Shown here: positions 1-64,000 of the stretch, piece by piece
Numbering within the stretch: position 1 is the first letter of the stretch
Layout of the letters: the number at the start of each line of letters is the position of its first letter
Assembly (NCBI GenBank): GCA_963971425.1
Contig: OZ020518.1
Coordinates: forward strand, 16,186,990 to 16,250,989
Length of the DNA: 64,000 nt
Direction of reading: 5' to 3'
Origin: Bryoerythrophyllum caledonicum
Taxonomy: Eukaryota; Streptophyta; Bryopsida; Pottiales; Pottiaceae
Notes under the pieces: model-generated
What the model was told of the DNA's origin: nothing
Seen by the model: only the letters and a program-made list of their open reading frames with translations
The model's database searches: none
Translations under genes and position numbers: made by a program

Positions 1-303
1 ACTTCATTCTACAATAGAAATGTAGGTTAGACATATATGTCTTATGTCTTATGTTTTGTCCTATGTTTTGTACCCCAAAAAGATAAGTTGTGGCTTATTT
101 TTGTCATAATATTGTTATAGATGATATTTCATTGAAGGATTGTTATAGATGATATCATACTTTAATGTCTGCCACATGATAGTTTCACAACAATCAAAAG
201 TCATAAGATTGAGAAAAAATTACTAGAATAAGTTGAAGGAAAGGATATCTTATTGAAACATTGGATGACCTCATAAATAACTCAATTGATGCACTCTTTG
301 TAG

Positions 304-2710
304 GTTTTTGCACAGCCAGTATTCAAGCTTTTAGAAGAAGATTTATTTAAGATCAGGTCTAGGAGATCACACTTCAAGAGGATCTCTGTCAGGTTCTTCT
401 ATATTGGTAATGCTTGGTATCATTTCCTATTTTTACGATTGATTGTATTGTCACTTGTACTATATTTCATTGACGTTTTATAGTTTCTTTTTGGTATCAA
501 TCACCATAAAATGTTATACAATTTCTAAGAGAGATTCTTCTACTCTTCTTTATGTATTAAAAAAAACACAAGTGAATGACCTTTCTTATTTTTATGTATT
601 ATTTATATAAACTTGTATATTAAATCAATGATGAGAAAATATTTGTTTCATCAAGGTCTCCTATTTATTGTAGTGAAAATCATGATTTTCAGTATTTAAT
701 CTCACTTTATGACTACAATAATTTAGAATCGTTTTCTCAAAACACTATAATATTTGGATTTAAACTCAAGTTAAGAGACTTAGTTATGCTACCTTTGATA
801 ATGAAGATGGAGACGTCATGTGTTCTAGGAATCTTAGCTACCACTTCAAAAATAACATTACTAATTAAATTTGGACTTTGGATGCAGTTTTTGCAATGGT
901 ACTGGCTATGATATTTCCCCATTTTTCGCCATTGCTCGGTTTCTTCGGCGGGTTTGCAATTGCTCCAACAACTTTTTTTGTAAGTCATTTCTTCTTTGTA
1001 AAACGGACGTGTTTTGTTTGTTTCAAAAAAATCAAATATATTTCTAAATTACAAATTACAATTAGGTTTTTTAATGAAAGCATTTGTTACAAACAACCAT
1101 TTCATGTATATCAATTTTCGAGTTGGCTTGGATTGTTGTGATGGAAGCCAACTCTACTTATTGAACATTACAAATCACTTGACACACTTTGAGAAGAAAT
1201 TGTAGACATTTTGCTTGAAATTTTCCAATTTTTAGTTTTAACATTTAAACATGAGGATTTCTTTTGACATTATTGAACATTGTCTGCCATAGTCATGTCT
1301 ATTTTTGCAATAAATTGAAATTTGACACATTCATTTGTTCAAATTAATGTTCAATAAGTAGAGTTAATCACTAGACATTAAAACATCTATTTGTTCAAAT
1401 AAATATGATTGACATTGTAAAAAGTATATATCATATATGTTCAAAACTAGTATATATCGTTGCTTATAATTTTATCATTGAGTTTTAATGCAATGCCTTT
1501 CTATCTATACATGGTTTACAATAAGTATTAAGTTACATATCATGATACCATATCACTATTAAGTTAAAATAATGTGTATTACATCAACCATTCAAAATGA
1601 ACCTTGCAAATTATCTTATGAATATTTTATTGATAATATGTATTTCTTTTTTTATTTGTGATTTATAAGCCTTTTCTTAATTTTGTGTTTATATTACATA
1701 TTTAAGTGGTATCAAAAGTGTAAAGACATGAATATTTAATCTTATCTAACGTTATGATTTGTTTTGTTGTAGTTGCCTTGTTTTTTATGGTTGAAGTTAA
1801 AGAAGCCAGAGAAATGGACACGAGATTGGAATCTAAATTGGGTAAGTTGTGAATCAACTTTCAAATATCTTACATATGTTATTGCATTGATTTGATTTGT
1901 TTATGAACTTTATTGGAGTGATTAATAATATTTTTGGAGTATAAGAAGTTTTAGCATAATTGAATCACAAAGTTAACATATCATTGTGTTGAAAAAAATT
2001 AAATAGAAAATTTTACAATATGACGTAGAAAGTAAAGTAGGATAGGTGGTAATAATATGTCTATTGATTGTTTTGTTCTTATAGTTGAAAAATTCTGTTG
2101 TAAAAATAATATCCTTCATGTGTAACATTAAAAATCTAGTTTAAATAATATTTTAAGAAAGATTGAGTAAACTATTCATTTGAAGTAAAAGGAACTATAT
2201 TTATAAAAGATATAATATTGTCTTTAGTTAATGATGCCCAAATTAGTTAGACATATAGTATCCATCTTATATTGATGAAGTTGTTTCACTAATATTTGAT
2301 GAATAAATTCAATTTAATAAGAAGTAAATGTCTTGAAGGTAGATTTGAATTGATAACTCTCAAAATGCTCTAATTTGTTAAAAAATTAAAGAAAATTTTC
2401 TTCCAGAATCTTTTAATTTGTTTAATACTTTTTATACACAAGAAAACAAAAAACCTAAAGCATCTTTTTGTGCCATTAAACTATGTGTAAACTGATGCTT
2501 TTGCAGGCATGTATTATACTTGGTATCATGCTTATGATTGTTGCTAGCGTTGGAGGGATTTACATATTTGTTAAAGAGTTTTTGAATGGTGATAATTGGA
2601 AACTTTGGACTCCTAAGTGGAAAGAGGCATTACTTTATTCAACAAAAGACATACCAGGAGTAGGTTTTAGTTGTAGAGTCCATTCACTTAGTCCTCCACC
2701 AATGGGCTAG
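304..2710 (+). CDS. LHT/AAAP-family amino-acid permease, C-terminal exons (5' part outside window)
   Basis: Four exons join in frame: 304-406, 888-979, 1773-1841 and 2507-2710 (stop TAG), giving the last 155 residues. All introns have GT and AG ends. The joined protein carries the signature of plant lysine/histidine-type proton-coupled amino-acid transporters of the plasma membrane: QPVFKLLEEDL, then a membrane segment ending FPHFSPLLGFFGGFAIAPTT, then FFLPCFLWLKLKKPEKW, then a final hydrophobic segment CIILGIMLMIVASVGGIYIF. These match the order of the last transmembrane segments in LHT proteins. Earlier exons must lie left of the window; bases 1-303 read as intron. Oddity: LHT proteins normally end soon after the last helix, but here about 45 further residues follow before the stop. 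This may be a lineage-specific tail or an unrecognised last splice. I cannot tell whether the whole gene is functional. Confidence 0.8.
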
Positions 2711-3816
2711 AAAAACAAAATTCAAAATTCAATTTGTAATGGATGAAACTTACATTTCAAAAAAGAAATGTGCCAAAGGTGATTTAATACTATGTATTTT
2801 AGAATGTATTATATCTATTGATATGATATGGCTTTTCAAAGTGTTACTTGAAATGTTTCAAAAAATTGTTGGAAAATTCATTATAAACCATACATGGAGA
2901 AAAAAGCTTCACATCTAGATGTATAAATTGAAATTTATATCTATTGATGTCATTTAGAGCTGCATAGTTGTTTTGAATACCAATGTAGAAGTATGTATGC
3001 TTTTACTAATATGAGTGGCTTTTTTATGGTTCTTGAAGGAGGAGTTTCTTAATGTTTCTCTATACAAGAATGGCTCTTGAAACTATTTTGTAGATAATTT
3101 AATTTCTTCCATTCAACTCCAAATTTTCCATGGTTGGAGCTTTTACATCCATACCCTTATCCTATCCTCATTAAGCTAAAATTGTCTAGAATATAGGGAT
3201 GTAAACAAGAAAACTTAAAGAGACCCTTTATGACCCTATAAAAGGTAAATTAGACCTCCAAAGTCCACCTCAATCAAATATCAAAGTGCCTCTACTTTTC
3301 CCTAAATTTGAAATTACAAAATGATGCATCTTCCAAATCTCTTTATATAATAAGGACAAGTCCATATACTAGGTGGTTGATGCCGAGGTGGCACATTGGA
3401 TAATGGACAAGGCAGTGTTTTATAAGTAGCTTTTGTTGGAAGTCAAATCATATGCATTGGCAAACCTAGAGAGTGGACTTCAAGGCTATTGCAAATTCGT
3501 ATAGATATATCCCCTCCTTCTCTCTCTCACTCATAATCCAAGGATTATGTAATCAATATGATTCTTATGAACCTAATATGCATATAACTTTGATTCAATA
3601 AATTGTCATATGAAAATCATATCTTACCCTTTTTATCATATCAAAACAACATAAAACAACAGAACTAACAACATCCAAATCGTAACCGACTCTAGGTTTA
3701 TTCGTTCAATAGTAAAACAATGCTGACCTTCAACCCAAGGACTTTCCACATGAAGATCATCCAAAAACCATCACCAAATGAGTGAGGGGCTAAACTGTTT
3801 GCAACAGAGCACTTAC
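2711..3816. other. Intergenic spacer
   Basis: AT-rich sequence between the permease stop and the convergent KTI12 stop. I see no open reading frame with recognisable motifs and no RNA gene. Presumably it holds the two 3' untranslated regions. Confidence 0.5.
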
Positions 3817-5991
3817 CTACAACAACATATTTGCAAATAGTTCACGATTCAGATAATCAGCAAACATGCGCTTGGCACTTTTAGCATCGGATGGAGGAGG
3901 TGGACCTGACAAGCTGGACTGACCCGCCAACTTGAGAAAGGTTCGACGCAGTCGCCGAAGCTCAGGCAGCCCCACAGTCCTCTGTAGATTGATGTACTTC
4001 ACAAGGTCAAGGTTACACAAGCACTTGATTGAAACTGCATTCATGGTCCTAGGATCTCCGTGGAGACTGCAATCGACTTGGCACACATCAGAAATAATGG
4101 ACGATTTTGCAAAAGGAAATGCATTTTAAGGATATGATAGGTAGTCCTTCTCCAAGAACGACACTGCGTACTACGCCACCTGCGCCTTGAGCTTGAGCGT
4201 CCACCAGAACTGACACGATTTCCTGGTGCACTCCCAGGTGAGTATGTTAAGATCAAAACTTGAACAGATATGTCGAGAGAATCACAGAAAGAGATGAAGC
4301 AGCGTGCTGCTAGAAACCATAATATAAACGTCTACACGTCAAAATCTCTTACGAAACCTAAGGTTGAGAGGGAGACGAGCATTCAAACCTGTGTAGCACG
4401 ATCTAATTCATAGAGTGAGTTGGTGTCCGAGGTCCGCGCCTGAAAAATATGAACATGCGTTAATATGAACTAGGGACATCTGCTTAGAGCTCGTTCAAAA
4501 CGAAACTAGACGAGAACAACGTTCATGATTTGTACCGCCAAGGTACTTAAGAGATTGGTGTAACCAAAGAATAACTTACATTCTGTGTTGCAATAGTGGG
4601 TTGAAGCGTTTGGGAATTCCGAAAACCCGCCGAATTTCTATCACCGGTAAGAAAATTGACAGCTTCAACAATAGCTTCTGAACATTCCTGGATATCCTCT
4701 GCTCTCACGTGCAACAAATTGACAAATAAGGCAAAATGGGTATGTACTAATGTAAAGGCCAAAAATCACGAACACTGTCATGTTGTGTGCTTCACCTAAA
4801 AAACCAATCCAGATACAACTTAGATCCATCACTCTAATACCGTGGGAAGCAACATCAAAAAAAAATCCTCCTGAGCCTGAGCATATGGACGAGGACCAAC
4901 CTTTGCCAGGATGAAGTTCAAAGAGACGAGAATCCCACCGATTTTTCCCATCAGGCCTCTCGAACCTTCTCACCAAGTCATTGAATCTGCACACCCCATG
5001 ATCCCTTCAGCCAACATGATTTCAAGACCAGTACAGAATGACTTCAAAGCAACGAGCGTCAAAGCTTACATATTTTCGTCGTAAGCAGGCAACCCCTTCG
5101 ACCGTCTGTCTTCATTCCATGCTCGACATTCTGCTTCATCTGCAACACAATGCATCTGGGGACACAAGCTTAGAAGAGTCATATAAATACTATGATTAAT
5201 GTAGATGTATAATGTCACTTATTGGGATAAATACAATATGACACTAATTATCATTATTGACATATTATTCACTCTTTACTAGCTATTAGATATGGAAGAG
5301 CTTGGTGGTCTTCAAACTCAAGTTGAGAAGGAAAAAGAGGTCGAGTTGAACCATGAACCATACGGATACTTAGAGCTATTTAAGATACTTAGAGCTATTT
5401 AAGAGATCAAGACCCATGGTATCTTTGCATCACATTACAAACAACTGCAATACGTGAACAAGTTGAGCAAAGTACCACGCAGTAGAGCGTTCCAGATGCG
5501 CGGGCCAGACACCACAGTTCATATCTGTAACCCTAAATTCATCCACGCCATTGCAGTCAACTTCCGATTCAGTCCCTGAAGCTTCAGCTCAACATCAGAT
5601 TTAAACATTACCTTGATGTTGTTAAGGGAATCCACGATGACAATTGAGTCTCTCGATACTGCCCGGTCCACTGCAGACCGCAGCATTCCACGCAGATTCT
5701 TCTCTCGTGGCATATCTGTGTGCGAATCAAATGAACAGTCAGATAGGGACGAAGAACTCCCAACATTCATGGAAACCCAATTGAATGGTCGTGGTTTGCA
5801 CACACACACAGAGCGAGAGAGCGAGAGTGAGAGAAACCTTGATAGGCATTATTACGATCCAAATTTAACGAGGGCTCATCGATGAGAATCACGGGCTTGT
5901 TGTTGCTGGTCTTCTCGAGAGCTTTCACAAGGCATGCTGCAGCAGTGGACTTCCCACTGCATGGTTGCCCACACATAACAACGAGCGCCAT
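3817..5991 (-). CDS. KTI12: KTI12/DRL1 homologue, Elongator-associated P-loop protein
   Basis: Nine exons on the minus strand: 5991-5838, 5715-5612, 5532-5460, 5139-5070, 4986-4901, 4698-4580, 4439-4389, 4222-4136 and 3993-3817. They join in frame to 306 residues, close to the roughly 300 usual for plant KTI12. The protein opens MALVVMCGQPCSGKST (Walker A at residues 8-16). It then shows the family blocks REKNLRGMLR, DSIVIVDSLNNIKGYRYELW, FNDLVRRFERPD, RWDSRLFEL, LQPTIATQ, TNSLYELDRATQ and VGLPELRRLRRTF, and ends with the SGPPPP and YLNREL region. KTI12 is a tRNA-binding ATPase that regulates Elongator, which modifies wobble uridines of tRNA; the Arabidopsis homologue is DRL1. The start chosen is the conserved MALVV methionine, not an upstream in-frame ATG at 6015. 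The exon 3 donor is the least certain: T|GTTCAC gives the family length, and a nearby C|GTATTG would add two residues. Intron 8 appears to be U12-type AT-AC. Confidence 0.93.
3994..4135 (-). other. Putative U12-type AT-AC intron in KTI12
   Basis: Reading the minus strand, this 142-nt interval begins ATATCCTTAA, which fits the U12 donor consensus. It ends in AC. The segment CCTTGAC, fitting the U12 branch-point core, has its branch A 13 nt from the 3' end, in the usual 10-15 nt range. Removing it joins LPI to INLQRTVGLPEL in phase 0, matching the spacing of the same block in plant KTI12. No GT-AG alternative in this interval gives that spacing. This is inference from the genomic sequence only. 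Confidence 0.82.
5265..5458. repeat. Intron-resident interspersed repeat, copy 1 (KTI12 intron 3)
   Basis: The intron carries phrases such as 'agagcttggtggtc', 'accatgaacc', 'tagagctattta' and 'ggtatctttg'. Similar phrases recur in the same order in the dioxygenase intron near 49.32-49.56 kb and in the receptor-kinase intron near 35.4-35.7 kb. The 'cttagagctatttaag' stretch is itself duplicated here. Copies are diverged and lack clear ends. Confidence 0.5.
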
Positions 5992-6100
5992 CCTTACTAC
6001 GCCCTTGGAAAACAAATGGGAAACCGCTCACCTACATGTCAAAGAGGACAACTCCTGCACTGAACCTGAATTCTCAAACCAGGAGAAAACCCAAGTCGCA

Positions 6101-6119
6101 AAACCCTAAACCCTAAACG
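6101..6119. promoter_or_regulatory. Telo-box-like AAACCCTAAACCCTAAA upstream of KTI12
   Basis: Two consecutive plant telomere-type units lie about 110 bp upstream of the KTI12 start codon. Short telo-boxes (AAACCCTA) are common in 5' regions of plant genes for translation machinery and cell growth, which would suit a tRNA-modification factor. The regulatory role is inferred. Confidence 0.45.
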
Positions 6120-6121
6120 CT

Positions 6122-6727
6122 ATGGGGCATCTCCGATTCCGAAAGAATGGCAAACGCAACAACAGGGAGCCCCGTATTCCTTGCACACGGTCGTTGCGGA
6201 GCTCCGTCTTCGGGCCGAGTCGCTGCCCGGGCAGCTGCGGGGAGAAAAATTTGCCGCTCATTCACGAAGTTGGCGGAGGTCCCGCCCAAACCCTAGCCGC
6301 CTCATTCTCCCGCAGCCTCATTCTCTCCCACAACATAGTTCTACCGCAGCGTTGTTCTCCCGCAGCCACCGCGTCTATTCACAGCATCGCATCGCATCAT
6401 CGCAACACAACATTGCATCGCAGGATCGGAACACAGCATTGCATTGCAGCATCGCAACACAGCATCGCATCGCAGCATAGCATCGCACAGGTTCATAGCA
6501 TTATTAGCAATAGACTTGCAGGTTTTGAACTTCTAATGGATTTGCAGACTAGTACCGTGTTCTTGTTGTTTTTGTCTTGCATTCCTAATCACGTTCTTGT
6601 AGTCACGTTCGAAGTGACATTGAAAGGTGCTTATGTGCTCGTTTGCAGGGCTCGAAGCCTGTTTCTGAAGTTGATCCCGACGGAGCCAGGGTGCAAGAAG
6701 AAGGGAAGCGGAAGGGAGCTTTCATAA
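6122..6727 (+). other. Open frame of 201 codons, not recognised; probably not a gene
   Basis: A long open frame divergent from KTI12. Its middle (about 6370-6490) is low-complexity, built from GCATCGCA/CAACACAGCAT-like units. Its first part (6164-6255) is repeated inverted at 8112-8212. No known domain is visible. The segment after a possible acceptor at 6648 reads in another frame as a charged peptide to about 6745, but nothing supports it. I treat this as repeat-derived DNA open by chance. Confidence 0.3.
6164..6255 (+). repeat. Inverted repeat, left copy
   Basis: About 90 bp running from the 'ccgtattccttgcacacggt' area through 'gggccgagtcgctgcccggg' to 'ggggagaaaaat'. It recurs reverse-complemented at 8112-8212 with few changes. 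Weaker similarity (CTCCCGCAGC-rich) continues beyond it in both copies. Confidence 0.8.
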
Positions 6728-8111
6728 ACATAAATTTCCCATGTTGAATTCTCAGCATAAATCACGTAAATATCAAGAGCTCCTTGAAGACCGAGAAACA
6801 ACAATATCTCTCACGAGCCATGCACTGAAAAAAGGAACAAAATCTATGGAGCAGATGGCTCTCGTGTGAAAACAGATGGATTGGACACCAAAGAACTCGA
6901 AAGTTTGCAACAATAACTTCACTTATGATTTTCAGAGAATTTGGTAGCACCGGTCACAGCCTTGTAAAAACCTGAGAAATTACCGAAGACTATTGGGAAA
7001 CAATGGTTCTCATCTTTTGCTTCTCATGGTTGTTGGTCCTGTGCATACAACAAACTCTTGAAAATCAAAAGCTGGAATATGTAGATTGTAACACACTGAT
7101 CATCACAGGAAAGCGATGAACTAGTAGCCAAACATATTTGAAGATACATACATGTTGCTTGTAACAAGAGACGCTGCAGCTAACACTGCTTCATCACACG
7201 CCAGGTTCACTCTCACCCTCTACAAAAGTGGAAAATGAATCTACTTCGACTTCAAAAAACATCAAATTATGGTTTACCCTCTTTTTTGTGGAATTTTCAC
7301 CAGGGAGCAGAAATTGGAGCAACCATAGAATTGTTCATCAGCCGAATGCTCACATGAGTGATAGTTAAAACTAGTTCATCAGAATAGTCACAAAATCAAT
7401 AGCTAGTGGTCATAGTATATGTGATAATTTACACATGAAATGTTTATCGAAACTATGATCACGTGACATTAAACGGCATGACTTGAAGTCTTGTACAAAT
7501 TTTGTTCTTTGACAAACTTGCCTAGGTGTGTCTATCACTAGTTTCTTCTAATTGAAATCTGAAGGGATGTCATTGATCCTATCACAATGAACTCAGTCTG
7601 CTTTCAAAGGTATTATTACCATGATGTATAATTTGACGTGTATTCTTGAATCAAGTCTCGCTTCTCATTGTGTGTTCCCATGAGGACAGAGTGTTCATCT
7701 ACATAGCTCATCAATGGAAAGAAGAAAGTCATCCCTCCAACAAAGAAGGAATGTAGGTATGAAGGACGCTTGAAATCCTACTAGGAAGGAGTGCACCATG
7801 GTTTACTAGTACAAGCGGTTGATTAACCTGTTACACACATGAAAGATTACAAAGGGTCAGGCTTTGTACAGTTGCAGGCCTATGATCTACAAGCCCCATC
7901 CTAAACCGAGGGCGTGGTGGCTGCGGGAGAACGAGGGCGCGCTAGCTGTGGAAGAATGACGCTGCGGGAGTGCGGAAGACCGACGGTTTGCAGGCTACTG
8001 CGAGGGTTTGGGGAACGACGCTGCGGGGAGTGGGGGAGATCGAGGGTTTGGGTGCCGGAAGACAAAGTAAACTGGGGGACCTTTTTTTGATGGCCAGGTA
8101 TTGCCCGGGTA
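6728..8111. other. Spacer between the inverted repeats
   Basis: AT-rich and without a supported gene. The short open frames lack motifs. No transposase-like signature is visible between the two inverted repeat copies. Confidence 0.4.
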
Positions 8112-8212
8112 TCGGGCACGATGGATTTTTCTCCCCACAGTTGCCCGGGCAGCGACTCGGCCCGAAGGTGGAGCTCCGCAACAACCGTGTGCAAGGAATA
8201 CGGTGCTCCCAA
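8112..8212 (-). repeat. Inverted repeat, right copy
   Basis: Reverse-complement partner of 6164-6255, about 1.85 kb away. CTCCCGCAGC-rich sequence follows (7900-8050 on the minus strand), as in the left copy, but with about 80 extra bases between the conserved blocks. The pair could mark two solo copies of one repeat or the ends of one decayed element. Confidence 0.8.
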
Positions 8213-8749
8213 CAACAGCTGCATCATAGGACAAGCATGAAACTCCCATCTTTCCAATCTCCAATCGGTTGAGACAATAACGAACTACAATGATTTATGT
8301 GAAGAAAGTGAACAGAGAAATGTACTCATTGTGTAGATGTTGTGGTGCAGAATCTATTAAACCAAAAAATCTACAGAAACTTCTTTTTGCATTGATGAAA
8401 TGAGTGAGGATCAAAGGGATTCTTTTTTTGGACCCTACCGAATGCATGTTATACTTCTCCTATAATACCCAAGGTTCTTTAGAAATCAACCATTACTTTC
8501 ACCACGCTTCTTCTAAGCTTTGAAATTTTCTTGTAAGTTTCAAATGTGGTTGAACATATTATTAAAGGGATATAAAATAGGAAGATGACAAAATGATCAT
8601 CCCTTTGTAATTTTTAAATACTAGATCTTATTTTTAATATTTCCTAAGCCGGCATCTTTACTACCCATGGTTTTTTTCCCTTGATTAGCTCCTTGAAAAG
8701 GTATGTGATAAAAGATTTGTCTTAACTTCTAAGGGCCAAAGTTCCAAGG

Positions 8750-9640
8750 TGGGCTTTTGCAAATCATCGGCACATTTTCATGATCGCAATTTATATTCTT
8801 AATTCTTGAAATTTTGTGCAAAGATGCAAGAAGATAAGAATCAAATGGGTATATAATTTAATTCTTACCGGCTCTATAAAAATAAAGTTATGTCATCTTG
8901 AAGAAAATTGTCAAGGATGGACATGCCAAGCAACTTCAAAAACTTCAACACTTTATTTAATGTGGGATTTTTTTTTATATATGTGATTAACATTATTCTA
9001 TTCCGGATTGTAAAAGAAAAAACCTTCCATTACGTGAAAATTTCACTCTGAGACAAGTCAAAGTTATTTCACTATTTTCGGACAAGGTGCAAAAAAATCT
9101 CATTTCTTCATAAAAATTGGAATTCTGAATTTTTCAATCTTTTGGTTTTTTTGCTTCAAAAATAAGAATGAACCTTTGTCCTGATCATTTGGATTTTCAA
9201 TTATGTGAGAATGGCTTTAAAAAAAAAACAAAATGGTGTATAGTGATTTTTTAACCTCTTTTCATTGCTTAATTTTTTGAAACTGCTTCCATTCTCCAAT
9301 ACCTGTAAAAATTGGTGTATAAAAAAATAACTTCAAACAAATGATAATGTTATGAACTCTAGGACTTTTGTGATGCAAAAATCCAAGACTAAGTGAAGTC
9401 AAAGTCCGTCAATCCTTGAAATGCAGGTTAAAATAAAAGCTTTTTCTTCACTTCAAATTCTATAGTATTCCAATCCATGCATTCAAAGCTCATGCAAAAC
9501 TTGTAAGTATTTGTTTCTATAGATAGAACTTAAGATCTTATGGTTGGAGATGGGAATCAATTTGACTTTATTATTCTCTATCATTCTTTGCACTACAAAG
9601 TTGCAAACACTCTTTGAATGCAGAGATTGCAACTTTGAAG
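8750..9640 (+). repeat. Dispersed repeat family R1, diverged copy
   Basis: Shares the ordered phrases 'attcttgaaattttgt', 'ttatg.catctt', 'aaaattggt.ta', 'aagtgaagtcaaag' and 'cttcaaa..ctata' with copies near 20.9, 23.9, 40.7 (inverted), 42.7 (inverted) and 46.5 kb. Ends are unclear in this copy. No coding capacity is seen. Confidence 0.5.
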
Positions 9641-11050
9641 TGTTTTAGAGGAAGAAATTATGAAGGAATTTTAGAGATTAAGATCATCTCTATACCCAAA
9701 CTCTAAACCTGAACCGCTAGGGCGAGTAGCAGGGCAATAATGATTTCTTCACCTCAATAGACTCGTTATTAGAGCTCCAAGAGTTTGGAGCTCTCCAGAT
9801 TATGCCTCTCACATGCCAAATATGTGGACTATTAATAGCCTTTGAAATATTTTGCTAATAATGGGTTAATTGTGTGTCAAAAGCCTACACGCAACACCAT
9901 TGCTCCATCACTCTCTCGAGTACGCAGGTCAGGGGCCACGATTGTTGTTAAATTACCTTTCTAGGTTGGGGATTGAGGTTGTTTATTCGGCACTTAACTT
10001 GTTGCTCAAATATACTCGCTAGTTGACTCTTTCTATCCTCGTTGAGGGCTCCTATTGCAGACATGGAATGAGGATGCTCTAAGTGAACTTCTTGTGAGTA
10101 AGGACATAAGATGGATCATGTGTGATTGATTCTTGGGGAACTTTAGAGCGCTTGGAGAGAAATTTCACTTGCATTGGATAGGTTCTATGACCTGCCAAGT
10201 CCTGCCAATATCAAATATAATATTGATTGGTGTAGAGTAAAAAAATTTGAAATATATATTTAGGTGCAACATATACCCAGGCCCTCTTTAGAGAAACTTT
10301 CTTCCATCTTTAGTTGATATAACTTTGAAGTTACCACAATTTTATTTTCAAATATGTATCATACCATTTATATTTTAAAAGTCATATATAAATGTAGCCA
10401 TTAAAATATTAAGTAGCATGAAAAACCTTCTAGGTTGCAATGGTCGCAAATCTAAGGCATCATTGAGTGAATCTTCCCATGATTCTATGTGTATTGTAAA
10501 TCATCTTTAGCTAAAATTTACACAAGACAAAGGGAGGTTTGATGGAGTCTACAATTCATTGTTTTTTGATAGGTGGTCTTTCTTCTCCCTTTTCAAGTTT
10601 ATTCCTCCATTATTGCATTTAAAACTTTGGTATATTGTAACATTAATGTCATGTGAGACTTAGAATTTGGAGGCCAAAGGCTTTGAAGTGACATGTGTCT
10701 ACTCATTGACTAAGACATCATTGACAACAAATTAGTACCACTTAGTAAAAAATCCAACCCTCACTAATTTTGGGGACTTTTCAAAATAGTCAAGAGTGCT
10801 TTCGGAATGAGTGTTACAGGCATAGTTAATTAGTATAGTAATTTATGGTTAGTCTAGACCTTACATGACAATACTTGTTAGTGTGTACAGTCCCCTTCAG
10901 TAAAGATATGTGAATCACTAACAAAAAAACTGCCATAACTATGATAAAGCTACAAATTTGACTTGCCACTACAACCTCAAAAAAGCTTCAAATCCAAAAC
11001 TGTAATGTGCATTGGAAAGGCAATAGTCTATAGAGTATTGTTGCAAGTTG
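9641..11050. other. Intergenic DNA
   Basis: AT-rich sequence without a recognisable gene, RNA or complete repeat. Confidence 0.4.
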
Positions 11051-12264
11051 TTAGGTTAGTATTCCTCCGGTTAGCACTTAATTGTCATTAAGTACAACCA
11101 AAATAAACCGCTCCGGTGTTGTTCCCACAAAGACCTATTGTTCCTTTCCTAAATGATAAACAAAACTAAACTACCAAAGACCACTCCACAAGTTAGTTTT
11201 CCTACTTAATTAGATCCAAATCCTTCCGGATTCCGGAGTTCTTACAATAGCTTTCGGAACTAATTTCCGGACAACTATAAATGGGTTTGATTTATCTCTG
11301 TTCCTCCTTAGAGAGTCTTCCGGACGATTTAAACGAGTGACCGGAAGGCCACCGATCATGTTTTGTGTAAGTGGCCGGATTCTCCACTGTCTTATGACTT
11401 GAAGTGGCTAGACACCCACTCTCCCTACTCCACTAACCGGTGGACGAGTGTTGTTGCCGGACCTACGCTCTCACAACATCCGGATGGCCATCCCGGCAGA
11501 GGTAAATCCGGACTACAACGACATTCCGGTCGATACTACAGTGGTTCTACTAAAGTGAGTTTTATAATTTGCAAATGAATCTCCTTCTAGACATACACAT
11601 CAGGCTTTTTCCCTATCGTAGGGGGAGATTCCGGCCTCAACCGGAATCTGGGCTCACACGGATATTCCGTGCCTTAGAGGCTATGAGGCACACCTCTGCA
11701 ATACACCTCTTCCCCTCCTGGCTACTTCCGGACTCTGAAGAATGTCAGGGCTCTCCCTAATCTCTTCTCCAGCTCTTCCGAGCAATCTTCCAATGCAAGC
11801 CCCAACCAGTTACTCCAAATACCAACACTTAAGACACGAGAACTAAATCACCATCCTTCAACCACAATGGATCCGTTCCTCACAAGAAAACACTTAATCA
11901 CCATAAGTTTAGGATAACAAAATAGTGATAGATGGAAAACGTTCTTAGTGAGAGAAACAAGATGATGAGTTTCCTAAAACTCATCTATTAACTAAATTCC
12001 TAAACTAGAATCTACGGTCTACCTTATCCGCGAGAAATTTGAAAAATCCTATCCTAATAGCAAAAAGGTCTTATTCCTAAAAATCCGGAAATCCAATCTC
12101 AGATCCAAAAATCAAGGATCTCAGATCTGGATTTTCCGCCGGTAAGGAAGTTTATGGAATTGGTTAACCTAAGGTTTGGCAGTCGGGTGCAATCATGAGC
12201 CCCATCGTTTAATCGCTACAAAATCTAAGTAACAAACAATTCCTAACTTCAATCCTAAACCTAG

Positions 12265-14246
12265 CTACGGAGTCTTCTTGTTCCGGCTGCTCCTATCCCT
12301 AGGGTATGCTTCCACCGCGTTTGTAGCCCTGTCGGTCTTCTCCAGAGTTGGTTCCGGTATCTGGTTCTTGCCTTCGGAAGCTGTGGTTGTTGGCTCTGGG
12401 TCGTCAGAGGAGGGTACCACCTGTGTTGCCTTCTCTGCCGTGCCGGCCGTGGTTCCTACCACATTCTTGACACTGGAAGTCTCCTCCGGAAGACCCCTGG
12501 ATTATGGTGGAGTCGTCTTCCGGATGGTGGAGGAGGGGGAGAAAGAAGGAAGCCGGAAAACCGGGGGAGTCCCTTGGAAAAGCGCTGCCGGAAGCATGTT
12601 CTTCCAAGACTTGACGGTCTCCGGGCTCGGCAGAGGGACCTTGTTCCAGCGCATGGGTGAAGTCGCGTCGGGCGTACGAAGGATCTCCTCCGCCTGCCGC
12701 TTACCTTTATCCTTTCCGGAAGCCTCCGGCGCTCTGCTCAACGGTTCGGCGACATCCGATGATTAGTCGAGGTCAATGGGTGAGTTTTGCGCCAGGGATT
12801 CCTCCCGAACCATGATGTTGGCCGCGTTGTTGGCCAAAAGCTGCATCTGCCCCCATGTCTTCTCCATCTTCCGTCCGTGATCCATGAGGAACTGGATGAT
12901 CTGCCCACGGTTCACCTTCCCTTCCTTCTCCAAGCGTTCGTTGAAGAGGAGGCTCTGGTTGACCGTGTCAACCAAAAAACTCAACGCCTCTCGGACCTCC
13001 ATGAGCGCTTGAGCCGATGCAGTGGCCTTGTCCTCCGCCTCCTTTCGGGCGATATGTGCCTCCGTCACTACTTCCGCCATTGCCAAATGTTGTTGCAGCT
13101 TTGACGAGATTGAATCAAAAGTGCTTGCTGCTCCTCCAACACAGTCAATGGGGCCTTGACGTGACGAAGGTCCTTTAAGCGGGCCATAACCTCCGATACC
13201 TTATCCACCTCGAGCTCATTCATGATTTTGAACATCATCTCCGAGCTGTCTGCGATGAACTCGTTGAGCATCGAGGTCCTCCAGGCTATGTGCTTGAGTA
13301 ACTCCATAATGTCTTCTGACGGTTGTTCGCAGAGTTCCGGAGGCTTGGCATTCGGTACTCATGGCGGTCGCGTGGATGGGCCTGCCACCGCCGGATCTTC
13401 GGAGGTCGTATCCATCCGCATCGGTGGTGATTCCGCTGCTTCCACCTCCGGCTACACCGATCAACTTCGCTTCCGGGTTTGAGGGGTTTCAATCGGAGGC
13501 GGCTTCGGTCTCGTCTTCCGAGTCGGTTTCCGGTCCGCCATACTTCTGAATGTTCAGAAGTTCTTCATACTCGTCTTGTTCTATGGGCTTCAGCAACTCG
13601 TGCTTGATATAGAGATGAGTTAGGTAAGGCTAAAGCGGCAATCCGGCTTTCCTCGTCCAGTGGAGGCCCTTGACTAATCTCCCCACGAGGTCTTGCATCA
13701 ATGATGCCCATTCGACGGTGATCTTCCCCTACATGGCACCTAAGAAAACCCTTGCCTACTTGAACACCAGTCGCTTGGGCTTTTCCGGATGGAAGATTGG
13801 GTTTAGAAACCCTACAACTATCCGTGCTTGGAGGCAAGCGAGGTCGCTTGTGGTGAACCCGTACTTCGGGTCCGCGTGACGGTTAAACTCCCCCATCAAC
13901 GAATTCGTCGTTCTTCTGCACCTTCACTTCTCCTTCTCGAAAGCCATACGTGCGCTTCCACTCCGCCGCTGTCCATCTCTCCGGGTGAGCTTTGAGACTT
14001 CCATCGTACTGGTTGTCGGGCGCTTCGATCAGCTCCGTCACCAGGCCTTCCTCCTTCGTGCCCGACATCCCTGTCGTCGGTAGGGTACTCCGGACTATGC
14101 ACGTCCCGGTCGTCGATAGGGTACTCCGGAGTATGCACGTCCCTATCGTCGGTAGGGTATTCCGGAGTCACCCTTACGATCGGTAGCCCTCTAGTGGTCG
14201 TGTTCTTCATCTTCCCCGGTCTTCCGGCTTGCTCTCTTCCAGCCAT
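12265..14246 (-). pseudogene. Gag-like or transposon-associated protein, broken
   Basis: On the minus strand a long protein can be followed in pieces through frameshifts. The order is: an N-terminal part with three 11-residue repeats of the EYPTDDRDVH type; a block with ERWTAAEWKRTYGFREGE, HADPKYGFTTSDLACLQAR and ITVEWASLMQDLVGRL; a heptad-rich, probably coiled-coil part (about 13310-12800); and a Pro/Ser/Thr-rich tail. A run of five G near 13890 shifts the frame, and another shift lies near 13100. Five in-frame stops remain, all TAA or TAG and none TGA. That fits CAA/CAG codons changed by C-to-T deamination of methylated DNA. I do not recognise a specific family. 'Gag-like' is a guess from coil content and genomic setting. 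Confidence 0.5.
14076..14172 (-). repeat. 33-bp tandem repeat, three copies
   Basis: Units of the type 'gtcgtcggtagggtactccgg' are repeated three times with few changes. They encode the 11-residue peptide repeat at the N terminus of the gag-like pseudo-ORF. The unit is a multiple of three and frame is kept, which suggests it arose while the protein was still translated. Confidence 0.85.
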
Positions 14247-14825
14247 GGCAGTCTTTCAACCTTTCTTCTCTCCGGTCACACGTGCAAGCACTGAACTCAC
14301 CAAAGCACTCGTACTACAAAAATGCTACCGGATGCAAAAAAAAAAACGGAAAGTGGGAGGAATAGAAAATGAGTGAGAGAGAGAGAGAGAGAAGAAACGA
14401 CAACTGTGATAAGTTCTTGTTTCTGACCCTTTTATAATGGGCACGATGTATGGTATCACATAGCGGCTCTGGTGTCGCTTCTGAAACCCCATGATGATGT
14501 TTCCGGTTTCCTGATATCTTACGGAATACTCCGGACATTTTCTGGTTATCCAGACGTTTGGTTACGAGAAAGTTGCTTAAAACAACAACGTTTAACGATT
14601 TTATTTTTAGCACAAAATCCTTATTTCATATTTCCTACCTAGTTGTACTAGGATGCGCTGTTCTTACCACTAATTTTTAAAACATTTCGTGAATTACCAG
14701 ATTTATGAAGGTTACATCCGGAACCTTGTGGGAACGAATTCCTACAAATATACAATTTTCATGTCCACAAAATCTCTCTTGACAAAATTGTAAGATTACA
14801 CAACAATAGATATTTTTTTAGCAAA

Positions 14826-15401
14826 CTACACTAAACATCGCATTTAGTGTAGACTACACTAAAAATGAACCTTTTCACTAAATGTAAGAATCACAATTAG
14901 TGTAATGACATTACAACACACTAAATGTAAAACATTACACTATATGTGAATGGCAGTAAAAATTGGATTTTATTTTTTTTACTTGTGCACAATTAGTGTA
15001 TGAAAAGCTTGCCGCACTGAATGAAAAACAACACTGTTCAGAGGAGCATAAGTCACTCAAAAAGAATTGGAAGTACACTTATAAGATGTTTTCTGACATC
15101 TAAATTTTTTGTAGATGTCAAAAAACATCTCATATGTTTAATTTGAAAAAAATTTGAGTAAGTTATGGGCATTCCAAGATTTAGATGATGTAAAGAAAGA
15201 TTTCGATTGATTGGAGGTAAGGAGAGGTGGGAAATAGGAAAAGTCAATATCAAGAATAAAGACATGATGGCTAGTAGGCGGTTGATTGAGGCATCATCAA
15301 TGATGTTGGCGGCTAACACCAATCGTGAACTTGTTCACAAATAGTGTAGTAGGGTAATTACACTATATGTGTGACTACACTAAATGCAATGTTTAGTGTA
15401 G
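14826..15401. mobile_element. MITE with 27-bp terminal inverted repeats (family M1)
   Basis: The left end at 14826-14852 reads CTACACTAAACATCGCATTT then AGTGTAG. The right end at 15375-15401 is its reverse complement with one mismatch. Each TIR is itself nearly palindromic (CTACACTAAA...TTTAGTGTAG). The interior is AT-rich, with extra CACTAAATGTA and AGTGTA words and a hairpin near 15088-15136. No transposase is encoded, so it is non-autonomous. Confidence 0.8.
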
Positions 15402-16618
15402 CTACTACCTAGTGTGCCCATCTCAAGCATTCATAACAGCCATCATACGGAAAGACATGCTAAAAATGAGAGTGTCTATAATCTCTTCACTCACACTTTC
15501 TCATGCCCATCAAATGGCTTTGATCAATTCTACTTTATTCTTCCGTATGACCTCATTTTGTACGGAGTCTTTAACTGTCTTCTAAAGGGTTCCAATTAGA
15601 TAGATAAATACAGTCTCCTTCAGGAAATGGATGTAAGTACATTACAATTTACGAGCCAATAAATACGTTCTTTTTTATGCACAATGACCTTAGCACCTTG
15701 TATCCATGGAAGATGACGCTCCAACGCATCAAAATAGGCAACTGAGGCTTTGGAGAAAAGCCCATTATATGAGCAAGCTAGAACAACTTGCAAAGTTGCG
15801 TACAAAATGAGGTCCTACTGAAGAAATAAGAATAATTGATCAAAACCATTCACCAAGCATGGAAAGACATGAGTGAGGAGATTATAGAAGTTCTCAATTT
15901 TGCATGGCTTTATGTATAATGGGTGTCATGAATGCTCAAGGCGGACACACTAGATCATGGCAACTAGTGTGCTAATAAAAATTCTATTGTTACACGATCT
16001 TACAATTTTATAAAGGAATTTTTTTTGCTCACATGAGAGTAGACTCCACTACCTTCCCAGTGCACTTCATGGTTTTGAATTTAAAGTTTTTTTGAGGTTG
16101 TAGTGACAAGTCAAATTTGATACTTCTTCATAGTTTTGGCAGTTTTCAATGGAAGTACGTGTCTTTACAGAAGGGGACTGTACAGAGAGCCTCTTGGACG
16201 TTCTGTGTCCGGGGCATAGCTTAGAAATACCAAGACTCATTCTACTGAACAAGAAGTCTTACGCAAGAGAAGTTCATCCTGACTTTACTTCACATAATCT
16301 TGAAAGGGCCATGCAAGGCCAGTACAAAAGAGCCTCCGAGAGATACACATGTATCCGAAAAGCCAAACAGTTTCAAGATTCTTACAGGCATCAGCCTTCT
16401 ATTTGCTATATCAACTATCATCACCACAAGTACCGAAAGCACGCTGGAAGAGGAATCCACCAACACGTTCCTCGTTCAGCGAGACTGTCTGAAACACGAT
16501 ATCTGTCGGTGATAGTACTCGAGTCTCCACGTCCAGGCCTTTTCTAACTCACTGGAGGAAAATCAGATCGGATCGAAGTCTGGATCACGATGTACTGTAA
16601 TCTGAAACACAAGCTATA
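15402..16618. other. Spacer; unsupported ORF 16149-16547
   Basis: Contains a 132-codon plus-strand frame (16149-16547) with no recognisable domain and ordinary composition. It ends just downstream of the minus-strand cysteine-rich gene. I see no other signal. It may hold the 3' untranslated region of that gene. Confidence 0.35.
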
Positions 16619-16921
16619 TCATACGGTGCACGGGACCATAATTCCGCAGCAGACATATTTGGTTTTGTCGCAACTGTTGCTGTAGCAGTTGCTGTCGGAC
16701 GTGCAAGCGTGTCCGTCATAACAAGTGTCACTAGGGTCAGGGCAACTGTTCGGGAAGTTAGCCGTTGGCGAGTGGTAGTCCGATGCCGGGAGGGTGTCGT
16801 CCTGTAACATGCGCCTGTGAGCCCCGACCAGCGCCGTGCCTGCAATCACATGGACATGACACATGAGCAGCAACAACACCGGTAGTGTCATCGCCAGGAC
16901 TAAGGGCGGCTGGTTCTTCAT
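16619..16921 (-). CDS. Small secreted cysteine-rich protein, 100 aa, unrecognised
   Basis: Starting at the methionine at 16921, the protein begins MKNQPPLVLAMTLPVLLLLM, a strong signal peptide. A linker follows, then a C-terminal domain with eight cysteines spaced C-x6-C-x5-C-x5-C-x4-C-x6-CC-x5-C. That arrangement suggests an extracellular disulphide-knotted peptide. I do not recognise the family; the spacing recalls small plant cysteine-rich peptides and dickkopf/colipase-like folds only loosely. The frame is open upstream to a Met at 16999 (126 aa), but the inner start gives the better signal peptide. No intron is needed. The role could be defence, signalling or wall-related; none is shown by sequence. 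Confidence 0.55.
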   Translation of the reverse strand: MKNQPPLVLAMTLPVLLLLMCHVHVIAGTALVGAHRRMLQDDTLPASDYHSPTANFPNSCPDPSDTCYDGHACTSDSNCYSNSCDKTKYVCCGIMVPCTV

Positions 16922-17640
16922 GGCCTTCGTCGCTGAACTACGCTGTGGCAGGAATAGTTGGACGGCTTGGAGGGACACGCTGTGGCGATTGGGACGCAAG
17001 TAAGTCTGGTAGTGCTGGAGAATCCGGAACTGAAGCGGTGAGTTTTATACTAGGCTGCGTTGCACTTTCGGTCAGTGCACTTGGCTTCGCACGCAATTTC
17101 CATTCTACTGTATGCTCTGATTTTTCATCATATGTAAGTGAAAAAAATTTCATTTCATTTTTCAAAGATGGGATCACATGTTTTGTTTATGTCACGGAAA
17201 TTAGAGATTTGTTGGTGGAAATTTGAAATGAATGTGATTTACTAAAGAAATAGTGAAGAAAATCCATATCAAATACAAAATTTGCTCAAAAATTCTGAAA
17301 ACTTCACCAAAGATGTACATTATACTTGTGGTGAAAATGAAACTCCCTTGTTCAACTAAAATTAGAAAATTGGTCAACCGTGGTTCTTGCAATATTGTAT
17401 CCGATTTTATGTATTTTAAAAATTTAAAAATTGGAATGGAAACTAGACTTCATGAACTTCATTTCATTAATTAGGCTCAAGTTCAAAAATATCACTTTAA
17501 TGACTTGAATTTGATGGGAATCACTTTGATGGACATGACAAGGAACAAACAAGCATATCAAGTTATCAACTGACCTTTGACTCTGTCCCGTACTCTTGTG
17601 TTTCAACCATCAATGTAATGACTATTGTTTTTTTTGGAGT
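16922..17640. other. Upstream region of the cysteine-rich gene and spacer
   Basis: AT-rich beyond about 17.1 kb. Short open frames only. I see no recognisable gene or repeat unit. Confidence 0.35.
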
Positions 17641-17756
17641 CAAGCGGTGGTTTTAGAAATTTGGGGGTGAGCACAACGAGCACAAGTTACAACCACTAGA
17701 TGAGAACATGCATTTAGTGGGTGCAAGTATGAGAGAACATGGCTAGGTTTGACTTA

Positions 17757-18167
17757 TTAGAGCATCTCCATTGGGGCACGGGGCGTGGACAGATTTGCCC
17801 TGATACCCGGGTTTTTGAGGAAATGTCTGAATAGTAGAGAAGGAAACGAGGTCCTGCTTTGCCGGGTCCATATCATTTTGCCTCTAGAACGGTGAATTTA
17901 CTCAATTTTCTGTCCCCTCTCCTACATTCCCCATCTTGCCCAGCCACTGCGATTTTGCCACGCGACCGACATCGCGTCGTGTCACTTGACATCTTGTCAT
18001 AATAATAGTCATATGCGTCTTCCCCTGACCCTTCACCGTTTCCCCACCTCTCTCTTCCCCGCTTCCAGTATTGATTTTCCCCGCCTCTAACACTCCCGTC
18101 TCTACTCTTGATAGGAATCTCATGGCCTAGCGTGGAGTTTCTTCTATCAAGAGTGGAGATGCTCTAA
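17757..18167. mobile_element. MITE with TTAGAGCATCTCCA terminal inverted repeats (family M2)
   Basis: The left end TTAGAGCATCTCCA (17757-17770) and right end TGGAGATGCTCTAA (18154-18167) are perfect reverse complements of 14 bp. The 411-bp interior is richer in GC than the flanks and non-coding. The sequences on each side resemble the two halves of a segment found uninterrupted at about 31.24-31.47 kb, so the MITE seems nested in an older repeat. 'GAGCATCTCCA' ends are familiar from plant MITEs. Confidence 0.8.
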
Positions 18168-19162
18168 GGGAGATCCCTTCAAAAAGGAGGTGGTCTCAGG
18201 CAGAGCAATGTTTTTGGCGATTTGGAGCCAAATGGAGAATTTTTTTTCCAAAAAACAAAATTTCAAATATTCCTCCAAACGTGGGAAAATTATGATGTAA
18301 TATCGCCAAAATTGCATTGATGGCCATTTTCATATTGCCATATTGCTTCTAGTGAAAAGCAAGGACTCCGTCATGTTACCAAAAACTTAAAAGGATGTAC
18401 AAATCAATGTTTATGAAGATGGATTCTCCGAAAAAGATGTATATGGAAATTTTTTGGTTTTGTATGGTTTCAGGAGAAAGTTTATGTCGCCACATGTCTG
18501 GCCTCCAAAAAATTTGTGTCGCCACTCTGGCTAAAACCGTGAAACAAAAAAAAAAGCCTTGGTCCCACTTCCATACCTTGATTCCTATGGGTGGACGGCG
18601 TTGCTTGAAATTTTGGGTACGAGGTACAAATTCGTCAATCTGAGAGGGTAGAGGAGCTATGTGCCTTGATTTCATATACTGTACTGCCCTCTTCTGTCCA
18701 TACTTGATGTTTACCTCTATTGAATCGGTAATAGAAGTGGGTATACGCTATATAAGGTCGGATAACCTATCACCACCACTAGCCCCAGAATCAACAATCT
18801 AATGCGGGCCAAAACCACCAGCCGCCCACCCCATTTCCGAAATTTTAGGAAGTCAGTTATGATTGGGTGTCAGTTTATAATTGGTTCAAAGCTCTCAGTT
18901 TTTAGTCTCTTGCACAAGTGGTCATTCGCACAACTTACTGTGGAAGTCGAGAGTTTTGTATGTCGAGAATGGGTCACGACTTACTATCCACTTAAAAAAT
19001 TTGTAGCAATTTCAATATGAAGAAATAAATGGTCACGACAATTGCAGTATTCATGAAATCCTATTTTGAATTCCCAAAAAAAAAAATTCCATGTATACGA
19101 ATGCTATACATAGGTCAACAAGCTTAAGTTGCCAGTTGGTGGTTACAGGTCATCCAACCTTA

Positions 19163-19652
19163 GTGTGCATGGCTCCTAGAGTCAAGGCAGACGCTTCCAT
19201 GCATTATTACGTTGCATGGAAGTCTGCACACAAGCTGAGGTCCTCTCATACGCGCACACCAAGCGTGGAAGATACTTCATGAACTGGGTCCGGCCACCGA
19301 GTCGTGCCAGATTTGTCTTTCATCCTTCTGGGCATCCTTCTGGGCTTCCAGACACATCAAGTACTGTAGGCTTCAATGTCTGCAGTTGCGGTGGGCGCTG
19401 TGTCACGGCTCACACTCAAGTTCCGAGTGACTCCACCGAAGTCACCATGGAAACCGACACCAGCCTGATGAGCTGAGTCTCAAAATCTGGATGAAGAAAT
19501 CCATGGAGCAAATGAGAATCCTGTGCGAATTAGTGGCGCTAATTGTGCGCAGCCAAAGCTTGTCTGTGGCTGTTGGACTCGAGTGACGCTCCCAACAAGG
19601 CCAAGTTTCAGAAGGATGATCATTGATGATCCTGCCTTTCACCCTTGATCAT
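19163..19652 (+). repeat. Long inverted repeat, left arm (490 bp)
   Basis: Matches 22649-23138 in reverse complement almost perfectly; chance open frames of 86 and 66 codons translate identically from both arms. A further short match (18720-18748 with 23145-23173) lies outside the arms. On the left it is separated from the arm by about 410 bp that the right side lacks. The near-identity points to a recent event or ongoing sequence exchange. Confidence 0.95.
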
Positions 19653-20037
19653 GATTTGTGCAAGTTCCATCCAATGTGCTTTATTGGCATGTTTTTTTGT
19701 TAAAAGATTCTGCCCATGTTGCAAAGCTTTGTTCTACGAGCGTCTATACGAGGTATTTGGACTTACTTTGTACATGCCACTAAGCCATGAGAGAAATCCT
19801 GAGAACACTCTTGGTGAAGGGTACCGCAATCATTGGGGCAAAGATTTGATCCGGAGTTGGCGTGTCAATATGCATTCATGATTTGATGATAAAAAATGAC
19901 ATCAGTACGATGTTTGGGTGGGAGGACAACCACCAAGAGATTGTGAGAGTGTGCTAGAAGAACATTGGATGTGTTCCATGTGACCAAGGCAAGCGGAATT
20001 TCTTCTACCAAACTTTGAACTCAGAACAAGTTGTGGG

Positions 20038-20396
20038 ATTCCAAAAATAATCGATTCCAGTTTAGTCAACACCCTCAAGGCCTCGTATGGAACAAAGCGG
20101 GGAAGTTGATCACGGATCATCACGGAAATTTGGACATGGATAGCTGGAGTGCAGTTCAGATGGATCTTTCAAAGTAGAGAGAGAAATGGAGAAACGATGC
20201 AATCAACTATCTTCTAGATGAGCATCATCCATTGACGTTGCAAATGTTAGAACAGTTGAAAAACTTGCAAATATTGCGTAATCGCACTGATGTGGATGGT
20301 CCATTTCGACGGACTCGATTGCGGGCAAGGCGTAACATTCTTCGAGATGATGGAGCTCGACCAAGCGGCACAACGGGACTAAATGAGGATGAGTAG
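20038..20396 (+). pseudogene. Unrecognised coding relic with one in-frame TAG
   Basis: One frame reads through about 118 codons (…RFQFSQHPQGLVWNK…, then …NDAINYLLDEHHPLTLQ…, then an Arg-rich stretch) to a stop at 20394-20396. A single TAG interrupts it after MDLSK. Composition (amphipathic, basic tail) is protein-like. I cannot assign a family. Position inside the inverted-arm block suggests a transposon protein fragment. Confidence 0.4.
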
Positions 20397-20879
20397 ACAT
20401 ATCAAGTAGTGCAAATTGTACAATGTAGGAGGACAATGGCCACTACGATTTTTGTAAATCTTTGATTTTAAATCGAATGATATATTTTATGCTTCACAAT
20501 TATCCGGCATATTGCGCACTTTATGAATGACGAGTATTTCATTGAGTGAATGCAAATTGTACACACTTGTCACTACAGTGATCTATAATTTATAACCAAC
20601 CTTGAACAAAAACTTTTAACCTAGAAGTCCAATTTTAAAACTTGAAAGCCCCTCAAATCTACAGACGCGCGCGTATTCCCTGCAGATGCTCGCACCCCCT
20701 TGCACATGTGGATCTCCACGTCATGAAGCGATTTTCCATGTCATCACATCCTTCTTATTTTTGGTAATTCGTAAAAGAAAAATTGAACTAGGTGATTTTT
20801 CCTCTCCCCACTAGGTCCATTATTTATTGGGGACCAACCGGTCCGTCCACTTGTCCATCTGTCCGGTCCGCCAGATTTA

Positions 20880-21480
20880 GGCCATGTTTGTCTTTTATAA
20901 CAACCTTGCTTGTGCATGTTCCCATGGTTGCAATATATATTTACAATTCTTGAAATTTTGTACAACGATACAAAAAGACAAGAGACACACATTGTGTACA
21001 TAATTTGTATTCCGATCCGACCTACTTATGCCATCTTAAAGGAAAGACTTCAGGAATTGGCAATTTTTGAACTTCCACTCCTTGCAAAATTGTTTTGAAT
21101 ATGCTACATTTTTTTTTTACCTCTAAAAATTGGTATACAAGGAACTAATATCATGCTTAGCATGATGGTAATGAATTTAGACCTATATAGTGTAAATATT
21201 TTGACACCAAGTGAAGTCAAACTTTGTTGATCCACTTTAGGCAAGGAAGAAAATGAGCAGTCTGTTCTACTTCAAATACTATAGAATTTCAATGAATTGT
21301 GGAGTCAAAGATAATGAAATGTTGTATGTGTTAATCAAGATTCTACAACTAAAACTAGAAAAAAATACAGTTAAAACTAGAAAAAAAAATTAGAAATAAT
21401 TCTTTGACTTTACTTGGTGTCATAATCGAGATCCTACAGTTAAAACTAGGAAAAAGAACTATTTTATGTTTCCTTTCCTT
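20880..21480 (+). repeat. Dispersed repeat R1 copy
   Basis: Aligns by eye with the 23.92-24.50 kb and 46.49-47.07 kb copies: 'ttggcaatttttgaacttcc', 'actccttgca', 'tttgaatatgctaca', 'ctctaaaaattgg', 'caccaagtgaagtcaaa', 'gcaaggaagaaaatga'. Confidence 0.7.
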
Positions 21481-21490
21481 ACTCATTGCA

Positions 21491-21693
21491 CTACACCAAA
21501 CATTGAATATAGTGTGGACCAAAGTAGTTCAAGTTTTTACACTAATTGAAAATTTACATCCAATCGGCGACTGACATCCACTTGCTTGAAAACGAATAGC
21601 CAATCAAATTTTCACATGCATGTGCTAGATGAAAGTTAGTGTGGATGATCCACATCAATTATAAATCAACACTATATTCAATGTTTGGTATAG
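21491..21693. mobile_element. Short MITE related to family M1
   Basis: Ends CTACACCAAACATTGAATAT at 21491 and its reverse complement ending TTTGGTATAG at 21693, about 25 bp each with one mismatch. The TIR resembles that of the 14.8 kb element. The interior is about 150 bp and non-coding. Confidence 0.75.
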
Positions 21694-22648
21694 ACCTAAC
21701 AATTTTGAAGTGTAATTCTTGTGATTCATATGTCAACGGTTTTTAGGGATTAAAGTTTTTTGATATTAGAGTTTTCCTGAAAGAACTTCTCGAAGAGGGA
21801 AGCCAAGAGGAATATGGTGCCCGGCCGTATGAGATTTAAAAACGAAAAGAAAGAAAGCATGAGAAATTTCAAATCCCTTTTTTTTTCCTGCTCCTATGAA
21901 ATGTTTGGCAATCAATGTTGTTGGGCTCTATCCCATGCAGGCTAAAGCTCCTCCATAGTACCCTAAGTTCTCAAAGAGTTGACCAATGGTTCCCCCACAC
22001 CTTTCCCAAGCCAAGTCACCATGTGGTACATTGTGCATGTGGTCCGAATTACTAACATAAGACCCCAAGAATTGGAATGACTATCCTGTGTATTTTGATA
22101 ACTTTCATAAAAACTATAATGACTCATTTGAGTTATTCGCAAAGTACCCCAAATACTCAGTTTTTGAACTGTAAAATGAAAAAGCGACGGTCGCCGAGTC
22201 CACTGGCAGGGTTTTACTGTAGACCTTGAATAGAACACTGGACAGATTAGTTTTTGAGCCCCATAATTTCCTAGGGCCAAACTCCAATTTGAGCCTGGCT
22301 TCTATTGAGCGCCAAGTGTTGTCACATGGTACACACTGTTCAAGTCAGCCATGTCAGCGACATTCTGCATTTGTATGCGCCAAACTTGTTCAATCAGCCA
22401 TGTCAGCGACTTTGCTGAATATGCATACGACAGTGGTCCAATCAGCCAACATTGATCAACACTATTCTTGTTTATTTTGGGAGATTTGTGCCATTTGTGG
22501 TAAGTGGCACATCCGTAAAACCCTCAAATCCTAAATTTATTTCATAGGATTACTTTGCGGCTACACTCAAATACAGGTTAGATTTTCAATTTTTCATTTC
22601 CATGAAAAGGAAGACTAAAGACCGGTTCCCTTTACAAATAACTCTGTT

Positions 22649-23138
22649 ATGATCAAGGGTGAAAGGCAGGATCATCAATGATCATCCTTCTGAAACTTGG
22701 CCTTGTTGGGAGCGTCACTCGAGTCCAACAGCCACAGACAAGCTTTGGCTGCGCACAATTAGCGCCACTAATTCGCACAGGATTCTCATTTGCTCCATGG
22801 ATTTCTTCATCCAGATTTTGAGACTCAGCTCATCAGGCTGGTGTCGGTTTCCATGGTGACTTCGGTGGAGTCACTCGGAACTTGAGTGTGAGCCGTGACA
22901 CAGCGCCCACCGCAACTGCAGACATTGAAGCCTACAGTACTTGATGTGTCTGGAAGCCCAGAAGGATGCCCAGAAGGATGAAAGACAAATCTGGCACGAC
23001 TCGGTGGCCGGACCCAGTTCATGAAGTATCTTCCACGCTTGGTGTGCGCGTATGAGAGGACCTCAGCTTGTGTGCAGACTTCCATGCAACGTAATAATGC
23101 ATGGAAGCGTCTGCCTTGACTCTAGGAGCCAGGCACAC
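22649..23138 (-). repeat. Long inverted repeat, right arm (490 bp)
   Basis: Reverse-complement partner of 19163-19652. See that entry for the comparison. Confidence 0.95.
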
Positions 23139-23189
23139 TTTACTGCGTATACCCGCGTCTATTACCGATTCAAGTACGTAGTAAATATA

Positions 23190-23919
23190 GTACCATTAGG
23201 TACACTAAACGCTAAATATAGTGTGGATACATTGGTAACGTGGGTGAAAAATGTTGCGAACCACATCAATTTTGGTTATGGAACAAAATGAATGGTGTTG
23301 AGTGGAGGTGAAGTGGTAGTGAGCAGTGTGACACATGTTGAAATGGCTCCACTCCTCGTTGCTCATTGTCACCTTTTCATCAATCCACATTAATTTTGTG
23401 TCAACAATTTGGGAACATCCCACACTCTTTTATGAGGTTCATGATTTGAAGTGGATTGAGAACTGAGGTGGACCATTGTAATTTGCGTATACTGGAACTA
23501 GTACATGTATTTCAAAATAGTCTGGTCCATAGTATATCCATTGAACCATGTAGTAGGTTCATTCCTTGATTTTGTTGGTTTATTACTGCAAAGATTATCT
23601 AGGGAAGACTTGGGAGCCAAAAAGGAACTACATTATCTATGGTTTTTATTGTTGTTTGCAACATAAAATACAAACACAAACATCAAATGTCAACAAATGC
23701 CTAAATGTGGTTAATACTAAATTTGGGTCTAGTAGTATTTGCTAACTTTCATATAAAATTTGGAGTAGGAAAAAATTTGCATGTGTACATATGGTGTAAG
23801 GTTTTGCCAACCCCCTATCTTGGCTTGACATAGTATTAATATTTACCGTATTGTACAACATAATAACTTATACTAAATTTCAACTTGTTTGAATCTAGAA
23901 TGAGCTATATTTGGGCAAG
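23190..23919. other. Spacer
   Basis: No gene or clear repeat. A fragment near 23200-23230 with 'tacactaaacgctaaatatagtgtgg' looks like a single TIR remnant of the M1 type. Confidence 0.35.
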
Positions 23920-24500
23920 GTACCAACAAGACTACTTCCTTTCTACATAAAACCTATGTTTCTATCTTCATATTTTTCACTTTTTATTTTCTTGACAACA
24001 ATATGTGATGAAAACCTTCTTATTGGTTGTTTGGATTATCATCCTAAAACATATCATGTTCACAAGAATATAAAATATGAAATGACAATTTTTGAACCTC
24101 CACTCCTTGCACACTTGTTTGAATATGCTACACGCCTTCTTTACCTCTAAAAACCGGTGTATGAAGGAACTTACATAATGCTTAACACAATGGTGATTGA
24201 TTAAGACCTTGTTTAGTGCAAAAATTTGATACCAAGTGAAATCAAAGTTTGCTCATCCACTCAACGCAAGGAAGAAAATGAACAATTTGCTTGGCTTTAA
24301 ACACTATAATCTTTCAATCCGTGCAGTCAAAGTTTATGGAATTACGTGTGTATGTTACTTGAAGAGTTTGAACTGAGATTCTTTGGTCAAAAATATAATT
24401 AAAAGTTTTGTTTCCTCCCTTACTCATTGCACTAGAATCAACAAATTTTGAAGTGTTCTTAGTGTGAAATTGTCAGCGTCTTTTAGGGGTTAAGATACTA
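23920..24500 (+). repeat. Dispersed repeat R1 copy
   Basis: Shares with 46.49-47.07 kb the order 'ggcaaggtacca', 'cataaaac', 'gtga..aaaccttcttattg', 'aatttttgaacctcc', 'actccttgc', 'gcaaaaatttgataccaagtg' and 'gcaaggaagaaaatga'. It ends 'cttttaggggtta', like the TIR of the related 41.3 and 46.1 kb elements. Confidence 0.75.
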
Positions 24501-25059
24501 GAAATCAAAAGCATATAAGCATTATTGTCTACTTTCAAAATCATCTAAGAGTGATGACTACATGGAATTTTAAAAATCTCTAAGAAGATCCCCATTGGAT
24601 ACTAGAAAAGCCTTTGATAAACCATAAAATAGATGAAACGTGCTTACTTTTAGAGTGTGGTTGAGGAGTAAACTAGAAAAATCACAAGTTTAGAGAGCTC
24701 TCTAAACCCCAAGAAATAACAAGAAAATTATTACTTTAGATGATTTTGAGAATGGACAAACTTACAAAGGTGTCATATATAATTTTAGTATCTACTAACT
24801 TACTGAGAATCACTTGAGATTGGTTCATTATTTTGTTTTCCCAGCCCATACTAATGGGCTGGGACAATAAACTTCAATCATCTGTATAGTAATGGATTTG
24901 TGGAGTGTTTCTGAAGATGCTCTGAAACTTCCAATTTTCCACTGCCCTCCCACCTACTCTGTAATCCCAGTGCCTGATGGGGATGCTCAATATGGCTCTG
25001 TGTGACAAAGTTGTCTGTAAAAGTAATACCTACAACCTGTAACTATGTCATACAGTCAA

Positions 25060-25175
25060 GCCTGAGATGCCTGCACCTGCAACCTGTAATTATGTCATGC
25101 AGACAAGCCTTGTCTGTGCACCTGCAACCTGTATTTATGTCATACAGACACAATTACAGGTTGCAGGTGCAGGCG
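25060..25175. repeat. Short tandem and inverted repeat cluster
   Basis: 'cacctgcaacctgtaattatgtcat'-like units occur two to three times head to tail, followed by the reverse complement 'aattacaggttgcaggtgca'. The cluster can fold into a hairpin. It lies about 210 bp upstream of the receptor kinase start. Confidence 0.75.
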
Positions 25176-25229
25176 TCTCAGTTACTAATAGGTGTCGGGA
25201 CGTCAAACGCAGGTTGAGGTTGAACTAGC

Positions 25230-25320
25230 AAAGAGAGGATTCTAATCTCTATTCAGTGTAGAACATACATCACGACCTGCCTGTCGGAGCAGAGAACTTA
25301 ACCACTAGAGCCTGCGTTAC
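25230..25320 (-). repeat. tRNA-like SINE head (candidate)
   Basis: On the minus strand a box-A-like GGCTCTAGTGGTTAAG (25312-25297) is followed by a box-B-like GATTAGAATCC (25247-25237), about 50 bp apart. No full cloverleaf can be drawn, so this is a decayed tRNA-derived SINE or tRNA fragment at best. It falls in the upstream region of the receptor kinase. Confidence 0.4.
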
Positions 25321-25383
25321 ACCATTCCACCTCCAAGTCACTCACCGAAGTTGTAGTACTATTCCAGGACTAATTTGCGATCG

Positions 25384-28300
25384 ATGGGTCAGGTCGTAGC
25401 ACAACGAGTCTGGGCTCTTGTCATGTTGCTCTTCCACCTCGTCCAGCACAGTGCCGGAGGCGCACCGGAATTACTCAAGTTCTCCAAGACTGATAGTGAG
25501 TAGCCTGGCAAACTTGATTCAGCTTCCTCGTACGATTATATGCGAGTAACCATACTACTTGGTCACCAAAGTCCTGTGGCAGTGCTTGCTTTCTATCTGC
25601 CTTCGGAGCCCAGTCCATTGCGATTTCAGCTTAAGTTGCGTAATCTATGTCTATGCATAATTCAATCCTAGAACTAGGGGGTCTAAGCAAGATTTTCGAG
25701 CAATATTTAGTCCGAAAGCTGTGACTTTCTTTTAAGAAACGCTGCTTAGACCCCTCATTCTAGTGGTGATTCTGGATTCCAGTGCGTAGTCCTAGTGACG
25801 TATTGATAAATCCGTGAAGCAACTTAGATCTGGTTGCTGTGATGCATATTAAACTGTTTATTAGAAGGTAGAGACGACTGAATGACTACGTTTGTTATGC
25901 TGGCGGGTTTATGTACCATTAGCGCTTTTGTGGAAAACATTTTAGATGCAAGCAGCAAAAGTAATCAAAGTGCAAATCAAATATATAATTTTAAGTCTTG
26001 ATATTACTTATGTGGTCAAACTAGGCTTTACATTTGTGTAGATGAACTTGAGGGCTGCATGTTCAAATGACAAATTGGTCAATTAGAGGTAGTACATTGT
26101 GACAACCATACTAGTGTGTATGCGACTGGCTCAGAATTGATTCAAAATCTGAATTCAATAGCAAGGTTAAATACGCTGGCTGGACGGTGGTGGTACTTGT
26201 GATCATTTTTCCATGTAAAGAAAGAAAGATGAACTTCAGTCTCCGATCACTCCGGCATCTGTTCTTTGACCACATGTACTGAAAATGTTGTTCTGTGGCG
26301 TGTGGCATGATATCCATTGAAAGTGTATGGGTTGCAGCAGCTGTACTCGAGTTGGAAGGAAAGGACGCCGGATTTGGGGAAGAACTTGGCAGGTTGGAGG
26401 GACATTCCTAATCTCCAGGAGACCTCAAACTTCCCTTGTCCATGCTTCCAGGAGTCGTGGCGAGGTGTGCTATGTCTCCGGCAGCGGTTGTCCCTGGAAC
26501 CCGGATTCGTCGTCCCACAATACAACGTTTGGATCGTTGGCTTGTAAGGCTTTACTCTTCGTTTTCAAACCTCATGAATGTCATTAATATCTTAGTGATA
26601 CCAAGCTATTTCTCTACACGTGAGACGTTGACTTTATGTTGCTGCTTGCACATAACACTCCAACCTTTTTTAATGTCATCTTCAATGATATCACGAAACT
26701 CTAGAGAAATATGTGTTCGGATCGTGATGTTGCGTACCAAGGTGCGTCACAAACATTCTTACTTTACTCGAAATCGGCAACTTCTATATCGTAGCATCTT
26801 CTTAATGAACACATGTGATTGTGGAACTTTTGGGTGTCCAGCCAGTGATTATAACAAGGTTAGAGTGGATCTCAATCCAGTGTCATAAAAGAAAGAGCCT
26901 CAAAACTTCAAACCAGCTCTTGAGTATGGAAATAACCTGGTCCTTCTTAACCTAGTAGTTGTCTGCTACCTCAACACTTGAGTTTTGATTCACTACTAGA
27001 GCCTGCGCGTATGAGAAGTTCTCTTATCAAACACTATTTTGTCTGGTCTTTAAAGAAGGTTAAATCTCTAACCTAGTCTTGTGTACAAAACTAGACAAAA
27101 CCTTACGTGAAAATGTTGCTTAAACCCCTCTTTCCAGTACTGATTATTTATGATTTGTATGTCATGTATCAATTCAATTCTCATACTCTAAGTTGTGACA
27201 ATGTGTTCAATACATGATCTAAATAGTTTTGTAAGATATGTTTTGATTGTTCCCAGGACTCTTACAGACGCATCTCTCGTAGGATCGTTGCCAGCCGCAA
27301 TTGGCAACCTGAGTAATCTAGTTTCCTTGTAAGTGATGGCCTGTCTGTCCAAGAACCAATGGTGCCACTGAATGACTTGCATGTTATATATGTACATCAA
27401 TGCTCATGTATGTAGACGATTCAATAAATGAGTATGATTACGAATAACAACTTTGACGGCTGTCACAAACTGGGGGGATGACACTGTCCAGCGTCCATAG
27501 GTTTCACTGGTTTTCTAGATGCTTAAGTTTTTGAAATTCCGCCTAAACTATTAATATGTTGACAAGGATATGCTTTTTGGTTCAATGTTTAGTTTCATCC
27601 ATTGTTCACCTCGTGCTGTGAATTGATGTACGCACAGGACTATAACGGGAAACAAAGCTTTGAATGGCTCTCTTCCTCAGGAACTGCAGCATCTCAAAGA
27701 TAACCTGAACATCTTGTGAGTGCAATTTTTTTAACATCCTCCATTTGCTTATGGATTAATTTGGAATAGCGACTAAATTATAATATGCATTGTGGATTTT
27801 GCCCAGAATTTGATGGACTTTGGTGACTGATCGCATCAAAGAGTCACCATTATCAGTGGCACCTCAAGTGTAGTAATAATGTTTGCCTGTTTAATTTTGG
27901 CAGGGACCTCCAAGGAAATGGCTTCAGTGGATCAATTCCAGCTACGCTTACTTCCTTGCGTCAACTTCAGCAGCTGTAAGTATCATCACAAGTGCTTTAT
28001 CAGGTCATACATGTCTTGTTGAGAAATGGTAATCAGGCTTGTTTTGACGGATAATATGCAACCAACCGTCCATCCGTTTGCATGGTTCATCGTCAAGCAC
28101 ATTAAAAAAAATTATAAAATATTTGTGGAATATACGAATAATATGTCTAAAGAGAAGGGACGAACACATCCATGTTGTTTGTCAATTTTGTTAGTATGAA
28201 GGATAATGTAACTGAGTTGGACAAAAGAATGAATTCATGTAATTGAGAAAAAATGATATCAAGTTCCAACAAATTTCACTTGAGAAAATATCCAAGTTCC

Positions 28301-31300
28301 AACATAATGATGTGATTTTTTGAGAATTCTAATACCAATGATAGAATCTATAAAATTTAAAAACCACTATTCCACCTTAAACTTCAAAATTATCAATTGG
28401 TTCTTCTAAAAATGTCCACATTGGTTCTCACATTGTAAAACATGCCTCCTCTAAATATTTGGAAATCATACACAAATTCAATGGTCCCAAAACAATCCCC
28501 ATACCATAAACTTGGTAGTTTCAAGTCTATCAGTTGGTAGGATAAGAGATGTCTATTGAGTAGCTCAACATAAGTCTAGTTCATGGGAGTGGATTAGGTG
28601 GTGATAATGGGGTATATGATGTGATATCTCTTCTTAACAGGATACTTGATGGCATGATTCTAGAACTAATACTACTAGAATCACGTAAAGAAATCCACTT
28701 TCCTTAGAACATGGGAAGAGAAGCCACAATATTTCTACTAAGTGTGGTTGGAACCATATTTCTTGTATGGATAACAATATTTCTAATGTGGTTTTTTTTA
28801 ACCTAGACCTGTAACTCTTATTTCATTTTCACCACTGCTGAACCCAAATATGGTAACAAAATCAACAATGATAAGATTTTTCTAATCAAGTTTCGGTTGT
28901 CTCTCAACTTAGCAGGGACTTGAGTGGAAACAAGTTGGAAGGTATCCTCGGAGTCGATTTCGGTAACTTGATATGGCTAAGGACTCTGAATCTCTCTCAA
29001 AACATACTCACTGGAAACATACAACAAGAACATCTCCAAGACTTGAAACAACTAATTACTTTGTAAGCATGCACTCCATTTATATGGAAATTACACCTTT
29101 GCGACTAGATGTTAGTTCAAAAATTTGCGTGACTATTTACAACAATTAAAGCCATATTTGTTATGATGGTCAATATTGCTATGTGATCAGTAAAATTAGT
29201 TCAACTTGAGACAAGTTTCATGACATCTAGTTACTGCATCTAAGTAGGATAGACCAATATAACCAATTATATGATGATAGTTTTAATATGTTTCATATTC
29301 TATTGTATGCAGAGATTTATCATCCAATCGTTTTACTGGGCCTCTTCTCAACTTGACAGCAAGCCATTCGTTAAACACCTTGTAAGCGTAACGTCCATTT
29401 TTGAATTATAAATGGGAAGTGTATATTTTATGTGGCTTTTACATAGAAGGCAATAGTCTTGTCATTGTACTATCTTTCTCCTTTAGACACTAATACTACC
29501 GGATACTTGATAAAAGGATCTCAATTCACGTCGGTCTTCTTTTAAACGGGAGTTCTTCTTCTTCTTTCATCTTTTATATATTCTATTCGTTATGCTTTTT
29601 GCTTTTATATATTCGACTATTTTATTTATCCTTTAATGCTGAAGAGGCCCAAAATTGGCCTCTGCAACACCGCTCCGTAGATTGCATAACATCAAAGGGT
29701 TATAATGAGTCCTATCATGAGCATAAATTTGATGAATTCAATGTCATGGTTCAGGAATTTGAGCTACAATGCTTTTAGTGGAGAAGTACACCCCCTAAGT
29801 GTCTTGAATAGCACCAACATACAAGTTGTGGACCTTTCCAACAATAGACTTGGAGGTCTATTCCCTGATTTCAGCGCTTGGACTAACTTATCAGTGTTGT
29901 AAGTTATTGCTTCTAACCTTCTCATGGGTGTTTTTTTTCATATTTTTCCTTGACAATAGAGTTATTTGTAAAGTCAAGTAAAAATTGATCCTCAATGCTA
30001 GGGTACTAGGGTTTTCCAAAATGCTAAAAATCATTCAAGTATGTGTCTAAACTAGACTTTTCAAGGCCCAAAATGAATTTATCTCAACACTAAGGTATTA
30101 AAAGCAACAACACTTTAGGATTCTCCTAAGTTACATGGTAGGACTATATTTTAACTTGTCTTCAAATATAGAAAGTAGAGAAGGTTTAAATAGCCTTAAA
30201 CATCATAATATCCAATTTTGACCTCTCTTTCCGCTTTTGATATTATGACTTCCTTTGCAGAGACTTGAGTTACAACCAATTCCAAGGTGTGCCATTTCCA
30301 ATGTGGATCAAGAGTCTTCATGAAAACTTGCATGTTTTGTAAGTATTCCATTATTTCTTTATTAATATAAGCGGTGAATGTACGTCCCATAGATTCATGC
30401 TTAAAGAACCCACCATACACTTCCATACCAGAGAGAAGGTATGAGGTTACCAACAAATATACTATATAGTGGCTACCTTTCGTAAAACTTGCTAGCATTT
30501 AATATACTTGATGATGCTCTAGGCTCATACCACCTTTTAAGTAGTGAGATGAATAATCAACAATTAATATCTTAGATCTATTAATATAGACTTGTAAAAT
30601 ATACCATCCTTCATTTCAAAATATTTAGTATTGAACATAGATGATTTATTGGTTGATTTATATTGTCTACTCATAGTTGTTTTAGAAGAATTTAGATATT
30701 TAAATAAGGATTAAAAATTATAAATGCATGTAATTATTAATTCAAAGATCAAAATGAATTTAATAATAATTGAATATTATAGTATTTTAATAGTAAACAA
30801 ATTTAATAGTTATTGTCAAATTAGTTTCAGGGATCAGTCTTAATTGTATCATGAAGTACGGTGTCAAAATTGACTTTAGATATATTTGAGATTGACCAAC
30901 ATTACCAATATGGCAATTATATTTGAATTTCTCCTAAAATCTATATAATAAATGGACATTACTGATAGCTTACTACTTAATTCAAGCTACTCTGAAACCT
31001 CAAGTAACATGGTTGTAAATCACAATATGTAGTTGAAGCAATTTTATGCTGAATGGAAGCAAAAGTACCTATGAAACATATTAATCTCTGAATGGCCATT
31101 TTGAAAATGGAAATATCCACTTCAAGGTTGAGTATCTAATTATTAAAAATGCTCAAAATATGTGAATCACCTCCACTTGTAAATTACAACAAGATGTCAA
31201 ACTTTGTCGAGTAGCACATAAAATGGTCCTATAAGCCCTTGGCAATTAGTGGGTATAGGTATGGGGGAACATGACTAGGATTGGTGGAGCTCCTTTGAGG

Positions 31301-34300
31301 TAAGGAAGTGTTTCTAGCTTTTATATCCTTGGGTGTGGTTTCTATTACCGTTGGTCTAAAATTTTAGGGTATGAGTTATAAATACAAAAAAATTTAGAGG
31401 ATGGGGAGGTTGTATGCCAATTCAAATTCTTTCTTCTTCTATCCACACTTTACATTTATCTCTAAATTAATGTTTTGGGCAATTTGCAGGAGATTGAATG
31501 GAAACAATCTATATGGTCATTTTCCAACCCAATATTTGAAGGACTTCAAGAATCTCAAGACATTGTAATTGTTTCATACCCAATCTCTGCTTTAGTGTCC
31601 ACAAAACATTGTTTTTTAGACACTCATCTTTTAAGATGGAATAATTCGCTTTGTAACAATCATTTGTTGCCACAACAATAGAGCTGTTTGTAAAACCAAG
31701 TCAAAGATAATAAAAAATTTAACTTTTTTTTCAACTTAAATTTGTCAAATCAGCTCTAAGGAACTCCAAAGTTCTATGATTAGTTCAAAGAGAAAGAAAT
31801 GATCTAGATTTATGGAAAATTGAGTTTAGAGACCACCAAGCTCTTCCATTGATCTAATAGCTACTACAAGTAAATTGATATTAGTATTGAAATAAAAAGA
31901 GGGGTGGTCTTATTGAAACTTTTAGTGACTATAAAAATAACTGCTAAAAGATGTTTTTTGTATAATTTACAAACAATGAAGGATGCTTGTTTAGTCATAT
32001 CATGAAGTAATCTATTGATTATACGATAACATAATCTGAATGTAATTGCAGGGCACTTGACAACAATAGTATGAATGGGACATTTGATGTTGGAGATGTT
32101 ATTGGGCTTCCAATGCTAGAGTCATTGAGCATAGCCAACAACAGTTTTACAAATGTTATCTATAATGGCTCTTCTATCAAAGCCATCAAAAGAATTGGAA
32201 TTAAGTGAGACATTCCAACCATCCTCTTGCTCAATATACTTCAGTTTATATGTCATTTACTTGAATTTACCATCATAGATACATAGAAGAATATATTATG
32301 GAACTCAAAATACATCTCGTGAAATTCTAATTTATTAAGAGGATGAATTATAATACTATCAAAATAAATATGCAATTTGCTCTAAGTTTATCAGTAAATT
32401 TAACTACTGTCTTCATTTTCATGTGTAATATTTTTGTGAAATAAATAAATACCTTGGAGAGCTTGAATGCTTGCAAGTTAGTTGCTGGTTCTAAACTTTT
32501 TATTTGTATTTACTTGTATCAGCATGCATGGAAATCCATACTGTGATCAAATTTCTCCACAAGAATATTTAAAACAATGCGTTTGTGAGCAACAATGCAA
32601 TGATCCAGGTGAGAAAGCTTTCACCAAAATATTTTAAATTCATGTTTTCTAAATGATGTGATTTCATCGCATCATAATCTCTTGTGTTTCTATTTACTTA
32701 AAATATAATTCTAATATGTCAAATGTGGCTGCTCTTGTTTGCAGACCCTGGACAAAATGGCAGTAAGACTACAATTATTGCAACTAGTGCTATTGCTTCT
32801 GTGTTTGCTATAATCATCCTCATCATCAGCGTTAGATTTTGGAAAACCAGAAGAGAGAAACAAAAACTGGAGCTCCAAGCACATACTTTGCTGCTTCAAG
32901 TTCAGCAACGTAAGTCGTACTCTCTTACTACTTGCACCTCAAATATGCATAGTCCTAAAAGTGCTTCACTCTATGACATTTTTGCGGCGTTTTAAAGCGT
33001 GGAACGTGGATGTTTCTCCAGATTTTGCTGAAAAGGACGTCAACCCCACCATCTTCACTTTCAACCAGCTTCGCAATGCCACTCAGAACTTCTCTCAGGA
33101 GACTAAACTGGGCGAGGGCAGCTTTGGTGCTGTGTACAAGGTATTGCAAACCAACAAATTGGAGTGTAATTTCCTTCTTCAATTACGATTTATGACCTTG
33201 AATCAACAGCTGCTGCATTTCGTCTTGTGTGTATATTACGCATCGTTTTCGTATATAAATTTCTAATCTAGCCCAGAGCTGACAACCGAGTTATTTGGCT
33301 GAAAGAGAGGCAAAAGAGACCGAGAGTTTTGACCTCCTTTAACGTATCAACTACCCGTCCTAAATAGCTCTATTTACCTACCACAAGGTATTCACATGTG
33401 CAAAAGTTGGGACTTTTGCATGTATGAAAAGTATTCACATATGTGAAAACAACCAGCTTTCACATGTTCTAGCCAATAAATTCTAGTTAAGAGCAAATAC
33501 AATACTTTGTTTGATACTACTAGAATTTATTGACATGTGCAAGTCGGTTGTTTTCACACATGTGAATGCTTTTTGTATGTGCAAAGTAGAATGCCTCTTG
33601 AGCCCCTTGCGTACAGAATCAGAATTAGCTCAAAGAGGAGACAGGCAACGCTTTTCGTTTGTAAATAGTGTACTAGGGTAGGTGTTTGATTGCAAGTATT
33701 ATAAATGATATTGGCGGCTTACACTAATTGTCAACTTACTTACAAATAGTGTACTAAGGTAAGTACACTATTCGTGTCAATCCACTAAATGACATCTTGT
33801 AGCTCCCCACTCCAAAGTGTCGCTCTTCACCAGCGCAAGGTTTTTAAAAAATAAAATAAAAAATGGTTTGTCTTTTCTATTGGGACCCGATTAATGCTGC
33901 ACCAAGTTGTAAAATGGTTGAAATAGTGAGTGAAGATGACATGGTTGCCAGGAATCAGTAAACAAAGTGGGGGTAGGTATGATCTTATTAAAAAAATTGG
34001 GTGGCTTTACAAACGATTCATTCCCTTTGGAGTGCAGGGTTACCTCGGGGCAAAATCTAACGCAGAGGGCATGGAAAGAAGCGAAGGGCTCCACCCAGTG
34101 GCTGTGAAGCAACTGTTTATCAGAGACAAAGAAAGTCGGGACCAAAGCATCGCCGACTTCTTGAACGAGGTGGTGGTGGTGACCGCCATCAAGCATCGCA
34201 ATCTGGTGAATTTGAAAGGCTTTTGCATCCGTGAAGACCAACGACTTCTGGTGTACGAGTACGTGGACAACCGCGATCTCGAACACCACTTGTTCCGTAA

Positions 34301-36209
34301 GATCTCGTGCTCAGCTCCTCGTTTTTCACTCACTCTGTTCTGTATCGGTGAGCTACTTTAGTCACCAAGAACAAGAAAAAAAAATGCATTCCCATGTTCT
34401 TTGTGAGTGAAGGGTGACACTTTTGAGTGAAAAATAACGGGGTAAAGACAAGCATATTAAGTAAGTATGAAAGACCCTGGTGGTCTCTAAAGTCAAGGTG
34501 GAACTCATTTTAGCACCCTTTGTGAAGGAGAAATGAGTTCTAGATACCTTTAGTTTTGTGAGGCCGCACACAATCTTTCAATTTTTAATAAGGACAGTGT
34601 TGATTGAACATTGATCATTTTTGAATATTGAACATTGTCAACATATGCTCTCTTCTTAGTACACGTACAATATTTGAATCCCCTGAGTTTAACCTTCTCC
34701 TTTCTCTTCGAGTATAACTTCACAGATCAATCTGATGTTTTGTTTTCCGCGTGCAGAAGAAAACGATGGCAAGCACTTGAGTTGGCCATCGCGGTTTAAT
34801 ATATGTTTGGGAGTAGCTCGGGGATTACATTACCTGCATGCATATGCTCAACCAAAGATTATCCATCGAGATATCAAAGCAAGCAACATTTTATTGGACA
34901 TGGAATTACAGCCTAAGATTGCAGATTTTGGGTTGGCCTTGATCTTCCCAGATGAAATAACCCACAGAATATCAACTCATGTTGCTGGAACGAGGTGAGA
35001 ACCCCCACATTTTGAAAGCATCTATGAAGTCATTGGAGATTTGAATATTCTACTTTTGGAGAGGTAATTAATCAAGTTGAATGCAAGGCCTTGTGGGCAT
35101 AGGCTTAGTGAATGAAGACACTTTATTCACTTTATCCTTCTCTTCTTTCTTTCTTTTTTGAATTTTAAACTGATGGAAATGACATTTGCAGAGGCTATTG
35201 GGCACCCGAATACGTAACAAATGGACAATTGAGCGAGAAAGTTGACGTGTATAGCTTTGGTGTTCTCTTGTTGGAGCTGGTCAGTGGAAGGAAGAACTTA
35301 GATTCAAACATGCCAGAGCACCAAGTATACCTTTGTCATTGGGTATGTATACCTTTATCATCTTTGTATCCAAACATTTTGAGTTATTTGTTAAGTCATC
35401 CAAAGTTTTGATAGAAGACCCCCACTTCCTCTCTACTGTACAGTTATTATATCAATGAAAAAGCTTGGAGGTCTCTCAGAAGAACCATTCAATTCAGGCA
35501 ATGGAAGCTGAGTTGATGGTCTCTAAACTCAAGTTAGAAGTAGATTCAGCCGCCTTTGAGGAGGAAGGAGAGGTCATATTGTACCATGAATCTTAACTAC
35601 TTCTTTTGTAGATGTCAAACTTATTATAGATATATAGAGCTATTCAAGGTTGAAAGAGAACACTATTTAGTATCCATAGATTCCACAAATTTTGAGATGC
35701 CAAAGTTTGTGAAAGCTCCCGATCCTTGATACGTCTTGTGTGCAGATGTGGAATGAAGGGTCAGGGATGCAAAATCTTCTTCTAACTTGATCTTTGAGTG
35801 TATGCAGGCAAAAGATCTGTTCAACGAGTCCAAGGTGATGGAATTGGTCGATCCCAAGGTTTCCTTGAAAGGAGATGAAGAGATTGAATCAGTGCAGCGC
35901 GTCATCTGCATAGCCATGCTCTGCATCCAAATGGAACCGGAGAGACGACCCACCATGGCTGCTGTTGTGGCCACTCTGGAAGGGAGCTTGAATTTGGAGG
36001 CTGTCGATGGGAACTTGAATGGCTTGTTTCAAGAAGAGCCACTACTAATATGCGAGGATCTTGAAGAACAGCTTCTACGAGGAGTTGATTCTTCAATATT
36101 GTTTACTACGGAGACAACAAGTTCTTCCATGTCCGTGATCAACTCAGCTTCAATGGGCAATTATAGTGCTAAGAGCATGTCCACCACAACTCGCCAGATA
36201 GAGGTCTAA
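25384..36209 (+). CDS. LRR receptor-like serine/threonine kinase, 887 aa, 18 exons
   Basis: Exons: 25384-25495, 26324-26543, 27257-27328, 27638-27715, 27904-27975, 28916-29062, 29313-29381, 29755-29898, 30261-30338, 31490-31564, 32052-32204, 32523-32608, 32745-32909, 32998-33140, 34038-34296, 34757-34994, 35192-35342, 35808-36209. All join in frame. Domains in order: signal peptide (1-30); N-terminal LRR cap ending SWRGVLC; about ten to twelve LRRs (for example [15 protein letters not shown]), most exons being one or two LRRs with phase-2 introns in the conserved Leu codon; a Cys-rich juxtamembrane part; transmembrane helix (about 444-468); kinase. The kinase has every key residue: [18 protein letters not shown] (H661-D663), DFG (681-683) and APE, so it is an active RD-type kinase at the plasma membrane. 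Ligand unknown. The exon 2 acceptor is weak but is the only one found that keeps frame. Confidence 0.93.
31240..31470 (+). repeat. Uninterrupted relative of the segment split by MITE M2
   Basis: Lies in receptor-kinase intron 9. 'ttagtgggtataggtatg', 'gaacatgactagg', 'cc.tgggtg', 'aaattttagggta' and 'tccacacttta' correspond in order to sequences on both sides of the 17757-18167 MITE. Confidence 0.5.
33650..33800. mobile_element. Remnant of MITE family M1 in receptor-kinase intron 14
   Basis: 'gatattggcggcttacactaattgtcaac' and 'acaaatagtgtacta' closely match 15295-15345 of the 14.8 kb MITE, and 'ccactaaatgacat' stands where its TIR would be. The left end is not recognisable. Confidence 0.6.
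35420..35720. repeat. Intron-resident interspersed repeat, copy 2 (receptor kinase intron 17)
   Basis: Shares 'agcttggaggtctc', 'aaactcaagtta', 'ttgtaccatgaatctta' and 'tagagctattca' with the dioxygenase intron near 49.4 kb and the KTI12 intron near 5.3 kb. Confidence 0.5.
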
Positions 36210-37920
36210 GAGCACCTGTAACCCTCCCACCTCAAATTATGCGTGTTGCAATTCCGTGGCCTGTATGAACAAACTTATGAAGATTTTGTCGAAGATATAG
36301 TTCCTTTGTCTTTCATTACTCAAGCAATGACTTTTGTTTGGTGTTGTTTGGTTTAGTTTGTGCTTGGAATGTGAAGAGTGGGGAAGTCTTATTTAACCCA
36401 AAAAGGTTCTTGACAAATTCACACCAATAATATGTTAGAACTATTGATTCTAATATAAGAAGGAAAGAAGGAAAAAAAATATTAAAAAATAGTTGTAGGA
36501 TCTTCACTAAGAGTAGTATAATATCATGCTCTCCATGTTTTATAATCTTTGACCGCATGGACCAAAAGATTATAGTGTTTGAAGTAAAGAAAAAGGTTTG
36601 TTTTTTTTGTGGACACAAATTTAGGGAACCTTTATTGCAAAATGAAAGAACCAAAACCAACAATGCGCCAAGACCGGCTATAGGCATGGCCAACCAAGAT
36701 CCTAATAGAACTCGCTAACCTAGTCATCATGCCTTCTTTACAGAGCTTCATAACAACCCCCACTAGGAATTGAAATGGGTGGTGGCATTCAATTCTCTTC
36801 TTATTGGAGTGAGCCGTGATGACACACCTCAACGCCACTCTATCATAATCTATTAGCCCCTACTAAACAACACTTTGCACCTCTTGAGTGGACCACCAAA
36901 GTTAGTTGAACATCCAGCCATTCTTGGCAATTCAAAGCATCCATAGCGCAATTCCACAAAGCGAGAGCCACTTGTGGTTGACCTCTCTAATCCTCATGGG
37001 AGCCGCGCGGCAAAAAGGACCTGCTTCATGTTTAGTTTGCCCCATCTCTGGCCGTCGGGGTTGACAAGAGCGTTGAGAATTATTGCAGCGTAGTCCTAGG
37101 CCTTGCTCGCTTGGCCGGAGTCCCAAAACCTGTGGGTGATGCTCTCATGGGCAACAAGGTCACATACACCATATCTATCATCAACATTGTCAAAGGCACA
37201 ATGCCGCCACAAATTGACAGCCATAGCTGCCAAATAAAACCAGCTTATTTTTCCACACGCTCTGGATCTCAAGTATTCATCTAGTTGTACTTAAAGCTTG
37301 GGCGGAGCGTAAGGTTCCACTTGGCTCTAGCAACATTGGAAGGGGGGTATCGCTTACGTAGGATAGTCTAGCCTAGCTGGGTTATGTAAGACATTATGGT
37401 GCTCTCATTTGACCATCTAAGTCTACAAGGGTCCCACTCCAAGTGGTTGTCTCGGCCTTAGTAAAGCAAGGTTGGGGTTTTTTTACCATTCATATCAGCC
37501 TTATCGAGAGCCATAATACAAGCGCGGGCGAGGTATATGGAACGTTATTTTGAGGGCAGCGTCGACCTACTTGGTGGAAAGATGGTACTAGGGCAAACGG
37601 GCATAGGTCCTTAGCGCAATTGGGCAAATGGCCAAGCGGACACGGACATTGACAAAGAGCAATGTAGACACGGACATGGGCAATTGTCTAAATTGCAAGC
37701 ATCAAAATGTATGTGCAATTGTCACAATGTATGCGCCATTCTATTTGGTCTAAACATTGTGCTTTGTGTGTTGGATTTATCTGCCATTGAGTAGCTTCCA
37801 TTTGTATGGTATAGAACACTATTTTGAACAGACCCAAGTTATGAACCTACTATTATCCTTAGGTTTGGAAATGATAACTTTGCAGCGCCAATTACCGGCT
37901 ATTAGCACTACTAGGGTTTT
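36210..37920. other. Intergenic DNA
   Basis: No supported gene. Short frames on the minus strand near 36.6-37.1 kb are protein-like in composition but carry stops and no motif I recognise; they may be old transposon debris. Confidence 0.35.
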
Positions 37921-37939
37921 TGGACAATGACCTCCACCT

Positions 37940-38095
37940 CTAGTTGTGTATAAGGACTATGGCCAAGCAATAGTCTGAACAAACACCAAGGCAATAGTCT
38001 ATTTAAGCACTAGGGCAATAATTTGTTTAAGTTATGCACCAAGGTGGTAGTCTAGACAACCACCAAGGCAATAGTTTGGACAACCACTAAGGCAA
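37940..38095. repeat. Degenerate tandem repeat, about 25-bp unit
   Basis: 'caccaaggcaatagtctaga..aa'-type units occur six or so times with changes. Read in reverse they create the repetitive end of an otherwise unsupported 154-codon minus-strand frame (38052-38516). Confidence 0.6.
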
Positions 38096-38519
38096 ACGAC
38101 CTCATACACGCCTTTGAATTGGCCATTCTCACTTCTACAGGTTTTGTTTGTGGAACAATATAAAGGTTATCGTTGTATACGGTGATATTTATATGTAGAA
38201 ATTGATTTAGAGCATGTTTTTCTTGTTCATCATACATCAAGAATGTATTATTACAAGTTGATGTACATGTGTTGTATGCTTGCATTGGAATTTGATAATA
38301 GTGGCAGATACTTCGCATAACATCAATTTGGTCATGGACATAAAAAAAAGTTTTCATTGTCCTCCTCCTATTTTTCCTTGCTGGACGAATACATACTAGC
38401 CAACTTTGTCTTAATGGAAATTCTTCCATCATGTAAATATAAATATTAAGCTTTATATGTTTGGATTTTAATAAGCTAGAAGTTGAGACAAAGGGGTTGG
38501 TTGTGGTCAGAACCATGGT

Positions 38520-38757
38520 TTGACCCTAACGGGGCGTCCGTTAGCGTGCGGATGTTGCACCGCTTTTGTCACATGCACAGCTCAGGGGGATAGATGATGG
38601 GTTGGCTAGTCGAATTTCCTGCCTCGCTAGCGAATCAAGCCATGGGTTGCCGGAGCCACTCGACGACCTCGATTGGTTTTGAACCCAGACCGGCAAGCGA
38701 CCAATGACCACCGCATCTTCAACCAACCAAGTCTACGACTTGGCGGCCGAAAGTAAG
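38520..38757 (-). mobile_element. tRNA-derived SINE candidate
   Basis: On the minus strand, box-A-like GTAGACTTGGTTGGTTGAAG (38736-38717) and box-B GGTTCAAAACC (38685-38675) are spaced as in a tRNA with a long variable arm. GC-rich body sequence follows to about 38520. The GC content contrasts with the AT-rich flanks. Target-site duplications were not identified. Confidence 0.5.
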
Positions 38758-39884
38758 AATTTGACGCTTTTATGCATCCATGAGACAGACATGGTTACTC
38801 TATGGTAGTTTTTTAATGTTTATCTATTTTATTTTTACTTATCTAGATGTTTGGAAGGTCCATGTATTTTGCCTTTCAATCAAATAAAATCACCGAGGGA
38901 TTTTAGGTGGTTCGGAAAGTGTGGATAAGAAAGAAATAAGCATCTTTGGTAGGGCTTACGTAGGGGAGCATGGGCTGATGTGCCCCACCTCCACTTTAAA
39001 TAGAGGAAGAAGTTAGAGAGGTGCTTCTTTATAGAGAGCTGCTGTGAGTGTGTGTGTAGGGAGTTTCTGAGGGTTTCAAGCAGAATTTCAATTGGGTGTA
39101 GCTCATTAAGCAAGAATATTTTGAAATTAAAACTTTGAGGGATAGTTCTTTGTGTTGAGAGATTTTCATATTGTGTTTGCAAGTTGGATTTGAATCTCCA
39201 TTGCAAATGTTATAAAGGTTTGAAATTGTGAAAACCGGAGGCAATTTATTGAGAGGGCAGAGGTTTTGACAAGCCATAACTTTTGTTGTGTTTTTTATCT
39301 TCCTTTGATTTGTATAGGGTTTTTGTACCATTGTTATAGCTCTCTAAAAAGTTATTACAATTGAGACTTTGAGCTTTGAAAAAGAAGTTATGGAGAGTTG
39401 AATATCTAGAGGAGGACAAACTTTGAACGTCCATAACTTTTGGACAATAGTTTGGAATGGTTTGAAATTTAGAGTGTTGTTAGTTTGTTGCATCAACTTT
39501 TCAAAATGCTAATACATATATTATTTAGAGGTTTAAACCATATGTGGCATTAGTTTGAAGCTCACAGCTAGTGTAGAAGATATTTTTTGGAAATTTCTTC
39601 TATGTTTTGAAGACAAGAAGACTTGAGATAAGAAGACATGAAAATTTGTGTGTTGTGGCTTATGGCTTATTATTTCTAGCCGGTTTTTAAGGCTAGTTGT
39701 TTTCATTTGTTATTCCCAATCGGTTTTGGAGGCTAGTTGTTTTCCATTCTGCTCAGTAAATATTGTTGCGGCAAAGTGAGGTGATCATGTCCTACACGAT
39801 TGTTATGTTGTTTCGACTGGTGAGGCACGATTGCTGGCCACTGTGAATTTGAAATTTAGTAGCCATCTTTCAGAGGATTTGAGC

Positions 39885-39955
39885 TCGTCGTCTGGCCGTC
39901 CTGTTTTACACGTCGAAAGCTCGTGGGTTCTTATTACTCCACCCTCACTCTTAAA
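39885..39955 (+). repeat. tRNA-Val(UAC)-like fragment or SINE head
   Basis: 'cctgttttacacg' (39900-39912) and the 'gtgggttc' T-arm-like piece (39923-39930) resemble the anticodon loop and T-arm of tRNA-Val(UAC). The D-arm is reduced to 'gctcgtcgtctgg' and the anticodon stem is mismatched. It cannot be a working tRNA; a pseudo-tRNA or SINE head fits. Confidence 0.35.
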
Positions 39956-40635
39956 CTTGTTTAGAGCCATTACAGGGTAGGCCAACATGGAGCAATTAGA
40001 AGACTTGAAGATTTGAAGAATAGAAAACTTGAAGACTAGAAGAATCGAAGAGACGATAGAACTTCCTAGCCATCTATTCCCAATCACGAAGTCAAGCACC
40101 TAGATAGCCATCTATTCCCAACAAGTCAAGCACCTAGACAATGGTCTGGACTCCTCGACTATACAAAAGAGTTGACCGGTTCAACAAGTAGTCACGATTC
40201 CAAACCTTGAAGTTGGGTTTAGGTCTAAGACTAAGTCAGCGAAAAAAAATTTTGTGCCAAGGATTGTCTTATGTCTCTATGATGATTCATTTTTACAACA
40301 CATGAAAGCAATTTCAGATGGAATAGTTTTGTTCCCTTGGTCAATTCTTCTTCCACATGTAGTTGGTGGCATGCAGCTATCCGTGTCCATGCGAATTAGC
40401 TCACTTCTCTGTAAGTCTTACCATGTCCATATCCGCCCAGACATAATCCATTTGCGCCTAGAAATTTTCCCATTTGCACTTAGAAATTTGACCATTTGTC
40501 CAAGTGCCCTACATTTGAGCCCATCATTGATTCTAATGTCATTATTCTATTCTATAGAGTTGCCCTTGCAGCGAGGCGACAATAGCCCTACTGGGGTTCT
40601 CATATAACATGTTAGTCTTCACAGCCACGTAGAAA

Positions 40636-40718
40636 GAAGGTTTATGCAATTGTGGAGGAAGAAGGTTTATGCAATTGTGGAGGAAGAAGGTTTATGCAAT
40701 TGTGGAGGTTTCACAGAT
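40636..40718. repeat. 25-bp tandem repeat, three copies
   Basis: 'gaaggtttatgcaattgtgg' starts three times at an exact 25-bp period, with a partial fourth trace (tttatgcaattg) after 40719. The copies are identical. Confidence 0.95.
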
Positions 40719-40734
40719 TTATGCAATTGCTTTT

Positions 40735-41110
40735 CTTCCTCGTAGTGAGAGGATCAACAAACTCTGACTTCACTTGGGGTCAATTTTTGCAGTAAACAAA
40801 GTCTAAATTTTCTACCACTATCGTGAACATGAGACAAGTTCTTTGTATGCCAATTTTTAGAGGTAGAGAAGAGATGTAATATACTCAAAAAAATTGTACA
40901 AGGAGTGGAGGTTGAGCAACAACCAACTCATTCTTATTTACTTGTGAGTTTAATATGTTTTAGAAAGAGAATCCAAACGGTCAAATAGGAGGATTACACC
41001 ACATTTTGTAAAAGAAATATCAAGACCTTTAATTTTTATGTGGAAAAGAAGACGTTGTTTTGGTACCTTGTCCAACAATGTATGAAAATTGTTGACATGT
41101 GTTAAATGCA
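40735..41110 (-). repeat. Dispersed repeat R1 copy, inverted
   Basis: Reverse complement shares 'acaaggtaccaaaacaacg', 'atgttttagaa', 'acctccactccttgtac' and 'aagtgaagtcagag' with the plus-oriented copies. Confidence 0.65.
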
Positions 41111-41306
41111 TATTTACAAGAAACACAAGATTCTTTTTTACAATAAAAAATAAAATAATATTCCTTGCTTGTGCTAAAATCTCACACTTAATTGAGTGTG
41201 GTGGCATGCTTTGCCTCGCTAGTTTCTTTTAAGATGGCATATCTATATTTCTAAAGGTTCAATGCAAAGAAAATGTATTGTACAAGAATATAATATTCTA
41301 TTGGTT

Positions 41307-41717
41307 AACCCCTAAATTTCCAAGAGTCCCCTTGGGAGAACTGTAGAAGGTTTGGGCAGGTAACTCCTGCATCAATTTATAACATCATTTTTTTGAAGTT
41401 TTTACAGTAGATGGAAATTACTAAAAGCTTTGTGTGAGTTCAATTTTTTCTCAAATATGACAATTTATGAAAAAGTTATAGGGTTTTGAACTCCAAAAAC
41501 TTTTGCTATAACAAGATTACTAGGTGGTATAGAAAATATTACAATCCGTGCGGTCAAACTTTATAAATTTTTTTGTGTTAGATACTCAATAAGTCTTGAT
41601 TGAGATCCCACGGTTTAAACTAGAAGGATTTTTTTTTGTTTTGTCCTTACTAATTGCACTAAAACGGGTAGTTTTGAAGTGTTTTTGGTGTGAAATTGTC
41701 AAAGAAATTTAGGGGTT
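41307..41717 (+). mobile_element. Short-TIR element T1, internally deleted copy
   Basis: Ends AACCCCTAAATTTC (41307-41320) and GAAATTTAGGGGTT (41704-41717) are perfect inverted repeats. The first about 190 bp match 46124-46310, and the last about 180 bp match 46892-47071. The roughly 540 bp between them in the 46.1 kb copy are missing here. Confidence 0.85.
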
Positions 41718-42689
41718 ATCAAGGAGTTTAATGGATTTTGCTTCAATAATGTTAAAAGATAACATTTTGATATCTTCTATTTGCTGTATAATCAGTGTAG
41801 CATGTTCATTTGTCTCTTACCAAGCGGCCACTTCCACGATTTGGGTGTTAAAAAGGATTGTCCTCATGAAAATTTCAAATATCCCATACAAACCTGACTT
41901 TGGAACTTTTGGTCTCAATAACATATGTAGTTGGCCTTCTTTAAATGTTATAGTTGGCCTTCTTTAAATGTTACCTCTTTCTATGTTATAATCTAGGATA
42001 TGTTATGGAAACTGGCGCTCTCTAAAAATTTACACTATTAGTGTTGTTTGTTAGGTCTTACTGCATAATCTGGAAATTTACTCTCCCGAATTTATTGATT
42101 TTACTTTTATAAGAATTAAATTTGGAAAAAATAGAGAAACTACACGGCGGTAAATAGAAGTAGGGGTAGTAAAATGTATTGTAGGGCAGTAAAAATGGCC
42201 AGGTAAAAACACAACTTTGGATTTAGGGTGACTGTTTTGGATGAAAATTGGTCTGGAAAATGAAAATATTAGATAAAAAGTGGCTAAAATTGGATGAAAG
42301 AACAATAAATATTATTATTGATATGTAATATGTTTTTTTCTCACGGTCAATAACATTTAAAGAGGGCTGACTATGACCCTAAAGTACTTAAACTATGTTT
42401 CACCAAAACTCCTCATTTTAGTACAAAGAGTGGAATTAGAAAATAAAGTTTTTATTTCTATCTCCAACCACAAGATCATAATCTACACTAATAAAATCAC
42501 ATGCTCACAAATTTTCATAATCTTTGACCATATGGATTAAAAGAATAAAAATCTCCAATTTTAATTTTGAATTAGCTCATTCTTGTATAAATTGAAAGTT
42601 CAAATGTTCCAAAAGTTCCAAAAAGAATAAAATGAGAAAAACAATAACGAGCTCCAATTCTTACAAAGAAGCAAAATTTGTTTTGTGCA

Positions 42690-43140
42690 CCTTGCCTAAA
42701 AAAGGTCAAATATGTTTGACTTATCTTGGAGTAAAAGTTTCACACTGTAGAAGTTTTTTCTTACAATTCAAGTAAAATAATTTTACTTAGTACACGATAT
42801 TAAGCACTTATGCACTTGGCAAAGTGCATTTATTGCTGGTTGAAAACGACAAGTTTTTGCTCAAAACTAAAAACCAAAAAAAAGCTGACATGATTTTAGC
42901 ACTTGTATTAAAAATCTCATACATAAAAAAAAGGTTGTAGCAAAAGTTTTAAAATTTGCCAAAAGTACCTACTCTCAACAAAAAAATTTAAGATGGCATA
43001 ACTTTTTTTTCTACAAGAAAATAAAATATACACTCCACATAGCTCTTATCATGCATCTTTTTACAAAAAATTCAAGAATTGGAAATACAAATTACAGTTA
43101 TAGGAACATGCCCAAGATTTGCAAAAGCCTACCTTGAGAC
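42690..43140 (-). repeat. Dispersed repeat R1 copy, inverted
   Basis: Reverse complement matches the 8.75 kb copy in order: 'ggcttttgcaaatc', 'attcttgaattttttgta', 'gatgcatgataag', 'agttatgccatctta'. Confidence 0.55.
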
Positions 43141-44458
43141 TTTTGATCTTAAGAAGTAAAAAATATATAGAAATTGAATACAACAAATACAACATTCATA
43201 AATCATATGTATTTATTTATATACAATTTATTTGGATAACCATGAAACTCGTGAGGATTTTGAAACACCAATATATTATTAAATGCACACTGAAACATTA
43301 ATAATTGAGGCATTAAAATTTCATTTAAGTTCAATGCTTTATTAAAATGTCAATATGGCCAATTCAAAAAAATTAAATAATATAGAAAGAATGCTATAGG
43401 AGACTTATAAAATATTTAAATTTCTATGGTTTAAGTATTTTATATAAATATAGGCAACCTAGGCGCCAATGTTTTGAAGTGATTAATAAAGCACTCGTAT
43501 AGGAAGAGTGTCGTACATTCAACTACAGTTGTGTTGCATATCCATCAAAATCCTCAAAGGTTGATGATAATTAAAAATCTCATAGAAACATTAACCAACA
43601 TGTCAAGATTCTCTAAAGGGAAAAATGGTGCTTGAGAATTCAATTTTGGGCCTCTTTTATTCAAAGATTTCTAAAAACAGTTTATTTACTTCTACCGAGT
43701 CATCCATAGAAAGAAGATAGTACACGTTCAAACCAACACAAGGAATACAGAAACAAATGAAAATATGGTCTCTTTCAAAAGTCTCAAAAACAAGAAAAAA
43801 AAACCCTTTTCCAGGGACATTTTTTGAGTGAGAAGCAACGGGGTTGCTAGTAGTGCACACTTCATGAGATGTGAGCTTGCTTGTTTCTCAACTTTTCTTT
43901 CAATTACTCTTGTTTGTGGTCGCTTGTTTTTCATGTGGTCCACTGCCATGGCAAGCATGAAATGTTTTCATCCAGTATGTGGATGCTTGTACATTTAGGG
44001 GTTAATGAGTGTTTGACAATTTAATGTATTGTGCTATCATGAAAGTTCTTTGTGAAGTCATCTAAAGTTTCAATAAGAGACCCCTTCTTTTGGCTCATTA
44101 CATTGCGATTTATTTACTCTAAATATTGAATAGCCACACAAGAGCTTAGGGGTCTCTTAGCAATGAATAAGAGTGAAAAAGAAGTTGCATGAGGGGGGTT
44201 TCATAATCAAACCAAGTGTTGAGAGGTCAAGTGCTATCAGCAATGTGAGTGGTCTATAGCCTCAATTTTGGCCTTGGTTGGCTTCTCACCTTTCACACTT
44301 GGACCAATTTAAGGTCAAGAGGCCAAGGGCATCTAAAATGCCTACATGGAAGCACTTTTTGAAGGTTTTGGCACCAAGAGTTTGGTCTCTTGAGGGACGT
44401 TTGGTCCAAATAAGAATAGAAATCTAAACTCTTGTCAAGGTACCAAATATTTTTTTCA
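43141..44458. other. Intergenic DNA
   Basis: AT-rich; no recognisable gene. Isolated phrases such as 'tgacttcttt.gaagtcatc' recur elsewhere but no unit can be outlined. Confidence 0.35.
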
Positions 44459-45283
44459 TTAATCCCTAAAGGACGAGAGTCCCCTTGGGGGACAATTTGA
44501 GTTTCAATTGAGTCCTTCAATCTCAAATTTTGGCATGATTTTTTGAGATCTTTTAATGAATGGGCAACTTTTTAGTAGCTTTTATATTGACATAGTTTTT
44601 GTAGAAATCCAACTTACGATTCAAAAGTTACGAAAAAATTTAGTATCATATACGAATAGTACAGCAGTTTAGTGTTACAATAACAAATAGTGTAGCAAAA
44701 GTTTAACTGATTCTAAAATTTAATAGAAATTTGAGATTTTTTCTAGTTAAATAAAAAAAAAATTCCTTTTGGAAAGAGAATGGAAATATTTGCATCTAGT
44801 GTACAAACTTTTGAACTTCAAAAATATGAGAAGGATATGATATACGCAAAACTTGTTAGTGTATTGTTAATTCCAAGCACATAGTTGCATTGCAAGATTA
44901 TTAATGAAATCTTCTACCCCTCTTCTACATCCAAACTTTGGTGCACATGTACCTAACATATGCACGAACATGATATTTTTTAGTTAAAATTAGAAATCAC
45001 AGCCTGTAGTGCAAAAATTTGCCACAGAAGGTGGTCAAATTTTGTTGAAAGTGTTTAGTATGACCTCAAAAAGATTTTATGTCTCACTTCAAAAGTTGAT
45101 ATTTTTCAATTCATGCAGGCAAACTAAACAAAAATTTTACCACATACACTTATAAAATCCTAGTAGAAGATCCTACAATTAGATATGTAAAAAATGTGTC
45201 TATTTGCATTTTATGTTGAATGCATTGAAACTGGCAGTTATTGTTGAGTTTGGATGCTAAGTGTCACGGTCCTTCAGGGGTTA
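44459..45283 (+). mobile_element. Short-TIR element T1-related, diverged copy
   Basis: The left end 'taatccctaaaggac' plus 'gagtccccttggg' matches the 41.3 kb left end. The right end 'ggtccttcaggggttaa' mirrors it. The interior is AT-rich and non-coding. Confidence 0.6.
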
Positions 45284-45834
45284 AAACATTCAAAAGCTAA
45301 CAAAATCTCAACCGTTAGATTGAAATAGTAACTTCTTTTCAAGTGAAAATTTTCACTTCAAATGTATACACATTTTTCATGTGATTTTCTTACCTAATTT
45401 TTTACATATTTTTTACTTGAATTTTTAACTAGAATTTTCACCTGAATTATTTCACCTTGAAAATTGTCTCTGTAAGTGCTTGTTCTAGAATTGTTTTTGT
45501 GTATTGAGCATGTTGACCACTTTCTTGATGATTTTCATTACCAAAAATCTATTCTCTTCAAGGCTCCATGACCAAAGAAGTGAGAGAGGAAAACCTCAGA
45601 AAATTTGACTGGTGATTTGCCATATAGGTCAAGGCCTCTCAACTCAGTCCTTTGGACTTTCACACTACAAGGACCCAAACTCCACAAATTGCATATTTTA
45701 ATGTTTTTTTCAACTCCAAACTCGGATTCTCGACATGGTTTGGTCTTTGATGGAGTTCAATCCTTAGACTGGTGTGAAATATCCTAATATTCCATGAAAT
45801 TTGACATAGCAAACATTTAATAGTGTAGAGAATT

Positions 45835-46040
45835 GAGGGCACCACGGCCTTGGTGTAGTTGTTTGGGTCGTGGCACTCCAAATACTAGGTGGTTGTAAGT
45901 TCAAGTCTCCACGCCGGGCATAAAGCCTGTCGGCATAAAGCCTACCACCATAGTCTGTTGTATGGCTACCCCAAAAGACCTTGGGGGGATGACATGTGGG
46001 TTGTCTCTAAGGCACTTAGTGTAGAGACGCACTTACAGTC
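45835..46040 (+). mobile_element. tRNA-derived SINE candidate
   Basis: Box-A-like TTGGTGTAGTTGTTTGGG (45850-45867) and box-B GTTCAAGTCTC (45899-45909) have tRNA spacing. They are followed by a GC-richer body with the direct duplication 'gcataaagcct' and then 'agaccttggggggatgaca'. The A-box/B-box arrangement is the best of the three SINE candidates. The 3' end is uncertain. Confidence 0.55.
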
Positions 46041-46123
46041 TAACCTCTTTATTACGACACTCTATTATACGACACTTCCTAGATTATATGACACATTTTC
46101 AAACGACCAACCTCTATAATCTT

Positions 46124-47071
46124 AAACCCTAAATTTCCAAGAGTTACTTCGTGGGACTTTAGAAGGTTCGGGCAGGTTCCTCCTGTGTCGATTTATGACA
46201 TTATTTTTAAAAAAAATTTACAGTAGATGGACATAACTAAAAGCTTTGTGTGAGTTCAATTCTTTCCTAAATCTGACATTTTTTGAAAAAGTTATAGGGT
46301 TTTGAAGTTTGAATGGGGAGAGCAGGCACGTCGGCCAACTCCAATTTCTTTTGCTATGACACTCTATTGAATGTGCAAATTTCTTTACTAGCTAATAATA
46401 TTGTTTTCTTTCATATTGTCAAAAAAAATCTCTTGTCTTTAGTGAAAAAAAGCATATAAATCCAAGTCAAACATTTTCACACATTATCTCACATAGTCGG
46501 GCAAGGTACCAAAAAAACTTCTTTTTTTCACATAAAACTTTGAGATCATCATATTTTGTACTCTTTATTTTTCCACAGCATTATGTGGTGTAAACCTTCT
46601 TATTGACCACTTGGATTCTCATTCTAAAACATACTAAGTTTGCAAAAAAATATAACACAAATTGACAATTTTTGAACCTCCACTCCTTCCACAATTTTTT
46701 TGAATAAGCTACACCCTTTCTCTACCTTTAAAAATTGGAGTACAAGGAACTAATATCATGCATAACATGATAAAAATGAATTTAGACCTTGTGTAGTGCA
46801 AAAATTTGACACCAAGTGAAGTCAAAGTCATCTGATCTACTAAATGCAGGGAAGAAAATGGACCCTTTTGTCTACTTCAAACACTACAATATTACAATCT
46901 GTGCGGTCAAACTTTATGATTTTTTTTGTGTTAGGTACTCAATAAGTCTTAATTGAGATCCCACGGTTAAAACTAAAAGTAAAGGCTTTTTGTTTCGTCG
47001 TTCCTCATTGCACTTAAACGGGCAGTTTTGAAGTGTTTTTGGTGTGAAATTGTCAAAGAAATTTAGGAGTT
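46124..47071 (+). mobile_element. Short-TIR element T1, longest copy, containing R1 core
   Basis: Ends AAACCCTAAATTTC (46124-46137) and GAAATTTAGGAGTT (47058-47071). The interior contains the R1 core found at 20.9 and 23.9 kb ('aatttttgaacctccactcc', 'caccaagtgaagtcaaag'). So R1 copies are probably fragments of T1 elements. No transposase frame is present; it is 948 bp and non-autonomous. Confidence 0.8.
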
Positions 47072-48139
47072 ATAATACGGCTATGACACTTAATATTGTA
47101 ACACTTTGAGACCCCCACTTTGTTAATAAATGCAATGGGAACATGTTATCCTGTTGCGAACAAGTTGTGAACGCTGGAACCAAGGTGTGAAGAATGGGAA
47201 CACGTGCATCATAGATTACGGCTCATCTTTCTCGTAGATACGTTTTGGCAACCTTTAGCGTAAGCCCCCCTAAAACCGACAAGTTAAGGAATGAGCATAT
47301 ATGCAGAGAGGAGATAATTATACTATTATTTTTCAGTGATAGCCAATAGAATTACAATTCCAACCCAAGTGATTTCACATTATTCCGATGAAAACTGAAT
47401 TAGTTATGAATTTTCAAACTGTGCAGCCATGTTTAGTGGGTGGCCAGCAATAGGTACCCCCATAACCAACCACCAAAGCAAGGGTCTTGACTATTAGCAA
47501 ACCTCCATTTGGAGCTCAGTTGGTGGTAATGGGATGGAAGAGGGTTGGACATACCCCAATTTTACAGGCGTTGGCTATGGGTTTTGGTTGGTTATGAGGG
47601 GGCTTACCTTAGAACTTTCGTGGGTTGGAACAAGCGTGTCTACCTTGGCACCATTTCTAGATGGATTCCAACTCGAAGCCGCCTACGAAGGATCGCAGCT
47701 TGTCGATCTGATATGTAAAGCCTGATCCTCAACGACATTATTTAATCTCGCAGAGTTCTGTGATTGTATGCTGCACTTCTGATAGTTATCTCCTTTGCAA
47801 ACTTCTAGTGGTAGGGTTCCCGTGTCTCAGTTTCTGAACGTGGGCGATGATGATTTGCTGCTAAGGTTTTTGTGCAAACGATGTGGTTGTAGGATCTTGG
47901 ATTGTGACAACCAGATATGTCGTTGTTTCATAGTATTTGGATTCGAATACAGTTTGGATCGTAGGTTTTTGGTCTTGTGTGGCGTCTTTCTTTCTTTCTT
48001 GGTTATCTGGGGTCCCTTCTTCATTTCCCTACAACATGACTCTCCTGCTACAAGGACTCACATTTTTAGGTCAAGGAAAACATGGTCTAACTTCTGGTTT
48101 TTGGATTGCTGCAGAAGTGGGTAATTTGGGTCAGTGAGC
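47072..48139. other. Upstream region of the dioxygenase gene
   Basis: Contains several open frames without motifs (47534-47725, 47795-48137). A likely 5'-UTR intron ends at the acceptor 'ttgctgcag' just before 48115, 25 bases from the start codon. Its donor could be 'gatatgtaaagc' near 47714, but this is a guess. Confidence 0.4.
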
Positions 48140-49777
48140 ATGGCAGAAACGGGCGCTTTGAGTACTTTCTTCGTATCCCATGGGTCTCCCATGATGCCGC
48201 TGGAAGACACCCCCATCCGGGCTTTTTTCCAGAACTGGACGACGCGTTACGCCGCAAGGTAAGGTATGCGAGCTTATTCCTGACTGTTTAGAGGTTTAGA
48301 CAATGTATCGTTCACTTTCACTTGAAGATCATGTTGCGATTGAGACTGTTTCTAATGTTTTCATTCATGGTTTCGGATCAGGCCGAAGGCTATTCTTTGC
48401 GTTTCAGCTCATTGGGATACTAGCGTGCCGGCAGTTAACGTTGTCAGCAAGAACAGCACCATTCATGACTTCTACAACTTCCCTCCTGAGCTTTACCAAG
48501 TAAGTTCTGCAACTAAAAAATCTCCAGTTTCTTCGTTTTTATAGAAGAGTTTGTATTTGAGGTTATACAATTCATCTTTTCTTGAACACCCTTCACCTTC
48601 GCATTACAGAATTTCACGCTCGTTCATGATTTTCCTGCAAATAAGAAGTGTAGAAATCAATGATTATTTTACCATGGCTTCCTAGACCTGACTGTACACG
48701 TGGTTGCGAAATGGTTGTGTTCTTTTCTTTTGGTTTTTGGCAGTTGCAATACACACCTCCAGGAGCGCCAGATGTGGCGCGGCGAGTGAAGTCTCTGCTC
48801 CAAGGTGCAGGATTCCAGAACGTGGTGGAGGATAGCGAGAGAGGGATTGACCACGGGACATGGACGCCTCTGATGCTCATGTATCCCAAGGCGGACATCC
48901 CCGTCTTCCAGCTCTCCATTCAGAGCGACAAAGATGCCAAGCATCATTACGAGATGGGTCGCGCTCTTGCACCTCTCACAGAGGAAGGCGTGTTGATATT
49001 AGCCTCTGGCACCTCGGTGCACAACTTGAGAGAGATCAACTTCAATCAGACTAAGCCCACGACTTGGGCGAAGGCTTTCGACGGATGGTTGGATGATGTG
49101 CTGGTCAACAACAAGTGAGTCTTTCACCCCTAAACCCTAAACCCTGGTCGCTTATACGTTAGAAAAAGTACTTCAAACATCTGTGCCCTACAACACGTGT
49201 GTCCTCATGGGCACTTAGGATTCAACCCTGAAACCTGAAACCTGAATCCTCATGGTTCCTCATGGTGGTGTAGCATCATCAACTTCCATTTGGCCACATT
49301 TCTTTGTGATTTGTTTCCTTTTACCAGTTATTAGATGTGGAAGAGCCACTCAACTACAATCCTCATTAAGTGTGGAACAGCTTGGTGGTTATTAAGCTCT
49401 AGTCAAGAAGTAGTTATGTTGTACCATGAATCTTAGCCATCTTTTCCTCTTTGAGCTGATTGTAGAAATTTAGAGCTATTTAGGGCTGGTTTTAATAATT
49501 AAAAATGAGAATAGAGGTCAGAACTCTTGGTATCTTTGTCTCACTTCACAAGTAACTTTAATGTGATTGCTGCAGGGTCCATGAGCTTTTGAAATGGGAG
49601 GAGGCACCCTATGCACGCAAAGCCCATCCTCACCCGGACCATTTTCTGCCTGTGTTGGTGGCCTTGGGAGCTGCAGGAGAGCAGTACAAAGCTGAGAAGA
49701 TCTACGAGGAATTTGTATATGGTTTAGCAGTCTCCTCTTTTGAATTCCATCCTCAAACCGGTGCAGCTGCTAGTTAG
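48140..49777 (+). CDS. DODA: LigB-type extradiol dioxygenase (DOPA dioxygenase-like), 269 aa
   Basis: Four exons, 48140-48258, 48382-48499, 48744-49114 and 49576-49777, all GT-AG, join in frame to 269 residues, the usual size for plant LigB/DODA proteins. Family features: FVSHGSPMMPLED at the N terminus (His14), SAHWDT (His50), YTPPGAPDVARRV, GIDHGTWTPL (His116), ILASGTSVHNL (His172) and HPHPDHFLPVLVALGAAG (His220-225). These supply the iron ligands and active-site histidines. The enzyme should be a cytosolic non-haem iron protein that opens catechol rings. In betalain plants DODA makes betalamic acid; in other plants the LigB homologue acts on caffeic-acid-type catechols or has unknown substrate. 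Residues that set DOPA activity cannot be judged here. The start codon is the first Met of the conserved N terminus. Confidence 0.93.
49123..49145. repeat. Telomere-like CCCTAAACCCTAAACCC inside dioxygenase intron 3
   Basis: Two and a half plant telomere units directly after the exon 3 donor. Probably an interstitial telomeric motif of no function. Confidence 0.6.
49310..49560. repeat. Intron-resident interspersed repeat, copy 3 (dioxygenase intron 3)
   Basis: 'agttattagatgtggaagag', 'agcttggtggt', 'ttgtaccatgaatctta', 'tttagagctatttagg' and 'ggtatctttgtctcactt' match the KTI12 intron copy at 5265-5458 in order and orientation on the plus strand. Confidence 0.6.
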
Positions 49778-51095
49778 GTGGGCTGCTCTTTGTATCATTG
49801 TAAATTTTGGTTTAGTTGGTGCAAGGTAACCTTTCCAGTTCTATTTGATGAAAGTCTAATATATTGTGAATTTTGAGTAATAAAGGTGGTTTGTATTTTC
49901 TTACATGCTAAGGTCATTTCGAGATCGTGAGGGGGATGAGTGTGACGTCTGAAAGATAGTCCAGCTTGAAAACCCCTGGCAATCTTTACTCAAGCTCTTT
50001 CAAGTTTTTGGATTGTTCTATAATTCAATCTGACATCTTTTGGTTGCGAATCAATATACAATTTGATGTTATTGTGGTGTTGGTACTCAAATTTGTTTCT
50101 CCGTTTGTAGACGAAAGAGTGTCCAGTGATCAGCTGTGGCAATTTTCAGAGGAAGTAATCGCGACACACATCATACTCCCACATCCTCTGATGCCATGGC
50201 TGTGACCTTTTTTAGGTTGCGACATGTAAGGTGTTTTTTTTTGGGGTCCTAACATGCTTCAATTTTTCTATTACATAATGTCGTATATGGTGTGTTTTAA
50301 AATCATGAGGGGTATTGGTATTTTAGAATACTCTCTTTCATTTCTCTTAGTATTGTTATTAGGTCTTGTATTGCTTAGAGAGGTTTGAAGATGTATGATT
50401 TTTATTTCATTCTTGCTCATGTGTAATTTTTTCTATTCCACGAGATGGGTTTATCCAGCTGTTCTTGACCAGGACTACAAAGAAGTCCCTCGTACAGAAA
50501 GCCATGGCATTGTAAGGTTGAGAATTGCGGTTTGGGTTCGTAGAAGTATCGGCGACACTTGAATAGTCATCTTCGTCATTGCCATTGCATGGAGTTCATG
50601 ATGCAAACACTTGGTCGTTCGTGGAAGGCAGAAGGACTTCGCAACATCAACTCCCACCATATGAATGTAAGAATTTTAACAAAACCGTTCAAGAGACAAC
50701 GGAAGGAGTTTTTAAAAAAAACTTCAGGCGTAGACGAATGCGACGGAGGTGTTGTGGGCACGGGTGAAGATGGTGGCTATTTTTTACTGTAATGTGAGGG
50801 AAAACCTTTTACTGCCATAGTAATGGGGAAGAAGTATGCTGCTGACCTCGGGGCAATACTTTGGGGTAATATTGCAATTATTGGATGAAAATGGAGAGGT
50901 ATCCAAGTACAATTGAACGGTTGGTAGCTTGATTTCTAACTAAAAACTCTAGCAGAAAACATAACCACAAGTTGCCAATGCTAAAACTCAAAGTGTTGAA
51001 ACAGGAAATCAAAATTAGAAAATAAAAAACAAAAAATAAAAACAAATTTCATGTTGCACTTCCACCATCAGCCTTGTCAAACACTCCTAACCTTA
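49778..51095. other. Intergenic DNA downstream of the dioxygenase
   Basis: Begins with the presumed 3' UTR ('gagtaataaagg' near 49877). No gene recognised in the rest; small frames near 50.5-50.8 kb lack motifs. Confidence 0.4.
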
Positions 51096-51117
51096 GATGA
51101 ACCTCCACTACACCGAG

Positions 51118-51215
51118 TCTGATGTTTAGTGTAGTGGTACTTTATGATTAGAAAGTGTTATAACTTTTTACTTTTGATGAAGATTTTTACTAAGAGTACT
51201 ATTATTTATACTACT
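51118..51215 (+). repeat. Repeat shared with 60.38-60.48 kb
   Basis: 'tagtgtagtggtactttatg' and then 'actttttacttt.gatgaag' and 'agagta' recur in the same order and strand at 60393-60472. The first part resembles an M1-type TIR. Confidence 0.7.
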
Positions 51216-51478
51216 TAATCCTTTAAAGCCCGCGAGATCCAAAATGGGACTCTAGAGGTGTTAAAACTCAATTTGCATGAAATCCACGAGGTATTTGGTT
51301 GTGAAATTTAAAGCTCAGATTTGCAAACACATTGCATGAACACTATGCAGAAACATATCATAATTTGGAGTTATGGAAATCATGGAAAAGCTAGGAATAC
51401 AACACAAAATACATCAAATACACTGAAATACAAGGAATACCATGCCGCATGCTATGTTGTATTTAATACACATGCAAA

Positions 51479-52225
51479 ATGGTTTTGGCCTTAAAATTTT
51501 GATAGAAATTAGTCTTTAAGAGATTCTTCATTGTTTTGTGATTGTTGATCTCTCTCATTGCATATAGAAATTTTGTTTTAGTTCGTATAAGTTTGGAACA
51601 TTTTTGTATACAATCAAGTAGGCAAAAAGTCATCAATAATCATGTATAAATGTTCTCTTCCCATATGATACGTCAATGCAAAGCTATGGACCTAGTGCAC
51701 ACATGAACTTCTTTTTATTAAAAAGTGAAAAGATTCTTGCAAGAATCTATTGATGGATACAGTAGTATACCCTCCAAAGTCCACGGTTTTCATTATCAAT
51801 ATATGGTAACTTTAAAGACTATAATCTATTCCATCAACCGTTGGATGTTGATGCACATTGATTTTGGTCTTAAAATTTGATTGAACTTTGTTTTAAAGAC
51901 ATTCTTCATTGTTTTGTGATTGTTGATCTCTCTCTTCACATACAAAACTTCCGTTTTGATTCCTATAAGGTTGGAACATTTTTGTATACAATCAAGTAGA
52001 AAAAATTTAAAAAATCACCAATAATTGTGTATAAATATTTTCCTCACATATGATATGCCAATGTGAAGCTATCAACCTAGCGCACATGTGAACTGCTCTA
52101 ATTCAAAGTAAAAAAATTCTTGCAAGAATCTATTGATGGATAAAGTAGTACACCCTCCAAATCCCACAGCTTTCACTACCAATTTACGGTAACTTTAAAC
52201 ACTATAATCTATTCCATCAACTGTT
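51479..52225 (+). repeat. Tandem duplication, two copies of about 375 bp
   Basis: Copy 1 (from about 51479) and copy 2 (from about 51856) align along their length: 'attcttcattgttttgtgat', 'ttggaacatttttgtataca', 'attcttgcaagaatctattg', 'actataatctattccatcaa'. About 85-90 percent identity by eye. Non-coding. Confidence 0.9.
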
Positions 52226-52763
52226 GGATGTTGTGCAAAATTTCCCCAAAGTTCACGTCATGGGTTAAGTTCAATTATGTAAGGTTAGATATTAATATTA
52301 GTCATTGTATTTCCATCAAATCCGTTTCAAAGAAAAAAATCAGCAGAAATCTTGGTTTTTCCAGAAACATCCCTAGGCAGTAAAGGGTTTTTTTCCAGAA
52401 ACATCCCTTGGCAATAATGGGTTAAAGAGGGTGATCACTGTCAACATGGTTGGTCAAAACATACATTTAAATTAAAATATTTAAATAGCATTTATAAAAA
52501 CACATAGTGTGCCTACACTAAACATCAAATCTAGAGTAATCATCCGTCGACAGCACATCTTGTGAGTCAAGGCACTTCGCATCAATCTCGCGTTTATTTG
52601 ACTTTGATGCCGACACTGAACGCACCGAGTCACGGGAAAGGACCTTGCTCATCACACTACTATTCACCTCCACCTCCACTCCCACTCTCTCTCTGCTCAG
52701 TTGCGTCACTAGCCAGGGTTCACCATACTTCCAACTTTCTGGTTCAGGTACTGTGAGCTAACA

Positions 52764-53601
52764 ATGGAGCGCATTCTTCCGGGCATATTTCCTGCGGGGT
52801 TCGGTGACTTGAGCGTGGCGGGGATTTTCCACGAGAGCGGCAGGCTGATGACGAAGCACTTCGGGGACATGCTCCTCGTCGTCCTCCTCTTCACCTTCCC
52901 GGCCTCTCTGATCAAGGTGTGGCACTTACAGTTCCAACAACAGGTATGTGTCCTCGGACCACACCGACGTGTTGAAGTAGCGACATCGGTAGCAGCTAAC
53001 GTAGATAATTGCTAATCACGCAGGGTTCAGGTTGGAATTCTGTGCTATACAGCTTAATTGACTTCGCGTCGCAGCTACTATTCATCTTTGGTTTTGTCGT
53101 GACGATACAAGTTCTGATCGAGAGGATCTACCCCGACGGCGAGTGCTCCCAATCCTTCTTCACGACTCTGAAGTCGGCTTTCAGCCGCAAGAAGGCACCG
53201 ACAGGTGAGGTCCTCAGACGAATGTTCAGTGTTGAATTTGCTTCGGGTTCCCATGGTTGGCGTTGTTCTCTCGTGTTGCAGATTCTGAATCTGGGTCGCT
53301 GAACGAGGACCCCACGACGCGGGACCCCTATAACGAGAATTTTCTCAAGGGGTGCGGTGCGGTTTCGCTGTGTGTCGTCCTTTACCTTGTGATCTCGACG
53401 TCCGGGGTGAACTTCACGCCGGAGGCGGTAGCGGAGATGGGGCTGCCGCCATGGACGGTCTTCGTGTTCACGGTGCTCGTTGCCGCGATCTTGGCTGTCA
53501 GCACAAGCTACTTGCATCTCACTGGTCTGCTGGTGTTTGTGTGGACGAGGGTGCCTAAGACGCACCCTCTCGTGTTGATGGCGAAACCCGTGTTGCGGTG
53601 A
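52764..53601 (+). CDS. Plant multipass membrane protein, 226 aa
   Basis: Three exons, 52764-52943, 53024-53204 and 53282-53601 (GT-AG introns of 80 and 77 bp), join in frame. The protein starts MERILPGIFPAGFGDLSVAG, then has an amphipathic GIFHESGRLMTKHF segment and about four hydrophobic helices: roughly 33-51, 73-94, 146-165 and 175-198. It ends in a short basic tail. The pattern of a short N terminus, a GIFxES motif and a first helix ending FPASLIKVWH recalls an uncharacterised family of plant transmembrane proteins. I am not certain of the family, and these are usually longer. Exon GC content is high compared with flanks, and frame is kept across both introns, so I believe the gene is real. 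Function unknown. Confidence 0.72.
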
Positions 53602-53892
53602 AGTCATCAAGCGGTTTGGAGTCCGAGCGTAATATTCTTTTATATGCACGTCATATGTTGCGTGTCCAATGATGTACATAGTTGTGGTGAGGAAATATTG
53701 CTGTTTCGTAGACAGAAAATCAGTGTTGTGTGCTATGAATTCAGATGTGTTTTATTGTATTATACAAGATATAGTGAACACATGGAAACGACAGTTGTCA
53801 AATCTCCACCTAGTTTCTACAATGAATGCCTAGAAAGAATGTTGTGGTGCTCCATCTTGAGCAGCTGATGAGAAGACCCAGTTGTTCGAAAC
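53602..53892. other. 3' flank of the membrane-protein gene
   Basis: AT-rich, no gene seen. It separates the plus-strand membrane protein from the convergent peroxidase relic. Confidence 0.4.
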
Positions 53893-54522
53893 CTAGTTCA
53901 CAATCCGGCACTGTCGCCGAATCTCGCCCTATTGTCCTGTGAGCACATCCGCCTTGCTCAGTGCGACCATGGAGTTGAACTTCGTGCGGTCAGTGTTCAC
54001 ATGCACTTGCCTCTTGGTTCAGGCGTCTTCCAGCATGCTCTGGCACGAAGTGAGCAGGCCCAACTTGTTGACGATATCCTTGAGGGCATTCTTTGAGCAC
54101 AACGACGTCGCGGGCTGCAAACTGGAGGACGTCGGCGCACGAGACGACGCCGGCGCAGGCTTCGATTCTTCCACGGCTTGCTTGGCCGCGTCGACGGCGC
54201 CGAAGCCTCGCGGCCCGGCATTGATGGTGCTCTTCTTGTCCACGAGGCCTGGTTCTTGGAGGAGCACGGACGTGTCACATTCGCGCACGAAGTAGTCGCG
54301 GTACGCCAAGCGCAGCACCCCGGGCGTGATCGTGCTGTTGTCTTTGCAGGACGCGCGGATGGAGTCGAAGATGATGTTTTCCACCTTCGGGAACGAATGG
54401 CGATAGAAGCCGTTTTGTACTCCCCTGTAGGTGCGAGTAGCGGCGACGTGCGAGCTCCCCATCGACGCCAAGATCATACACATGACGGCCAACAAATAGC
54501 CCATTGGTTTCAAGACCGCCAT
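53893..54522 (-). pseudogene. Class III peroxidase pseudogene
   Basis: Read from the Met at 54522: signal peptide (MAVLKPMGYLLAVMCMILA), then GFYRHSFPKVENII, then LRLAYRDYFVRECDTSVLL where active enzymes have LRLxFHDCFVxGCDxSxLL, then NAGPRGFGAVDAAKQAVE. After AVE the frame shifts and the family block CAGVVSCADVLQFAARD continues in another frame. The central part with the proximal haem-ligand histidine is missing. The C-terminal block FNSMVALSKADVLTG, then GEIRRQCRIVN and stop follows, with a TAG inside it. So there are four kinds of damage: distal His to Arg with a conserved Cys to Tyr, a frameshift, an internal deletion and a stop. It cannot make a peroxidase. A 236-codon open frame (54729-54019) covers its first half. 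Confidence 0.85.
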
Positions 54523-55532
54523 AGCTTGGAGAATAGAATCGTTGTCGCCTTTCCGACTAGAGCTGTGAATTGGAAGATAGGTTGAATTCCTCTTCAGATC
54601 GAGGACCGTACTGAGCACTCGAGCTGCAGAAGCTGTGATAGTTGCGGCGAGTGAGTTGAAGAAGCTGTGACGAGAAGGACCGAGCAGTCCAGACATTTTA
54701 ATACTTGATGAAGAGGTCGAGTGCTTCATGGAGTCGTTACCAAGCTGTACACGAAAGAGTGATGAATCAGCTGTGCCTCTAAAAGAAAAGTTCTTTCAGG
54801 TGTCAAAGCAAAAGAAGAGAAGGAGTGTGAAGAATACATCAGTTATCGTAGGAATTCCGCCTACACGGTAAGAAGTCTCATTCAGTTGACAATCAGGGAA
54901 ATATTCAGCTATTTACATGGTTTCGGAGTAGAAGCCTGGAAATAAAAGTAAGTTGCTGCTGAGTGTTGAACCTTTTCGGGGTTGGTGTTTTTCCCCTAAC
55001 GCGTGCAAATAGATAAAGATGGTTCCATTAAAATATTCTCGTACGAACATCATGTATACGAACTACTTCATGAGTGGTACGACTATCTGAGAGTTGAGGA
55101 GTCAGTGTGCTTGCATGTGTCCGAGAGCAGGATACTCTCCCTGATCTCTAAGCCTGAGCCCTTCAGTCGGCAGCTAAGAAAGAAGCGTATACTGGTCTTT
55201 TAATGAAAATCATGAAAGATTCGGCTATGATCGGCTACTATTACAGGCATACGAAACATGTTCTGCGAAGTGGGTGCATCGCACTGGAAGAGGTTCCCAA
55301 AGAGATTGATCTCTTCGTTAAATATCAGATGATAAACTGACATGTACTTTGATATGAAGTGATGCTGAACCAGCTGCGCTAGCTGGTGAACAAACTACGA
55401 AAACGTCATCTGATCCTCCTGGCAAAATGCACAGGAAGATCATCCTCTCTCTTTGCGCTACTCCATGCACCGACTGATCCTTGACATCAATGATGGTGAT
55501 AATCAGACTTGTGATACCACAGGATAGCGTAA
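54523..55532. other. Spacer between peroxidase relic and ABCB gene
   Basis: No supported gene; presumably contains the 3' UTR of the ABCB transporter. A 66-codon frame at 55003-55203 has no motif. Confidence 0.35.
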
Positions 55533-58500
55533 TCAGTAGTTTTTGCTTTGCAGCTTGACGAGTTCAAAGTAGGCGCCCTTCTTCGCCATGAGCTCGTTGT
55601 GCCGGCCCTGCTCGTGGATGGAGCCCTCCTGGATGACGGCGATGGAGTTGGCGTTCTGGATGGTGGACAGGCGGTGCGCCACCACGATGGTAGTCCGGCC
55701 CACCATGATGCGGTCCAGCGCGTCCTGCACGACCTTCTCGGACTGCGAGTCGAGCGCGCTTGTGGCCTCGTCCAGGAGCAGGATACTGGGGTTCTTGATG
55801 ATGGCTCGGGCGATGGCGATGCGCTGCTTCTGCCCGCCGGAGAGCTGCAGGCCCCTCTCGCCCGTGTTCGTGTCGTACCCGCTCGACAGCCCGCAGATGA
55901 ACGTGTGCGCGTTCGCGGCCTGGGCGGCCTCGATGAGCTCGGCCTCCGAGGCGTCCTCTTTCCCGTAGAGGATGTTCTCGCGGATGGTGCCGGCGAACAG
56001 CGTGGGCTCCTGGCCCACGAGCCCGATGTGGCGCCGGACAGTCTTGAGCGGCAGGGTGCGGATGTTGCGCCCGTCGATGAAGACGGCGCCCTGGAGTGGG
56101 TCGTAGAAGCGCTCTATCAGCCCGATGATGGTGGACTTCCCTGACCCGCTCTGCCCCACCAGCGCGATGCTGGTGGCCGCCTGTACTTCGAGGGAGAATC
56201 CCTTGAAAACCATCACGTCGGGGCGCATAGGGTACGCGAAGTGGACGTCCTTGAGCTCCACTTGCCCTTCCACTTTCTCCAAATTGCCCTCTTCGGCCTT
56301 AATGCGGGTGCTCCGGTCGAGGATGCCGAAGATGGCCGCAGCGGACTGGGAGCCTTTGGAGAGGTCCGAGGTGGTGCTGCCGGCGTCGGCGATCATGCGG
56401 CCCGTGCTGACGAGGACGAAGAAGACCTTGAACATGCCTTCGAACGTAATCTTCTCATCGTTGATTAGCTTCGCGCCGTACCAGAAGTAAAAGGCCCATG
56501 TGGCCAGCATCAAGAACTGCGCCAGGCCCAGGCCCAGGCCCGCGATCAGCGCCCGCGTGCGTGCGCCGCGCTTGAGCGAGTCCTGGGTCGCGTTGAACCG
56601 CTGGCACATCTTGTTCTGGGAGTGGAACGCCGTGATGGTGCGGTGGTTGTACACCGCCTCGCTCGCCACAAGCGTGGACCGCGCCTGCGACTTCAGGTTC
56701 CCACTGCTCATGCGCTTCTGCAGTACCTTCTTGCCGTAGAAGCACAGGATGGTGATGGGCTGGGTCACGATCATCACGATGGCAAGCGGCCACGCGACCA
56801 CCAAGCCGATAATGCAGGCAAGTACCAGCGCTGCGCCGGTCTGGATCAAGAGTGACATCCGGTCTCCCACCAGAGACCGCACCACGGCGGCGTCCGTGTT
56901 CAGCTGCGAGCACACGGCGCTGCTTGAATGCTCCTCCTCATCGAACCACGCCACCTCGAACGTCATCACGCGCGTCAAGATGAGCTCGCGCACCCGCTTC
57001 GTCAGCCTCTCCCCCATGCTCGCGAAGTTGTAGTCGCGCGTGACGTTCGTGAACACGCACCCGATCGCAAGGGCCGTGAAGATCAGCGAGAAATTGCGAA
57101 TGCTCCTCCTCATCTTGTCGTGATCCTGCTCGAAGAACGTCGACACCATGCTCCCCATGCAGAACGCATACAACGGCTGCACGAAGCCAAACCCGGCCGC
57201 GCCCATGGATCCCAGGATTGCCTGCTTCCACTCCGGCCTGTTCAGCTTCAGCAGCCGCCCGATGGAAGGAGGCTTCGCCGTCGTCTCATCTGCTGCTTTC
57301 GTCGCGTCCCCGAAACTGTGCACACTCACCGACCTGCGCACGCTCGAATCTCGCCTGAAACTCGTGGAGTTTCGCTTGCTGGATGAGCTTCTGCACGCAT
57401 AATACCACAACCAAGGGTTCAAGATAGGTGCGATCCTCTAGAGGAGATTTAGAGAGATGGGATACCATACCTGAGCTGGAACGTGGACGGAACACTCGGT
57501 GAATCCTCAGTTGCGTCGCCAGCAGCGACGTGAAGAATGCCATCATCGGGGCGGGAGTTCTGGATGTTGACGAGCGCAGAGTAAGCGCCGCCGTCGTTCT
57601 GGAGCAGCTCCTCGTGAGAGCCAATCTCGACCACTCGTCCGCCGTGAACCACAGCGATCATGTCCGCAGTGCGGATGGTGGACAACCGATGCGCGACCAC
57701 GACGGTGGTTCGCCCCACAGTCGCCTGGTCAAGCGCGACCTGGACGACACGCTCCGACTCCGAGTCTAGCGCGCTCGTGGCCTCGTCCAGGAGCAGAATC
57801 GGCGGGTTCTTGAGCAAGGCGCGCGCAATGGCGATCCTCTGCTTTTGCCCTCCCGACATCTGCACTCCCTTCTCGCCCACCATGGTGTCGTACCCTTGCG
57901 GCAGCCCGGAAATGAAGGTGTGCGCGTTGGCCGCCTGCGCAGCCGCGACGATTTCGTCCATAGAGGCGCCATCCTTGCCGTAGAGGATGTTCTCCTTGAT
58001 CGTGGTGGCGAACAAGCTCGGCTCCTGGCTCACCAGCCCAATCTGCATCCGCAGCCACCGCAGCTGCACGTCCTTGATGTCGGTCCCGTCCACCAGCACA
58101 GCCCCTCCCAATGGGTCGTAGTAACGCTCCAGCAACGCGATCACCGTCGACTTCCCGGAGCCGCTGGATCCAACCAGCGCCATCGTCTTGCCTGCGGAAG
58201 ACAAATTCACGATCACTAACGGCAAGTCTCAAACCGAGAGAGAGCCAGGGAAGATTGTGAATCGTTTCTGACCTGTCGGGATGACCAGGCTGAAATCCTC
58301 GAAGATGATCTGCTTGGGGCGAGACGGATACGCAAACCTCACATTGCGAAGCTCCAGGATGCCGGTGACCTTCTCCGGCGTCTGCCCCGACATGTTCTCG
58401 GAGTCGATGTCAGGCACGCGGTCGATCATTGTGAACATCTTGTGAGCGGCCATCTGCGCCTCCGCAATGTACCGCAAGTTGGGCAATGCCGTCCCCAAAC

Positions 58501-59900
58501 CTCTGTCATAACGGCTATAGTAAGATCGTGGTGGACGGGAATATTGCACAGATGAAATCAACGGGTTACATGAACTTACAATCCTCCCATCATTGCGGCG
58601 AGTCCGCAGACGAGCACGGTGCCGCCTCCGAGGCCTCGGTTCATGATGAGCAAGCTGCCGTACCACGCCATGACCGCCCAGAGGATGAACGTGACGCCGT
58701 TGGCGCCGGTGGCCAGGCCCTTAGCCAAGCCCATCTTGAGCCCCGCCTTCACCGTCAGGTCCAGCGCCTTGGAGTACGCGGTGAGCGTGCGCTCCTCTCC
58801 TACGAAAGAGTACACCGTGCGGATCGACGACAGGCTCTCCTCCGCCACGGCGGCCGCCTTGTTGGTTGCGGCGTGCATTGCGCGCGCGAGCCCGATGAGG
58901 GCACGCCCGTACAACAGCCCCGGGATCATCAGCACCGGCAGAAACGCCACCAGCACCAAGCCGAGCCTCCACTCGAGGTAGAACGCCACGGCAAAGCCGC
59001 TGACGAAGCCCGACGTGTTCATCACAAAGTTTCCGATCTGACCAACATAAGTGTGAGCAAACCTCGCAGCAATCTTCCAACAAAAAACCCGGGAAAACCT
59101 CTCCAAAGCTGTACCTTTTCGCCGACTGCGTCTTGAATCACTAGGGTGTCCGTCCCCACGCTGTTGACGACTTCTGCAACGCTGGCACCCGCGGTGTCGA
59201 AGAACCCAACGTCCTGCCTCAACGTTGCTTTCAGATACTTCGCACGCATTTTCGACGCCTGGCGATCAGCAGTCCTGAGCGCGCACGCGGCCTCTGCAAG
59301 CAACACAAATTCAATCACATGCTCTCCATCCAGTGCGCGCGTGCACAGATGGCAACCAGGTGAAAGGGAACGCACCCAAGAAGCTGCAAACAAACGCGCC
59401 GACCGCGATGTAAGTCAGCGCCAAAGTCCCCTGCAATGCACAACTCAGGAAGCGTAAATACGAAATCGTCGCGGGCCCATTGCGAGCTCAGGGGGCAATG
59501 CAGCACAAGAAGCGACGGCAATTGCCTGAATGACTTTGTCGTTAAATTCCGCCTGGCTAGAGCCATTGGAGTAGTTGCCAAACGAGTTGATCATGTTGCC
59601 CAGCACCGCCAGCATGATAGCGAACGCGGACCCGTCGCCCACGGCTCCAAGAAACGCCAGCGTCATCAACAGGTAGTCATACAGGTCCGCGAACTTAAAC
59701 AACGCGAAAAAGGAAACCTTGGGCACCGCGGGTTTCTTCTTCTCGCCCTCCTCCGCGGCCTCCTCCGCAACGTCTTCCGCATCCTGCACAAACTTCCCCG
59801 GCGGCAGCGCTTGCACGGGGTCCACCGGCGCCGGATGCGTATCCTCCGTCATCTCCACATCCGGCCCAAGCTCGCCGCCATTCCGCCGCTCGCCCGCCAT
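55533..59900 (-). CDS. ABCB: Full-size ABCB (MDR/P-glycoprotein-like) transporter, 1291 aa
   Basis: Seven exons on the minus strand: 59900-59526, 59430-59376, 59293-59115, 59037-58580, 58502-58273, 58191-57471 and 57390-55533. The order is TMD1-NBD1-TMD2-NBD2, as in plant plasma-membrane exporters. NBD1 has Walker [10 protein letters not shown] (440-448), signature MSGGQ (544-548) and Walker [16 protein letters not shown]2 has GQSGSGKST (1085-1093), LSGGQ and the same Walker B. Both have the H-loop AHRLSTI, so both ATPase sites look intact. The block [20 protein letters not shown] and the [10 protein letters not shown] motif align best with the Arabidopsis ABCB15-22 group. The N terminus is acidic and Glu/Pro-rich. 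Substrate unknown; relatives move auxin, lipophilic metabolites or drugs. Coding GC is much higher than in the neighbouring spacers. Intron 1 seems to use a GC donor. Confidence 0.96.
59431..59525 (-). other. Apparent GC-AG intron (ABCB intron 1)
   Basis: On the minus strand the donor reads CAG|GCAATT and the acceptor GCATTGCAG. Splicing there joins NDKVIQ to [10 protein letters not shown], keeping the exact spacing of this block in ABCB15-type proteins. The nearest GT alternative (GCC|GTCGCT, nine bases on) also keeps frame but adds three residues and fits the donor consensus worse. Confidence 0.65.
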
Positions 59901-60031
59901 GACTGAACCCCGAATCCACCGCTCACAGAACCCTCACAACCATCGCTCGCCTGATCACGGGGGACAACCGCGCCCATCACCTACATCATTTCCGCTCACA
60001 GTGCACCCATGCTCATGACCCTCTCTCCCTC

Positions 60032-60079
60032 CAGTCGGAGAACCAGTCGGGAAACCAGTCAGAAAACCAGTCGGAAAAC
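60032..60079. repeat. 12-bp tandem repeat, four copies, upstream of ABCB
   Basis: Units of the type CAGTCGGAAAAC repeat four times in register about 130-180 bp upstream of the ABCB start codon. This could be a cluster of binding sites in the promoter or 5' leader; role inferred only from place and regularity. Confidence 0.85.
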
Positions 60080-60379
60080 CAGATTCTAACGTGGACTCAC
60101 GGGTCAGTGGAAAGTCAGAGAGCACTGTACTGCCTCAAAGACTATCACTAGAGTGTATGATACACCTTCCTCTAGAGTGCGATAATGTGGAGTGCGGATG
60201 CTCTGAGCGATCTCGTACGTGCCAACAGTAAGCGGTGGGAGCTGTTCGAGAGCTGCTTCGGCAGCTGTTGACGTCGGTCATCGTCACAACTCACACGAGC
60301 TGGGGTTGATCTTATTCGACGTAAAGATTTTGGACCAGCAGAGTACTGTAGATTGTGGGCCCGGCGGACATTGCTAAGC

Positions 60380-60480
60380 TGAATTTGGTGTGTAGTGTAG
60401 TGGTACTTTATGATTGGAAAGCGCTGTAACTTTTTACTTTCGATGAAGATTTCTCCTCAGAGTACAACTATCGATATCAT
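60380..60480 (+). repeat. Repeat shared with 51.12-51.22 kb
   Basis: 'gtgtagtggtactttatgat' and 'gtaactttttacttt' match the 51.1 kb copy in the same orientation. Together they suggest a dispersed element with an M1-like TIR at its left end. Confidence 0.65.
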
Positions 60481-61082
60481 TGTGGTAAAAATATTCACCG
60501 ATAGTAGTGTTCATAAATCATATACCCTATGCTTTGGTCAGTTTTGTACATAATTAATTCAAAATGGGAACTTGTCCAAAATTTTGGAAATTTCAAGAGA
60601 TTTGGCTAGGCGATACCGTGCAAGATCACTCGTGCAATACCTATGTGATATCCATTGTGTCGAATCAATGTGACCAAAAAAAAATGCTTCGGCACTTGCC
60701 TGCCGGAACTGACCGTAGCGTACGGTACAGTAGTGTGCCTACTAAAACATCGTACTTGGGAGCCTAATTGCAGCAGCGAATCCGGGCAGGCTGTTTTCGG
60801 AGGCCCCTGGTCGCCACTGCTGACGCTTTTCACCACTGCCTGTGGCATCGCTGCTAAATTAGTAGACTACCTCTAAATTTGCTTGGAACCGTTGGGTCCC
60901 CGAATCGTTTGTCCGCATGTCCAGGCTCTCATTTCGCTGCAGTTCGTTTCCTATCTTTTGTTTTTAGCACAAATAAAACAAAGTCTGATTGCCAAGGGAT
61001 CTGCACTAGGACCTGTAGTTGCCCTCATATTGCTGCAGTTCGTTTCCGAGAGTTCATCTTAGCTCTTCACTGGGAGTGTGCA
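60481..61082. other. Spacer before the retroelement
   Basis: No supported gene. 'gctgcagttcgtttcc' occurs twice (60937-60952 and 61033-61048) with similar surroundings, a local short duplication. Confidence 0.4.
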
Positions 61083-61104
61083 CATGCTTCAAGAAGAAGA
61101 AGAA

Positions 61105-61129
61105 CGCCGGTACCGAAGGGACCGGCGTG
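61105..61129 (-). terminator. Hairpin at the 3' end of the retroelement
   Basis: ACGCCGGT and ACCGGCGT form a perfect 8-bp stem around a 9-base loop containing CCTTCGG. On the element strand it is followed at once by four TTC repeats. Such 3' structures are often the recognition site of LINE reverse transcriptases. Confidence 0.65.
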
Positions 61130-61373
61130 AATAAAGTGTCTGTTCGTTCCATTACTAAGACCATGCCCACCGGACAAGGAATTAGTAAGTAGGAACTACT
61201 TCCCCCTCTCGAGGGTAGACACTATGTAACGGGTAGCCAGAGACCCGCCAAGCAAACACCCAACCAACTAAACATCCATCAAACCAAACAAGTAGCCAAA
61301 AACACAAACAAACAAGCAAGAAGCCATGAACCCCAAGACCAACCAGTCAAGAAAAATCGAAGCGGGGGAAAAG

Positions 61374-62294
61374 TCAAGGAAGGTCTTGTGTATCGGGAAG
61401 GGCTTGATTGTTTTCAATTTTGCGTTTGTGTGGTAAAATAGACATGGCATATTGAGTAGCGATAGTGTTAATATTTTTAAAGGTGTTTTTAACTGTATCA
61501 ATGGGTATTCTGAAGGTATCTTCTAGAGTCTTTATAGATGGGATAAAGGTGGTGGCACGGGCGCCGGATGTGATTACAATTAGGGGGTCCACATTCCATC
61601 CAAGGGCCATGATGTCGTCAACAAGGGGTTGGTATTTATCTATTTTATTTTGGATTGTTTCCGGGGAAAATCTATCGTTGCAATATGTGAATTCAATGAA
61701 TTGAATGGTGTAGTCTTGGTTGATGTTATCGGGTGGTGGGTCATTGTATGGTAAGCCTTTAATAGAGAGGATGTCTGGTTTGAGCCTAGCATTGCAATGA
61801 CATCTTTGGGTCATACACGAGCATGGGAGTAACCAAGGGGGGACCGTATTCTCTTGTGGATTATTATTATAAGTACCGGCGTTCATTAGTGTAAAACATC
61901 TTGATTTATTGTAGGAGGTGATTAGCTTTCGGATTTCCCATACCGCTTTATTATGTCTTTTAACAATTAGAGAGTGTATGTGGTGGTTTTGGCATTTGAG
62001 TAGGACATGGAGCCATGTGTCGGGGTCTGTTGAGGGGCATATTGGACATGTTATGGATGGGAATCTTTCTATACCAAAGAAGAGTTGTTTGCGAGCATTT
62101 CCCATATATTGACCCGTACGGAATTTGATGAGGCAAGTTATTTGCGAGTCTGAGATGATGGGGTTTTTCCAAAAATTTGTAGAGAGTTCATTGTCTATGT
62201 CGTTATTGTTAGTCCATTTTTCTATGTTAGGAATATTTTCTGAAATTGTGTCAAGGTTGTTGTAGAGGTCTTGTTTTTTGAGATATTTGCCCAA
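61374..62294 (-). CDS. Retroelement C-terminal region: CCHC knuckle plus restriction-like endonuclease
   Basis: A 306-codon frame. Residues about 81-99 hold C-x2-C-x9-H-x4-C (CPICP…WLHVLLKC), the zinc knuckle that precedes the endonuclease in R2-type LINEs. Further on, after a Cys-rich CSCMTQRCHC piece, come RLKPDIL, then IEFTYCNDRF, then KIDKYQPLVDDIMALGW. These fit the R-x-PD…(D/E)…K pattern of restriction-like (PD-(D/E)XK) nucleases used for target cleavage. The tail is basic. The frame overlaps the end of the RNase H frame by 73 bases in a different phase. This is probably one ancestral ORF broken by a frameshift near 62.25 kb. Family assignment is by motif recognition only. Confidence 0.8.
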   Translation of the reverse strand: MGKYLKKQDLYNNLDTISENIPNIEKWTNNNDIDNELSTNFWKNPIISDSQITCLIKFRTGQYMGNARKQLFFGIERFPSITCPICPSTDPDTWLHVLLKCQNHHIHSLIVKRHNKAVWEIRKLITSYNKSRCFTLMNAGTYNNNPQENTVPPWLLPCSCMTQRCHCNARLKPDILSIKGLPYNDPPPDNINQDYTIQFIEFTYCNDRFSPETIQNKIDKYQPLVDDIMALGWNVDPLIVITSGARATTFIPSIKTLEDTFRIPIDTVKNTFKNINTIATQYAMSILPHKRKIENNQALPDTQDLP

Positions 62295-63328
62295 AATCTA
62301 ATTGGGCCTTTGTCGGGGGTATCTTCCTTGGAAGGCCAATCTTCTTTTTGAAAGTAGTATGGGGTAGCATGGGCATGTTCGTGTGGGTCTTTGGCATTTT
62401 TGTGTGTTTTTTCTCGGCCTTCTTTTGCTAGTTTGTCTGCTTGTTCATTGCCATCAATGTTGGCATGTGCTCTCACCTTGTGGAGGGTTGTGATTTGTGT
62501 ACGGTTTTGTAGCATTTGGACCATTGATGTTAATATGTTTTGGTCGGGGTGGCTATTGTGAAGGGTAGGGTGTGTTATTTGAGTGTTAAGTAGGTAGAGT
62601 GCATTTATACAATCGGTGAATATATGTGCGGGTTCATCATTGTATTTTGTTGTGATGATTTGTAGTGTTTTGTGGATGGCCATGAGTTCTGCTCTGAGGA
62701 TATTTTGTAGTCCATGTAGTCTTTTGGCTAGTTTAATTACTTTGGTAGAATTATATATGCCATAGCCAGCTTTTTCTCTGTGCCAAGAGCCCGGGCTAAT
62801 TTGTTCTGGTGGTTTAAAGGAGCCGTCGGTGTAATAACTGTATGTGGGGTTAAATTTTGGTGTAGTATGGGTTTGGTAGTCTGGAAGAGGGGGATGTATG
62901 GTGAAGTAGTTTAATGTGTTGTTGACATAGTTTAGTTTTGACCAATTTTTACTTTTTTTTACCAGGGTTTGTATGGATGTTGGTGAGGCCAGTTTTGTGT
63001 ATAGTCGGTGTATGCTTAGATTGTCTATTATGGAGGTAAGTTCTGCAAGTTGTTCTAGAGAACCAAGGGTTTTATTTCGATGATGGACGCATAGTATTTG
63101 TAATGTAGATGGCTCTATTTGGGGTTTTTTTAGCTCGGGTGGAATAGTAGGTTCTTCGTATGGTATTGTGTCTGCTTCAAAGAGTGCACTGATATGGGAA
63201 TCTGGGAATGGGTTTGGATGTTGGTTGTTGTTTTGGTACCAGTTATTGTTCGGTGTGATGATGATTGTTTTTGTGTTATTTGGATCGTGTTTGGCAGCAA
63301 GTCTAGCCCAATGTATGGCTTGTTCCAT
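62222..63328 (-). CDS. Retroelement polyprotein segment: Dam-like region plus type 1 RNase H
   Basis: A 368-codon frame. The second half is an RNase H with all four acidic residues in place: YTDGSF, RAELMAI, IFTDCINAL and DGNEQADKLA. The first half (EQAIHWARLAAKHDPNN, TIIITPNNNWY, FPDSHI, IPYEEPTIP) is unlike reverse transcriptase or a connection domain. With the preceding frame it has the layout of a class I adenine methyltransferase: an FGSLGKAF-like start, then W-x-G, then a block at the DPPY position (here AHPH), then a helix and a TIIITP strand. The methyltransferase idea is tentative, and the altered DPPY-like motif argues against activity. A TAA and a frameshift near 63.34-63.40 kb disconnect it from the upstream frame. 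Confidence 0.75.
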   Translation of the reverse strand: MEQAIHWARLAAKHDPNNTKTIIITPNNNWYQNNNQHPNPFPDSHISALFEADTIPYEEPTIPPELKKPQIEPSTLQILCVHHRNKTLGSLEQLAELTSIIDNLSIHRLYTKLASPTSIQTLVKKSKNWSKLNYVNNTLNYFTIHPPLPDYQTHTTPKFNPTYSYYTDGSFKPPEQISPGSWHREKAGYGIYNSTKVIKLAKRLHGLQNILRAELMAIHKTLQIITTKYNDEPAHIFTDCINALYLLNTQITHPTLHNSHPDQNILTSMVQMLQNRTQITTLHKVRAHANIDGNEQADKLAKEGREKTHKNAKDPHEHAHATPYYFQKEDWPSKEDTPDKGPIRFWANISKNKTSTTTLTQFQKIFLT

Positions 63329-63377
63329 GTCCTTCTCGTTGTGGGGGTGGGCTATGCCATTACCGGTTTATTTGTAG

Positions 63378-64000
63378 TCAAAGGCCTTTCCTAGGGATCC
63401 AAATATTGTCTCTTTCATAAGGTGAGTAGAATTTTTTTAGTTTGGTAGAACATGTGACCGGGGAAGAAAAATATGATTGCTTGATATTAAACGATGAGAT
63501 CAGTGAGTCTAAAATGGGAGTGGGTATTGTGTATTGGGCATTTTTGAGGGGGTCAGTTTTTGGTATTCGGTATTTATACCTTTGGTAGAGCCATATTAGT
63601 TCGGTTTCAAAGGGTTGGGTCATTGGTTCGATGTTTGTAGGAGTTTGTAATTTTGTATTATATTGATTCCATAGCCATTGGAGTCGGGTAACGGGGATGG
63701 TGTGTAAATGTCGGCCGTTTTCTTCGTATAGATGTGCTTGATTGTTATCTATTTGAATTGTGTTTGAGGATGTAAGGATATCATTTTTGGGGTTGCATTC
63801 TGTTTTGTAGATGTTTAAAAGTGGGATAATTATGGGTGGTTTTACGGATCTTGAGTCCGAGAATTGTTCTTGTGGATGGTGGGCAAGGGTGATATCTAAG
63901 TATATTTTGTTTTGGATCTTTTGGTAGTATTGCTTTAATTTTTCGGTGTTATGTGTGGAGGTATTGGCGTCATGCCGTGGAAAAAGGTCTCTTTGGGGGA
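63378..64000 (-). CDS. Retroelement polyprotein, upstream segment (partial, runs off window)
   Basis: The minus-strand frame is open from the window edge to a TGA at 63378-63380. Visible protein includes TRLQWLWNQYNTKL, FETELIWLYQRYKYR and TCSTKLKKFYSPYERDNI. It is continuous in sense with the RNase H frame after a frameshift (the next phase gives FGSLGKAF). No YxDD or other reverse transcriptase motif is present in these 207 codons. I do not recognise the fold. Confidence 0.6.
   Translation of the reverse strand, partial: PQRDLFPRHDANTSTHNTEKLKQYYQKIQNKIYLDITLAHHPQEQFSDSRSVKPPIIIPLLNIYKTECNPKNDILTSSNTIQIDNNQAHLYEENGRHLHTIPVTRLQWLWNQYNTKLQTPTNIEPMTQPFETELIWLYQRYKYRIPKTDPLKNAQYTIPTPILDSLISSFNIKQSYFSSPVTCSTKLKKFYSPYERDNIWIPRKGL

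Follow-up and report, generated by a model that had tools for sequence, protein, structure and literature searches.

A decayed insertion of a probable Dualen/RandI-like non-LTR retrotransposon with a likely R2-type endonuclease and a PCIF1/CAPAM-like domain in Bryoerythrophyllum caledonicum

The window analysed here is a 64,000-nucleotide stretch of the Bryoerythrophyllum caledonicum assembly GCA_963971425.1 (contig OZ020518.1, positions 16,186,990 to 16,250,989 of the forward strand). Its end is occupied by a broken retrotransposon copy that reads on the minus strand and continues beyond the window. Homology with better-preserved copies begins at the 5' truncation break and runs to the 3' tail. 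The features are as follows.

61080..61091, no strand: 3' copy of a 12-bp target-site duplication (TSD), TGAAGCATGTGC
61092..64000, onward past the window to 65252, minus strand: 5'-truncated, frame-broken retrotransposon copy, placed by homology to better-preserved copies
61104..61128, minus strand: terminal 3'-UTR hairpin, then the (TTC)n tail
61374..61376, minus strand: ORF2 stop codon
61560..61784, minus strand: R2-type RLE-like core (KPD, IEFT, KxxKY and the next strand)
61767-61784, 61680-61706 and 61623-61649, minus strand: the PD-ExK block motifs KPDIL, IEFT and NKIDKY, respectively
61794..61826, minus strand: extra CxCx4CxC cysteine cluster, directly before the PD motif
61923..61958, minus strand: RHNKAVWEIRKL, counterpart of the R2 RHN block in a profile alignment with R2
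61992-62048, minus strand: CCHC zinc knuckle, CPICPSTDPDTWLHVLLKC
62414..62839, minus strand: RNase H, D-E-D-D (PF00075, 8.4e-14, in the reading-frame piece 62225-63367)
62816-62836, 62678-62695, 62597-62620 and 62417-62476, minus strand: the four RNase H acids, in YYTDGSF, RAELMA, FTDC and NEQADKLA, respectively
63149..63722, minus strand: PCIF1/CAPAM-like domain (approximate limits), interrupted by the frameshift near 63410 and the TAA codon at 63368-63370
within 63371-63403, minus strand: FGSLG motif of the PCIF1-like domain
within 63338-63358, minus strand: AHPHN, at the position of PCIF1's NPPF
65253-65264, beyond the window end: 5' copy of the 12-bp TSD, TGAAGCATGTGC

The window copy is broken by two frameshifts (near 62300 and near 63410) and by the in-frame TAA; the shift near 62300 places the RNase H in frame 0 and the CCHC/PD block in frame 2. 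Its hairpin is two bases shorter than in the better-preserved copies and contains mismatches. At its 3' end, the final one or two bases may also belong to the TSD. Insertion into a TTC microsatellite was considered for this copy and rejected; the target, TSD and flanks included, holds no TTC run.

The first-pass annotation had proposed a single retroelement joining RNase H, a CCHC knuckle and an endonuclease-like region, and had named two nested elements as the reading that could overturn it. The different frames of the RNase H and the endonuclease block in the window copy would suit such nesting, but we count it as refuted. A single TSD encloses the whole copy, and one continuous frame carries the RNase H, PCIF1-like and RLE motifs in eight of the ten copies examined, the exceptions being the window copy and C12 (the ten are the window copy and nine fetched copies, mostly picked for long frames, and three of the eight are near-identical). 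A relative that is 77% identical in the RLE region keeps the same domain order within one 858-aa frame. Because the TSD flanks the copy as one unit and the domains share a frame, this is a single element. The order claimed for it, with the RNase H and its four catalytic acids ahead of the CCHC and PD-ExK motifs, holds on the minus strand.

Both the part beyond position 64000 and full-length copies, whose recovery the annotation had suggested, were obtained. The window copy ends at 65252, and the full-length copies C14 and C2, from the same 437-Mb genome, measure 12,610 bp. The better-preserved copies encode ORF1 and then ORF2, in which the order is 2A motif, APE, R2-like RT, PCIF1/CAPAM-like domain, RNase H, CCHC and RLE-like region. 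The PCIF1-like domain lies inside the window and had been overlooked; the window does not reach the APE and the 2A motif. The element has the marks of a LINE, namely an RT domain, 5' truncation, a TSD and a (TTC)n-like 3' tail of variable length, and the first and last ~60 bases of a full-length copy are not alike, as LTRs would be.

C14 and C2 are 99.92% identical over 12,610 bp with no gaps, and we therefore conclude that the element moved recently. Its 5' end occurs 23 times in the genome (backward control, 0), and at least 15 of these 23 are followed by an RLE match 11,396-11,429 bp downstream, as calculated from two genome searches. The search for the RLE region returned 9237 first-look candidates, which is not a copy number; 129 were scored, and in 46 of the 129 the frame stays open for 2340 aa or more. 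Two full-length copies are flanked by TSDs of 11 and 12 bp, giving a length of 11-12 bp in three of three copies, all with different target sequences. The 3' UTR is strongly folded in C14 (z -7.07) and less so in the window copy (z -2.93); at the gathering threshold, Rfam gave no match in the sequence holding the C14-type 3' region. The broken copy at the end of the window is probably a single decayed insertion, truncated at its 5' end, of a 12.6-kb dual-endonuclease (Dualen/RandI-like) non-LTR retrotransposon that has been active recently.

Searches for relatives in viral, phage, bacterial and archaeal collections found none, which says little about eukaryotes, and NCBIfam gave just weak matches far below cut-off (RNase HI 0.006-0.009; one DnaD, 0.048). 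Proteins of very similar layout occur in Rhizophagus, and together with the very high recent activity, which would suit an invader, they could point to horizontal transfer of the family into this genome from a fungal symbiont. We regard this origin as rather doubtful. The genome already contains two or more subfamilies that share 77% identity in the RLE region, a point against one recent entry, and neither Dualen nor RandI is named in the one paper on Rhizophagus elements consulted (PMC11075540).

In better-preserved copies, Pfam identifies RVT_1 (5e-26) and RNase_H (1.6e-11). The best PDB match of the RT is R2 (2.6e-31), which scores better than 8c8j (7.3e-20), the LINE-1 RT. The APE region passes the PF03372 cut-off of 24.5 bits narrowly, with 25.2 bits (1.6e-5) for the C14 region and 24.9 bits for C11a; a Pfam scan of the complete C14 ORF2 does not list it at E values up to 1, PF14529 stays below its own cut-off in the scan of the C14 region, and the region is Exo III-like at 0.0008. 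An SDHSP motif is present in eight of the nine fetched copies that reach this region, the exact pattern being unmatched in C15. The window copy is truncated before the APE region.

The C-terminal block was compared with genuine R2 proteins. The ordered series CCHC-RHN-KPD-E-KxxKY is common to the element and all three R2 proteins, and when the window protein was shuffled 200,000 times the full ordered motif never arose; the patterns had been drawn up post hoc from the sequences themselves. A shorter core motif was matched by 4 of 100,000 shuffles. It was also present in 19 ORFs out of 233, and every one of the 19 has the element's own RHNKAVW...NKY letters. The profile match of the region to R2 is modest, and 1 of 500 column shuffles scored as well. 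Pairwise, two of six comparisons were within noise (z 0.56 and 1.36), and hhalign gave a probability of 3% (E 0.015). The glutamate of the RLE-like core, E179, is our own assignment, and hhalign aligns that strand elsewhere. All six rows of alignment A1 keep the four cysteines of the CxCx4CxC cluster, and the cluster was not found in the three R2 sequences of alignment A3. An AlphaFold model of the region (A1, six similar sequences) had a pLDDT of 36 and was unusable.

Could this block instead be some other zinc-associated domain of an APE-type element, with coincidental PD and KY motifs? With an APE-like domain present, nicking needs no RLE; the Pfam and PDB sequence searches, including the A1 profile against PDB, matched nothing relevant, and the two noise-level comparisons fit this view as well. 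Pfam was just as blind to genuine R2 RLEs, giving a convincing match to none of three (best 0.022). The failed HMM search that the first-pass annotation would have held against an RLE did occur, with Pfam and with the PDB sequence searches. The shared motif order, the rarity of shuffles that equal the profile score and the position of the block, at the same C-terminal place as in R2, all speak against coincidence, which we judge quite improbable. We retain an R2-type RLE as likely on sequence grounds, though not proven; the annotation's R2-like assignment stands on motif order and profile and lacks a Pfam or PDB match.

In comparisons of C14 with three other copies, dN/dS was 0.10-0.12 for the APE, 0.04-0.06 for the RT, 0.14-0.26 for the PCIF1-like domain, 0.06-0.15 for the RNase H and 0.06-0.14 for CCHC plus RLE. 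Spacer segments are under weaker constraint, with values up to 0.51 ahead of the RNase H. With ratios this low, the two nuclease regions appear to be under constraint.

Between RT and RNase H, PF12237 (PCIF1_WW) matches above its cut-off in all five scanned copies whose frame is open there. In the window copy the first piece alone falls below the cut-off (5.6e-5), and once the pieces are joined, with an X marking each joint, the match reaches 3.8e-12 (46.6 bits against a cut-off of 31.1). A published analysis identifies this family as a CAPAM-like methyltransferase domain and not a WW domain (PMC7641849). FASPLNC- and FGSxG-like stretches are common to the solved PCIF1 chain and the domain, which corresponds to the PF12237 region of the cap-adjacent adenosine methyltransferase PCIF1/CAPAM. 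Direct comparison with PCIF1 by phmmer was weak (0.023 and 0.3), a PDB search with the A2 profile found no PCIF1 and nothing relevant, and the AlphaFold model of the region (A2, five similar sequences) was unusable, with a pLDDT of 36.

The domain differs from PCIF1/CAPAM in being embedded in a retroelement polyprotein and in having AHPHN in place of NPPF, the catalytic motif of PCIF1 (PMC8868631). The replacement is found in ten of ten copies and in all five A2 rows, including that of a 64% relative. A working adenine methyltransferase that marks the element's RNA or cDNA would be in keeping with the PF12237 matches in five of five copies and the low dN/dS of the domain. It would also recall the DNMTs of other retrotransposons, suggested to mark DNA; retrotransposons with acquired, working cytosine methyltransferases have been published (PMC5890265). 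Set against the uniform AHPHN, we find this activity unlikely. Since NPPF is lost, an RNA-binding module is the most likely alternative to a methyltransferase; that it serves this purpose, with the cap-bearing 5' end of the element's own mRNA as one possible ligand, is a guess to which we give somewhat less than an even chance. More tentative still is the combined reading of a LINE with two unrelated, selected endonucleases and a captured, PCIF1/CAPAM-derived module for cap or RNA recognition that has no methylating motif. No PCIF1-like domain fused into a retrotransposon was found in the literature searched.

The layout of the element matches the Dualen/RandI dual-endonuclease group, and the comparison drawn in the first-pass annotation was apt, the full copies also carrying an APE-like endonuclease. 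Kojima and Fujiwara are said to have reported in 2005 that Dualen carries a cysteine protease; in the present element, Pfam found no protease family among the scanned pieces of C14 ORF1 and ORF2. Dualen, from green algae, encodes both APE and RLE in one element with an RT, and RNase H is listed for Dualen/RandI (PMC4640811). Set beside these elements as described there, the present one has a 2A motif and, with the RT on one side and the RNase H on the other, a PCIF1-like domain, and it comes from a 437-Mb plant genome.

R2 has the closest RT among solved structures and the same CCHC-RHN-KPD-KxxKY C terminus. It is specific to rDNA and has a single RLE, and it is not known to carry an APE, an RNase H or a PCIF1-like part. 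The present element differs in its APE-like domain, its three insertions in three different sequences and its extra CxCx4CxC cluster, and does not qualify for the R2 clade. Utopia of oomycetes also combines RLE and RNase H, but its RNase H is upstream of the RT and it inserts into U2 snRNA genes; the passages describing it mention no APE (PMC4640811), whereas the present element has an APE-like domain. Some APE-type LINEs share the 2A, with D[V/I]ExNPGP in a non-LTR element ORF (PMC4981915); here the ORF with the 2A also holds an RLE-like region and a PCIF1-like domain.

These parts suggest how the element might work. As ORF2 is translated, the 2A would release its N-terminal part, and the RT would recognise the 3' UTR fold. 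One endonuclease would nick the first target strand and so prime reverse transcription (TPRT), cleavage of the second strand may fall to the other, and the RNase H would remove the RNA so that second-strand synthesis could go ahead. The PCIF1-like domain may, as guessed above, bind RNA.

The position of Dualen, with APE and RLE together, has been read as showing that APE-type LINEs originated when the RLE was replaced (PMC4640811), and Dualen elements are described as comparatively obscure (PMC8226300). With both nuclease regions conserved in a multi-copy family that moved recently, their division of labour becomes directly testable. Retrotransposons have taken up cytosine methyltransferases (PMC5890265) and, in orchid Ty3/Gypsy elements, an m6A demethylase domain (PMC9289625). 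The PCIF1-like domain would lengthen this list of acquired nucleic-acid modification genes and, if the cap-recognition reading is true, would be a cap-recognition device within a retrotransposon polyprotein.

Between 63998 and 61374 on the minus strand, the window copy has three consecutive open stretches:

63998 to about 63417, minus strand: open stretch 1, frame 2
about 63415 to 62300, minus strand: open stretch 2, frame 0, with a TAA at 63368-63370
about 62300 to the stop at 61374, minus strand: open stretch 3, frame 2

The frame-0 stretch encodes an RNase H (PF00075, 8.4e-14, Pfam) with its four acids present, and the final frame-2 stretch carries CPICPSTDPDTWLHVLLKC, RHNKAVWEIRKL, LKPDIL, IQFIEFTYC and NKIDKYQPL. 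The first-pass annotation had placed an RNase H with all four catalytic acids ahead of CCHC and PD-(D/E)XK motifs. That order is correct; this copy, however, is broken by two frameshifts and one stop. A CxCx4CxC cluster (61794-61826) immediately ahead of the PD motif is kept in six aligned copies and is a possible second zinc site.

The RNase H and the endonuclease could in principle belong to two different, nested elements. Homology of the window copy to other copies begins at 65252, beyond the window and near the end of the reverse transcriptase (RT) region, and continues to the 3' tail. TGAAGCATGTGC flanks the copy at both ends (61080-61091 and 65253-65264) as a target-site duplication (TSD). 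A single TSD with homology throughout rules out two nested elements and upholds the single retroelement proposed earlier. A 5' truncation together with a TSD marks insertion by target-primed reverse transcription. The copies C14 and C2 have TSDs too, 11 and 12 bp long, and in both of them 18-19 differing bases separate the TSD from the shared 5' end (L028, L029); these bases could have been added at the 5' junction. No further copy of the element was found within the 64-kb window.

We searched the window's own assembly (437,360,962 bases in 894 contigs, the window lying at C6:16186990-16250989) with a 307-aa C-terminal stretch and scored the best 129 of 9237 first-look candidates, window copy included. 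These 129 best-scored matches are 93-100% identical to the query; 46 have open frames of at least 2340 aa and 14 of exactly 2809 aa. Nine further copies, mostly picked for long frames, were fetched with their flanks, as was part of the more distant L030. Between C14 and C2 the alignment spans 12,610 bp with 99.92% identity and zero gaps, and since it stops at unrelated flanks, the full length is fixed at this value. Assuming 7e-9 substitutions per site per year, the two copies diverged roughly 50-60 thousand years ago. At the other end of the element, its first 32 bases have 23 exact matches in the genome, compared with 0 for a backward control. By our arithmetic, at least 15 of these 5' ends have an RLE (restriction-like endonuclease) match at the expected distance, which for 12 is precisely 11,412 bp. 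By eye, the 5' flank of C14 looks like the remnant of a related 3' UTR, and the more divergent copies L030 (C11:14750800-14754300) and L026 each sit immediately downstream of a well-preserved copy.

In C14, ORF1 has 546 aa counted from the first in-frame ATG, and the ORF2 frame has 2809 aa. GDIETNPGP in ORF2, a 2A-type motif with 2342 aa beyond its break point, is present in the nine fetched copies that reach that far; the consensus D[V/I]ExNPGP is known in non-LTR elements (PMC4981915). It is followed, in order, by an APE endonuclease, RT, PCIF1_WW, RNase H, CCHC and the RLE region. Full-length copies elsewhere, which the first-pass annotation had called for, were found at 12,610 bp, with these domains in one frame. 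The RNase H, PCIF1-like and RLE motifs share a frame in eight of ten copies (three of them, C14, C7a and C2, near-identical), the exceptions being the window copy and C12. The coding strand of C14 ORF2 is strongly biased, with 37-46% A and just 6-15% G in each 1-kb block between 4000 and 12000. A sequence poor in T and G keeps long frames open more readily, and frame length alone is therefore weak evidence of coding.

The RT is clear (RVT_1 5e-26 in Pfam; top PDB chains from R2, 2.6e-31). The APE passes narrowly, with PF03372 at 25.2 bits in the C14 region scanned alone and 24.9 bits in C11a (cut-off 24.5); a Pfam scan of the entire C14 ORF2 does not list it, and PF14529 falls under its cut-off in this region. 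Exo III-like PDB chains match at 0.0008.

We consider it highly probable that the C-terminal domain is an RLE. In a profile alignment the zinc knuckle, RHN, KPD and KxxKY lie in register with three R2 RLEs from PDB sequences, with a score equalled by one of 500 column shuffles. The full ordered motif, a pattern written post hoc, occurs in all three R2 proteins, the window and L030, and in 0 of 200,000 shuffles. In R2, the residues at KPD and the K preceding KY are catalytic; R2 chain 8ibw reads KPA at the KPD position. The region has no Pfam and no PDB sequence match, hhalign against R2 with very shallow profiles gives a probability of 3% and places the acidic strand elsewhere than we do, and two of six pairwise comparisons with R2 are at noise level. 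The Pfam silence counts little, because none of three genuine R2 RLEs gave a convincing match there. The RLE proposed in the first-pass annotation is favoured by the ordered motifs and the R2 profile alignment; the HMM search of Pfam found none.

Ahead of the RNase H lies a PCIF1-like region. In the window copy PCIF1_WW (PF12237) matches the first open stretch alone at 5.6e-5 and 23.2 bits, under the cut-off of 31.1, and climbs to 3.8e-12 and 46.6 bits when translation is carried through the first frameshift, X marking the joints. It reaches 7.1e-10 and 39.2 bits in C14 ORF2 (Pfam) and is above cut-off in all five scanned copies with an open frame there (C14, C11a, C7b, C9, L030). PF12237 has been described as a CAPAM-like methyltransferase rather than a WW domain (PMC7641849, whose main text does not mention retrotransposons). 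An FGSLG motif in the window copy resembles that of PCIF1, and AHPHN stands where PCIF1 has its catalytic NPPF (PMC8868631). A PCIF1-retrotransposon fusion was absent from the titles and abstract openings listed in paper searches and may be known in subscription papers, preprints or Repbase, which lay outside that scope.

Point ratios of dN/dS for C14 against C11a, C7b and C9 are 0.10-0.12 for APE, 0.04-0.06 for RT, 0.14-0.26 for the PCIF1-like domain, 0.06-0.15 for RNase H and 0.06-0.14 for CCHC plus RLE; values in the spacers are higher, reaching 0.51 between the PCIF1-like domain and RNase H. Ratios for C14 against L030 say little because silent sites are saturated (dS >1.3 in every computable segment; PCIF1-like and RNase H not computable). 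Before the 2A, subfamilies are too diverged to judge selection (dS about 3 or undefined). ORF1 is present in three of seven other copies examined (C7b, C15, C9) at 33-47% identity, and the ORF2 body is nearly identical between these copies. This pattern suggests that 5' modules (ORF1 and the part before the 2A) may have been exchanged between C14, C7b, C15 and C9.

The final 150 bases or so are conserved between copies. The 3' end of C14 folds with z -7.07 (0 of 200 shuffles as good), that of the window copy more weakly (z -2.93, 1 of 200). The terminal hairpin stays paired although two of its base pairs differ between subfamilies by a double change each (L003 vs L013: CG to TA in one, TA to CG in the other); among five distinct hairpins there is one mismatch each in L002 and L026, and two in the window copy, which is two bases shorter. 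Beyond the hairpin comes a (TTC)n-like tail whose length varies.

Elsewhere the window contains a peroxidase gene (PF00141, 2.8e-9) and two adjoining, related ABC-transporter stretches (55533-58228; 55658-56168 and 57673-58183 share 72.8% DNA identity over 511 bp). Two ORFs resembling plant receptor kinases by eye have no significant Pfam match (Pkinase 0.096 for one). In our judgement the host is probably a plant. A 491-bp inverted repeat, 99.8% identical, has arms at 19162-19652 and 22649-23139, about 3 kb apart, possibly the terminal repeats of another mobile element. Dispersed repeats, 71-89% alike inside the window, lie at 23907-24498, 46493-47078, 40731-41199, 21055-21333 and 41535-41719.

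Dualen has been described as having both APE and RLE, RNase H is recorded for Dualen/RandI (PMC4640811), and Dualen LINEs have been reported in Chlamydomonas and relatives (PMC8226300). With APE, an RLE-like region and RNase H in one element, the layout is like Dualen's, and the comparison with Dualen/RandI made at first pass was apt. Dualen also encodes a cysteine protease, and none of this type was found in Pfam scans of C14 ORF1 and ORF2 pieces. As the RLE is probable rather than proven, the protease was not found and the placement uses domain layout, membership of Dualen is likely rather than firm. The absence of APE from the whole-ORF2 scan slightly lowers our confidence, still good, in the overall explanation: the window copy is probably one 5'-truncated insertion of a dual-endonuclease, Dualen/RandI-like retrotransposon.
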